Part shown: positions 1 to 64,000 of the stretch, piece by piece
How the letters are laid out: each line of letters starts with the position of its first letter
How positions within the stretch are numbered: position 1 is the first letter of the stretch
Source of the DNA: Naganishia liquefaciens
Taxonomy: Eukaryota; Basidiomycota; Tremellomycetes; Filobasidiales; Filobasidiaceae
Assembly (NCBI GenBank): GCA_013423385.1
Contig: BLZA01000009.1
Location: 930,001 to 994,000, forward strand
Direction: 5' to 3'
Length of the DNA: 64,000 nt
Notes under the pieces: generated by a model
Told to the model about the DNA's origin: nothing
Database searches by the model: none
What the model saw: the letters and a program-made list of their open reading frames with translations, nothing else
Translations under genes and position numbers: made by a program

Positions 1-239
1 CTGCAATTGATTCCCCAACTCGAGCGCGAAGGTTGTGTGAACGAGCGAGTAGAGAGGACCGGCTGCTCGCGCCGGGGGCTCCGGATCTGACGCGGGCGCA
101 CCGAATGACTGACGTTCACGTTTCAGGTTCCCGGCTTTAGCAGATCGGATCTGATATTTGACAAGTGACAGCCAAGGCACGAGATGCGTCTTAATTTCTT
201 GACCTGAGCCTTAGACCCAATACCATCGAGCACTCTGGA
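1..239. other. Left edge, upstream of NAD kinase
   Basis: No gene is seen here. The stretch presumably holds the promoter and 5' leader of the NAD kinase gene that starts at 240. Confidence 0.5.
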
Positions 240-3200
240 ATGATTCCACGCACGGACACAGCTAGGGTGTCATTTCCGACGGCAGCTTCTCAAAACACCG
301 GCCATGGACAGCAAAGCCAGCCCAATTCAACACTGAATGCTCCAACCTTGTCGAGGAGAACAAACATGTCTCGGCCATCACCTCTGTCTCGACTGCACAC
401 CTCGCCAAGTCCTAGCAGATCGGACTCATTCGAAACGGAACGAAGGAGATCGAGCACGTTCAAAGCCCCCGCGAGCCCATGCTACGTTCACAGCCATCTG
501 GAGAAGTATGGCCATGTACCTGCCCCGCCGTACAATCAGCCTTCCTGGGAAACGACTCAAGATCACTCGCACAACACAGAATACAATATGCCGGAGGACA
601 GAGACGGCGAGGGATCGACGAAGATGCGCATGCAGAAAGTAGATCTGTTCTCGCTGGACAAAGCAAACCCGGACAAGTCGTCACCCAAAGTAATCGATAC
701 ATCGGAAATATCGCCTGGTTTATCTGCAGTCTCAACATATCGCTCCAGCCAATCGGAGAGCGGAAGTACGAGGCATCGTCTGCAAGTCTCGGCTCCGGCA
801 TGGGAGGATCTGGACGACGCAGAAGACGGAGGAAGCATTACTCGGCAGCTTGCAGAAACGGCCACGGGTGTGCGGGAAATGAGCAAGCAACTCGGGCGAA
901 CAAAAGTCAAAAGTAACATCTCGCACGTTCTCATCGTTACCAAAGCTAGAGATAATGCACTCATCAAGCTGACAAGGGAGGTCGCCGTATACCTCATGGG
1001 GAAGAAGACGGGAGCCAGCGGTCGAGCCAATGGCAGAGGCATGGTCGTATACGTGGATTCGCAACTTCGGACGTCGAAGCGTTTCAATGCGGCTGGTCTG
1101 GAGGAAGAGCACCCCGAGTTTTTCAAGCCAGTCCCACGACGCCGATCGTCGTCATCAGCATCGATTGCCACACTTTCGGCATCGCTGTCGGATGTGAGCT
1201 TGTTGAGCAGAGCAAACAGTACCAATGGCGCCAAACGTCGTTCGAACATAGGCCGAGATGCGGAGCATGAGCAGGGTCAACTTCGCTATTGGACAGCGGA
1301 CATGTGCTCAAGCACACCCAATCTATTTGACTTTGTCGTTACTGTGAGCGAGACCCAAATGTCGTAGCCAACATGCTGACATCGTCTGGTAGCTTGGCGG
1401 AGATGGGACTGTCCTTTTCACGTCTTGGTTATTCCAGCGGATCGTTCCCCCAGTCTTGCCTTTTGCGCTTGGCTCTCTGGGTTTCTTGACAAATTTCGAC
1501 TACTCGAATTACAAGAAGACGATCGATCACGTAGTAGATGACGGCATCCGCGTCAATCTTCGGATGCGCTTTACGTGTGTTGTCTACCGAGCCATTGCGC
1601 CAGAGGAAGACAAGCACAAGGGCTCAAGTAGGAAAGCCATCAAATCTACTGGAGGCGATATCCTAATCAGCCGCGTTGGAAAGGAAGGGTGGGAAGCGCT
1701 CGAGAGTTCGAATGCTAGTGCACCTCATTGCAAGCAGAAAAAGGATAAGGAGATTATGTGCTACTCGACGCGACCCGTGGAAACCTTCGAGGTATTGAAC
1801 GATTTGGTGGTGGACCGTGGGCCGAGTCCCTACGTCAGCTTGTTGGAGCTCTTCGGTGAGTCCAGTCATTGCGGTTTACGCCTGAATACTGACGGATGCT
1901 TGGCAGGCGACGATCATCACCTGACAACAGTACAGGCAGACGGGCTATGTATCGCAACACCTACGGGCTCGACGGCGTATTCCCTCTCCGCCGGCGGTTC
2001 ACTTGTGCATCCTGGCATCCCGGCTTTACTGATCTCGCCGATCTGTCCGCATACACTATCATTTAGGCCAATGCTTCTGCCTGACTCGATGGAGGTCCGT
2101 GTCTGTGTGCCTTACAATTCGAGGAGTACCGCCTGGGCAAGCTTCGATGGTCGAGGGCGAATTGAGCTGAAGCGTGAGTACAACTGTCTCGCAGCGCACG
2201 CTCTGCGCTTACGAAGGTTTGAAATGCAGAGGGCGACTACATTAAAGTTACAGCATCAAAGTACCCCTTCCCCACAGTCTGCGCAGAAGAGCGATCTGTC
2301 GACTGGTTCCACTCGATCTCGCGCACCTTACGCTGGAACGAACGTGAGAAGCAAAAATCGTTCGTCGTTGTAGAGGAGGATCGACCAAAGCCAGTCAAGG
2401 GGAAGGGGTCGAAGACTGCGGAGGCGCCGCCACGCAAAAGCACATATGACGAAGATCTGCGAGTCAAGGCCAGCCAGCAGGAAGCTCAAGATGGACAAGA
2501 CGCGCTTGACAGGAAGGCATCGGAAGAGGGGGCAAGAGAAATGAGACAGCGAGGAGAAGAGGTAGAGGACGGCGGGTCCCAGGCAACGACCGAGGATGAA
2601 GAGGAGGAGGAAGAAGACGAGGCTTTCGATATCGACGAGTGAGTCGCTTTACTTTCAGCTTATGTGGTACTAACGGCACTTCGCGAACAGCATCTCCACC
2701 AACACCGCAGAGTCTACATCTCCCAAAGATTCTAGGGAAGAAACACCTCCCGCCAGGCCAAAATACTCGTCCAAACGGCCATCCCGCCTCGCAGGTCTAC
2801 TTGGCGAAGATGGTTCAAAATCTGGAGTCGATACGCCCGACCGTTTCTTCTTTCCGCACAAGCAGAATGCAGATGGACCGCTCAGTCCTGGAGCCTTTGC
2901 GAGCGCTCTCGATCGAGGCTTGACTCAATTGACTGCTCTCGACCAAGGCGAAAAAGTGTCATCACTGTCGAAGGACGAAGGTCAAGCCTCATTACATCAA
3001 GAAGAGGTCGGTCAGCGCGACCACATGGCAGCTCCCGCCGATCTACTCCATCCCCCCGGCCACGATATTCCGTCTGGACGTCATGGGCTGCTTCCTGGCC
3101 GGCTGAGAGGCGACGAGGATAGATCAGATCTGAAAACACCAAAACCATCGGGTGCTTCAGAAGCAAAACGGGACATTGACAGCCTCGACAATGGTGATGC

Positions 3201-3355
3201 GCACGATGGTGAGGAGCAAAGGGAACGTCGTACCAAGGCGTTCGCCTTCTACGGACAGGTAAGTCCGGATCTGATCTCTCTTGCTAACTTAATCAGCCGT
3301 CTGACTTCTCGCTATCCAGGATGAATCCGACTCTTCTGGCGACGAGGATAGCTAG
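240..3355 (+). CDS. NAD kinase (ATP-NAD kinase), six exons
   Basis: The enzyme phosphorylates NAD to NADP using ATP and supplies NADPH for biosynthesis and redox defence. Seen: exons about 240-1343, 1393-1855, 1907-2173, 2230-2638, 2691-3258 and 3320-3355, which join in frame to 948 residues. The diphosphate-binding motif LGGDGTVLF lies at the start of exon 2 and [12 protein letters not shown] follows. [22 protein letters not shown] and [10 protein letters not shown] follow after the second intron and are signatures of the family. Roughly 230 residues of Ser/Pro-rich sequence precede the catalytic domain, and a long acidic, charged tail ends in a [11 protein letters not shown] block, as in other fungal NAD kinases. 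The gene is convergent with the SNF2-RING gene. The first ATG is assumed; an upstream exon cannot be excluded. Confidence 0.93.
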
Positions 3356-3608
3356 CAATCGATCTCCAGCCGCAGGTAATTCGGATGATTGTATTCAGGT
3401 GACGCGCACAGCGAGGTTCTCCGAGGGAATAATGAGCACTTGAGCCCGGTCTGCACACTTTGGAAGTGACCTTGACTACATATTCGTTCCTACAACATGA
3501 CGTCGCCCCAGTGTCTGTGCAACATAGACCACACAGATAAGATGATATACAGTTCGGATCTACCAGGTCAATACAGTTGGGAGTATGAGGCCATCCGCTG
3601 ACGATCTC

Positions 3609-6600
3609 TCAATGCAACAATAAATCCAATAAGTCATCCCGACTGAAACGCGGTGTTAGGCCAGAAAGATAGAGAACGATTGCCGAATGAACTCACGTTC
3701 CACTTGAATCGTCCGCCCCTTTCCGAGCGACAGAGCTCACAAGCGCCTCTTGTTGTACGATACGTTCACTGGCGTTTTTAACATACAGAGACGTTTTGTT
3801 CTTCTTCGCACGATTGATGATCTTGGCCTCCACTGTCTCTTCGACGGCGTAACTGTGACAAGAGGAATAAGCTCGATGAAATGTATTAGTCAGAAGTGTT
3901 TCACCAGTAGACCGTGGTCTCCTTCGCTTGGCCTAATCGGTCGATTCTCCCGACAGCTGTAAATAAAAGGGATAAAGATGATCCGCCAGCGATCGCACAA
4001 AGTGAACATACCTTGCATTTCAAAAGCGCTATTGATTACCGGTTCCAGCAGATGACAGACGCTTGCTGATGTGCTGAATTTCAACAGTGAGCGAGATGCA
4101 ATTTCGGCAACTTCGCACTTACAGAGTCAAACCAGCGTTGTCAGATTGACCATTGAGCATGTAAACCTGTATCCTCGGGTCTTGATTGAATCTCTCTGCG
4201 CTATCGTCATTCTTCCTGCCGGTGCGACACAAATAGGTGATTCTGTTGCTACTGAAAGCGAGCTGCACGATGGTAAGAGCATCTTTCCATGAAGAAAAAA
4301 CGATATGCTTGACATGTGGTTTGTGATTCAGGTAGAATCGAATTTGCCGAATCAAACGGTTGACCTTTGGCGTATCAGCACACCAGCCGCTTCCTGTTAC
4401 CGCTAAGCACCAACTCACCTTGGATCCCCAGTTGCCTAAAATATCGACCGCCAGCATTTCGGGATTTTCGGAAGCGATATTGTATACTTCTGGGTCGATG
4501 TTGACGGAAAGCCATGCCGAAGACTGGTCCGCCGCATCGACCTTACCCAGTCCCATCTCTGGGTCTTCAATCTTTACGGGCGCAATCTTTCGCACTTGGT
4601 CTGTGGGTTTGATTTCGGCGCGACAATTCGGACAAACGGGACGACTGTACTGTCTCCGCAATCTTTTGAAACAATCTGCACAGAGCTGGCACGTTTGAAA
4701 AGTGGTGAGCAATTTCCAATCCTGACAGCCTTTTCCGCACTTACTCGGTGGAGACATCCCAAAATGACGACTTCCTGCCCTGCACGTTGTCCCAGAGTGT
4801 CTTGGCAAATGGGACATTCTTCCGGGGTTTCTTCACCGTCGTTGCGTATAGAATTGAGCTGTGAAGAGAGAACGCCAAAAGTGTTCACAATCACCGCATG
4901 TGTAATGACGAAGAAAACGGAGCACTCACGTATCTCTTCCTCGCATTGACTTTGTTCAAAGATGCCTGAGCCAACGAGATACGCTCCGAAACTGCAGCCA
5001 TGTCGTCTTCCACGCTCTGTGTCTCTAGTGTTATCGGTTCGACCGTATCAGAAATCTCTTGAAGTGCCCGGAAATAAGCCACACGCCGGTTGAAGCCAGC
5101 GTTGAATGCGGCGAATTCATCAGTCAACTTCTTGACCAAATCCATTTGAGCTTTTATCACACTGTGAATCCTGTCCGCTTCGGTCTTGCATATAACTTGC
5201 TCTTCGCGACGTATGTCCCCCCGCTCAGCGATTTCTGTTTCAAGTGCGTCCATCAGCTATATTCTTGGCTCAAGCGGAAAGCGGTCACCATTCAAGGCCA
5301 TCTGAGCCGCTTTGAGCGAGATTCCCTCTTGCGCAGCAAGGCGAATGGCATCTCTTCGCTTGACCAAGGCCTCCTTGGGATCCGGCCCAGCGGCGGCTCG
5401 AGGTGTTCCAAGCTCAGCGGGTTCGGCTACTCTTGCAGGTACAGCGCGATCGTCAAGTGCCGCTAAGGCGTTACGTTCCTGCAATTGATCTTCAGATAAG
5501 TATGCACGCGATCATGAGTTTCCTCTCGATGAACTCGCCTCTATCATGAACTCTCTCCGGTCGGCGAGAGCCATCTGATAGATCCAAAGCTGCGTCTCCA
5601 GCTCATATTGTTCGTCGAGAGTTTTTTCGTAGTCTGCTGTGTCATCCTCTATGACCTCAAGCATTCTTTCTGTAATACTATTGCGAAGCTCCCAAAGGCA
5701 CTCGGCGTTGTCTTTGAGAGCATCGATTCGAACATTTAACGGCTCCCGAACTCGGTCGCCCCGCAGTCCCAGCGACCCAGCATATGCAACGTCCAAACAT
5801 TCGAGATCTGGTATTCCGCTGCGAACGATAGCAGACGCGATTTTATCGTGATACGCATTTGCGGTGTTTGCGGTTGAAAGAAGAAGCCTTGTTCGGATAC
5901 GGCTTGCGACAGCATACCATTCATCCTCTTTTTCAGCTCTATCTGCCACTTGCACGAAATCTGCGCTGTGAAGGTCACCAAGGCGGAACGCTGCCTCGTG
6001 TTGAAGAAAAGAAAGGTCGGTTCTACGGACGCGCAGGTTGGTGATGAATGACTCGTGATCGGCGATGATGTTGTCGTTCCCGATTTTCGCCGGGGAGGAC
6101 TCGTTCTGGAGATCTTGTTGCTCGACTGCCGTGATTCGATCCTCCAAATCTTTTAAAACGCGTGTCATCTCGCGATAGATATCCTCGAGGATAGTTGCAG
6201 ATTCTGCCCAACTCGGCGATAGCCGCATGACTAGCAGCATAGCATGACGAATGCGGACTCGACTGAGCTCCGAGAGTCGTTGCAGGTAGGTTGTTTCCGC
6301 GTCTTCCTCCATGCGTTTCAAAGCCTCCATCATGGTCATGATTTCAGTGTCCAGCCTGATTCGAGTAACACGGCTCCCCGCTGCATTCCCGCCGAGCTGT
6401 CCGACTTGCATATGAGTGCATATCATTCGCAAGGTGTGGAGGACCGACCGAAGGCGGGCGGTATCGGCAAATCCGGCTTGCGATCGTTGTAAGCTTTCGA
6501 TATTGGTCTCATATGCATCATTGTAATACTGCGCAAAATAAAAAGTCATTGGCAAACCTGGAAGAGAATTCGCTCTCATAACTCACGGCACGCTCGATTC

Positions 6601-9143
6601 TATTCAATTTAATTGGTATAATATGCCGGGTCTGTTGGGGAATGACCATTTTCATGTCCTCTGGAGACAGACCCGCTTTAGTGTGTCGGACGACGATGTT
6701 CTTGAAGATGGCATGGAAAGTGGGTGCGAACGCCGGGGTTGTGATGCGCTTCCATATAGCATTCGGAATGTCAATGCCTAAGAACAGTAACGAGGAAGCG
6801 AGGTCCTCAATTGAAGCCCTTGCGGGAGTGCCCGATATGGCTAGGGACGCTCGCCTTTTGATGGTTCTGATCATTTTCGCTGATTTGCTGGCGGCCGCAA
6901 TGTCCAGCTCCTGTATCTCGTCAATGATGACACGTCGCCAATCGCATAGTAGTAGCGCGCTACGAGGTCGTGGATGGTTCATGTACGCAGCTGTACTGCG
7001 CCGAGCCCTTTTGACAGGAGGCGTCGCGACATCCCAGTCGCTTTGCACGACTGAAAAAGTTGTGAGAACGATATCCGCCTTGGAGACGCGTTCAATCCAT
7101 TTATCCATCATGGGTCTTTCGTCGGACTGATCGGCATCTCGCTTTCGTTTGCCGCGCGTCGCATTGTAGAATGCATCATGAACCGACTTCCATCCAGTAT
7201 AAACTACCACATTCAGGTCTGGCGCATGTCGTGCGATCTCATTAGCCCACTGTAGAATGAGCGTTTCGGGAGTGACGATGAGTGTGGCCTGATGTCGATG
7301 TTAGGTCAAGACGAAGAGGCTAGTATTCTCACTTGCCTGAACCTTGGTAACGCTCAATTGAAGTTGGTCATCCCATGAAATCAGATCCAAACCGTTCTCC
7401 GCTTCGACGCGAGATTCCCGACTTAACATGACTAAGGCGATGGCTTCAAGCGTTTTACCGAGACCTAAACATTCTGAGGATATCAATTCGATGCGAGTAG
7501 ACCAGACGATAGTCCTCACCCATCTCCTCACACAGCATTCCTCCCCGTATTTCCCGAAGACCAAAGTCGTCTCTCTGTTCCCGTAATGCCGTGTCGCCAC
7601 GTTCTTCTTCATGCAGTGCTCCGGCATCGTCATGCTCCTTTCCAGTATTCCAGGCGTCGAATGCCGAGAGTGGGAGAGCGTCGCCGGTGATGCGATTGTA
7701 GGCGATGATTACCTTCAGAGTACCGCTTCCCACCTCCAACTTTTCCCACATGCCTATCGACCGATACGGTGAGTCGGTGCTCCGCTCTCTATCCACCAGC
7801 CATGCCACGGTGCGCAGTTGAAAGGGCAGCAGAGCTGCGGTCATGCCCGGTGGCTGATATTGTTCAAGAGCAGATGTCGCCCCGGGAGCGGGAAGTAGAT
7901 TACGATAGAATGCGTCGAGCTCGATGTGTGCAGGCTCATCTTCTGATGCTAAGGCGCGAACGAGAGTCGATCCGGGACATACAGCTTGCATTACGATGCG
8001 GCGGTTGAGCGACACACTCCAGTTCGACGGCCGAACGTATAGCTTAGCCGGGTCTGCAAACATTTCAAACAACAGACCGATTCTCAATGACTTCCAGATG
8101 CCTCGATCCGTGTCATGATACGCATATGGGGTATTGCGTGACGGGCAATGCGTCCAAAAGTCCTTGATCTGCATAGGAGGGTCTCCGTCCCCGACTTCTG
8201 GACGATTGACGAGATACACTTTTATTCGTGTTGTGAATGGCTGATCGCGTTGGTTCCTCGCAGACAGAAGTAGGTCTAGAGAGTCAACCCAATGTCGGAC
8301 GGAGGATCCATCTTCGCTTGGGGACAAGCACGACGTATACGACATGACGCGACGTTCGATTGCGGTGTATGGTAATGGACGATACGTAAACAATGCCGTA
8401 TCTTGATACTCGTCGTCCAGCACGATCGACTTTCCCTCGACGTTAAGCCCGCACGTGTCGCTTTGGCGTTTCAGACAGAAAATTGGATCGAGGAATAGCT
8501 TTTCATTATCGCCGACGTTGGCCTGGACCATCGCGGTGAGGGCGTTGACGATAGCCGGCCCATGCTCATTGTACCCAACATCTTCTTTGAGCATCCATGA
8601 TCCCTTCTTCAGTGAGCATTCCAGTGGAACCCCGATTCGAACCTCCTGCTCTTGGTGGAAGACGAGACAGGGTTCCTCCCGCGGGGCTAGAGGCTTCGCC
8701 TCTATGAGCTCGATACCATCCATCTCCGCCTTGGTCTTCATCGCCTTCCTCTGCCGGACCTCATCCCTCGCTATCATCGCTCTCGCCCGCTGATCCAGCA
8801 CATCCCGCATTGTGCCTTTGATTTCATCAACGGGAACGTCCAATGTTTGCAGGGTGATATCCAGAATTGTCGCCAGGGCAACGTCGTTCACATGATAATT
8901 GTGATCCGGTTTGACGGACGGCGATGCGACTTGCTTTCCCTTTGCCGAACCTTGGGGACGATTGCCTATGAAGGCAGAGCATTGATACTGAATCCCCTCC
9001 TATCGCCAACGAAGATTTCCGGACTTACGCTTGACCGAGGCCGGCAACTCGAACACCTCTCTCCCGCTCAACACCTCCGCCTGATCCAACTCTCGTTCTG
9101 AAGGGCAAGGGCCTCTGCGGGCTGTCCGCATCGTTCGTCTCAT
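3609..9143 (-). CDS. SNF2-family helicase with RING finger, SHPRH/IRC20-like E3 ubiquitin ligase
   Basis: A large nuclear protein combining a Swi2/Snf2 ATPase with a RING finger. The family (human SHPRH, yeast Irc20) acts in DNA damage tolerance and recombination through ubiquitination. Seen, in coding order: a long N-terminal region from the ATG at 9143; motif I EEMGLGKTLEA spliced near 7.45-7.5 kb; motif II WRRVIIDEIQELD near 6.93 kb; motif III ISGTPA near 6.83 kb; a coiled-coil-rich insert at 5.5-6.5 kb; a C3HC4 RING (CPICQDTL ... GCLHRFCADCF ... CPNC) at 4.6-4.85 kb; then helicase-C motifs including LLEPVINSA, VGRIDRLGQ and YAVEETVEAKI. A RING lying between the two helicase halves is the arrangement of this subfamily. 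Many short introns are present. I place the stop after LLDLLLH at 3609. The start ATG has an in-frame upstream stop, and a second ATG follows four codons later. Confidence 0.88.
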
Positions 9144-9562
9144 CTTTCGGCAGTTTAATCACTTTGATGGCGCAACGAGAGATTTGCAGCGCGAAGAGTC
9201 ACGATGCTTGCGAGACGAGACACCGCTCCGAGGAGACGGTGGGCGATGAGGCGCACAGACAGGCTGCGCCGTTGTGTGAGACAGATCTGATGGTCAGATT
9301 GTGCGTTGAGTAGAGAAGGAGCAGCAAGATGCATCAAGTGATAGATGAGACAATCCAGACAGCTATAGCTATCAAGATCGCCGAGACGCATCTGGCCGAG
9401 CTGGATTCTGCTTCCGACCTAGAGATCAGACAGCGAGCGATTCAAGCAAGCTGCTATTCGGATGCGCGACCTGATGATGATAATCCTGTCTCTCTGCGTC
9501 GAGTTGTCTGCTTGCCTGTCCGAGTGCCTCGACGCGTAGATCCGAGCCCTATACTGCTCAAC
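9144..9562. promoter_or_regulatory. Divergent intergenic region, SNF2-RING / tubulin cofactor B
   Basis: About 420 bp between two divergent start codons, so both promoters and 5' leaders must lie here. I see no clear TATA box. The open reading upstream of 9563 in the cofactor B frame is taken as leader. Confidence 0.5.
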
Positions 9563-10666
9563 ATGCCGCCCATCTCTCTCTTCATACGCTCTCCGGCAAC
9601 GCTAAGCGAACGCCGCTTCGACACCGAAACCGCGCTGGTGGCCATCAGAGCGAAATTGGAAACCGTCACGGGAATCCCGGCGGGGGAACAGGTGTGGAAT
9701 GTGTATCGAGACGTCGAGGCTGCGGAGCAAGGGCAAGGCGGTAGGAAGATAGGTCAGGAGGAAACACTGCAAGATGCTGGAGTTCAGGAGTGGGAATGTA
9801 TTCAGGTAAATCTGCACGACTGAGCGATATGCGTCGAGGAGTGACGACGGGACGGCGTCCTGAGGCAAAGATCGATGCAGAGTCCTCGTGATATGAATGC
9901 TCATATCTTTGGGTCGATGTCCTGTATGTCGGATAGGTCGGAGAGGAACTTGGCGCGAGCGCGATCTCATCACATTGCGGTGTTGCCTTGCTACGGATTT
10001 CCCGGCGCGAACGCTGACGCCTTGTCGTATAGGTTACAAGCGTTAATCCGCAAGCCAACCTTGAAGGAGAATTCACCGACGTCTCAAGAGTGGACAAGTA
10101 CGAGATCTCGAATGAGGAGTACGAGAAACGCCATGGTGAGCATGTCCTCGACGTCTATGGCTTTCCCGTACGCATGCTAACATCTTCTTGAGCAGATACC
10201 GTTCTGCAAGACTTGAAAGCTCGTGGTCTCGGTCGTTTCGCACCTGCGTCATCCGCACCACCTCCGCCAACGCATCGTGCATTGCCAGATCAGACCGTTG
10301 GCAAGCGCTGCATCGTGCTACACCCGGGAGCCACCGCATCGACAGCCGAGCCCATCGGCGACGAACCGCGCGGAACAATAGAGTTTGTGGGGAAGACATT
10401 GTTCGGTAAAGGCAAGGGCAAAGTAGATGAGGGTGATTGGATTGGAGTTAGACTGGATGAACCGGTCGGGAAAAATGATGGATCGTAAGTCATCTCGCGA
10501 TGCAGTGATGAATCGGCTGACGCTTCGCCATTGCAGAGTCGAGGGCGAACGTTACTTTGAAAGCAAACCGAATCACGGGGTGTTTGTTCGTCCAGAGCGC
10601 ATAGTGATCGGAGATTGGCCCGAAATCGATGAATTCGCGGACATGGATGATGAGGATGAGATATAA
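9563..10666 (+). CDS. Tubulin-folding cofactor B (Ubl + CAP-Gly), ALF1/TBCB homologue
   Basis: Binds alpha-tubulin in the post-chaperonin folding pathway and, with cofactor E, takes part in dimer assembly and disassembly. Seen: an N-terminal ubiquitin-like domain (ISLFIRS onward, about residues 3-85), a coiled middle segment ending in EISNEEYEKRHDTVLQDLK, then a CAP-Gly domain with the diagnostic GKNDGSV and HGVFVRPE motifs. It ends in the acidic EIDEFADMDDEDEI tail, which matches the family's EEG/tubulin-binding C terminus. Three introns, near 9.81-10.03, 10.14-10.20 and 10.49-10.54 kb, keep the frame. The start at 9563 places the Ubl domain at the N terminus, as in the family, although the frame is open further upstream. 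Confidence 0.93.
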
Positions 10667-10903
10667 GAACCAAAATGCGGCAGCAAAGGCTGTAGGCAAG
10701 GCGGGCAAAGTTTCACAGGTTGTCCGATAGACTATCGCAATCTGCAAAATACTATATGGTCTTACTACTCCGAAGTTTCTTCTGTTTCTGCAAGAATCAC
10801 ATATGGAATCCGTATTATGCGCCTGTTCCTAACGTGCTGTTATTTGCGATGGTAGATAGCAAGATATTCAGGAAGTCGGTTTCGCTAGCGATACGTGACA
10901 GAT

Positions 10904-13900
10904 TTAGCCCTTGCCCTTTGTCAACTGAGGAGAATCCGAAATCACGCACCTGTTCTCGGAAACGGTATCGCTACCTTGTCCCAGCTGAGACAGGTAGAAG
11001 GGGTTGAAACCTGTTTCAGCGGAACCTCCTGCGTTTGTTGGCAGTTGGCCGAAAGTGTCATTCCACCATGAATCCAAATTCGTCGCATTGCTTCCTGAGA
11101 GGTCCACCTCAGAAGAAAATTGGTTGTCATAAGCTTGCAGGCCAGCGTGCTGCTCAGCATCTCCGAGCAGCAAGTTCCTCTCGGGGTTATCGTTGCTACG
11201 AGGCTGATATGAAGCGCTGTCCATGTAAGCCTGTTCCAACAGCGAGTTCTGCCGAGACCGCGCCGGACCGCGCAGAGGACCGGGCATACGTGTCTCGGTC
11301 ATGCCTCGCCCACTATCGATGAATGGCTGATGAACGTCAATCGTATTGAGGTCGGGCGCCACGAAAGACCACGCCGAATCTTCCGGAGCAGCTTGTGTGG
11401 CCTCCGAGTATTGGTTGGAGGAATCCTGCCCATGTCTGCGATTTTGTCGCGGCGATTTAAGGGAAGGATGGGACGAAACGGATACTTTGCGATCGGGATT
11501 TTGTATATCCGAACGATTGGACTGTTTTTGTTGCTGTCCGAACCGCTGCGCTGCCGTATTTGCTCGCGACGATAACACATGGGAGTACGGCGGTATGGCG
11601 GCAGAATTATTGAGTGCTTGCTCTTGAGCGCTAGTGTTGTTGGCACGTTGCGTCAAGAACTCAACGATAGCCAATTCGTCTTTTACGATTGGTTCCGATA
11701 TTCTGCCTTGCTCATCTGGTGCAAGACCTGCAACAACATCCAGTAGACGTCGCAGCTCTTCCGCTCGTGGCGAAGCAGCGTCGACTACAAGAAAGTCAGC
11801 AGAGATTGCAAACATTACAACGGAGCAAACTCACGCTTGATCGTGACTCCCAAAACGATATATGAGTTGAGTCTGGCAGCGAGGTCAGGTCGATCCGCTA
11901 ACGAGCGCGCGGTGGACGACTCACACTCGATATCCTCCGCTGTTGATCTTGACATTCTGCGGCTTCTCGAACATAAATTCTCGTCGTCCTAGCAAGTCCG
12001 CCTTCGCGGATTCGATCGCGGCATCACGAGAGTATTGGTACTGCTTGTCTGACGTTCGCTTTCTTAAGAGATACGGCCTAGAGCGTGTGCCGTGAGTCAG
12101 TTCAAGTATGAATGGTTGGAGTGCACAGGACTTGCCTGTGTAACGTGATCCGCGCGAACAGGAACTCGCAAGCGAGGAGATGTCTTTGCACAAACAAGAA
12201 ATGGTGATTCGCGTCCAGAGATGTATCTGGATGATGTATGGCAAAGAAAGGCGGCAATTTGCTTTGCCAGTCCAACAACTCTTGATCCAGTTTGAGTACT
12301 GTGGCGTAATCAGGCGGACGAATAGCGAACGCTACAAGCGATGCTACGTTAGCTCCTTCTTTTTCCAGCTCAAAGAGAACCCAACTTACTATGATCGGAT
12401 ATTCTGCCCATGATCTCGGCCAGTCGGTGTCGCAGTATGACTTGGGTATATTCGGTCGGATGCATGAGGGAATGACCCTTCGGATCGAAATCACCAGAAT
12501 CTACTTCTTCGTCATCGAGGTTTGCCGGCTCCTTGGTATCCGTATGAGCATCAGATATCGATGTCGGTCGTCCGACGAGGAGCGCAGTCGTGCTAGTGGA
12601 CGCCGAATTGCGATGAGCTGTTCAGAAACACATCTTTTATTGGACTTTGACATACCGATCTAGATGATATACCATTGCCCAGGCTCGTCTCCGGAGTTCG
12701 ATTTCTCTCTTATCGGTCAGATTAAGTACTGTGCCATCACGATATAACCCAAGCTGAAATGCCGCTGTCAAAGGAGTAGAGCCCTCAGCTGCTCTTCGTG
12801 TTAATAGCCTACGATCCACCATGAAAGGAGTCAGTAATGAACATACTCAGGAGAGACTTAATACAATACGTACATATATCTGGCTGTCAAGAGGCCAGCA
12901 TATAAGACGTCAAGGTTATCTCTTTGGAGCGCTTTGGCGCAAGTCAGAGCAGATCCTGCGAAAGTGAGGAATAGCCGGTAAGCATCTATGCAGAGACTTT
13001 GCCAGGTGCGAGACTTACTACTAGAGCCGTAAAAACGTCTGCTCCAGGATTTCTGTCCAGCCAGTCCTCCAACGAGTTCCAGTGGGGCGGACAGCGTAGC
13101 AATGGCAAGCTGATGGTACCCGGTCAAGAAAAGAAGAACCTCGAGCTTCGCATGTAACACCTACCACAATGAACATCAAGGGTAACCATTTCAACATGTC
13201 CCCATTCAGCGGTGGGTTTGTTGGGTAACTCTTCATCGATTCGAAGAACTGTGCGTATTTGCGGTGAAATGCAGGTCTGTTGATCTTGTATCGCGTCCAG
13301 CTACAGAAAAGGCATCAGGCATGTTGCGGAGAGGATGCACGCATCACCCACTCGATCTCGCGAAAGTATAGTCTAAAACAACGGGAAAATCTTAGCAAAC
13401 GAAAAAAAGGCTTGCAGGAAGTAACGTACTCTACGAGGCTATCGCACAAACCTTTCTCCGGTACGCTCATCAACAGGGATATGAGAACGTTCTTCGTGAT
13501 GCCAGATTCGCTGAGTGTGTGTAAAATTTCGGTCAGATCAGGAGATGGGGGGTCTAGCGTGATCCGAGCTTTGAGCTTTGGATGTTCGATGATCGCTCCT
13601 GAAGCGGGAGAAGGCCCGTCTGAAGGCGAGCCAGCAGCATGAACGTTCGAGTAGTAAAGCGGTACCGGCGGGGTATGGGTCTGGTTCGCAGCGGGAGAAG
13701 AGGTCTAAGGGAGGACAGACCGCACAGTCAGAGACGAAATCACACGAATGGAGTTGCCTCACCTGGCTGTTACTATCGTGAGCTTTGGGGTGAAACACCT
13801 CTTCCGCAGCGCCACCGCTTAACATGGCTCTTACGTCTAGGTCCACCCGTTGATATCCGTTACCTGAATCTTCCACCGAGACAGGAACGGGAGTGCGAGA

Positions 13901-15254
13901 GCCGCTACTACGCATTCTGTTACGAGCTGAAACAGCGGAAGGCGGTGCTGGGGCGATGGGCCTCTGATGATATGCAGTGTGCCCTGATTGTGATGAAAGT
14001 TGTTGAGCATGTTGCGGATGTAGGTGTGAATTATGTGTTGTCTGCCCCGCAGTTTGACCAGCATTGCCTTGAGAATTCTCCGAAGAGCCCTCGTTCCCGT
14101 TGTTGTTCGTGGGCAGTCTGGTGATCAAGGTTGAAAGGATGTCCTCAATTCGCGATAACCGCGCTTTGATATCGGCCTCGTGACTGAAGTTTTGTTGGTT
14201 CGCGTGAGATCAGTACGTGAAAAGCACACCTATAGCGACGACTCACACTGCTGGATCTTCTACACCGTTGATGAAGGGCCGACAGAGATTGGGCACTTTC
14301 CTTGCAATGCACTGACCACACGGCTCGCCGCGATCGCACTTTGGGAAAAGGATGAGCTTCGACGCCGATCACAAAATCGCAGCGGAACCGACCTTTTGTT
14401 TGCGTCGATGACACTGGATGAGATGAGAGAGTTCGTCATTTCGGTGAGTCCTGAGGGCGTCTGTGTGTCCTGGCAACACTTTCACATACCTCAACACAGC
14501 TAAAATGTACTCGATTCCTCTTGCCCTTCTTTCCGGAAGTCGCGCCTTCATTTCCGGAGAATGAGACACTACCCTCTCGCCCACCTCGAACGCCGGCACC
14601 TAGGCTGTACCCCCTGTCACCATCCTCGTCCTCCCCTGGTTTCGATCGTGCTTTACCGCTCGCCGGCGGAGCTCTCACAGTTGAGGCTGATCGACCGCGG
14701 TTTTCCCGATTGGCGGATTGCGATGCATCTGGCTCATTATCCGAGTCATCTTCGCGAGCTTTTGATCTTCCTGCAGCCGAAGATCCGGCGTTGACGGTAA
14801 GAAGTACAGATTCCGCACGACGGACTGGGAATAAATTCGAGCCTGTTGTCGTCGTTGGCCGACCATTGGGCTGTGCCGCGGCAGAAGACGACGGTTTGTG
14901 CCTTCCATTTTCCAGGTCTTCACCTTCCCCTCCGTTAGCCCTCTTCTTCTTTACCGGGCGGACAGCTCCATCGTCGAAGTCGTGAGTCGAGTTGGAAAGC
15001 GCCTTCTCGTTAACTGAAGACACGAAGTTCTCAAGACTCGCTGCCGAGGGGTTCGCCGAGGAGTAATAGGCCGTTTGTCCTGTTCCTGTAGGTTCCGTTT
15101 GTTCCTGGCTAGGACGACCTGATGTCGAAAGCTTTCGCTTTCTCGCCAAGTCGGACTCCATAGTATCTTGTCGCCCAGAGCTGAAATTCAATGTTTCGCG
15201 GAAGACTTTTGGACGTTGTGCTGAGGTGATGAACGAGCTTCTTCTCGGGATCAA
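10904..15254 (-). CDS. Zn2Cys6 fungal transcription factor
   Basis: A probable nuclear DNA-binding regulator of unknown target. Seen: a basic, disordered N-terminal region of about 240 residues (two candidate starts, 15254 and 15161), then a binuclear zinc cluster with Cys spacing C-x2-C-x6-C-x5-C-x2-C-x8-C. It begins FSCVE and ends at PNLC. The cluster is encoded by three exons, the middle one only 21 nt (14393-14413, CHRRKQK). A short coiled coil follows (IKARLSRIEDILSTLI), the usual dimerisation element, then a Ser/Pro-rich linker and a fungal-specific transcription factor middle homology region at about 12-13.3 kb, with LRRRAWAMVYHLDRY. The C terminus is Gln/Asn/Ser-rich. The zinc cluster lies unusually far from the N terminus. 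Exon borders in the 12-13.5 kb part are approximate, and no target gene can be inferred. Confidence 0.85.
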
Positions 15255-16139
15255 GCGGTCGTTAAGGTAAGAGATCTTGAGACCAGGTGTCTTCCAGGAT
15301 GTTGGAGACGTCGAGCGTCGACTGAAGCCCGAAGTTGGGCCGAGGACTGTTCCGACCCTGCGATTGCACTGGGTTGGTTGGCACAGTTAGCTGCACAATC
15401 CACAAACGAGGACAGGGCAAGCCAGTTCCCTGAAATGTAGGGTCTGGGATGGCTCTTGTGGACTCTATGTCCCCTTGAGAGCTTATCACTCGCTCGCTCC
15501 GGAGTCCATGTACGGGAGTACCGCGCAAGACGCCGACCAGCTCACAAGCGATCAGCCAACAAGAAGGAAGCAATTCCCTGGCCTTCTGAGGCTTCTGATT
15601 TTGCATCCGCTGGTAGTATTCGAAGCTGAGCGCTCGCCGAATTGCTCGAGGTTTACAGAGGTTTACATGACATCGACGAACAGCTGATCATACTAGCTAC
15701 GACTTGCGCGATCCGTGAACGTGAGCTATTATCGATCCGTGATCCTCGAAAAAGCTGTGTACACTTCACCTATCAACCGATGCCACAGGAACATTGTGAC
15801 TGGGTCTGCACCGCTCGCGATGCGGGTCTTGCTGGAGACTTTGTGATCGCCTACATGCGTGTCTCGCAGAGCTTCGCTGACTGACCTCGAAAACATGAGG
15901 TCTCTCTATAGATGGAAAATCAATATGCGCTCAAATGCTTCGTGATGCATATGATATATGAAGAAGACTATGCATGAGCGGTATAACGGTACAAATGAGA
16001 GTGTAATTGAGTGATGCTCGTTGCATACGCTGCGTCCCCAGGAAGAGGCGTCCGTGTAGATGGTATGCCTCTGCGGCGATTACAGTGGGGTTTCCGAATT
16101 TTGTTGTGAAAGAGTTTCCAGCCGTCATCAAAAGCGGTT
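15255..16139. other. Intergenic, upstream of the Zn2Cys6 gene
   Basis: About 885 bp between the transcription factor start and the 3' end of the membrane-protein gene, both on the minus strand. The short open frames here lack splice logic or recognisable motifs, so I take the stretch as promoter and leader of the transcription factor. Confidence 0.45.
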
Positions 16140-19100
16140 CTAGCTGTCTCCCGCACGATCTTGCTCAGCCTGGAATGCGCCAAGATAGTAGGCCGTAGCG
16201 CTAGTCCGCCTGATTTCTCTCCACATCTCCCCAGTTTGTACTGCCTTCGGAGGCGTTCCGGTAGTTCCAGGTGGTTCAGCTGATTCTTGGCGGACAAGAG
16301 GCTCTTTCGCCGTCGTATTGGGAATATTCGGTGAGGCAATGGGAAGAGGAGGAATAACACTACCCCTGCGAAGAACTGGTCTCGGCGAGAGTATGTCGCC
16401 CGTGTAATGAGACTGAGTTTCGACCGACGGAGGAGTCAACAAGCGAATAGTTCTCGCTGGAGGGGAAAGCACTGCGGGATTATCGAAAAACACCTCGACA
16501 GCATCGGAAAAACTGATACGAGGGCTCGGCGCTACCGGTTGAGCGGCTGGTGTGACTGTCCTTCGACCACGGAAATGCGTGATATCAGGCAGCACGGACG
16601 GAGAGTTGGTTCGTGGTGTGAATGTTCGCTCTGCAGTCACAGGTCGTTGAGAAAGAGCGGGAGAGAAACGAGGAGATCTCGCTGGCGCAGTCGACGTGGT
16701 TGTGGACTTGACTGGATCCGGCGTTCGTACAGGCTGATCGAAGAAACCAATGATTCCGCTTGCGATAGAGTCCATCCTTCCTCGTTCCACTTTCTTCGTC
16801 GTCGGTGAAGGAGGAGAATCATGAGACGAACGAGCAGGACTTGCCCTATACACAAAGCCTTCGGAACGCTGTGCGGAATCCTTCGTTGGTCCCCCACTTC
16901 TAGCTTCCCGCTGCTGATCTACTGCAATCAGTCCTGATGCTGGCGGTGACCGGCTTGCAGTCAGCTTCAGTGGCTCAACAGGCAAAGGGAGGGCAGGATG
17001 CTCCTCGACATAATCTTTCGCAAGGACCCCTGCGAACGGTTCCTGGGAATATGCAGAGCTCATACTCCAGGTAGACGGCCTCCGCTGTCTTTCGGCGTCC
17101 TGCGAGACACTGGAATGACGGAATTGACGAGCTCGGTTTTCAAGGTCGGAAGATTGTTCTCGATCTTCGACTTCCTCTTCGCGTTGATCCTGTAATGAGC
17201 GCGGGTCACGCCTACCTTCTGTCTGTTGTGAAGTTGAGGACGTGGCCTGGATCTGCGATGCTGAAGGGTCGACGTTGCTGCCAGACCAAAAGGTAGCAGA
17301 TGCGGATGCTCGCCATTCTCGAGGCTGTCCCACCGCTATCGATCCGGAACTTCGCGTTGATTCTCGTGTGGAGCCGGTCCAGCTATTTTCAACATTTGCT
17401 GCCTGTACCGGTCGAGAAACATCCCACGGGAACCCTGAAGATTCCGGAGGAGAGAGGTCAATCTGTCCCTTATCAGCCAGGTCTCTACGTTCGTCCCCTG
17501 GAGACGTCAATCTTGGCTTGACAGAATTCGGACCGGTATGGGACAAAGTATCAGAGAGTGGTCTGTGTGCAGCCGTCTCATCGCTGTGGCTGTTATTCAA
17601 TGCAGGCCTATCGGAGAGCAATTTTAGACGTATCTCGTTCATCAGAGGCGTGTTGATCTTTCGCGGAGGGGTTGCGCTCCAGGGAAATGGGTTCTTTGTC
17701 TGTTCCAAGCCTTTAGTGGCAGAGCCGCGTTTTTCCATTGGCGCGGAAGCAGGTGCAGATGCAGGCCTTGCCGCACTGGCCGGTCGGGAGAGCGATTGAG
17801 ATGTTGGGCTGGGCGTTTGGTCTCGGCGTAGTTCTTCCCCTAGACCTAGCTCTTGAGAATTCGGCCTCAAAATCTGTGAGCTTTCCAACTCCTGTTCAGT
17901 CTCGGCAATCGCATCCAATGGCGTCGGTCCCGAGGGATCTGGCCGTTCCAGTACAATCGCTTCGTCTAACAGCGATTGAGGGCGAAGTTGTTGCTCTCTA
18001 GATGCCGCAACACGAGCACGGGCTGCCGCTACTGGAAGCAAAGCGGTCGAAGGCCTTCTCATCATTTCCCCAGGATAAATAGGGCTGGTGACGATTGGAG
18101 CGCCCACTGCATCCTTACTCACAACTCTTTTGCGCAAAGGAAGCGGTGTGGTCGTGATGTGAGGCGGAATTTTGGCAGACGCCATCGACAACAGGTGATC
18201 CAGCTTGTCAGGCGAGACTTTCGCGGCAAGTTCACCGTATGAGCTACCGCGATTCTCAACAGTTGAAGCTTGAGCGGAAGCCTTGCGTTGGACCCTAGGT
18301 GTTCTCGGGGACTTAGGTTCCTTAATGCCTCCGACTGGGCGTCCACTGCGAGCCTTCGAGGGAGTCAAGGGCCCAGCAGAGACGACAGGAGGAAGCCGCC
18401 CTGGCGGCCTGTAGTCATCCTGTCTTCGGTTATGAATCAGACCCTGCTCGAGATCGCGAGGCCGTGCGGCTCCCATCAGGCTGGGCGATGAAGCTCTGGC
18501 AAAGTCAGGTATCCTATTCCACAAACTGCGAGGCCGCTCTTCCGCTGTGTAGCCCGTGAAGCGAAAGTCTTCTCAGAAAGTCGTTCGAGGATGTCTTCTT
18601 GGCTTACCTGGAGTGTAACTGCTGCTGTCCTCATAGGAAAGAGCCGAAGTCAATGGAGCCTTTTCTACGTCGTGATCTGAACCGTATTCGGAGGAGGCAG
18701 CAGAAGATCTGTTCCTGCGAGCTGCCTTGCGCGCGTAAAAGAGAACTGCTAGGACGACTAGAAGAAGAGCCCCGAGTAGCGTGACATAGATAGCGGTAAA
18801 AGGCATGTTGTTGATCTGCTGCGTAGCGTTCTGAAAAGCACCTGTTTGGGATGCAGAAGGAGTTCCAGAGGTCATACGTGTCCTGGAAAACGATAATCTC
18901 GCGGTGGACATCGTTCTGGTAAAGAGATTGCCACTGCTGGAGGCTAGAGATGACGATGGAGAGCTTTGTACTGTGGATGTGCTCGCTGTTGAGGATATGG
19001 GGATGTTTGAGGAGGATATAGCACGACTCGAAGTGGCAGAAGATAAGGGACGGGTTGAGGAGACTCTCCCGGTACTTGCTGTCAAAGAGAAGGTCGTGGC

Positions 19101-19268
19101 ACTAGCAGAAGAACTTGAGGTGATCCGTCTGGTTCCTGAAGAGGTAGTCGGCGCCAGGACCCGGGGTGCTCCGAAAGGCCATGCTGATGGATTGATGTGC
19201 ATCGTACGATGGTCAATTCACCACAAATGCAGGAAAATCGCACCTGCGATGATCAACCATGAACTCAT
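16140..19268 (-). CDS. Ser/Thr-rich single-pass membrane protein with long cytosolic tail
   Basis: Function unknown. Seen: a Ser/Thr-rich, probably O-mannosylated outer segment of about 140 residues, one transmembrane helix (FTAIYVTLLGALLLVVLAVL), a basic stop-transfer patch (RKAARRNR), and a cytosolic tail of more than 800 residues rich in Pro, Ser and Arg. An intron near 18.54-18.61 kb joins the two large exons in frame (SYTPAEERPRSLW). I prefer the start at 19268: a 25-nt first exon, MSSWLIIA, is spliced through a 60-nt intron (19184-19243) to AWPFGAP. This creates a hydrophobic N terminus that fits a signal sequence, whereas the simpler ATG at 19202 gives none. The layout resembles Mid2/Wsc/Axl2-type surface proteins, but there is no WSC or cadherin-like domain, so the role is open. 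Confidence 0.7.
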
Positions 19269-19725
19269 ATCCAAAGGGCTGGAGGATGGACGCACCTGAC
19301 AGGGACCGTTCTCTGCGAAAACCGACGTGGAATGTCTTGAACGCTTTAGTGCGGTTATCCTTATCCTCACCTTCTCCTGGTATCGCTGTTTCGATGCGTT
19401 TTCGAGAACGCACGGAGTGAGAAGTGATATATATGTACCTCCGAGGGAAAGTGCACCGCAGTGTGCAAGAAAGGATGAGTAATAGACGGTCTGATTACGG
19501 TCGTACAAAAGGTCAACATGGTCGAGTTGTAGAATATGAAGCAGCTATTCCAAGGGACTTTCGCGGATGCAAAATGTAGTCGATTCATCATCATCATCTT
19601 CGGCAGCGAAGACATCCAACGATGCATTCTCGCTCTTCCCTGCTCAGATACCTGCCGGGTCAATTCGTACCTCTGTCAACAAGGCAGCACTATTGGCTGG
19701 CTCTGCTTGAAGGACAACGCGGAGA
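19269..19725. promoter_or_regulatory. Divergent intergenic region, membrane protein / UBP2-like protease
   Basis: About 460 bp between divergent genes. A possible upstream coding stretch on the plus strand from 19568 (Met-Gln-Asn-Val-Val, then a Ser run) might be an extra 5' exon of the protease, but I found no donor/acceptor pair that keeps the frame. Confidence 0.4.
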
Positions 19726-22700
19726 ATGACGAAGAAAGGCATATCGTCTCCGGAGAAAGAGGAGAAGTCCCCGTCACGACGGCTCTCATTGCATCGCAAG
19801 ACGCCGTCAAATGGGTCAGCGACCAGTCCCTCACCATCCGCAGCCACTATCTTACCGAAATCGTCTAGCCATAAAGGTTTACTGCAGTCACCCGCGAAGA
19901 AGGCCGTTGGTCTCCTGAATGCCATCTCCCCGGGAAGAAGACGATCTGAGCCGCAAGCCGAGGGTACGCAAGCAGCAAACGTTTCTGTGGAAAAGCAGCT
20001 TGTAACCGAGGATGGGGAGAGTTCCCAAGCTGCCGCTACCGAGGAGACGTCAAGGCTTAACAATACACCTGAAGCTACGAAAAGCTTGGAACATCTGAGT
20101 ATGGATGATTCCGCCAAGTTCAGTGATGCGGAAAAAGCGTCTACATCCCCACCTCGTCACATTCCTTCAGTTATCTCTGGGGGTAAACTCGCTATCAATA
20201 GGACCAGAAAGCTATCTCAGTCTCCGCCAGCTCTCCCACCTCGAAGTATCTACGAGCTGATGAAGCCGTTGCGGCCGAAACATATTCAAGACACGAATGA
20301 TGGAATGGTCGTCGACCCGTCATTGAATGAACATCTTGTGGAGCCGGAATTGATTGCCGTCGAAGATGCAGATCCTCCGCCGCCGCCGTTGATCTACGAG
20401 GTCGAAGATGACGGAACGCCCATTGCGCCGCTACAGGGCAAAGACAGCTGGGATACGAAAGCGACAGTGGAACCGGTGGACTACAACATGTGGGATGACA
20501 GTAATTCAGTACCTGTGAACTATTTTAGCGAAGAGAACACGGTCGACAATAGTGAGCAACCTAGGCGCGCCGAAGGACTAAAGCTGATCGCTGCCGTCAC
20601 ACAGCTCTCGCATTAAGCGACGGAATTCAGACCTTCCACCTCTCCAACCGCTCGGCGGATCTTGAAACCCACAATCACCTAGGACCAGGAATGACCTATT
20701 TGCGCATGTTGACCACTGGCGTTCATTCGGGACACTATGCCGTTTGCGTCAAGCCCGCCAACGAGCAGATATCGCGCGACATACCATCCGACCTTGTGGA
20801 AAGCGCAATCTCCAGCATTCCCCATGTTCCACGGTCTGTCACGGAAATGAAGCCTGAAACACATTGGATGTTCTGTATAGACTGTGCCGGATGGTTCCGT
20901 GTGATTGGCGGAGTGAGCGCTCCGCGGGAACTCTTGACCCAATTCCAGCTAAGGACGGAATCCGATTCCGACGGAGCATCGCAGGAATTAGAGTCGGAAT
21001 TGCAAGCCATAGAACAAGCGATCAAGAATTCAGAAGATCACAGGCGGCCACATCACTTCCACGCTGTACCGGACTCGATACCGCGGCCGGCTTCGGTGGA
21101 CATTGACCTCGCCCAGCTTGCCATTCCGCTCGATACAGTCAACGCTGCAGCTGATTTATCAAGCTACCATTGCTGTTATTGCGGTCTCTTCCTCGCATGC
21201 GATACCACGGCAACAGTGAGCTCGATCTTCCCGACCGATCTGCTGGATCGTCTGTTCAAGCGTGATCCAGTCCCTGGTGACGCGGAAATACCGATTGCCA
21301 GATTCTATCGAACATTGAAACTGCTTCATACGTAAGCTCCACCTACATCGCCGCAACCGGATCTTCTAAGATATCATCTCCCCTCCAGGATCCTGACAAA
21401 CATACTATGCGGAAGGCAAAAGGCGGAGATCAAGGCTGATGCGAAAGTCTTCATTGACAAGATCGGAAGCGATGATATAGGGTGAGAATCGGAGGATCCG
21501 ACACTGCGAGCTAGCCGGTATATCATGCTGATCATTTGATCCGTGACAGGCAGGAACTCATGGAACGGATTGGGTTTCGATGGAAAGAGGTTGAGGAGGA
21601 TGAAATCAAGCGAAGCCGATGGGCCATTTCCATGGAAAAGGAGGACGTGGTAAGACAAGCGACACGCGCATGGGTAGAATTAGGGATCAGACTGGGTGCT
21701 CCGAGCAATCGTTAGTTTTTGAGACATCCCTGAGGTTAGCTGACTCACCAAGGCAGCCGCCGAATGCTTTTCATCATTCAGCCGCTCGAGATGACACACA
21801 TTACCTGCAAGTATGGGATCTAGCATCCGTCATCCAATCCACATTATCTCGAGCTTTGCGTGCGCAGTCTCCAACGGAGACGCCGGGAGACAGACGCACG
21901 GTGCTTGATGCTCGTAAGCGGTTCACTGCACACCCACTGCCTGTTCTGATCATCAGGCGAGGATCCAGCCAGCCCCAACCATGAAAACAGATTGTTTCCA
22001 ACTTCAACCATACAGATAGCTTGTACGGAGATTGGATGCTCTCCATTAGATTCGGCAAACGCTATCAGCCTGGCGGCCGTCAATCAGACGATATGCAACC
22101 CGAAAGCTACGGCACAAATAATGGATCGAATGGAAGTTCTTGCCACCCATCCCGACACACCGGAATTCTTTGGTACTGAAGAAATTGAAAAGTTGCAGAG
22201 CGCTTTCGTGACGATCAAATCGAGCGGGTTTCCCACTTCAGGTAGGGAATATCTGGAAGGATCGCATGAGTTGGCATTGATGCGTCATCTTCTACTTCTA
22301 AATAGCGGACATGCAGAAAGCTTACGGATTGTTCAACTTCGACGATAGCGTTATACGACTGATTGAGGCGGACGCGGCCGAGGGATCATCCTTAATTCTG
22401 ATGCATGCGCGTCAAATGATGGGTCTATCAGAAGAAGTTGAGCAACCAACAACACTAGTCTCGTCAGACCAGCAGAAACAAAGAGCGGAAGTTCTTGAAG
22501 CTTTGGAAACTCTGGGTAATGGCTTCGGAAATCTGCAATTCAGTAAAGACATCGCTCTACTTCGCGAGGAGGCTCTAGAGTTGCCGGAAGCCTTGAAGGC
22601 TTTGGAAATCACGGATGCTTCCACTATTGAACCTGAATTTTGGGAAATGTAAGCCGGGACATTGAATGAGAAGCAGAAGCAAGCTGCTGAACTTCGCTTT

Positions 22701-25455
22701 TTAGTATTTACAAATCATACGTGCTGGAAGTGAGTGGTACCGATCCGATAGATTGCAAGAGAATCTCACCTGTTTCATTAGGTCCCGGAATCGGCCCACC
22801 GAACGAGAATAAAAAATGCTTTCGAGGTAATTGCGAAACGGCTCAATCCGACTGGCCTTCGTGGACTCCTAGATACAGGAAAAAGTACACCGCCAGCCTT
22901 GCCGGCTGGCCTCTTCAATATCGGGTGAGTGTCGCGCTTGTACGAGTCTTCAATCAACATTAATGGATGGGCTATCCTTCTTCAGGAACACCTGGTAGGT
23001 ACTTTGCGACAGTTACAGCTTTCCTGGATATTCGCGCTTACCTCGTGATTCACAGTTATCTAAATTCACTGCTACAGGTATTTGACATGATTGGAGTTTC
23101 CGGTAGAAACTAGTCGCTGACAAAGAGCATTTGTAGTATCTCTACGCGATTCGAGACTTGCGCGTTGAGCTGCAGACTCGCCAGGAGCAACATCCAGCCC
23201 CAATCACGACCTCGCAGGTCGTCGTTGGTGGCAGACTTCTCGCCGGCTCGGAGCTGGAGCGTTCCCGTCGATGTAAGTCAGCGGATCTTCGGACTTCACG
23301 CTCTCTGTGCTCATGAAAGCGCTTCGTGCGGACCGCGCTATAGTCGTTCAAGAATTGGTCAGGCTTTTCAATAGCTTGGACGTATCGCAAGAGAACGCTG
23401 TTCGTCCGGAGAAAGAGCTTGCATATCTTGCTTTGGTCACAGCTGCCGATGAGCAAACGAAAGCGACGCCTTCCGACAGACCCTCTGGAGGAACAGACAC
23501 GACATTGGTAAATGATGAGCCTATGGATATGGATTCTGACGACGTCGCAGCTTCAACCTCTGGCAAGTCGGTTTTGGGCAAGCGATCCACCGAAGAGAGG
23601 GACCTACCGGAAGCCAATCAAGGCCCTCAACAGCCCAATGCTGCTGCGCCCCAGAATGACCTTCAGGCTCCGAGCTCACAGGTCGTCGATGGCACCTCCT
23701 TGAGTCCGACTTCAGACTCAGAACGACCTATAAGGCCTTTACGGAACGCGTCGCAGAGCAATGCTCAACCTCCAAACGCTTTAGAAGAACGACGAGAGCA
23801 TTCCACAGACGTCGCCGACGGTGAGACTGAGTCTGCGCTTGCAGTGGATTCTGGCCTTAATGAGAGCACGCTCCCCCCGCTGGTGCCACCCCCATTACCA
23901 CCCCGCGAGCATCGCCCTTCGATGACGTCGGACATGATGTTCGGTAAGGATTGATGAAGCCGGGGTTCGAGCGTGCAATGACGATGAACCCTCTTACAGG
24001 ACAACAACATGACATTTCGGAATGTATGGATAATGTGCTCTTCCAGGTTGAGGCTGCTCTGGCTTCTGACAAAAACGCTCCCGCCACTGATCAAAATCTG
24101 GTGAAGAGGCAAGTGCAGGAAAACCGCTCGCGTTGAATATGAGCTCATCCCACGTTTTTTTTTTAGGCTGTTCTACGGAAAAGCCAGACAACAACTTCTT
24201 CTGCCCGAAGATTCCAGCGACGCGTCTTCAGGCGAATTGATTGCTCAACCGAGCGTGGAAGTTATCTTCAACAACATTCTACTCAGCGTTAATGAGGATC
24301 GTGGCCTAGATCTATACGATAAACTGCATGATCTTTACTTTAGACTGGACGAAATCGAAATCGACGGTGCAAAAGGGAAAAAGGCCGAGCTGATCGAGGC
24401 GTTGCCTCCACTATTGCATATACAACTACAGGTAAGCAGTGTTGTTAGAGGGCCGTCAACGCGTTGATTGATCTCACATTGTTCATTTCCGCAGCGAGTT
24501 CAATTCGACCAAGAAACTAAAAGGTAGAACTAGCTTGACCTCCCATGAACACAGCCTAGACTGACAACTCGTGCCCTGTAGTGCTTTCAAGTCGAATGCC
24601 TACATCAAATTCGCTGAAACGCTCTCACTCGATCGTTTCCTGCCTACTGCGAACCCCGAAAAGCGAGAGAAATCCATGGGGATCGCTAGACAGATCGCCG
24701 CACTGCGCGCCACGCTCAACGAGCTTGAGTATAGCAAGGTCGGTTGTGTCTGCCTCGAAACCTCCGAACGCTGCTCACTCCTTGTTATAGGCCGGGCCGA
24801 CGGCTAACGACCTAGACAATCTCAGGGAAGCCCTGTTTTCCTTGGACCCGGAGCAAGATCAACTTTACACAGCTCTGGACGCCGAGTCAGCTCGCGTCAA
24901 GCAGGTCGTGGTGGACGCGGAGACAGAGATCCTCGACTTGAGAGCTGAGTTGGACGCGCTTTGGCGCGACGAGACGGCGTGTGAATACGAGCTGTCATCG
25001 GTTTTTATGCATCGAGGTATGTGTGCGTCCTGTGTTTGCCTTTGCCTCAGCTAATTCTGTGCTTTGCTAGGGTCTGCCGGGTTTGGGTAAGTTTACAAAA
25101 GAAAAGTTCAAGGCCAGGCATTCTGATTAGTTCGCGAAAGACACTATTGGCTATATCAGCGCAATCTTCCAGATGCACGTAAGCCATCGAGTCGTTTTGA
25201 GCAACTGCAAGTTGTTGACGCCGATTTTGGTTCCGCGCAGCGGACACATACTTTCAGTTCAACGACGAAACGGTGCGGTCAACCACCGCAAGGGAAGTTC
25301 TGCAAGATACCACTGGAAGCAACGCCAATCCTTACCTGTTGGTCTACGCGAAGAAGGGCAGCGGAGCGATCGAGGTCATGACTCGGGAGCGAAAACGGTT
25401 GCTGGCGGAACACGTTGCGATGCCTGTTGATGAGGAAATCCTGTCGACACGATAG
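19726..25455 (+). CDS. Ubiquitin-specific protease, UBP2/USP25-28 type
   Basis: A cysteine deubiquitinase, likely cytosolic. The yeast relative Ubp2 trims Lys63 chains with Rsp5/Rup1. Seen: a low-complexity N terminus; a Ubp2-like region with WMFCIDCAGWFRV and YHCCYCGLF Cys pairs (20.8-21.2 kb); helical repeats at 21.4-22.6 kb; the Cys box NIGNTCYLNSLLQ, assembled from an exon end near 22.92 kb, a 9-nt exon (22986-22994) and a 22-nt exon (23056-23077); a long disordered insert rich in Pro/Ser (23.4-23.9 kb); QHDISECMDNV near 24.0 kb; and the His box GFGHYWLYQR near 25.1 kb. The gene ends at 25455. An intron with a GTGAGC donor near 20.55-20.60 kb joins the first large exon to LALSDGIQTFHL. 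The start codon is uncertain, because an upstream exon is possible. Confidence 0.88.
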
Positions 25456-26000
25456 CTGTGTCCCGTTTTAGACTACTTGTCCAGCTCGTTTCAGGTCATT
25501 AACGACAAAACATACAGCTCATATAGAGGCGAGCCTCGATGGAAGAAATTCATCCCATATCATAACTTCGCGCGAATATAGAGAGCTCTCATATGTTAAG
25601 CAGCTTCGACTGATACTGAGGCACGCCCCGCAGCACAGCATGGCGCATGCCAACAATGACGTCAATATCGGTGGCGTTTTATCTACAATCTACCTCAATT
25701 TCTACCTTAGATAGATTTGAGACACGGGCGATCGGTCGGGCGGTAAAGAGTGTTTAGCGAAGATCTACTGTATTCCGCAAAGCCTCGAAATGGCGACGAG
25801 ATAGGTTCCGTCTCACCAAGCATGGATACCCGATGTGAGTCGTCGACAACAATGCAGCTCTTGCTATATAGGCTGGCCATACCAAGCGGCTGCTCTGTTT
25901 CAGACTCCAGTTCACCCTCAATCACATCTGGGGGACTACACAGACCGAACGTCCCAGCTATTCTTCTTCTTCCGCGCTCTTCTTGCTCTTCCACTGAACG
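25456..26000. other. Intergenic, upstream of alpha-amylase
   Basis: About 545 bp. It holds the 3' end of the protease gene and the amylase promoter, and I see no gene. A TATATAGG motif lies about 130 nt before the amylase ATG. Confidence 0.5.
25865..25872 (+). promoter_or_regulatory. Candidate TATA box of the alpha-amylase gene
   Basis: TATATAGG lies about 130 nt upstream of the ATG at 26001. The distance fits a TATA-type fungal promoter, but this is a motif match only. Confidence 0.3.
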
Positions 26001-28209
26001 ATGGCGGACTCGGCAGACAAGCAACATCGAGATGGCAAGGCTGAATCAAACTTCACTATGTGAGTGGAACTTGACAGAGCGATTGGCAGGAATGTCGCAA
26101 AGCGACTAACGGAATGCGGCATTCCATAGGATCCAGTTCTTTGAATGGTATCTCGTGAGTATTGCTTGAGTTCATGTATTTGAGCCTCTCAGCTGAGATT
26201 CGGTGCCGACTAGCCTGCCGACGGTACCCATTGGAACAGATTCAGGGACCAGAGTGAGCGCCTGGCTTCGATGGGTATCACCGCAGCTTGGCTGCCTCCC
26301 CCCTACAAGGGATCTGCCGGCGAAAACGATGTCGGCTATGGCACTTACGACCTCTGGGATCTTGGAGAATTCGACCAGAAGGGCTCTGTGAGAACCAAGT
26401 ACGGGACCAAGGAGCAGCTACTCGAGGCTATCTCGACCGCGAAATCCAACGGAATCATCACCTACATGTGAATATACCTTTCATACCAACCTATTCTCGT
26501 TGACTGACTCTCCGATCAGTGACGCCGTTCTTAATCACAAGATGGGAGGCGATGAAAAGGAAACCTTCCTGGCGACAATGGTCGACGAACATGATCGAAC
26601 GAAAGACGTTAGCGAGAAGCATGATATCCAGGCTTGGACCAAGTGAGTCTCGCTTACATTTCACCATTCTCGCTCTACACCTGACCAACCGCGGCGTTGA
26701 CTGTGTCAGATTCACCTTCCCCGGAAGAGGCGACAAGTATTCCTCGATGAAGTGGAACTTCAATCATTTCAGCGGCTGCGACTGGGACGCCGCTAGCGAG
26801 ACGAAGGCAATCTTCCGAATTCAAGGAGACGGCAAGTACTGGGCCGAAGGCGTCAACAAGGAGAACGCCAACTACGACTTCCTGATGGGCAATGATCTGG
26901 ACACCGATCACAAGGAGGTGCGAGAGGAGCTTTTCAAGTGGGGAGAGTGGATTCTCAAGGAGACCGGTGCATCGGGATTCCGCTTCGATGCCGTCAAGCA
27001 GTAAGCAGTAGATTACCTGGCCGGTCATGCCTTTCTAATAAAAGTTAAATCCGTTAGTATCGACGTTGGCTTCATTCGCGACTTTGTCAAGCACATCCGT
27101 GCAACTTCCAAATCCGACAATATCTTCGGCTGTGGTGAATACTGGCAGGACTCATTCGAAACCACCAACAAGTACCTGGACGACATTGGCGTGCAATTCA
27201 CCGTCTTTGACGCCCCCTTACATTACAACTTTAAGGAAGCCGGTGAAGCCAAGGCCAATTTCGATCTTCGAAAGATTTGGGATGGTTCCATTGTTCAAGC
27301 AAGACCTGTTGACGCAGTCACTTGTGTCGAAAACCACGACACACAACCGGGACAGGCGCTGGAGAGCTGGGTGTCTTCCGGGTTTAAGCCGCTGGCGTAC
27401 GCCCTCATCCTGCTGAGAGTCGATGGATATCCCTGCGTCTTCTACGGGGACCTTTATGGTGAGTTGCTCATGTCTCAGCTGGTCTCCCTGGGCGATTTTG
27501 AAGCCTGACTCCGATTTCCTTTGCAGGCTGTGGCGGAGAGAATCCGCAGGAGCCGATGACACAATTGGAGGACTTCATTCGGGCGAGAAAGTTATATGCA
27601 TATGGCGATGTTCGTAAGTATTATTTTGACTCGGGAGCTATGTTGTCTCCGGAAGTATCCCAAATCTCAGGCTGACGACTTTGTTCCGAATCAGGCGATT
27701 ATTGGGACCATCGTATGCATCTCCTAAAACGTTAAAGGGATCTGATGATGACTGATGTGCCCTGCTTCTCCTTGAATAGCCAATTGTGTTGGATGGGTAC
27801 GGACCGGCGCAGAGAGTCACCCAGACGGTTGTGCTGTAAGACCTTTCCAACATGTGACTTGATCTGCAATAACACTCCACTTCACAGGTTGTCATCTGCA
27901 ATGGCAGCGAAGGTGTCAAACGTATGGAAGTTGGCAAAGTGAGCCGCGAGCTTCCGCACCGGAATTTGCAATCCATTGATCGTTTTATCAGGAACATTCG
28001 GGAGAGGTCTGGACCGATGTTTTGGGATGGCACACGGGGGAGGTGACCATTGGTGAAGGTAAGCGTCTGAATTATATGACGTACGGACATCGCTAAATTT
28101 TGTCCACAAATAAGACGGCTGGGCAGAGTTCAGATGTCCCGCAGAGTCGGTATCCATCTGGGTCAAGAAGGACGCCAAAGGTCGGGAGGAATTTTCCAAA
28201 TGCCATTAA
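26001..28209 (+). CDS. Intracellular alpha-amylase, GH13 subfamily 5 (bacterial type)
   Basis: Hydrolyses alpha-1,4-glucan. In dimorphic ascomycetes the related AMY1 is needed for alpha-1,3-glucan of the cell wall, and members are cytosolic. Seen: no signal peptide; MIQFFEWYLPADG at the start of the barrel, as in liquefying Bacillus amylases; DAVLNHKMGGD; GFRFDAVKH carrying the catalytic Asp nucleophile; GCGEYW carrying the Glu acid/base; ENHDTQPGQ carrying the transition-state Asp; and a short C-terminal beta domain (VSIWVKKDAKG). The first exon codes for a short hydrophilic leader starting MADSADKQHRDG, spliced within the Met codon to IQFFEWYL. About eight short introns are present. The stop follows EEFSKCH at 28209. 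The bacterial resemblance fits an old transfer known for this fungal subfamily; the introns show long residence. Confidence 0.93.
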
Positions 28210-28398
28210 GGGGTTGATCCCCCTCGAGAATACATGAGACAAAAAGCATAACCCCACGTTTTGGGTACGCGGCAAGCACGTATAGACAGATATAGCATTC
28301 CAAATTGTCATAGTCAAGACCTCTCTGTTGTATGGGCGGTATGGGCGGTGAGTCAAGGTATATGGTAGCAGTGTCTAACTCTGCGGAAGGCGTGAGTC

Positions 28399-29548
28399 TC
28401 ATTCTATCTCGACTCTAGTCCATGTATTATCGATGCAGCTTCGAAAGCCAAGGCTACCGAACCACCTGATGGCTACCACGTTGTATGCCTCGCTATCCGC
28501 ATGAACGTAGAAGGCATCTTTCAAGACTGCTGATGATAGACTGTTATTCGAGAGAGCTTCTCGTATTATGTTGCCCAATTCAGCGACGACAACTGCAGCG
28601 AGCCCTCTCTTCCGGTATGCAGGGGCCGTGTGGAGTGCTCCAACCGAGACTAGTGAGGTTGTGATCATCAGCAACGCAATAAAAGAGAAAGGGTGAGACC
28701 TAGTCTTACAGTCAGCATGCGCAAATGCCCATGATGCCAATTCATCTGTTTCATCGTTCACTACAGCGACCGATAGATGAAGACGTGACCTGGCGTATTC
28801 GGCCGGGAATTTAATTTTGTTCGAATTGATGACCTATGAATTCGTACAGAGTCATGCCGCATGATCATGCCAGAAGGGATTTCGTACTAACTGTTTCGAG
28901 ATCCTTCTCCTCTAGTGGTCTGACTCGATATCCGCGCGGACAGTCCACCCTCGTTTCAGCCTTAAGGTCAAACTTCCTTACCGCTTTTGAACACGGGTTG
29001 TCGAAAGTGTTGTTGCCCAATGCGACGAGATGCTTGGTCCAGCATTGGTTGATACCGTTAAAGAAGATTGACTTTCCGCCGGTTCTCTGCAAGAACGGTT
29101 GGAACACCGTCCGACACATGGTGTCCAAAACGGCCAGGCTTTGTTCGTCCGGCTGCCATTTGGGCTGATCAAGATTGTTGGATAAAGTGGCGTTGGCCTC
29201 GGTTGATATCCAGAATCGAGCCCTAGCCTCTTCGAACTTTTCGTCTGTCGGCAAGATGGTGACCCCCCATACACTCTCCCGGCTGGCGCTTCGATCCTCG
29301 GGTGCGGTTTGTGAGTTCAAGTCTGGCAGTGCTCCAAAGGTCCATAGCTGGAGATCTTTTCGGTGGCTGTTCCGTATCGCTTTTCCCAGCTCATTCCATT
29401 CCTGGATGTTGTGCTGCACGGCAGGTTGCAAGAGAAAGTAGAGTATCTGAATCGCAGATGGCTGGTAGACGTCCTGAGACAGCAGGCGGCAGAGACCCTC
29501 GAGTTTATCGTCGGTCACGATCTGAGGCACGAGAATGGGGTTCGTCAT
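28399..29548 (-). CDS. GNAT-fold N-acetyltransferase
   Basis: Transfers an acyl group from acyl-CoA to an amine; the substrate is unknown. Seen: an N-terminal half of about 220 residues from the start MTNPILVPQ; then two introns, near 28.84 and 28.7 kb, leading to the acetyl-CoA-binding motif A, VGALHTAPAYRKRGLAAVV, with the R-x-x-G-L-A loop; and a C-terminal strand with NVVAIRWFGSLGF, typical of the last GNAT strands. The layout, with a divergent N-terminal half and the GNAT core near the C terminus, resembles FR47/glycine-N-acyltransferase-like proteins found widely in basidiomycetes. It converges on the amylase gene with about 190 bp between the stops. Confidence 0.8.
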
Positions 29549-30090
29549 GATAGCCGTGATAGACCGGTTGATGAAGGTTGTCGTCTGTGCAAAATGTAGG
29601 CGTAGCCTTGGACGGTAGCGTTTGAGCGTAAGAAGGATGAAGCGTGGGATGTCAGAGTTATAAGAAGATGCTAAAACGGATCGGAGAAGGCCGAGGCGTC
29701 TCGGATGGGTCTAATCCGATGAGTTCGTACATTCAAGTGCAACTGTCAACTTGAGAGCTTTCCGGCTGTTCTCTTTGTCTGCTCCTGATGTCTGGAGTTT
29801 GAGCCCATGTACGCCTCATCGTAGCGACTTGATCAAATGTGTCGACACAGGGCGGGAAACTTCCGCTTTCGATCTCGCTCCTGCCTCGTCATTCCCGACG
29901 TCTGAATCCCATGTCATCGAGATTTACTTTCTTGGTAGACCGGGGTCAAGCAGGCCTATACTCAATAAGCTCTCGTATGCATACAGTTTCACATATTGTA
30001 TCATATGACCTGTTCTATTCACTCGGAAGTTTTACGCGATCCTTCTCCCAATGCTACTGCCGGAACCTCGATGTCTTCTTCATTGCGCAT
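29549..30090. other. Intergenic, upstream of the GNAT gene
   Basis: About 540 bp. It is read as promoter and leader of the minus-strand GNAT gene plus the 3' trailer of the BAP31 homologue. No gene is seen. Confidence 0.45.
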
Positions 30091-31293
30091 CTATTCGGCC
30101 TTCTTTGCAGTGACAGCAGTCTGATTGGGGCGAAAGAGAAATGAGCGTTTTCTCCATTCCAATGACAAGGTAACTTACGGTCTTATTCTGCGCGTCAACA
30201 GATTCATTGAATGCGTTGATGTTCTGGCCGACTTGCTTCTTCAATTGCGCTGGAAAGTACGAGACAATATCAGCACCCGAGGTCCTGCATTTACGTCTAT
30301 TTGACACCATACCAAGATCTCGCTCCTTAGCCGCCAGCTGTGCCTCCAATCGCTGGATCTCGGCTTGTGCGTCGTTGCCCTGCTTTGTGACGGTGCTCTG
30401 CTTTGCAGTCTGGTGAGGTCTGATGTGAGCGCTCGAAAGGGGTATGCATATTCCAGGAACGCACCTTGCCCTTGAGAACGTTGAGCTCATCCTGGATGGT
30501 GATCAGATCAAGCGTGATGTAGAAGACTCGGGCCAACAATAGCGACAAGAAAAGGGTGGCTCCGGTGAGGTACACTGTAGGGGGAATACGTCAGCCCGAT
30601 GCCGACCTGAACCTCAAAATTTTACGGACAATTTCGCTGAGCGTAGAATTTTCTTGCAGAGCTAGAGACCGAATTGTCAGAAGGTGCCTATACCAAGCGG
30701 AAGAGTACGCACTGGTTGGTCTCCACTCGGACATCTTGGACACCCTTCTCCTGCTTGGCCACCTGTCCCTCCTGTGCGACCTTCAACATTCTTTGCAGTG
30801 CGTCGACGAAGAGGACGGCGACAAAGATGAACGTAATTTTCAGCTGTGGCGATAGGAGATGTCAGGGTCAACCAAACGCTATCCGTTCATAGCCGAAAGT
30901 ACGCACTCCGTATTGAATTTTAGCGACCTATTCAGGGCTGGGACGTCAGTCATGTCGCACGCCGTATCGATTCTCGTCGATACTGACAACTGGGTTCTCG
31001 CTCAGGAAGTGCAGTAGTCTGAGCGTGATGATATTCAGTGTCATCAACCTTCAGCGTACATGCCAGTACGTACGCTTTCTTCATCTTGAAAGGCATGGGC
31101 GCCACGATGGCGCTGAAGAGCATAAGCTCCGAGACCAAAAGGCCGAAGCAGACTGGAGGAAGGTGATCAGCATATGGGCAGTAGGGGGTGTACAAACGAC
31201 TGACTTGTGTAATAGAGCTATTGGTCGCATGACAGGCGAAGATATCAGCGACGGAACTCTTAAGGGCCAGGATGGATTCCGACTAACCGTCAT
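30091..31293 (-). CDS. BAP31/Yet family ER membrane protein
   Basis: An ER integral membrane protein thought to help sort and chaperone membrane cargo; yeast has Yet1-3. Seen: MTLYYTICFGLLVSELMLF forms the first membrane helix, followed by APMPFKMKKA, a second helix (ITFIFVAVLFVDAL), a third (LTGATLFLSLLLARVFY), and a C-terminal coiled coil (EIQRLEAQLAAKERDLAQLKK). It ends in -KKAE, a dilysine ER retrieval signal like that of BAP31. The N terminus is assembled from a 6-nt coding exon (ATGACG, 31288-31293), a 13-nt exon (31205-31217) and an exon starting at 31152. This yields the family-like MTLYYT start and supports the model. Further short introns follow down to the stop at 30091. Confidence 0.88.
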
Positions 31294-32757
31294 TCTTGGT
31301 CTGGTTTGGTCTCACGAGTTCGTGCTTGCTGAGGGTGATAGTTCTTGTTGATCTTATAGATCGGGTAAGTAATTGCCTATGTCACCAACACTCCTACTTT
31401 ATCAAAGAAGCAAGCAGACGGGATGACGCTCGCTCAGACGAGAAACCACCCTCGCGCGAGTGATGTCGTCATAACACGCTCGGGTAGCGCGCAGCAGCCA
31501 GCAGGGAGTCGCGCTTTCTAATGAGTAATGACTGCTGTCACCCATGCCATTGCCGCTATTTCAGAATAGCCTCCATGTTTGCAGGTCATCCGGGGAATGC
31601 AAGAGACGAGGCTGGATTTCATGGACAAGCACGAGAAAGGCTATATACAACACATACACAGAACGTTAGCGATAAACCGGTACAGGAACAGGCATATGGA
31701 GAATGACAGAGTCACGAAATCGTAACCACTGAATGAGATCCTAGGCATGCGGCCATGGTCTTCCCGTCCAACAAACAATGTCCGAGACCGTCGGGCATCA
31801 CTCATGTCAAAATCACCACCTTGTCCAGCAGACATGTCACGCACTCAAGTCGCAGTCTTTAGACGTAAGCAGCTGTCATGTGCACAATGAAGTTCCCGTT
31901 ACAAGTGGGTTCGTCCAGCTAGCTGATCGTCACTTGAGGTGTCCTATGGTAATTCAAAGGGGAATCACAGTGTTCATGTAGAAATGATGATATTGACCTA
32001 TATACAGAGTAGCTAATCATCTCATACATAACTCACTCGACCAGAGAGAATCTAGAGGAAGAGCAAGATGGGTCAGCTCGCGTCCTGAATGCTGAAATCC
32101 ACCGCAACCGCCAGTCAAGCCCTCCCACACAAGTGCGAACCACAATGAGTCCTCAGTTACCGTTGTAAGGTTACGCGCATACCAGACGTTATGCACATCG
32201 CGGTAATAGCACAGTGTGAATATGATTAGTTGTGTGTTTGTCATCAGTGAGCCCTATGGCTCGCACTCGGGGTTATGGGAAACAAGACTGCCGATTCTGC
32301 GGATGAGGGGTAGGGGTATGCGGAATGAGATGCTTACAGATTGCATGTCCTCCGATTTCTTTCCGACGACGTTTGTTGCTGAAGTCTGAATCTCAGCGCA
32401 TTCAAAGACGGTCAAATCCCGCGGCTCTCCGTAGATCGTCGTTGCACCATGCTATATACGAAATTTCGCGCTTGACAGATACCTCTGCGCTTTACAGTCC
32501 TACCAGACAGGACGATCGAATGAGGTGTCAAAGCCAGCATCTTGACTCCAACTTTATAAACAGCAATCACGCGTCGGCACGTTGCGAAACGCGTTTCATG
32601 TTTCACTTCCTTGGGTTTAGATTGACAAAGTCGTCGAATACGGCATGAGGTTGGTCTGAGCGAGAAGCATATCTTGATCTCGATCTCGCCCATAGGCTTG
32701 CGGAAGATTCCATAGCAAGGAATATCCCATAGTTCACACCGCGAGCGGTAGCGCATC
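31294..32757. other. Long divergent intergenic region without a gene
   Basis: About 1.46 kb between divergent starts (BAP31 homologue and RNase H2 subunit). Only short open frames occur, with no motif, tRNA or repeat that I can recognise. An undetected ncRNA or very small gene is possible. Confidence 0.4.
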
Positions 32758-34500
32758 ATGGCTTACCCAGCAGACCCCGTCAACCCAATTCCTGCTACAC
32801 CTCTTATACATGGATACAGCTATCATTCCGCTCTGCCGGAAAGCACCTCGGTATCGGAGACGAATGAAGAAGGTGTTAGGGTTCCATGGATCATGGGTAT
32901 CGATGAAGCCGGTAGAGGTCGTGAGTTCTCCTGCTCAATTTGCCATTGAAGCCACGTTAGAAACATTGTCTGATGGCTCGCTCTCCTCCTCGCGTCTCCA
33001 GCCGTCTTGGGTGAGTCAAACAGTCAGCGCATGCAAGCCTCATTCTGAAGCTTACTATCCCTCAGGACCAATGGTCTACGCTGCCGCTTACTGTCCGAAA
33101 TCATTCCAAGGAGAGCTAGAAGGACTAGGTTTCGATGGTGTGTACAGGTTTCAGTTTTGGAACTGCAATCTGAAAACCTGAACCGCCCTATACTCGCAGA
33201 TTCCAAGGCGCTTTCGATAGAGACGAGAGACAGGCTCTGGGTCAGCAACTCGCAAAAGAAAGTGTTGAAATTTCATACTGATTCGCCGTCTTCTGAATCG
33301 CACAGAACGTTTTTACGGACTACCCTGAATTGTGCTATTCTTCAAACATCATCAGCCCGCAAAGCATATCGAAACACATGCTCAAGAGAGTTCCCTTTAA
33401 TTTGAATCGCCAAGCCGAGGTAGGTCATATCGCTAGCTTTGCGATCTCGACGCTGATTCCGGCCGGTGACAGGAAGCCACAATATCCCTGATTCGTGATA
33501 ACCTCCGAAGAGGGGTCAACTTGACGGATGTAAGGACAACCGTGAATGCGCTATAAGTAAACGCTAATCGCCTCGTCTCTTGCTCGCAGGTGTTCGTCGA
33601 CGCTCTTGGTCCCGCACCCGCATGGGAAGCCAAGCTTTCAGAGATATTCCCGTTGGTATCGTCTCCTGTCTTCTACTACTCGAACATGCCATACTCAGAT
33701 CCGTACATAGAGAGCTCACATTTACAGTCCGACCCAAAGCCGATTCCCTTTTCAAGGTAGTGTCCGCTGCTTCTATCATTGCCAAAGTCACACGGGATCG
33801 CATCGTGGAAAACTGGATTCATCCGGAATCTCCTGGATTAAAGTTGTGCCTGAAAGCTGTTGCCGAGCAGTCCACGTCGGACGGCAAAGGGAAGAAGACG
33901 GTGGGCAAGGCGTTGAAAGGCAAAGGAAAACAGCGGGCTGCAGATGAAGACACTCTGGACGGCAAAGAGGACGTGGAGAGTGGAAGCGCGCAAGGTCCGG
34001 CTCGGAAAAGACGGAAGCTTCGGGAGTTTGACAGCGAGACAACCCTAGTGGACAGCGAGAGCCCAGACGTCGAGGCATCAGAGGAGACAGGCGAAGCGGA
34101 ACTTAAAGTGACGATGGTCGAAGAACGTGGTAGCGGGTATCCATCTGGTGAGTGACTGCCCTGCGGCTATATTCTACACAGACTTGACTAATGCGATTGG
34201 CTTTCTCCAGATCCGAAAACTCAAGCATACCTTAAAGCCGCGTTCGACCCTATCTTCGGATACCCGTCCATAGTGCGCTTCAGCTGGGGGACAGTGAAGA
34301 TTGCGATGGATAAAAACGGTATTCCTTGTACCTGGTAAGTAGTCGCTGAATTGCCGCGGGGGATCGCCTCGATGAATACGCTCTACAGGACCGATGATCC
34401 CGTTCTGACGAATCGCATGAAATTCTTCGAGTCTCCTCTGGACGCGGGCAAGCCGAGATTATGGAAAGAGATTGGGTTGTCGAGCGTGGGCGAATTGTAG
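32758..34500 (+). CDS. Ribonuclease H2 catalytic subunit A
   Basis: Cleaves RNA in RNA:DNA hybrids and single ribonucleotides misinserted in DNA; nuclear, with partner subunits B and C. Seen: IMGIDEAGRGPVLGPMVYAA holds the Asp-Glu of the DEAGRG motif; SKALS follows after an intron; DVFVDALGPA carries a further active-site Asp; SLFKVVSAASIIAKVTRDR carries the conserved Lys/Ser/Asp segment; and FGYPSIVRFSWGT is the C-terminal motif. Several introns of 50-100 nt interrupt it. An insert of about 90 residues between IVENW and the YPSD segment is rich in Lys/Glu, with a PARKRRKLRE nuclear-signal-like patch, and is absent from typical family members. The stop is at 34500, only about 190 bp from the convergent NSA2 stop. 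Confidence 0.93.
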
Positions 34501-34690
34501 CGCAGCAAAGCCAGAAGGCCACCTTGATTCGGATGGCTAGATGTATGTATATAATACACTGATGTACATGGATGTAAATGATACAACAAGAGAAAGAGAC
34601 AGCCCTGACAGGCTCATGCTTAGAGAGCCTGATTACACCACTACCAACGGGGGGAGCATTAGTGCCAATGGAAAAGGGGGGCAAGTGCAA

Positions 34691-35746
34691 TTACTCACAA
34701 AGAACTGCGTTGATGCAACCGTCGTTCTCCGGGTTATTCGTGATCTGGGCATACTCTGCGCAATATCGTCAGCTACTTTGATCAAGCATTTTTTCACACA
34801 CGACTCACTCGCCCACACCACTTTACCACCAGTAGTAACCATACCCAATTCGGCAACATTGACCTCGATAACGGTACCCTTGGTCAAAACACCCAGCTGA
34901 GTGTATAACGGAGATTGCGGATTCTTCTTCACGCCGATGATCTGGAGCTGGAAGGTCGCCTTCAAGTCCGGATGCGTCACGTTGGCCTTCTTGTAACGCA
35001 TGGCCATCGGTCGAATGAAACGTTCCATCTTTACGGGCTTTCGCGTGAATCCTTCTCCAACAAATGTCGCCTTGTTGACCATTCGCTTCCATGCCTTCTG
35101 CTTCTTCTGACCCGTCTTCAAAACCTTGAACATCTCCTCTTCCGAGATACCTCGAACCTTGGGCAAAGGCACAGAGTACTTTGCGGCCTTGTCCTTTCGA
35201 CGCTCCTTGATACTCGTCGACAAAGCCTTGGCATCCCGCTGATTTTCTCGATCCAATAGATACGCCGGCAAAGCACCTTCCTGCACAGCTCCGTCGTCCT
35301 TGGACTTGACGTTTCGCTCGTCGTGCGCCTTGAGCGTCTTTTTGAGCTGGACTTTTTCGGCGTGTCGCTTGGCGTGGTGTAACTTGGCCTTGATACCGTA
35401 CAGCTTTTGAGAGACAGCGGACGACTTGTGAGCTTCTCGTGCGGTCCTCTTCCGCCTGTTATCGAAGACTCGTCAATGTCTGTTCAGAGGCACAGACTGC
35501 TTTTATGGCCTGATACGCACTGTCGCTCTTCATGATCCATCCTCCTTCCATGCTTCTTCCGGTGCTCGTCCATATATTCATTCTGAGGGAAGAAAAGGTA
35601 CGATCAGCCATCCATTGTCAAAGTGGGCGACAACAACAAGCTTACCTGAGGCTGTATGATGCGAAGTTGTCAAGCACGATTGATACGAGAATAGGCAATT
35701 GGAAGGTCAGCTATCGGTCCCCGTTGCGATCGAGCCCACGTACCAT
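34691..35746 (-). CDS. NSA2: Ribosome biogenesis factor NSA2 (S8e family)
   Basis: A nucleolar 60S pre-ribosome factor needed for 27S pre-rRNA processing. Seen: exons 35744-35746 (ATG only), 35646-35651 (CCTCAG), 35521-35582, 34809-35455 and 34691-34755. Joined, they give exactly 260 residues, the usual family length, starting with the near-universal MPQNEY. Other signatures are [50 protein letters not shown], the S8e-like [16 protein letters not shown], and the C-terminal [19 protein letters not shown]. No upstream in-frame ATG exists without the two 5' introns: the frame upstream of the 6-nt exon runs into a stop. It is divergent from the POT1-like gene. Confidence 0.95.
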
Positions 35747-36139
35747 TTTGTCGATTCACTGATTTGTTGAGAACGGGAGAGAACGGGGTGTCCAAGAAGA
35801 CGATGATGGCGGAACTCTCTATAGTCATCCAGTTTCCCGGATCGATATTGTCACAAGAAGTGGTCTCGCTGTTCGCCGCTCTCGCAAAAGTGGCGGTCAC
35901 GTGAGCACCGAAGAGGACGGCGTTTCCCCGGCTAGATTTGCATCCGCAATGGCCATTCATTACCACCGTTGCTCGAGCTCGTGTTTACCATGTACCATAA
36001 CTGAGCTACCTTGGTTCTGCCAAGACGGCTCGATAGACAGGACTCGTATTCTCGCGTCTTACGACATCTCGAACAGCCCACCAAGTATGGAGTCCTGAAA
36101 TTTTGAAGACACTTTGCCGCCATAGCAACAACCGCGAAC
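35747..36139. promoter_or_regulatory. Divergent intergenic region, NSA2 / POT1-like
   Basis: About 390 bp shared upstream of two divergent genes. No TATA box is evident, and it is probably a bidirectional promoter. Confidence 0.45.
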
Positions 36140-39100
36140 ATGTACGAGAACGATCGAATCGATGTGGACTCGCTAGAATTGGGAGTCCGAACATATCCTT
36201 TGAATTCGTACATCGGTGGGGAGCTCACAGCGCTCCGAGCCAAAAGTGCCGACAATCCCCTCATATTTCACCTGTCCATCAAGACTCGCCAGGGTCGATC
36301 TACCATTGTTGTACAGTGCGGAAAGTTTCCCGTAGATCTGGACGGGACTGGCGTATTGGAAGAGGTCCATGAGTTCTTGGAGAAGAGATTCCGTCAACAT
36401 ATCCGACTACAAGCCGATGCAGGAGACTTGGAGATTGTAGAAATTGTTCGGCAACGCGGTAATTCAAAGCGGATTGTGATACGGTACGGCTTTGGGGGAA
36501 CTCTGTTCGCGCAGGATGGAAGCCAGGTCTACCTCAAAGGCGGTAAGACGGGACTTGATCGCAGTGGTCTATACTGCACACGACCTGATCACCTCTTCTC
36601 GTCCCAGTGTCCAGCTGGTTCCCCTCGCAAAATTCGTCAGAAGAAGACCCCAAGCAATCATCCTCAGAGCTGTCTGTGCCAGTCGCCTCTGCCGCTAAAA
36701 ACAGTCCCCTCGCCGCGTTTCCCGTCAGCCCGCCGACAAGTGAACCCCCAATATCTGCTGGAAAGAAGATTCCTGCAGAAATAAGAAGCGCGGTCAAAGT
36801 TCATGCGAAGTCGACAATCACAGACGAGCCTCTGGAAGATGCGCAAAAACCAAGCAAGCGACGCAGAGTCGGATCCGCTGCCACGGATCAGAAGGGAGCT
36901 ATAGCATCAGTCAGGAAGGACAAGGGGCCTATCGAAAATGATGTACAAACACGGTCACCAGATCTGGCTTCCGCTCAAATTCGCTTGGATGAAGTTAGCG
37001 ATGATCCGGTGAGTTTGCTGAAACCGCATCATTGCGCGAATCTGACGGTTCGTTCTCCTCCTCCTCGATTGTTAGTGGAAGAAAAGTAGCGGCAAAGCAA
37101 GACCTAAGGACCCTTGCATCACTTCCATAGACTCGACGCGCAAGATCAAGGTATCGGAACTTATAGCAAACCCGTCCCACATGCTTTCCCTGTCTGTTTC
37201 TCAGCGCGAAGCCTTGAGGAAAGCGGCGGAAAAGAAATGGCTCGAGCGAAATCCTCATCATTTCGAGCCGCTCGGGGGGATCGCAGAGCCCGAGAAGGTA
37301 AATGGGCGTGCAACCCGGGGAGCAGTTCTCGGCGAACAACAGTCCGCTGCAAACACAGTCGAATCGATGTTTGCCAACATCGAAGAAAGCTTTCCCGATA
37401 TCCAGCCGGGACCTAGCATTACTGCGGCGGCTAGCAAAAGAGCTCTCGCCGACACCGGGGGCCTGGTTGTGCCGGTACGTGCTAGACTCGGAATCACATA
37501 TGGACAACAACTTAAGTGATATTTGGCTGTCATTTTTCCCGATAGGGTACCACAGAGCATGCCGAGGTAGTATATCTCCCTCTTTCCAAATTGCTCGCCA
37601 AAGGTGTGAAATTAGCTCCAGCCCAAAATTTGATCGCGGTCGTTCAAGAAGCAGGAGGAGAGCGGGTAATAGGCGAACGGGGTACGCTTCGAAAACTCAT
37701 CTTTCACTAACCTCAGGCGCTGATTGAGGAATTGGCAATGACAGGAGACGTACTGCTGCGGCTACGTCTGACCGATCCGAGTCTCGACGAAGAGGGACCT
37801 TGGCTGTCTCTCTTCAGTCGGAAGGATGAGCCGCGTCCATCTGCCAATCTAGCTCGGGGCACGGTCATTTTGGTCCGCGCTGTCAAGGTGCGTCGTTTCG
37901 AAGAGCCGGCTTGTCCCACAAAGTCTAAAAGCACTGCTTGGAATAGGTCTTCTGGGATCATAACGGCGTTTCAATCAAGTGTCCCGCACATGCAAACTGG
38001 ACATACTGCTTGCTCCCTTTCCCGTCAGGCCATTCGCCAAAGCTTGAGGTGGGCGGTGACAGGCGGCAACCGACCAGCCCTTGCTTGACTGCAGCGGAAA
38101 AGGACAAGATGATCAAGCTTCAAGAATGGTTTGTAACGAGATACCAATTGGGTCCTGCTGAAAGGCCGAATGAAATGAGCTCCCGGCGCGGACAAAGCGT
38201 GGCTGCGGATAAGACGCTCGCAACAGTATCGAGTCGGGAGTTTTGCGATCTTACAGTTGAAGTCAGTGCACTGATCGTCCGGATAATAGAAGACGGAATT
38301 TTATCTTCTCTGTGTCGTATAGGTCGTCTCTGTTGTCAACACCCCTTTCCCAACCAAACGCGAATTTCTCGTCACTGATTACACGAAGAACCCGGGCTTT
38401 CTGTTCGACGGACACTTCGCACCAGACATCCCAGAGCCTGGTTATTTAACGAACCTTACGCTATGGGATGGCGTGGCATTATCTGCCGACCGCAATGCCA
38501 TCAGTGATGGCGATATTGTTCAGTTCCGCAACGTTGCCATGAAGGAGTCCTCCTATTCTAAGTTTGGCTTGGAAGGAAATGTCAGGGAGTTCTTGGATGC
38601 CAGCGGCTCGAGTTTCCGGCGTTTCCGAGTTCTGGATCCTCGTACGCACCCGAGAGCGCAGGCTCTGGTTGAGTAAGTGATCCCTGCTCTGTAACAATGC
38701 GAGACTGTTAAAATGTCGAATCTCCAGACGTCGCGAACGCCTCAAAATAGAAATGCGGTCAAGATCGCTTGCTCAAGACGCACTCCGAGGCCTTGATTGC
38801 CAGCTCAATAAATGCCCGCTGTCACTGCTTGATTCAAGCTCCACAAGACTTCGGACTAAATATCGTCAGCAACCTGCTCGTAGAATCCTCGAAATATTTT
38901 CGAACCCTGTTCGCCATAATGTTTTCCGACTGAAAGCCTGGGTGACAAGTGTCCAAACAGGCCGAACAATTGGTGGCACAAAGGTTGCAGCACAGCTGCA
39001 GGATCTGGTGGTGCGAAGGTGCACCATTTGCGATCGCCAGTGAGCCTTGTGCTATCCGAATATTGAATTGTAGTGCTGATATACTGACATAGCTTCGAGG

Positions 39101-39541
39101 ATGGCACTTGTCCTTTTTGCAAAACTAACGGACTCGGCAACCTGGAGTATCAGTATCTGTTCGTGGTGGAGTTACAGGACGCAGAGGACTTGAAGGAGAC
39201 ACAAGCCGATCGACTAGCCGTCATCATCTCCAGTAGATATCTGGTGAGGTCTGCTGGATCTCGTTCGCGCTCTGTGTGCTTACCGCAACCCCTTCCGAAT
39301 GATTTAGTCGAATGCCCTGCCCGCTGTTCCATCAGTGACAACGAGGAGCAAGGGAGACGACCCTCTCGTCTTCATGGCCTGTCGGCAGGTAGAAGACCTT
39401 CTTCAAGGCGACATCTCAGATGGAGTGAAACGGTGCTCGCGGATTGACTGGTCGATAGCACGCTGGGGAATCGAACTTGGCACGCGTAATGTCGAAGGGT
39501 TGTTCGCTTTCGGAATGGAGGATTTTGCCCCATCGACCTGA
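36140..39541 (+). CDS. POT1-like telomere single-strand DNA-binding protein
   Basis: Binds the telomeric 3' overhang within shelterin. Seen: an N-terminal, folded-looking region of about 135 residues (starting MYENDRIDVDSLELG, ending QVYLKG) of unknown family, spliced by an intron with a GTAAGA donor to a disordered linker (SSWFPSQN ... SKRRRVG). Then comes an OB-like region (GDVLLRLRLTD ... GTVILVRAVKVFWDHNG), a second with VVSVVNTPFPTKREFLVTDY and NPGF, which match Pot1 OB folds, and a C-terminal domain with paired CxxC motifs (CTICDR, CPFCKT) like the zinc-bearing third OB fold of POT1. The stop is at 39541. The long extension before the first OB fold is unlike human POT1, which starts almost directly with OB1. 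Calling it POT1 rests on motifs I recognise and not on an alignment. Confidence 0.8.
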
Positions 39542-40207
39542 TGACAAGGGGTTTGTTTTCATTCGGTTAATCGTGTATATGCCACGTAGCCGTTGACCGC
39601 TCTCCAATGTTGTTCTCTTATTGCACCTTTATCGCGTCCGGACTGCTCGCTCGATTGGCTTCGTTCGTCCATGCATGCTCTCGAGTACATCACCGAAGTG
39701 TTGTCGATGAGGCAGATACTCTCTATGTACAATGTGCGGTTCTGCAAGAGGTGCAAGTAGGCCACATGGACAGCATGAGCTATGTGTAGGAATCCGAAAG
39801 ACACGTTTTGTTAGCGGGTCATGTCTGAGAGATGGGTAACGGTCTCAGAAGCCTTCAAACAAGACAATTGTGACGAGTTGTTAGCGATGACGTAATGTCG
39901 TCATTATAGGAGAATGTCAGCTATTTTCAGATCCCGCGTGATTTCGATCAGTTCAAGAATCAATTGATGCTTTGCGGTTGGAATTTGAATTCCGAAACCT
40001 GACAGCCAGCCCATGTTCAGCAGCAAAGTTCCTTGACCGCATAGGTGATCGACACTGCAGATATGCTCAAGTCGTTTCTCATTCGATCATTATAATCACC
40101 TATAGTCGTCGCAACTCGGTACCATTTCCAATCCTTAGTCATCACCACATCTTTCAGCATTCTCAACATCTTGGCATAGCGCTCGCCATTTCTCACGAGC
40201 TCTCAGC
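39542..40207. other. Intergenic, POT1-like to HPP gene
   Basis: About 665 bp between two plus-strand genes. I take it as terminator of the first and promoter of the second. No gene is recognised. Confidence 0.45.
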
Positions 40208-41445
40208 ATGGATATTCCCCACCACATCGGCGAGAAATTCTATCCATTCTCGCACTTTATAGGGTACCGCCCGGCTACCTTCAATGACAGAACAAGGTTC
40301 TTGCCGCAATATCGAGACAAGCCATGGGTCAAGAAGACGGAAAATGTCATTCTCACATTTCTCGGAGCATGGACGGCTTTGACGTTCATAGGTACGATTA
40401 CTGCTTGCTGTAGTTTGGGCATCCGAATCTCACGAGGTATTTTGTGACAGCTCTTGCTGCGCGGGCTGCTCCTTTCCAGGCGAGGAACGTACCAACAATC
40501 GTTGGATCTTTCGGTGCCGGTGAGCATGACAGCCGTATGTCGCATAGTTTTTAGCTTACCCGTTGGATCCTAAAACTGTAGAGGCCGTGTTACTATACGC
40601 CGCACATGTTGGTAACCCGCTCAAGATTGTTACTGGTATGCTGATCGAGCTTTCCGGCTGATAGAATTCACCAATGGTAAACACACGATTGAGTCTCGCA
40701 CGGTTTGATCGCAATGGCTTATCCTCACTTCAGGCCCAGCCGCGAAACATAGTATTCTCAATGCCAGTCTCTGCTCTGATAGGAATGGGAGTCGGCAAGC
40801 TATTCGCCATGCAAGATGACACCAGATTCCCGAGCGAATACGGCAAACAGTGGGCGTCCTCCTCCACAGCCGTAGCGCTAAGCCTGCTCGTCACGCAGGA
40901 ACTTTCCGTTCCGTACGTCTTATAATTTCCCTTCTCTAGACTGCCTTGAATCATAAGATTGATCTCTACAATGTCATCATCGATCTTAGGCACCCTCCCG
41001 GCGGAGCAACTGCACTTCTGGCTGCCTCAAACCAGCAAATTTTTGATCTCGGTTGGTTTTGTGCGTACCGTTTCCCCTCGAACATATGCTGCTGTGAAGT
41101 AACTGAACCTTGATTTGGGGAATCGCCGCAGATCCTGGATATGTCTTGACCGGAAGCGCAATCATGTTGGGATGGGGTCTAATCATTAACAGTAAGCTTG
41201 AATCTCGGTAACGTAGTGCACTCAGAATCTTAGGTTACCTTGTTCATCGGTGTGAAGACATCGGTCGGAGAAGGTATGCGCATCCAAGTGCGAATGCTTG
41301 GCGGAGTGCTTAAAATTCTTCGCCCTGCAGGTATCCTCAGTACTGGCTGTCTGCGGATCTCGTTAGAAAAGATGAGCATGCGTCTGAGAAACAACAAATG
41401 AACACGGCGCCGGGGAGCGCAAAGACGGCGGAGAGACAAGCATAG
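40208..41445 (+). CDS. HPP-family integral membrane protein
   Basis: The HPP family are small four-helix membrane proteins; some plastid and cyanobacterial members transport nitrite, and the fungal role is unknown. Seen: ENVILTFLGAWTALTFI (helix 1), then AARAAPFQARNVPTIVGSFG, the QPRNIVFSMPVSALIGMGVGKLF segment (helix), a Ser/Ala/Leu helix (STAVALSLLVTQ), the name-giving HPPGGATALLAA motif assembled across an intron near 40.92-40.98 kb, and a last helix (LTGSAIMLGWGLIINN) followed by RRYPQYWL. The stop is at 41445 after KTAERQA. About six introns, several inside the membrane helices. The family assignment is firm; function is inferred only. Confidence 0.85.
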
Positions 41446-41842
41446 ACACGGGCTTGCGCCGGGCAAGATCCGGTCAAGTGTATTTTGAGAAATTCTCGGC
41501 TGTATTGACACTAATATGAAATATAATCGATTGAACTTGCCCCTAAGATGGGACCTCTGAGAGCTTTCCATCTTGCAGGGACCCCGCACAGCCGCTGGTA
41601 ATGACCCCGATCGGTCTCTCTAGCGGCGTATGGGGAGATCTACGAGGAATAAAAAGAACATGTCCAATATCGCATCAAGCCGTGGAGGCGCACGTTGTCG
41701 AACAATTGTGCGATTACAAGCTCTACCAGTAGATGGGAAATCAAACATGGAGAAGCTATGGCCTTCTAAGAAGTTGAGCTGCCTTAGAGCTGACGCGATG
41801 AAACCGATAGTAACTCAACAAGCAACAAAAGGCAAAAAGCGT
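41446..41842. other. Intergenic between the HPP gene and tRNA-Ala
   Basis: About 400 bp with no recognisable gene; trailer of the HPP gene and flank of the tRNA. Confidence 0.45.
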
Positions 41843-41929
41843 GGAGAAACAGGGGATTGAACCCTGGTCCTTCGAGAAGCTGCGTCCTGAAGATGCAAAC
41901 TCGACGCGCTACCACTGCGCCATTTCCCC
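41843..41929 (-). tRNA. tRNA-Ala(UGC) with a 16-nt intron
   Basis: A full cloverleaf can be drawn: acceptor stem GGGGAAA/TTTCTCC with the G3:U70 wobble that identifies alanine tRNAs, D arm GCGC-AGTGGTA-GCGC, anticodon stem TCGAG/CTCGA with loop TTTGCAT (anticodon TGC), variable loop AGGAC, and T arm CAGGG-TTCAATC-CCCTG. The next base is A, the alanine discriminator. A 16-nt intron (about 41878-41893) sits after position 37, the canonical place for nuclear tRNA introns; its border may shift by a base. Mature length is about 71 nt before CCA. Confidence 0.9.
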
Positions 41930-42569
41930 AACCGATGAAGGTGCTTTCTTTTGTCAAATCTATCAGGCAAAACACCTGATGCGGTAAGTTTCAGCTGATC
42001 AGTCACGCATCAACGACATCAACAACTGCTCTTGAACCCCAACATGGCAGAACGGATATACGTTGCATCGGGAAGCGATTGCTAAGCTTCTAAGACTCGT
42101 ATTCAGCAGCGGGCCGATACTGTCCACGTTCGGGTGAAAAATATCGGAATAGCGCTGGCTCTGATGAGCGACGCCATGAACACGAGTGAGGGGTGTATTG
42201 TGCAGTCCGCGACACAATACGACAGCCCGACTCAAGAAATAATCAACGATGCTCTCATACTACATCCGGAGAGCTGACAACCGACCTTGTCAGCGGATGG
42301 CAAGCTGTCCTCCGTCAATGGCTTGTTCGATAATGTTCCCACAGCGACAGTTGCTTACTCACTATTCATGCGCAGTAGCCGGGTTGCCAGGCCACAGAAT
42401 CAGTCAAACGCAGTCAGTATCTATGAAAATCTCTACATGCCAAAAGCACTCTACACGTCGTACAAGTCGCTAGTTGATACAGTGGTTCTCGTCTACACAA
42501 AGTTTCGAACCTTTACATGGTCATTCGTTTTGGAGTTCTCGAGTCGGGTCTGGATTCCCATCAGGGCCC
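41930..42569. other. Intergenic between tRNA-Ala and the FLC-like gene
   Basis: About 640 bp. A plus-strand open frame at 42287-42604 overlaps the FLC-like 3' end and has no recognisable motif. I see no gene. Confidence 0.4.
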
Positions 42570-44981
42570 TTAATATGCTCGATGTTGATACTGTTGGTCG
42601 TTGAATCCGTTGGGGTAGTAGTATTGCTGTTGACCTGTGCCGTTGATTGGCGGGGCGTAGCCAACATTCGATCCGCCCGCTTGACTGTAGGCGTTGTCGT
42701 CATTCCCTGAGGGATACATGCTATTATCGTTCATATGGTTGAAGCCGGATCCTTCTGCTGGGTAGCTGGAAGGCGAATCATAGCCGGAGGCATTCGTGGT
42801 GACTGGTTTGCCCTTGCTGATCATCGCTGGAGTCTGCGAGGAGTGATCATCGGAGATCGTGGTCGAGTAGACTTCGGTTCCATCCTCAATTCTGCGCTTA
42901 TTTCTCCTGAATAAGTAACCGTAGACTAGAAGTGGGTCGCATCAGCCTTTTTGTACTCGTGCTGCTGACGACGGTACTCACAGAGATTGAAGAGCAGACC
43001 GAAGAACAGCAATACGAAAGGAATACCATAGACGGCAAGGATAACGAAACCGATGATGGTTCGGGGGATAGGATCCACGCCAACACTTGGTATGAAGGCG
43101 ATCAAGAGTCCGAAAGATGCCAGTCGAAGGAAACTGAGTATCGGGGCTAACCAATCACCCTTGCGATCTTTGTGCGGACGGAAGCCAATCAGGCAGACCA
43201 GCACGATGAACTCGACGACCATGAGCCCGATGACTTGGGCCCATCTATTGTTGCGTCCGAAACCGACAAACGCAGCTTGGGCGAACGTCGCAAGCGCCAT
43301 TGGCGCAAACCACCAGAAATGATACTTCTGTCGGTATTGACGGTAGATCATGCCCACAGAGCCGTACCATCTGGCACGAGTGTAGAGGGGACTGACTGCG
43401 GTGTCGTCTTCGTAATCGCGTCTGGCTCGTCGAATTGAGAATATGAAGACGATGAGCAAAGGCAGACAGGTAAACGCCACAGCAACCGCCGCAAGGAAGA
43501 TGGACAACCAAGAGTCGGAGCGGCCGATGGTGAACTGGAAAAATGCAAAGATGAGGATTGGCATGAGGAAAATCATGCACTGATTACCAAGTTCACATTG
43601 GATTAGCACATCTCTGAGCCGGAACAGCAACCGAAACGTACCAGGCGCAACATGTTACCGCCAAAGAATCCCAAAAATCCTCGCCTATTGTGTCCTATCC
43701 ATCCTGTTCCGCGCGTGGTGGACGAACGGGACCGATCCAACAAGTAAATTACGGCAAACCAAATAAGATGTATTCCGATGAAGACCAGGATAGCGATGAG
43801 ATAGATGATGAAGATGGTGTCAAACGCATTTGCGGTTGGAATGTTCAGCGAGTTGACGTAAACGGGAATTCCGGGTTCGATCTGCGAGGACGCGTTGTTG
43901 GTATCGACGGTGGGAATGGAGGCGCGCTTCATAAATTCGGAAGCTAAGGTAGAATTCGAGCCGGTGACTCCCACATCCGCCATGAATGACTTGAAGTCGC
44001 TTGGTGTGCTGTCGTCGCGGAAGTAGCTATTGAGATTCAGAGATCGGAAAGCATTGTATGGCGAAAGTTTCCTGTTTACGTAGACGGTCGAGCCGTATGA
44101 CAGGTCCGTCAACTTTGCACCCGTGCTGCCTCGCATATTGTTGATAGCTTGCTGGATATTCGAATTATGGAACAGTCCCATGGCCCAGGGGAAATTGAGG
44201 GCGAAGTTGTTGTAGACGCTTGGGTAGTTTAGATTGAGCAGACCACAGCCTACTGCCCATTGCAGCGTGTATAGGATATCATACCATCGATAGACTGCCG
44301 GGGAAGGTGACCATGTGAGCGTCGAATGGATGAATGCCGCAATCAAGGCGAGGATCACTACTGCCGCGGAAATCCAGGCAACTTCAGTTCGACGCACACT
44401 CCACCCGTTGGATAGGGTCGCCGTCAGGCATGCCGCAACTTCATTTGTGTCTACGTTGTTGAGTGTGACTTGAGCGTACGCTTCCAGATTGGGGACAGAC
44501 CAGGCCAGGCCAGGAACATCGCCAAGTAGATCTTCGGGTATGGGCAGGGTGCCATAACCTATATCGCAAACTTGCTATCAGTCTTCGCGTTGATTCGGAG
44601 ACACAATGAAAACTTGCCTGTGAAATTGATCTGCGGCAAAGGACAGAGTACGCCCTCGAGGTAGTCACAGACATTGATCGTGTAATTCAGAAGTTGCTTC
44701 CCATACGCCACAGCGTAAATGTTGGCGGAGATGTTGAGATTCGGCTCGACCGATGCGGCTGAAATTTGGAACACGACCGAGTGGTTCGCCTTGAAATACG
44801 AAATATCGAATTCATTCACCAGCACTGCTTTCGCTTCAGAGCAGTAGGCCACATAGTCGGTGTACAAACGAGTTCCGCCTTTCTCGATTGACGGAACAGC
44901 TCTGACTGGCAAGACGCCTAGCGTGGCCAGACATGCCCAGAGAAACGCAAAGGCGGGAATGTCGCGGGTGAAGCTGACCAT
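42570..44981 (-). CDS. TRP-like membrane protein of the flavin carrier (FLC) family
   Basis: Fungal FLC proteins sit in the ER or cell periphery and are linked to FAD import into the ER, calcium homeostasis and wall integrity. Seen: a signal peptide (AFAFLWACLATLGVLPVRA), an N-terminal ML-like lumenal domain with several N-glycosylation sequons (NHS, NIS, NYT, NFT) and paired Cys (CDYLEGVLC), the linker VAACLTATLSNGWS, then a TRP-like core of about nine helices, e.g. WISAAVVILALIAAF, FIIYLIAILVFIGIHLIWF, FLMPILIFAFFQF and GFVILAVYGIPFVLLFF, with the family-typical FHNSNIQQAI and YHFWWFAP segments. The C-terminal tail is Gly/Asn/Tyr-rich and ends QQYQHRAY. Introns lie near 44.57, 44.40, 43.6 and 42.9 kb. 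Confidence 0.9.
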
Positions 44982-46767
44982 GTCGAATTCGACCGATGCG
45001 CACGTCTTCAGGGTAGGTCGACGCAGTTTCTAGACGCAGTGAAGGCTTACACTCCACTATAGTGAATGGTAATCCTCGGCGACGTCGGTGGCGCAGCGAG
45101 AACGTGTTCTCCTTTCTATGGAAGACTCTATCTGCGTAGGCGAAATGCTTGAAAGATTTTACGCCCGATTGGATTTGCACGATGCCTTGTGTATATGTCG
45201 TTCGTTTATCGATGACGCTGGACGCGTTTAGACACAAAGACACTTGCCACGAGTCTAATAGTCGGATGATACAGTGAGGTTTTGAAGTCGTCTGCGCTTT
45301 GTCACCCTTCGATAGCGATACAGGGGTCGCAAATCCGTACCGACAGCAAGGATAGCGGCTGAGCGTCGCTGCGCGATCGCGAAATCCTGGTTCGTCTATA
45401 AGTCGAATCGCCAACGAGTCCAAGCAAGACAAGGGAAGGAAAAAGGTTGCGTCGATTCAGACGACTATGCCTGATCGTCGACCGATTTTTGCCCAGCCCA
45501 TTGCACGACTGACAAGCCGAAGCCAGAATTGACGACGTTCGCTCCGAGAGGCGCCGCGCTAACCGCAATGCTGCGGCGACTCAGCTGGCTGCTGGCTAGG
45601 TGACTCGGTGATCGGTCGGGGCTTTTTTCGCTGGAGCTCTTGCGCAGGAATTTTGCCGACGCAGTTTTGACAAGTGCGCCGCAAGGGATCCGACGATGAT
45701 GACAGAGTTCGCTGCAGCGTCATCCAAGGTGTAGAGCCATACAATGCAAGGAGCTATTCAGAGTACCTGATCCGCGTACAGTATATCCCAATAGCCTTCA
45801 CCAGCTCCTCCACCAGAGGTCTTACGACTGTATTGGGCGTGCAGCCCATCTGTCCCCTTGCCGTCGAAGAACGCTGCTACAAGTATCGCCATGACGGCTT
45901 TTAAGGACTGTACACCATGCAGGGACATAACATGCGGACATTATATGGACGGCGTGCATCACGTTTCCGACACATCATAACGATGAGATCGAGTAATACA
46001 GTCGATAATTGCGGTAGCTGATAGAGGGCGGCCGTCATGAATCTGCGGTGAAGCCGACATAGCGAGACAATCGTACACGTTGTATATATATATATATATA
46101 ATATATATATAGATAGATATATGGGCAAAGTAGCTTGGCTGGATTCCGGACGTTTAAAGATGCCTCCATGGCTTCCATGCGCTAACGCTTTTTTGAAACG
46201 TGAGAGCCTAAAAACAGAGCCATCAATGTTACAATGATACACCAGTAGGCCATGAAAGCTATGGCTGACAGACTCGCCGAATCACTATGCGAACGGGCTG
46301 TTGCGTCGTTGAGGCATATTGGCTCCGGGGTCTGCTTCAAAGAAATACCCTGTCGTCTTCAGGTTCGTCAAGTATGCGCATATGCAAATGAAAACACAAC
46401 ACAACATTATATTACCAGGTTCTACAAGTGTTGTACCCGTGTCGTATTTGGGCGTTTGAAGCGTGCCCCATACACGCAGACGGCGGGAGTCGGCGGTCTC
46501 TAGCAATTCCCCATATCTGGTTGATTCTTACGGCTCTACGAAATTGTGGTGAATCGAGTGGAACCGGTTCTTAGTAAAGCTACGGCACAATCCCTAGTTC
46601 GCCATATTCGTGGTGTTACGGAGAGATGGTTGGCCACCGGCAATGCTTTGGAACAGGACTGGGAGGCGGTGAAATTTGACAAGACGGCTGAGACGTGTCG
46701 GCGTTCTTGACGGCTCAGTCGCAGTCGACGTTTAATCCCATTTCACCTGTGCGGTCACAGGGTCAGC
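44982..46767. other. Long intergenic region upstream of the FLC-like gene
   Basis: About 1.8 kb between two minus-strand genes. It contains a TA-rich microsatellite near 46.1 kb. Open frames at 44836-45432 and 45901-46242 have no motif and no plausible splicing; I treat them as chance. The part next to 44981 is likely the FLC-like promoter and a long leader. Confidence 0.4.
46082..46122. repeat. TA-rich microsatellite
   Basis: An imperfect (TA)n run of about 40 bp with a GATA-like end, in the middle of a gene-free stretch. Confidence 0.9.
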
Positions 46768-47472
46768 TCATACTTCCTCAAGGAGACTACTTAACTCTTC
46801 AAAACTCACTTCCGGGTGCTGCTTGAAGTTTTCGTACGCTTCACGGTTGAAGAGCGAGTATTCCGTCTCGTTGACTATCGCACGAATTGGGTATAAGTAC
46901 ATTTCCAAAAGCTCAAGATAGCTAACATACCGGCGCCGACTTCAACAAGAGTCTTGTTCAAGTCACTCAGGATCCAATCATCGTGGTCCAGGTTGATGAT
47001 AAGGTTCATAGTCTGCGAGCGAGCGCAACGAATTCGTCAGCATCAGCGACCCAGGACAAATCACTGGAACCACCGACCTTGTGTGAATGAGCTTGTGTAT
47101 ACAGCTTGAGAGTATCTATAGAAAATCGACGTCAGTCTTGAAAACAAGAATGCACCTGAGCGACATACCGAAGTCGGTTGTGCGGAATGCCTTGAAACCT
47201 GCAGTCGTCTTCACCGCTGACGAAAGAAGTCGGGAATGAGCTTTGAAGTCGAGCAGGTCCATAATGGAAAAGGATCACTTACCGGCTTTACACTTTTCGA
47301 GCAGTTCCCCAACGGTCAAGGTTGTCAGATCCAGATCCTTCAAGACTAATGGCTTCATTGTACGGTATTCAAAGCTCTTGATGACACGAATCGTCAGAGT
47401 CGCATCCGTGACAGGTTTCCGCTCTGATGCCAGCAGCTCGTGCGGTGATTCTTGGTGTTGTTCACTGGACAT
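46768..47472 (-). CDS. UPF0538 family protein (C2orf76-like)
   Basis: Function unknown; a small ubiquitin-fold-like family conserved from fungi to man. Seen: a non-conserved N-terminal stretch from MSSEQHQES, then LTIRVIKSFEYRTMKPLVLKD, a short exon with GFKAFRTTDF, TLKLYTQAHSHK, NLIINLDHDDWIL, LVEVGAENETEYSLF, and a C-terminal NREAYENFKQHPEVSFEEL. This order matches human C2orf76 (IRSFEHRNFKPVV, ALKIIHQAHKSKT, GIASETEIAFF, EDYKNYKANP). Four or five introns of about 50-70 nt split a protein of roughly 150 residues. The stop follows SSLLEEV at 46768. Confidence 0.85.
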
Positions 47473-48202
47473 GATGTTGTGGCGGGAAGTCTGCAGTGTG
47501 TCTCACGGCTCTTCTGTAAAGCTAACAGAGGAGAGTTCAAAGACCTTCTACCCGGTCACCTTTGCTGACATCCATGTTCTGGTTCCACCCCAAGATCACG
47601 TGACTCGTTCAACGACTTTCTGGTCGATCACGTCAGTGAGTTACAGCTGAAGTTACATCGAAAATCACAGGCCTCGGTAGCATTTTTCCACGAGGTCAGC
47701 GCGTGGGTTGATGTCATACAGCCTTCGACGGGCTATCACTGGTGACGATCAAGTTCGCGTCAGGCAGCTCGGTAGTGGCTGCTCCAGGGCTGTTCGGGTC
47801 GGTTCCGCAGCTGGCTCCATACAAGCTCCTCTGCATTCTGCTTAATCATTGGCTGATCAGCGGCAAAAATCCAGAAGAAGGGCTACCCGAGACCGGGTTC
47901 GGTAGGATGCATGATGGGAGCCTGCCCGCACATCAGCTCGACCATCAGTTTGGCATTAGTTTGGCCACTAGGAAGCGGTGAAAGTAGGGTTCCAGGCGGT
48001 AGCATGGCGGTAGACCCAGAGCGGCAGGGAAACAGCAGAGCAGTGAGCTCCTTTCACGCAGTGCTTGGGGTCCCCCCTGATATCGAACGTGGTAGTATAT
48101 AGATGCGTTCGATCTAAAGGCGGCGCCCTACCGTACAGGCATAGACCAAAACCCGTCTCAGTTTCAACGGTCATCAAAGAGAAAAGAAAGCCCATCACCG
48201 TC
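47473..48202. promoter_or_regulatory. Divergent intergenic region, UPF0538 / first lectin
   Basis: About 730 bp, no gene seen. It must hold the promoter of the first lectin gene; a TATATAG motif lies about 100 nt before its ATG. Confidence 0.45.
48096..48102 (+). promoter_or_regulatory. Candidate TATA box of the first lectin gene
   Basis: TATATAG about 100 nt upstream of the ATG at 48203. A motif match only. Confidence 0.35.
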
Positions 48203-49570
48203 ATGTATTCCACCGCCACCTTGTTTACGGTCCTTGCCGCCTTGGCACAGACGTCGCTCGCTGCCCCTGTTCAGCAACTTTCCAATAACGGACAATGCCT
48301 GACCGTAAGCGGGAATTTGAGCTGAGATTCGAAGGCTGACAAAACAATGTTGTGCTAATGATAGGTGGCTGACCCGAATGGCGGAGCTGCGGTGACTCTG
48401 GCCGCTTGTAATGACGCGAACACTCAGCAGACGTCGACTGGCCAGCAATGGATCATCCAGGAGGGCAACAACCAAGGGGTTCGACTTTTCGGTACGGACC
48501 TTTGCCTCGACGCCCAGACGGACCCCAACCCCGGGCGACCCACCTTGGTCTATCCTTGCATCGGCACCGGTCCGCAGACATGGGTAAGCTGAACTTAGAA
48601 GCCACCATGACTTAGTCCTGATTTCCTTCCAGTACTTGACCCCGGATGACAGAGTCGCCATTACTGGTGGCACTCAGTGCTTGTCGGCAAACGGGGGAAA
48701 CGCTGAAACACAGAACTGTGCCCCGGGTGTCGATTCGGAGGTGAGTTGGTCGACGGCAGTTGTCTCCTCCGGCTGGCTGACCTGGCTTACATTGATCATA
48801 GGCTTTCACCCCGACTTTCTTGTTCGATGACAGTGCGGCGTCTTCCAGCGCGCCGTCGGATACCGCATCGCAGACTGCCACGGCTTCGAACGGCGGCATT
48901 ATCGGAGGTGGTGCAGGATCATCCACATCGTCTCTCGCATCAAGCATCTCGTCTGGCGCCGCCTCAGCTACCAGCTCTTTGGCAGCAATAACATCTTCAG
49001 TCTCGTCGGGTGCCTCTGCGGCGACGGAAAGCGCTTCAAGCGCAGTCTGTGAGTTTAATTAACGCTTGCGCAGGTATTCAACTTACGATTGTCACCTTCT
49101 TGCTAGCCTCCGCCAGCGCAAGTGCATCGTCCGCGATTGCCAGTGCATCTAGCAGCGCAACTGATGGCGCTTCATCCGTCATGTCGGATGCGAGTTCCAT
49201 GGCAACCAGCGCCCAGAGCGCTGCTACCTCTGGAGCGTCAGCGGCTTCGAGTGGAGTCTCCTCGGCAGCTTCGGCGGCCTCGAGCGGAGCGTCTGGTGCA
49301 GTAGAGAGCGCCACATCAGGCGCCTCTTCAGTAGTATCGCAGGCCACGGGTGCGTTGGGATCTGCTACCAACGCTGTTAGTTCCGCTGTCAGTGTAGTCA
49401 CGAGCGCGTGAGTCCGTCTCGTCTTGCCATCTGTCCTTTCGACTGACTTGCAAATCAGGGCCGGCGCCGCCACCAGTCCCGCATCAGGAGCAGGGTCCTC
49501 CATGCCCAGCTTTGGCTTCCCTGCATTGGTCTCGCTGATCGGCATCTCCTTCGGCGCTCTCTTGCTGTAA
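48203..49570 (+). CDS. Secreted ricin-B-lectin-domain protein, Ala/Ser-rich, likely GPI-anchored (copy 1)
   Basis: A probable cell-wall or surface carbohydrate-binding protein. Seen: signal peptide MYSTATLFTVLAALAQTSLA; one ricin-B/CBM13-like domain of about 120 residues (QQLSNNGQCLTV, STGQQWII, LFGTDLCLDAQ, TWYLTPDDRVAITGGTQCL) with Q-x-W repeats and paired Cys; FTPTFLFDDS; then about 170 residues of Ala/Ser-rich stalk (SSASSAIASASSS-like); and a C-terminal hydrophobic tail (FPALVSLIGISFGALLL) after a small-residue site, as GPI signals require. Introns follow GQCLT, PQTW, DSE, SAV and TSA. Copy 2, at 50883-52174, has the same order and the same intron positions, so the two arose by tandem duplication. 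No toxin-like catalytic domain is present. Confidence 0.88.
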
Positions 49571-50882
49571 AACAACATTCAACTGCTTCCCGGGATCCTA
49601 CATCCATAAAACGGACATATGACATACACGATCTTCCGACGCATCTCAGACTGGATTATAAGGCACCCACCATAATCTATAGCCAATCCCGCATGTACAG
49701 ACGCCTATAAAAAATGCATTATTCGGCTTACGGCAGTCGACTAATGCACCCTCTAAGCTCTCTCTCAAAGTGAAAATGATCCTCGAGAAGCCCAAACAAA
49801 AGTAGGGCACACTTTGACTCAAATCATACCTTCAGGGGAGGTAGCGGGAGGTGGGCGGCGAACCACTAGTCGGTGGAGCTGTTAGGGAAAGCCGTTGGCA
49901 ACGTCGCAAAATTCCGACCAAGCCGATAGCATGTAAGGAGTTACAAGCCATGCAAGATATACCTCCGGAAAACAGGCGATATTACAGTCCGTTAAAAAGA
50001 AGAGAACGATGAGCACATGAGCTTCCAAGTGCAACCCCGCTCTCGATCAGCTTCTTGATCTTCTGTAACTTGTATGATTTTCCGATATCGATCAGCTCGA
50101 CGACTGGGCGACGACTGGACTGGTCTGGACTAGACTAGACTGGCTCTTCGCACGCGCGAATCATCAAAGCCGGATCATGCAAAGCAGTAGATGGCCCAGC
50201 TCAATAGAGCTTTCAGTGGCTATAGCAAGCTTGTTAGCTAGCATTGTGCGATGGCTTACACGATCATCATACATACCTATATAGCACGGGATCAATTTTT
50301 GAACGAATACCACACTAGCTTCATTCGTTGATCGCCGTCGCTACGACGTCATTTCTTCACCTTCGGCTTGGCAGCTGGCCTCGGAACGCAAAGTAGAGGG
50401 ACAAGCAGAGGACCACTTCGTAAAGACGCCGTCCGCTACATCACAGATCATAAAGACTTTAAATAGATCTTGGAGTCGTAGCCAATCAGCTAATCGATTA
50501 TTTGGCGCAGCAGATATTGGCCCCGCTCAATGTAAGTCAGGTCACAGAATCGGTGCTATTCTGCTTCCTTGGCGATCTATCTGCTTCCTTGTGCGGCTTG
50601 ACATTGAGTGCCATGCGCCATAGTAGAATTCATCCGTCCGAGACCGGCTCAACGTGAGGCGAGCGTGAGGCGCCTAGCAAGATATGACGGTGACTCACCA
50701 GATCAACCCTATTCTTGAGGTGACGCAGATGATGTCGCCTCGGATGTTGGTTGCAGTATGACGTGACGTTGATGTGCCCCAGTCCACCGACTACTTAAAC
50801 CATAGCCAAGATGGAAGAGTGGTGCGTTTTTGATAAGTGCTCGTACCTCCTTCCACCAACACCTTAGCATCCTCGCAACTCC
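49571..50882. other. Intergenic between the two lectin genes
   Basis: About 1.3 kb. No gene is seen. A short degenerate repeat of GACTGGACT-like units lies near 50.10-50.15 kb. It should contain the promoter of the second lectin gene. Confidence 0.45.
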
Positions 50883-52174
50883 ATGATGTTTTCGTCCACC
50901 ACCCTCATACTTGCTCTCGCAGCGTTAGCTCGATCATCAAATGCGGCTCAAGTCCATCAACTTGCCAATAACGGCCAATGCCTGACGGTGAGGTGTCCTA
51001 CACTTTCGACCAGACAGGCTCTCACATATCTTTTTAGGTCGCTAATCCCAACAGTGGAGCGTCCGTCACATTGGCGGCTTGCGACAGCGATAACAATCAA
51101 ATGTCTTCAACCGGTCAACAATGGGTTATCTCGCCGGGGAACAATCAAGGCGTTCAGCTGTACGGCACCAACTTATGTCTAGACGCCCAAAGCAACCCTG
51201 AGGCTGGAAGGCTGGTTCTAGTCTATCCATGCATCGGCACAAACCCTCAGACTTGGGTAAGCAGAGCGTCAGTGATCGGAAGGGGAGTGGGGGTTTCTGA
51301 TACACTTCTTGATTTGCAGTATTTGACTCCAGACGACCGAGTTGCCATAACTGGCGGCAACCAGTGTCTTTCTGTCGCTGGATCTAACGCCGAGACTCAG
51401 CGTTGTGGACCAAGCATCGATGCCCAGGTAAGCTATTGGGAAGAGGCAAAAGCCCTCATGTACCTGACATTTTGTGCAGGCTTTCAATCCTACATTCTTG
51501 TTTGATACCCCTAGCAGTAGTTCCGCAAGCTCGACTGCCAGTTCTACCAATGGCATCGTGGGCGGAGGAGTCGGTTCCGTAACCAGCTCGGTCGCATCTG
51601 CCACATCGTCCCTTGCTTCAGCGGGCTCCTCAGTCGCATCTCAAGCCAGCAGTGGTGTCAGCAGTGGGATAGCCGCCGCTTCATCGCAAGTCTCCTCCGC
51701 TATTGCTGCTGCTTCACAAAGCGCTTCCAGTGTGATCTGTAAGTTGTTGAATCTGTCCTCGAGACCGAGACCAACGAGGACATTTGCATTTTTTAGCCTC
51801 GGCATCGTCAAGCGCTTCATCAGCCATTGCTAGTCTTTCAAGCTCTGGGGCATCCGCTGCCAGCTCAGCCCAAGCCGCTGCGACCTCAGGAGCATCCGCA
51901 GCTTCTGGCATGGCCTCCGGCGCATCAGGCGGCGTCTCGGGTGGTCTTGCGTCCGCCACCAGTGCTTTGCAGTCGGCGGTTAGTGCAGCAACCAGCGCGT
52001 GAGTCATTTCCGCTGCACGGAAATATGTTCTGTTCTGAACCTTTCCTCGGCGCATGTTACAGGGCAGCGGCAGTTACCAGTCTTCGATCATCGGGTGTTT
52101 CGGAGTTGCCGAGTCTCGGCTTACCTGTCGCCATATCCCTGTTCGGTGTCGCCATTGGAGCTTTCGTGTTCTAG
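50883..52174 (+). CDS. Secreted ricin-B-lectin-domain protein, Ala/Ser-rich, likely GPI-anchored (copy 2)
   Basis: Paralogue of the gene at 48203-49570. Seen: signal peptide (MMFSSTTLILALAALARSSNA), lectin domain with QLANNGQCLTV, SSTGQQWVISPGNNQG, LYGTNLCLDAQ, YPCIGTNPQTW and YLTPDDRVAITGGNQCL, then FNPTFLFDT, an Ala/Ser/Gly-rich stalk, and a hydrophobic C-terminal end (LPVAISLFGVAIGAFVF) suited to GPI attachment. Introns follow CLT, QTW, DAQ, SVI and TSA, the same five places as in copy 1. The stalk differs more than the lectin domain, as expected for low-complexity sequence. Two ATGs lie side by side at 50883 and 50886; either may serve. Confidence 0.88.
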
Positions 52175-52875
52175 ACCGACAAGCGCTCTTCAAGTAAAGA
52201 CAACGCTCCATGACAATACACGGGCTGGAGTTCCGATCAAGCCGAATACTAAAACTGCTGTCATCTACCACTCGCCTTGAAAGGAAGTATAAACGAGCAG
52301 CACATCTATAACTTTAATCATAATCAGCCAAAAGATGAATAATATAATCAATTCAGAATAGGCAAGCTACCAGGCATTAAAATGTTCGCACAGAGGCGGC
52401 CAGACTGATCAGCTCGAGATTAGGGCCAAGTTAGACTACGTTTGATTCTCTCAGCGGAAGAGCTGACCGAGCAAGCATGAGTACTTTTCGTGTCGGGGTC
52501 CGGCCGGGTAAGTTTGAACTGGCACCCGCTTGCGCACTCTCATGCACACCCTCATACACACCCTCATGCACACCCTCATGCACACCCTCATGCACACTCT
52601 CATGCACATTCTAATGCACACTCTCATGCGCACTCTTATGCCCTCATACGATGATCATGCTAGCTGTGAAACTTCCTTTGTTGAACGGCGAAAATCCCAA
52701 TTCATCTTCCTGGTCGATCGTCTTCCGCCTTTAAGGTCCACTACCTCTGCATCTCCCCTTGCTGTCCTCGATCTTCTCTGAAGGACTATTCTCTGGATTT
52801 TGTCGGAACAGGCGAGTGCCGCACACTAAAATTTTACACTAGTATAATCAGTCGCTGAAGATCAATGAGTGATCC
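52175..52875. other. Convergent intergenic region with minisatellite
   Basis: About 700 bp between the second lectin stop and the stop of the disordered protein. It holds the 12-bp tandem repeat and no gene. Confidence 0.5.
52535..52642. repeat. 12-bp minisatellite, nine units
   Basis: Nine head-to-tail units with consensus CACCCTCATGCA. Four central units differ by at most one base and the edge units carry more changes. A degenerate tenth unit precedes at 52523-52534. Because 12 is a multiple of 3, open frames cross it on both strands and read Met-His-Thr-Leu or Met-Arg-Val-Cys repeats; these are by-products and not evidence of a gene. Confidence 0.95.
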
Positions 52876-55262
52876 TTAGTTCGAGGGTCGTCTGTACGGC
52901 GGCAATAAGCCCATCATCCATCCAAGTCCTTTCCCTCCATCCGCTGACAAACTTCGCTGACCCGAAGCAGCGGCGTTCTTTGCGGATCCTTGCGCCCGTC
53001 CATTGCCTTGCGTTTTGACACGGTTCAACACTCGGTGAAGCGGATGTCTGCCAGTCGGTTTCGTTGTCTTTTGCCCTGACCCGCTGGACCGCATACGTAT
53101 TGCTGAAGTCGGCACAGGATTGACCGGATGGTTAACTGCTCCACGTGGAGAATTCTTGACAAGACCTTGACTCATACGCGTCTCTGGTATCGGTCCTTTC
53201 ACATGTACGGGAATAATGCGAGGCGATGTGCTCTGAGCGGGTTTTTTTGCGTAGCGCTTTGCAGTTCTGGAATCGTAGACCTCGTGAGCCGACAACTGTT
53301 AGTAAACTGGAGCATTCAATCACTGACTTGTCTTGCATATTGTGCGGTGCGGTTACCCTGATCGGTAGCGAAATGGAGGCGCTTCGGGATTGAACATGCG
53401 CTCGACGTGATCCAGCCGCGGTAGGGACCGGCAACACGCCGGCAGAAAAGGCAGATCCTCGCAGCTGTGGATTTGGGCCCAACTGGCAATTCTGCCGTAA
53501 CATGCTGCTGAGATATGGCTGCAATTGAGGCGGATAGGGCCGAACACCCATCTGAGATGGTGTTCCTCTGAGTGCCGTCCGTTGGGCCAGCGTCGGCGCA
53601 TGCGTTGGAAGATGGGCCGACGAGAAGCTTGAGGGTATAGAGCATCGTTGGCTGGACACAGAGAGCGCATTGAAGTGAAGAGGACGAATGGGAGGTGTTG
53701 AAGGAGAGATCGGAAAGATCGGAGAGATCGGTAAAGGATATGTCATTTGCGAGAAACTTGCTGTCAAGGAAGGGCGGATGCCGGAGATGGGCGGCGGGAC
53801 CATTCGCAGAGGGGGAATGATCGAGGAGGGGCGTCTTAAAGGTATTGGAGGTGATAATGTTTGCCCCCTATACACCCCCATATTCGATGGTAAACTATCA
53901 GCCGAAGAAGATCGCGAATTTGATGTCATGGAGGTCGAATCCGAGTCAATGTCAGATACCGAGTGCCGAAAAGATCTTCTTCGGCTCCGGGTGTGTTCCT
54001 TCCTGCGATCTTGATCTGGCCGACGGTAAGGCGTTCGTCCCCTTTGGCCCGCTTGGTACCTTCCCTCATACCTTTCTTTCGCGATATGGTGGGGCGGGTT
54101 GACTCTGGATATGCTGTCTTCGGGAACAATTGTCATGTCGCGAGGATCGACCGGAAGTGGCGGAAAAGAACAGACATTCGTTAGGGGGCTTGGGGACTGG
54201 GCAACGCGGTGGGATACCTTTTGAAGCGCTACAGAATAGGCGGATGCTCGCTCGAAGCCAGCACTGATATGGCTTGGCGGTCGCTGAACCACTGCAGCAC
54301 TGGGAGACGTTTCGATTCTGGTGGATGGCGGGGCTTTCCGCGACACAGATGGTGAATATCGGATGCGAAGTTTCAAATTCCTTGCTGTCACCGGAACAAT
54401 CATCCGTGGCCGGACTTGAGCCTAGCCATGCAGAGTGTCTTGCTATGAGACTGAAAGAAAACATGTGCGATTGAAGCTAAAAGACGACTCACAGGACTGC
54501 GTTGATTGACTTCGTCGCCCTCCTCACTACTTTCCGAAATCTCCGTCAGTGCCAGGTTCGAGGGCGGATGGTATGGTGTAGGAGGTCTTCGCCCTCTGGA
54601 GGGTATTTGCTCTGTCGCTCCCTTCGAAATGTTCAACTGTACCGCTTCCACCCCTGTTATCTTCGAGTTATGGGTCCTAGTGGGAAACTGGCCAGCAGAA
54701 GCTGATACAGTATCAGCGTTTGCTGAACCCTGGGTCTCCTGTGCCGGTATCACAACAATAGATTCACTCGCCCATGTCGCCTTCTGGTTCAGGGCGGGAT
54801 TCTCATCTCGGACAGCAGACCTTCTATCATTCTGATTTTCTGGAAGCTTCGCCTCGACTTTGGCTTCATCGATCTTGGAGAGGGCTTCTGAAGGATACTT
54901 CATTAGGGTAGTCCTTGATCAGCGGGAGAGTGGCGTTTAGCCCACCTTGTAAAGCGGTCCTTCGGGCAAACTCCGCCCGTCGTTCTTCCCATTGCCTCCT
55001 CTCCGCTAAACTTGCCCTTCGTGAGACTGACTGCGCTGGTAATACCGTGCCGTGTTCTGTGGCATCGTCTTCCTCCCCAGCATTTCTTTGCGAAACAATG
55101 ACATTCCGTTGATACGAAAAGGTTGATTCAGTATTTGACGTAGAACTTGGTGGCAAGTCGTGCGTCCATTGTTGAATCTGATTGTACCATCGTGCGTTCA
55201 GCGAGGCTTCGGACGGAGCGATGGTATACGCAGAGTACGAGTAGGCGGATGCCGGCTCCGAC
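52876..55262 (-). CDS. Large disordered Ser/Pro/Arg-rich protein, unknown function
   Basis: I do not recognise a family. Seen: an N-terminal exon (MSEPASAYSYSAYTIAPSE onward) with a charged helix around RASLAERRQWEERRAEFARR that continues across an intron (donor GTGGGC, acceptor CCTTCAG near 54.88 kb) into EALSKIDEAKVEAKLPE; this is a likely short coiled coil. Then disordered acidic sequence (LTEISESSEEGDEV), a second intron at about 54.4-54.5 kb, and a Pro/Ser/Arg-rich exon of about 400 residues with SR-like stretches (RSRRRSFRHSVSD). The last exon ends GMMGLLPPYRRPSN-like at 52876 after one more intron. It may be a scaffold or regulatory protein. Exon borders at the 3' side are approximate. 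Confidence 0.65.
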
Positions 55263-56003
55263 ATATTGCCAAGAATGATGATGTACCATATACTAGACGA
55301 GGGCAGCCGAGCAACGTCGACAAGGCATGACAACGTGCATTTCTCGCCATCTCGTATGTGTCCAAAATCAACTTGAGGATTCCCAGATGATGATCGACCA
55401 TAGCTTCCATCCGGCTTCCATGCTTCATTTCGCGGACTGATGCGATTTCGCTGGGCACTTCTCCCCTATTATTCTGAGTCAAGCGATTGCACTTCTCCCA
55501 CGCCGGTCACGGTATGCTATCACTGCCAGGTCACAAAGTCTCCCAATCAACGACGCAAAATGATTCCTGGCGCTCGCTACATCCCGGTTACTGCTCACAA
55601 CGGATCCATCTAGCCAAATGAATTCCGAGCTCGAGCTTTCGAACCTGAGCAAGAGCTGTCGAATGGATGACGTACTTTTAAGAAAGGCGCGTTTCATACA
55701 TCGGGTACACAATGAAACGTCAAGGACCGATAACCTTTCTAATGATAGTGCTCGATTGTCATGATTGTCGCATATCAGGGTAGAGTTTGCTTTAAGGTGA
55801 CGTTGCTTCGCCCTTGAAGCAGACGCTCAATAAGGGCTTGTCCTCGACCGATCTTACTTCTCTGTGCTTCCATCATGTACTTGATGCGAAAAGTATTGAG
55901 GAGCACCACGATGGCTGTCCCCACCCTCTTTCCAGATTAATCGATGTGCATCTCCTACACGACGAACCCAGGTGCGTCTGTCTTACTGCAATCTTCCAAC
56001 TCG
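55263..56003. promoter_or_regulatory. Divergent intergenic region, disordered protein / small protein
   Basis: About 740 bp with short open frames lacking motifs; presumed promoters of both flanking genes. Confidence 0.4.
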
Positions 56004-56477
56004 ATGTCTTCACTACAGTGGTTCGAACCGCCTGCAAAGCCATCAGTATCGGACACGCCATCCACGTTCTGGCCCGCCCAAGTCAGCAACCCTCGCCTCA
56101 TCAAGCCTCCCTTGCCGACATCGTCCGCTCCCCCGGCAGAACCATACTCATTTCCGCCGGAGCACTTCCACTCTCTTCATCCTCCGGGATACATCTATTA
56201 CCCGACGATGTCTCAAGCGAAAATCTATACACTTTCCGACGAGGGCGACTGTCAAGCATTCGCGGATCCGTTCCAGAACCGCTACGACTGGATTCACCCC
56301 CTTTCGAGCCCCGTCTACAAGGTGCCTGTCAAGTGCGCAGATGTCTGGAATACAGTGCGGTGGGTTGTGGCGGGGAAGCATGAAAGAGGCGAGAATGGGC
56401 AGTTGAGCGCGGCGATGCGGAGGGCGCTGATAGATATGGTGGAAGAGGATAATGTAAAGCAGAAGAAAGGGAAGTGA
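56004..56477 (+). CDS. Small hypothetical protein, Pro-rich N terminus
   Basis: Unrecognised. A single open frame of about 157 codons from the ATG at 56004 (MSSLQWFEPPAKPS), also open upstream to 55944. The first half is Pro/Ser-rich (SNPRLIKPPLPTSSAPP). The second half looks folded, with aromatic and charged residues (CQAFADPFQNRYDWIHPLSS, CADVWNTVRWVVAGKH, MRRALIDMVEEDNVK). This compositional shift and the good second half argue for a real gene, but there is no intron or homology signal to confirm it. It could also be the last exon of a longer gene. Confidence 0.5.
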   Translation: MSSLQWFEPPAKPSVSDTPSTFWPAQVSNPRLIKPPLPTSSAPPAEPYSFPPEHFHSLHPPGYIYYPTMSQAKIYTLSDEGDCQAFADPFQNRYDWIHPLSSPVYKVPVKCADVWNTVRWVVAGKHERGENGQLSAAMRRALIDMVEEDNVKQKKGK

Positions 56478-56966
56478 GTGATATACAGGTGAGCACAAGA
56501 TCAGGGCAGCGATGAAATCCTCCATGTGCCCAAGGGGCTCATCTTACTTCACAGCGCCGGATCTGCAACGTGTGCTCACCGCGGAATGTCGGAGAATGTG
56601 TTCCAATTGAGATAGTGTAAGATTTGGTTTACGTCGCCGACGACATCAGCGATATTGGTAGTCGATAGAGCGCTTGCCAATGACTTTACTATGGAGAAAA
56701 ACACCTGAAGTTGTATCTGCACGAGCTATCAGGCCCGGAGTCCCGATGAATCATTCGCCTGAGCACAGAGTCCATCCTCTTGTGCTCGAATGTTCCGTAG
56801 GATCACTCGAGACAACGACAAGATTAGAGAAACAGCGATGTTTCGATAAAACACACGATGGTGGTCGTAAAGCATGATATCCTGCAGTCCGGCAAACAGC
56901 CAACTTTACAACCCGTTGCTGAGATTACATTCACATCCAGAGTTCCTATTCCTTGGTGCCGTCTTG
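56478..56966. other. Convergent intergenic region before UBP8
   Basis: About 490 bp between convergent stops; nothing recognisable. Confidence 0.45.
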
Positions 56967-59268
56967 TTACACCTGACCCGAACCATACGCTATCGAAGTC
57001 TTGACATAGAAGAGCATATAAGCCTTCTGGTTCAACACCTGCGCTAGTGACGTCGACGTCACTATTCAGCGCAAGACATTTCAGTGCCCGGTCACCAAGA
57101 CACTCATGAAGACACACCTTTCTCGTCATCACACTGGAACCACTCGCACCCGCTCCGAACATTGGCCCAATAGTGGCCGTTATCGAGCTTGCCCTCGTGT
57201 GTGACCACGGTCGACAGCTGGTACCTGTACATCTCGCGGGGGAGTTGATCCTCTTGTCTGTAAAGGGGTGCAAGAAGGTCAAGCGGAGTTTCCGGCGAAG
57301 GGGAACTGTCATACCCATTGATCGCGTCGTGCATATACGGCCGCATGTCGAGCTCTGTCGGAAACGTCACCATGGTCTCCACTTTTGCCAGATTACTTGA
57401 ATTCTGCTCGAATCGCTGCCAAAGCAGAAAGACCGTGTCAGCGCGCTCCTCTCTCGGAAGACCGGTCTGCAGCTGACCTTGAGCTGTATCGCCAGCGTCT
57501 TCGGAAGCTGCTTGAACGACAACTGCTTCGTCGCGCTCTAACAGCTTGGAAATCAGCAATCCTCTCTCAAAAGGACCCACGCCCTTGTCAGAACCCACCG
57601 TCCCGCTCGACACGGCTCGGCACCGCGCACACGTATACGCCTTGTCACTCAACGTTTCCTCGGCCGTATACCGGCGAAAACACTCGCCGAGCGTCAGCGG
57701 CCCGGCGTGGCTCGATTGCAGGGACAAGCTGATATCGAGGATCGGGTCTTCGGTGTGCGTCTGGGCGCCGCACGAGGCGCAGGTGACGGTGGAAAGGAGT
57801 GTTCCGGCGAATGCGCGGTCTGGTGCAGGGGATAATCAGGGCTTTACGTAGAGATTGGAGGGAGTAGGACTGACGCGCAATGCAGGGACAGTGTACGTGT
57901 TTCGTGTCATCATTGCCGCTATGGACATGCAGCTGGTTCAACGCAGCGAGGAAAAATGCATGTGCGTCTTGCCCAGCCACGACAATTAGCCCGTGAGATT
58001 TTCGCAGGGTATAGAGCCTCACCTTGCTGCTCGTGTCCCGCCAGCTCGGAGCTCGCTTTCCACATTGACAGGAGCAGGGCCGTCGGCCCGAACGGGGTGC
58101 CCTCGCCCGTATACGCCTGCACGCGGCCGCATCAGCGAAACAGGATCCTCTAGGAGCTTGACGAATGAGACAAACCTCGATGAATGCCGTATCCATCTCA
58201 CAGCCCATACATTCCCCGACGCCTCCCAGAGCTACGCCATCCTCCCTCGCCTTTCCGGCCCGTCGCGCTTCGCACCCGCGCCTGCTGTGGGATTCGCTCA
58301 AAAAGTACTGCTTGAGCAGCGGGTTGTGAAAGAATGCTTGGAGGATGGCGGAGAGGAAGCATGTTTGCGAGAGGTTGAGGAGCGGGCGGATCGCTTCGGG
58401 GATGTTCAGGTCAAGAAGAGAAAGGCAGGGAGGAAGACGTACAGTGGCATCGGACGGGCGTGCTTCTATTGAGCACTGCTTTTTCTTCGGGCGTCGGTTT
58501 CCATACTTTGAACTTGACGCGCTTGCCATGTTCTAAGAGCAAGTCAGCGAATTTGTCTCCACAGCACCATTAGCGGACCGACCATCGACGGATATGTCCG
58601 ACCGTTCCTCCATGGTCCGCAGCGCACGGTTGCGCCACGTATCGATAATCTCGGCATAGACAAAGTCCTCGCATTGATGACAATAGATTGCACCCGTCAA
58701 TCCATCCACAGCTACAAACACAGGCCAGAAAAGGCGTAAGCAGAACAGCCAGGTCCGTGAGAGGAATGGCCAACTGACAAAACATGTGGCCCGACGCCCG
58801 CGCGTGCGCCCCCGGATGATCCACCACGACCTTGCGGGCCTTGCCCTTTCCCTTGTCCGACGACGACGACGCCGCCGCACCTGGCGGCGCCCTACTCGTC
58901 CCTCGCGCGCTGTCTGGGCTACGTATCGGACGCTTGATGACGATGCTCTTCCGGCACGAAATGATGTCGCATTGAAGGCATACGGACGGGCGGGGGGATG
59001 CGATGTGGCAGTGATGGCATTTCGGGAGTGGACGTTTTGGCGTTTTAGGATTCTTTCAAGAAAAGAGAAAAAAGGGAATGAGTGGGTGATGCAGAGGCGC
59101 AAGGATGCAGCGTACCTTGCTCGGTGCATACGTCGTCGGATCCAATGCCTCCCGGATACACCAGTTGATCACCTTGCGATACCGCGCTTGGAGGTCCTTG
59201 ATTTCATCTGATGAGCATGCATGCAGGTGTGCACACACCCCGGCATTGGTGTGGGATAGATCGGCCAT
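56967..59268 (-). CDS. UBP8: Ubiquitin carboxyl-terminal hydrolase UBP8/USP22, SAGA deubiquitinase
   Basis: Removes ubiquitin from histone H2B within the SAGA coactivator module. Seen: start MADLSHTNAGVCAHLHACSS; an N-terminal ZnF-UBP domain with Cys/His pairs (CLQCDIISC ... YCHQCEDFVY) between 59.27 and 58.6 kb, interrupted by a Ser/Lys-rich insert; a Cys box reading LLNLSQTCFLSAILQ, followed by FFHNPLLKQYFLSESH, as in USP22; AGTLLSTVTCASCGAQ and DPILDISLSLQ; CxxC zinc-type pairs (CARCRA); and the His box GKLDNGHYWANVR. The last intron joins WFQCDDEK to VLNQKAYMLFYV and gives the normal C terminus, with the stop at 56967. The usual Gly-Asn before Thr-Cys is Ser-Gln here. Its start is 247 bp from the divergent adenosine kinase start. 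Confidence 0.9.
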
Positions 59269-59515
59269 GGTGTGGTGTGCGCCGAGTGGCCTGCCCTGGG
59301 AGGAAGAAGACGCTGCTCATCATCTTACGGAATGGATGCTCGCGGCGCTCCCTGTGTCGGATGCAAACAGACGATTACCTAAGCAGCCGGGTCCGAGTCG
59401 CTCGCCTTGCCCCGTGCGTGCCTTGGGCCATGCATTTCTCCATTTCACCGTCCCCGTCCTCGCGCGATCCGTCCCTGCCTCGACGCTATTCACAACACAA
59501 CCAAGCCATCCCACC
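59269..59515. promoter_or_regulatory. Short bidirectional promoter, UBP8 / adenosine kinase
   Basis: Only 247 bp separate the two divergent start codons, so the genes probably share a promoter. No TATA box is evident. A pyrimidine-rich leader precedes the adenosine kinase ATG, which has a CCACC context. Confidence 0.5.
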
Positions 59516-60775
59516 ATGTCTGCTCCTGCCCACCCTCTCCTCTTCTGCATGGGAAACCCCTTGCTCGATCTCCAGGTCAGCAACGGCGAAGCCCTGCTGA
59601 AAAAGTACGACTTGAAGGCCAACGATGCCATTCTCGCCGAGGAAAAGCACATGAGCATGTGAGTAAGGAATTCTCTAGTCACGGCGGCTTCCGTGCTGAC
59701 TTTCCACTGCAAACAGCTACGACGACGTCGTCAAGGACTACCAAGTCACCTACGTTGCCGGTGGAGCCGCACAAAACGCCGCACGAGCGGCCGCTTATGT
59801 CTTGCCTCCCAACCACGTCGTCTACGTCGGTGCCGTCGGCAAGGATGAGCTCGCAGAGCAATTGCAAAAGGCCAATGAAAAGGAAGGCGTCGTCAGCGCC
59901 TACCAGGTCGTCGAGGACGACAAGACGGGCGCGTGTGCTGTCGTCTTGACCGGCCACGACCGGTGAGTCTTCAGGGTTTCTACGAGGTCAAGCGTCCGCT
60001 CACGCCGGGCCGCCCCCATCAGTTCCCTCGTCACCACCCTTCGAGCCGCCGAAAAGTTCTCCCCCTCGCACCTCGCCAAGCCCGAGATCAAGGAATACAT
60101 CGACCATGCCAAGTTCTTCTACATCGGTGGTTTCTTCCTTACCCACGGCATCGAGTCCGCCATCGAGGTCGCCAAGGCCGCCGCCGGCCGCGGCAAGGTC
60201 GTCGCTCTCAACCTGAGCGCGCCGTTCATTCCGCAGTTCTTCAAGGTGCAGCTCGACCAGCTGTTGCACTACGTGGATATCCTGATCGGCAACGAGTCCG
60301 AGGCTGCATCGTACGCCGAGGCGCAGGGCATGGCCGTGAGTCGTCCTATTGCTCTTTATTTGCTTACTCAAACCAACATCCTCCTTCCATCCAGGACTCA
60401 TCCGTCGCTCAAATCGCCACCGCGATCGCCAACCTGCCCAAGTCCAACGCCAGCCGCCCGCGACTCGTGATCATCACTCAGGGCGCTGAATCTACCCTCG
60501 TTGCCTCGTCCTCTCCCTCTTCTCACAAGGGCAAATGCAACCTCTCCACTGACGAGCCCAACCCCAAGACCTACCCTGTGCCGAAGCTCGCCGACGACCA
60601 GATCGTCGACACCAACGGCGCCGGCGATGCCTTTGCCGGTGGATTCTTGGGTGCGCATGTCTTGGGTAAGAGCCTGGACGAGTGTGTCGAGGTCGGTCAC
60701 AGGCTCGGTCAGAGGTGTGTTGGACACGTCGGCCCCACGTTCGGCGAGCGGGTCGATATCTTGAAGGATCTTTAA
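59516..60775 (+). CDS. ADO1: Adenosine kinase
   Basis: Phosphorylates adenosine to AMP; clears adenosine produced by the methyl cycle and salvages purines in the cytosol. Seen: start MSAPAHPLLFCMGNPLLDL in a CCACCATG context; the PfkB motif VAGGAAQNAARAA; AKFFYIGGFFLTHG; LNLSAPFIPQFF; ILIGNESEA; VIITQGAEST; and the catalytic anion-hole motif DTNGAGDAFAGGFL, followed by LGQRCVGHVGPTF. Introns near 59.66, 59.96 and 60.34 kb keep the frame (the first splits the Ile codon before YDDVV). Full length, ending VDILKDL. The codon bias is visibly stronger (C-ending) than in its neighbours, which suggests high expression. Confidence 0.96.
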
Positions 60776-61085
60776 AGAAAAGAGGTTGCTTTTCGTCATA
60801 GAGTGGAGCATTGCCAGACCAGATCCGATCGTTCAACCATTTGTAGGGGTCACCCACCTAGACGCGTCGCCGAGACGCCATCGAAAAAAGACAAAATAAA
60901 TAGTAAAAGCAAGTAACATGTAGATCAACTTGACATGTAGCTATAACCATTAAACAAATCATGTAAATCCCTCTGGCGACCGGCTTCGCGGACGCTTGGA
61001 ATCACTTTGCGCAGCTATCTTGGCGGCGACTTATTCGCTAGAAGTTGCATACCGCACGTTGTCGACCGTGCTTGATCGCTGGAAA
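60776..61085. other. Convergent intergenic region
   Basis: About 310 bp between the adenosine kinase stop and the F-box-like gene stop; nothing recognisable. Confidence 0.45.
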
Positions 61086-62598
61086 TCAGCCTACGTGGGC
61101 TTCACGCGAAGCGACAGCGCGCCTGGCAACCTCCTTATACATCTTGCCCTCTTCGGTATAGACAAAATGCACCTCTTCTCCAGCCCCGACAACGCACGCT
61201 GAAGCAGATACATCCCGCTCAATCGTCGCGTCGCTTCGATCCGGGAGCCGATCCGCCGCGTCCAAGTCGCCGATAGAGGTCGATCCGTCTTCCCTCGTGG
61301 ACTGTCGGTCGCACGCGCAAAGCGAGACGTACATGGATTGCACAGGTTGCAGAAGGTAGAGGGCCGCTGTCAGGTTGAGATCGCGTGCGAGATGCGTTCC
61401 GAGGAGTTTGAGGTCAATGCAGCTGTATGACTCGTCCTCACTGATGAATCCGGCAAGCTGTTTCAAGTCAGACCTTGCGGGTCAGGGCAAGGCTACGAAT
61501 TGCTTACCACTTCCGTACACGTCCTCGCGGCCTCGACGTTGAGGCCCTTGACGACCAACTCGGGCCTGGCCTCTTTGTCTCCCGCACACCACGCTCGAAC
61601 GGCGGGCAAAAGCATCGTCAGGAGCTCCGTGACCACCACCTGTACATGCGCGGCATCGAGCGCATCCAGCGTACAGAGAACGAGGTCGATGCATCGGAGC
61701 CAGGGATACGTGCGTAATTCGAGGTGGCGGCGCGCAACGGTATTTTTCTGCAGACCGGGCCATCGCAGCTCATGGACGTGCATTGAATCGACGAAGAAGA
61801 CTAGGCGAGTATGAAACGTCAAAGACTCCGACGCAGGGTCGACCCTATCTTGCAGAGGTGGCTCGATCGCATCGAGAAGCTTGATGGCGTCGTCTGTGCC
61901 GAACCTATAGTTTCCGCAGAGAAAGACTTCAAGTTCGTTGACGATCTCAGAAGATACGGCAGACGCATCAATGGGGAACGTCGCGGCGGCCTTGAGTGTG
62001 CCGACGAGACCTTTGGGAATCCAGTGCTTGCGGTTCTCCCATGCAATGTAAAAGTGTCGGTGCATCGGCGGACCGAAGAGGAAGCTAAGAGAGCAGTCGG
62101 CACCCAGAATCTACCAAGATGAACGCAGACTCACTCGATATGCGGCGCGCCCTTGGAACTCTGCAAGCGATCATCCCATCTCATTTTACGCCACTTTTCG
62201 ACGGCCAGCCGATCTTTGTTCCATCCTGCCTGCTTGTGTTGCCTTGGAGACGACACCGTAGCCCAGTTGAGATATACCGTCTTGTACAGGTCGTGGAGAG
62301 TTGTTTCGTGAATAGCGCGGCACGTCACGTTGAGCTTGGCAAGTGTGGCGAATGCATGTGACGATGCGAGATGCTTTGCAACGAAGCGGACGACAAGCAG
62401 AGGAATCGGACGAGGAGGCGCGATCTACAAGAACATCAGCAGCGGAATATAGCACTGGATGGGGAACATCCACTTGCCGCTCGACTTGTTCCGCCCGACG
62501 CGGCGTTTCCCCATTCATCATCAGCTCTTCGCACCGTCTGCCCATTACAAAACCTCGTCGAGACTCCGGGAACGCCCCCTGATCCGTGAATCATCCAT
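61086..62598 (-). CDS. F-box-like protein
   Basis: A probable substrate adaptor of an SCF-type ubiquitin ligase, or a diverged relative. Seen: an F-box-like segment (PIPLLVVRFVAKHLASSH followed by AFATLAKLNVTCRAIHETT and LHDLYKTVYL) encoded near 62.27-62.43 kb, directly after a TTGTAG acceptor. Then a middle exon (62.07-61.5 kb) beginning near HRHFYIAWENRKHWIP, with Leu-rich helices (LRCIDLVLCTLDALDAAHVQV), and a last exon with LAGFISEDESYSCIDLKLLG. It ends AVASREAHVG at 61086. The pattern of HLASS, TLAxLN and LYxTVYL is common in large F-box-like families of tremellomycete yeasts (recollection, not a search). The 5' end is unsure; 62598 is one possible ATG. Confidence 0.6.
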
Positions 62599-63055
62599 GC
62601 TTGCTGTGAAGAGAATCCAGGATTCCAGGCTCGCGGAGGACGGGAGTCTTGCGGCGGGTATCGGGGGCGAAACGGCGGGAAACGTTGCGGCGGGACTTGT
62701 GGCGGGTTGAAGACGAATACCATGATGTACGAGCTCGCGTCTGTGAGAACAGAGGAGGCGAGACGCTTCAGAGAGTCTGGGATGGATCTGCTGTGACGCC
62801 TTTTGCGCTTCTCGATTGTCGGCACCTGATGCGGATTCAACTTGAAACGCGAAAGAACAATGCCTGGGAGGAAACAGCCAAGGAAACAGCATCTTCCAAG
62901 CAGGGTTCCTCGCCAAACAGCGTTTCAGCTAGTGAGTGCCAAACGTTCGAACCGTTCAGGACAGCGGTCATCCTAATGTCTTGTCGTATTCTCGCAATAT
63001 ATCTACAACCCATGCTACACACACGCCCGCGATAGAATCCTGCCAAGCCCTTTTA
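62599..63055. other. Region between the F-box-like gene and ARPC4
   Basis: About 460 bp. It may include missed 5' exons of the F-box-like gene; frames on the minus strand are open but show no motif. Confidence 0.35.
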
Positions 63056-63834
63056 TCAAGCAAACTGGGGAAAACGCATTCATTCAGCGGCGTCGGTGCA
63101 GCGCGAGAAAAATCTACGTACAGTCGAGAGATACGATTCCGCTACTATTCGCGCACGCGCGTTGAGGGAGAGCTTCATTTCGCTAATCTCCTTGTCGACG
63201 TCTTGCATAAACCTGTGGCATGCAGGATGAGCGGCTGCACGACGAAGAATCACCGCAAGACTTACTCGATGATGAAATCTACGAGTTTGTGCTTGAGCAT
63301 CGTCTCGCCGTGAAAGTTTGTAATCAGGAATGAAATATCGTAACCCTTCAAACACTCTTCGTTAGCTCTTGTCCCGGACCCATCCGACCCGTTCAAAACT
63401 GACCTCGACCGGCTTCCTCCTCAAGATGACGAAATTCTCCGCACGCATCGTCATGAACCGCGTAAATTTTTTGCACAAGATGCGCTCAATCTCGTCCGCC
63501 TGCTTGATGGCGATGGATATGCGAATGGAATTGATCGAGGGCTCGACGAGGACGCGTTCGGATTCGTTACGCGAGATGATCAGTGGGTTGAGCAGGACTT
63601 CAACGGATGTGCTGCGAAAAAAGTGAGCAGGAAGAGGAGGAGGCGTCGACTGTGGGTGCTTACCCGGCTTCGATTTCGGGTACGTTGTGTCGCTCCACGA
63701 CTTCAGAGGAAAAGTTCTCGAGCGTGAGGGCGGCCGTCAGGGTGCTCCTGACGGCATTCAGGTAGGGCCGTAATGTGTTGGACTGCGACGGGGGTTAGCT
63801 CTCTCCTTACGACTCTGCGTTGATAGCTCACCAT
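63056..63834 (-). CDS. ARC19: Arp2/3 complex subunit 4 (ARPC4, p20)
   Basis: A core subunit of the actin-nucleating Arp2/3 complex; with ARPC2 it forms the scaffold at cortical actin patches. Seen: exons 63832-63834 (ATG only), 63664-63782, 63404-63611, 63266-63345, 63122-63212 and 63056-63064. Joined, they give 169 residues, against 168 in human ARPC4. Motifs run [108 protein letters not shown], and the end ESYLSTFA. Read-through of the last donor would give an unusual Arg/Phe-rich tail, so splicing to the 9-nt final coding exon is preferred. Confidence 0.96.
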
Positions 63835-64000
63835 TCTCGTTGGACCCGATATGGGAAGCGGCTGGGACGCTGCTGCACTCTGTTGAACCTCGACCTGTCA
63901 AGGACGCTGATGACGAGTACCGTGGACTGCACGACCGTGGTGCTCCCGCGCCAAAAGGGCGTGCTGCCAGAGTTGGCGGTTCCCCCCTTTGTTGACTTTG
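63835..64000. other. Right edge, upstream of ARPC4
   Basis: 166 bp upstream of the ARPC4 ATG; presumably its 5' leader and promoter, with no gene visible before the window ends. Confidence 0.45.

Follow-up and report, generated by a model that had tools for sequence, protein, structure and literature searches.

A nine-nucleotide microexon within the Cys box of a Ubp2-type deubiquitinase gene in Naganishia liquefaciens

Results

A Ubp2-type ubiquitin-specific protease gene with 20 introns

The window analyzed here, a 64,000-nt stretch of contig C4 in the 19.4-Mb, 28-contig genome of Naganishia liquefaciens, carries on its + strand a gene for a Ubp2-type ubiquitin-specific protease (19726..25455), which we modeled by hand as 21 exons and 20 introns encoding 1485 aa. 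The reading frame extends from an ATG at 19726 to a stop at 25455 and is open across all 20 introns, of which 19 are GT-AG and one is GC-AG. The GC-AG intron lies at 24109-24166 (GAG|GCAAGT); the join across it gives NLVKRLFYGKARQQLLLP, matching P0003, a protein of N. friedmannii, and P0002 of N. vaughanmartiniae has NLIKRLFYGKARQQLLLP. Alignments with these two proteins span the whole length of the window protein, which is identical to P0002 at 859 of 1463 aligned residues and to P0003 at 830 of 1444 (P0002 and P0003 share 1228 of 1499). A start codon at 20691 and an acceptor giving an exon start at 23320, both part of an earlier model, were replaced after comparison with P0002, the latter by 23344. 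The least certain part of the present model is around exons 3-7, in the middle of the N-terminal half, where P0002 and P0003 disagree with the model and with each other.

The UCH profile PF00443 matches the window protein with an E of 1.6e-38 (133.2 bits; cut-off 23.9) and the spliced model has both catalytic boxes, GNTCYLNSLLQ for the Cys and GHYW for the His, by which the modeled product classes as a ubiquitin-specific protease (peptidase C19). Its relatives include proteins named Ubp2 by their sources, for example the Tulasnella "ubiquitin-specific protease ubp2" (P0004). Searches of the genome with P0002 and P0004 gave 13 and 6 matches, respectively, all of them at this locus among the best candidates scored, and no second, uninterrupted Ubp2 copy was present among those candidates. 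Within the matches scored, this is the sole Ubp2-type deubiquitinase locus found in the genome, and the UBP2-like identity proposed in an earlier note on this DNA is upheld. The RPT repeat (PF13446) was found in all three relatives scanned outside Naganishia (Tulasnella, Trametes and Calocera), whereas P0002 and P0003 lacked it at E 0.001, and relaxing the threshold to E 10 did not reveal it in the window protein. Membership of the Ubp2 subfamily therefore rests on the catalytic half, and we use the term Ubp2-type in that sense rather than filing the gene as a proven Ubp2, a subfamily that RPT may or may not define.

The Cys box is assembled from three exons

Exon 9 (22782..22924, + strand, as are all exons described here) ends with ...GLFNI plus GG (bases ATATCGG) and is followed by the 61-nt intron 9 (22925..22985; GTGAGT...TTCAG). 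Exon 10 (22986..22994; GAACACCTG), with AG before it and GT after it, is only 9 nt long and codes for the last base of a Gly codon, Asn, Thr and the first two bases of a Cys codon. Beyond intron 10, likewise 61 nt (22995..23055; GTAGGT...CACAG), the 22-nt microexon 11 (23056..23077; TTATCTAAATTCACTGCTACAG) contributes the third base of the Cys codon and then YLNSLLQ, and after one more intron (GTATTT...TGTAG) exon 12 (23137..23272; YLYAIRDLR...) opens with TATCTC at 23137. Joined in frame, with GT-AG throughout, exons 9, 10 and 11 give GLFNIGNTCYLNSLLQ (joined frame, GLFNIGNTCYLNSLLQYLYAIRDLR), and the catalytic Cys codon is split TG|T between exons 10 and 11. As modeled, exon 10 is a microexon, that is, coding, at most 30 nt long and bounded by canonical splice sites on both sides. 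The exon end at 22924, the 9-nt and 22-nt exons and the split codon agree in coordinates and sequence with what the earlier note had claimed. Downstream, exon 14 (24000..24108) carries the QQHDISECMDN box, and a 16-nt microexon, exon 19 (25071..25086), directly precedes the His box (SAGFG|HYWLYQ), whose His lies in the 38-nt exon 20 (25141..25178; HYWLYQRNLPD).

Splice sites were scored by leave-one-out on the model itself, with its 20 introns placed by hand, and the scores are therefore rough. The donor and acceptor of intron 9 scored 7.4 bits (10th of 20) and 7.0 bits (4th), and those of intron 10 scored 8.2 bits (5th) and 4.9 bits (13th); exon 10's own acceptor and donor thus rank 4th and 5th, and the outer donor and acceptor needed for skipping it rank 10th and 13th. 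Intron lengths in this gene range from 52 to 107 nt (median 58.5), compared with the 131-nt intron that skipping of exon 10 would require. The predicted RNA fold of 22900-23100 was unremarkable (z = 0.64; 151 of 200 shuffles fold at least as well).

On the model, joining exon 9 directly to exon 11 preserves the frame and drops Asn-Thr-Cys, as the earlier note had stated. The Asn lost in this way is presumably not that of the oxyanion hole, which, by comparison with USP7, would be the one in NIG; that residue precedes the Cys by five positions and is retained in exon 9. Since the length of 4 of the 19 internal exons is divisible by three, frame preservation by exon 10 is not special. Retention of either intron 9 or intron 10 leads to a stop at the second codon, an outcome that also does not set these introns apart because retention produces an in-frame stop for 15 of the 20 introns and a stop at the second codon for 7, introns 9 and 10 included.

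Exon 10 restores a conserved catalytic motif

The pattern AG-GAAYACNTG-GT/GC occurs once on the two strands of the window, at exon 10, and it arose in 5 of 200,000 single-base shuffles of the 131-nt interval less its last two bases. For a fragment spanning exons 9-13, the PF00443 score was 40.6 bits with exon 10 and 21.1 bits without it, on either side of the 23.9-bit cut-off. In a homologue search made with the earlier gene model, GNTCY was found in 119 of the 120 homologues listed (120 examined of 413 found). P0002 has the complete Cys box, with an identical NIGNTCYLNSLLQYLYAIRDLR, and the lone exception is P0003, which reads LPAGLFNIGYLNSLLQYLYAIRDLR (NIG-YLNSLLQ) and lacks N-T-C; its sequence equals the product of exon 9 joined directly to exon 11. 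These two proteins make conservation of exon 10 within Naganishia probable.

GHY, too, is missing from P0003 alone among the 120 listed homologues (115 have GHYF and 4 have GHYW), and the His-box region of P0003 carries unrelated residues at the place where the window gene has the 16-nt exon at 25071-25086. Because P0003 loses both boxes at two microexon sites, failure of gene prediction is likelier than an isoform; a true isoform skipping exon 10 would leave the loss at the second site unexplained. On the simplest reading, the N. friedmannii gene would contain this microexon too, and the P0003 gene model would have omitted it. No further protein of the skipped form emerged when P0003 residues 893-950 were used as query (32 candidates, with matches only to P0003 and P0002), and close relatives sought with P0002 as query (E 1e-20, with words taken from its first 500 residues) were limited to P0002 and P0003. 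A Funannotate annotation of N. friedmannii is described in the part of PMC12204325 available to us, in which the QFC tag does not appear.

Other Cys boxes and very short exons

A six-frame search of the genome with PF00443 lists 24 matches, none of them at the Ubp2-type gene. For comparison we took all ten genome regions whose match in this search starts within profile positions 1-9. In eight of them a single frame holds the Cys-box segment, six reading G-N/S/A-T-C, one SQTCF (L014) and one SGTLCY (L016); in one of the eight (L017) the open stretch starts one residue before GNTCY, so an upstream intron is possible there. A single intron, lying one base ahead of the Cys codon (GN, AG|T, Cys), divides the USP Cys box of L022 (G000:C14:329100-329900). 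L021 (G000:C7:407600-408700) is USP-like with GLNNIRANDYLN at the Cys-box position and no Cys there, resembling in this the splicing factor Sad1/USP39. Among the ten regions, the double split around nine bases is thus unique, whereas an intron in the Cys box is not. The window itself contains a second ubiquitin-specific protease (57119-58382, - strand) with LLNLSQTCFLSAILQ in one frame, a sequence that we take to be typical of the SAGA-linked Ubp8 type.

Very short exons are frequent at the locus: 5 of the 21 exons of the Ubp2-type gene are at most 30 nt long (25, 9, 22, 29 and 16 nt), as are 2 of the 9 modeled exons (25 and 18 nt) of the neighboring alpha-amylase gene (PF00128 match, E 1.8e-21), whose model excludes the 3' end. 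The 25-nt alpha-amylase exon (26130-26154) supplies the final base of a Met codon and then IQFFEWYL, and the 18-nt exon is at 27695-27712.

Discussion

Exon 10 is in all likelihood a constitutively included microexon

We infer with considerable confidence that exon 10 is a constitutively included microexon of a Ubp2-type deubiquitinase gene. Introns 9 and 10 would each be recognized by intron definition as ordinary 61-nt introns and then removed, probably in sequence, since a 9-nt exon offers scant space for the complexes of both splice sites. The joined mRNA would encode a normal Cys box and an active enzyme. Errors at these introns would abolish activity, with retention leading to an immediate stop; skipping of exon 10 would leave the protein at full length but deprive it of its nucleophile. 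According to the accessible portion of PMC7653365, Ubp2 of S. cerevisiae interacts with Rsp5 via Rup1, reverses Rsp5 autoubiquitination and targets K63 chains; going by similarity, the window protein may have the same role.

Condition-dependent efficiency of splicing at introns 9-11 could set the amount of active Ubp2, with skipping being irrelevant. The second-codon stops produced by retention of intron 9 or 10 are in keeping with this idea, as is the dominance of intron retention in C. neoformans and its response to growth conditions, reported in the part of PMC5006051 that we could consult. However, introns 9 and 10 are ordinary among the introns of this gene in the stops that retention brings, and we judge such tuning to be unlikely. 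It is compatible with constitutive inclusion of exon 10, and the likelihoods that we attach to these two readings and to regulated skipping therefore need not sum to one.

The earlier note had gone further than the exon structure and proposed that alternative splicing of the 9-nt exon acts as an on/off switch. In such a scheme exon 10 would be a cassette exon, and transcripts skipping it would yield a Ubp2 of full length but without catalytic activity, a possible competitor of the active form. Because skipping keeps the frame and removes only N, T and C, such a switch is possible but not likely. The 9-nt length is a multiple of three, the deposited P0003 has exactly the skipped form, and there are precedents in fungi: a glucose-regulated 20-nt microexon of Trichoderma Xlr2, encoding PCRRCE with two zinc-cluster cysteines (available text of PMC11121469), and exon skipping within the alternative splicing of C. 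neoformans (available text of PMC3990503). Nevertheless, P0003 also lacks GHY at another microexon site, which points to a failed gene model, and the 131-nt intron needed for skipping exceeds all 20 introns here while exon 10's own sites are strong. The RNA structure around exon 10 is not notable either, and in the surveyed fungi covered by the accessible section of PMC3925392, skipped exons make up on average 3% of alternative splicing events compared with 61% for intron retention. With ordinary splice sites, intron lengths and RNA fold, the sequence contains no pointer to regulated skipping; the structural part of the note's interpretation (exons, UBP2-like identity, split codon and frame-preserving skip) stands, whereas its switch does not find support, and we regard the switch as highly improbable. 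The same low likelihood applies to a conserved, regulated exon 10 whose skipping in Naganishia-type yeasts yields a full-length Ubp2 minus Asn-Thr-Cys that still binds partners, for example the ligase Rsp5, and serves as a built-in dominant-negative form. If regulated skipping were nevertheless true, splicing would delete the nucleophile of the enzyme and almost nothing more.

To a coincidental 9-nt match, with a real product lacking the Cys (an inactive Ubp2 or a pseudogene), we give next to no credence: the silence of the six-frame search at this gene would fit it, but a chance match is rejected in view of the rarity of the pattern in shuffles together with homology, namely the full-length open frame common to two Naganishia proteins and the complete Cys box of P0002.

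The case of this gene illustrates how an enzyme can seem absent or dead to a six-frame search, which lists no match here, or to a gene predictor. Annotation can drop catalytic residues, as it probably did in the deposited P0003, which lacks the GNTCY and GHY of its relatives. Before an enzyme of an intron-dense yeast is claimed to be inactive, its gene should be checked for microexons.

Comparison with known systems

In a survey of the literature on microexons in fungi or deubiquitinases, none of the papers listed, judged by title and start of abstract, dealt with a microexon in a deubiquitinase Cys box. At the protein level, close counterparts are basidiomycete Ubp2-type proteases such as Tulasnella P0004, which has the Cys box GNTCYLNSLLQ in common with the window protein and is 37% identical over 93% of the catalytic query. 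Human USP28 is the best sequence match in the PDB (8p1q, 3.9e-13), followed by USP25 and others, and both its Cys box, GLKNVGNTCW, and its His region align with the window protein; this similarity to USP25/USP28 is distant, and the comparison covers the catalytic half only (662 aa of the earlier model).

At the level of gene structure, C. neoformans likewise has intron-dense genes, in which the median intron length is 56 nt and the smallest exons measure 1 bp, although in the available text of PMC3990503 this is a genome-wide statement and does not concern a catalytic box. Its alternative splicing is mostly retention (PMC5006051, in the text available).

A further parallel is the 20-nt microexon of Trichoderma virens Xlr2, which, in the accessible part of PMC11121469, also encodes essential cysteines, is included in the absence of glucose and is missed by most of the orthologue gene models described. 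Xlr2 inclusion is seen by RNA-seq to depend on glucose, whereas exon 10 is predicted from sequence. Furthermore, the 20 nt of Xlr2 are not a multiple of three and, in that same part of PMC11121469, no reads join exons 1 and 3, whereas skipping of exon 10 would be in frame. The precedent of Xlr2 cuts both ways: a fungal microexon can serve as a switch, and exons of this kind are also lost from gene models.
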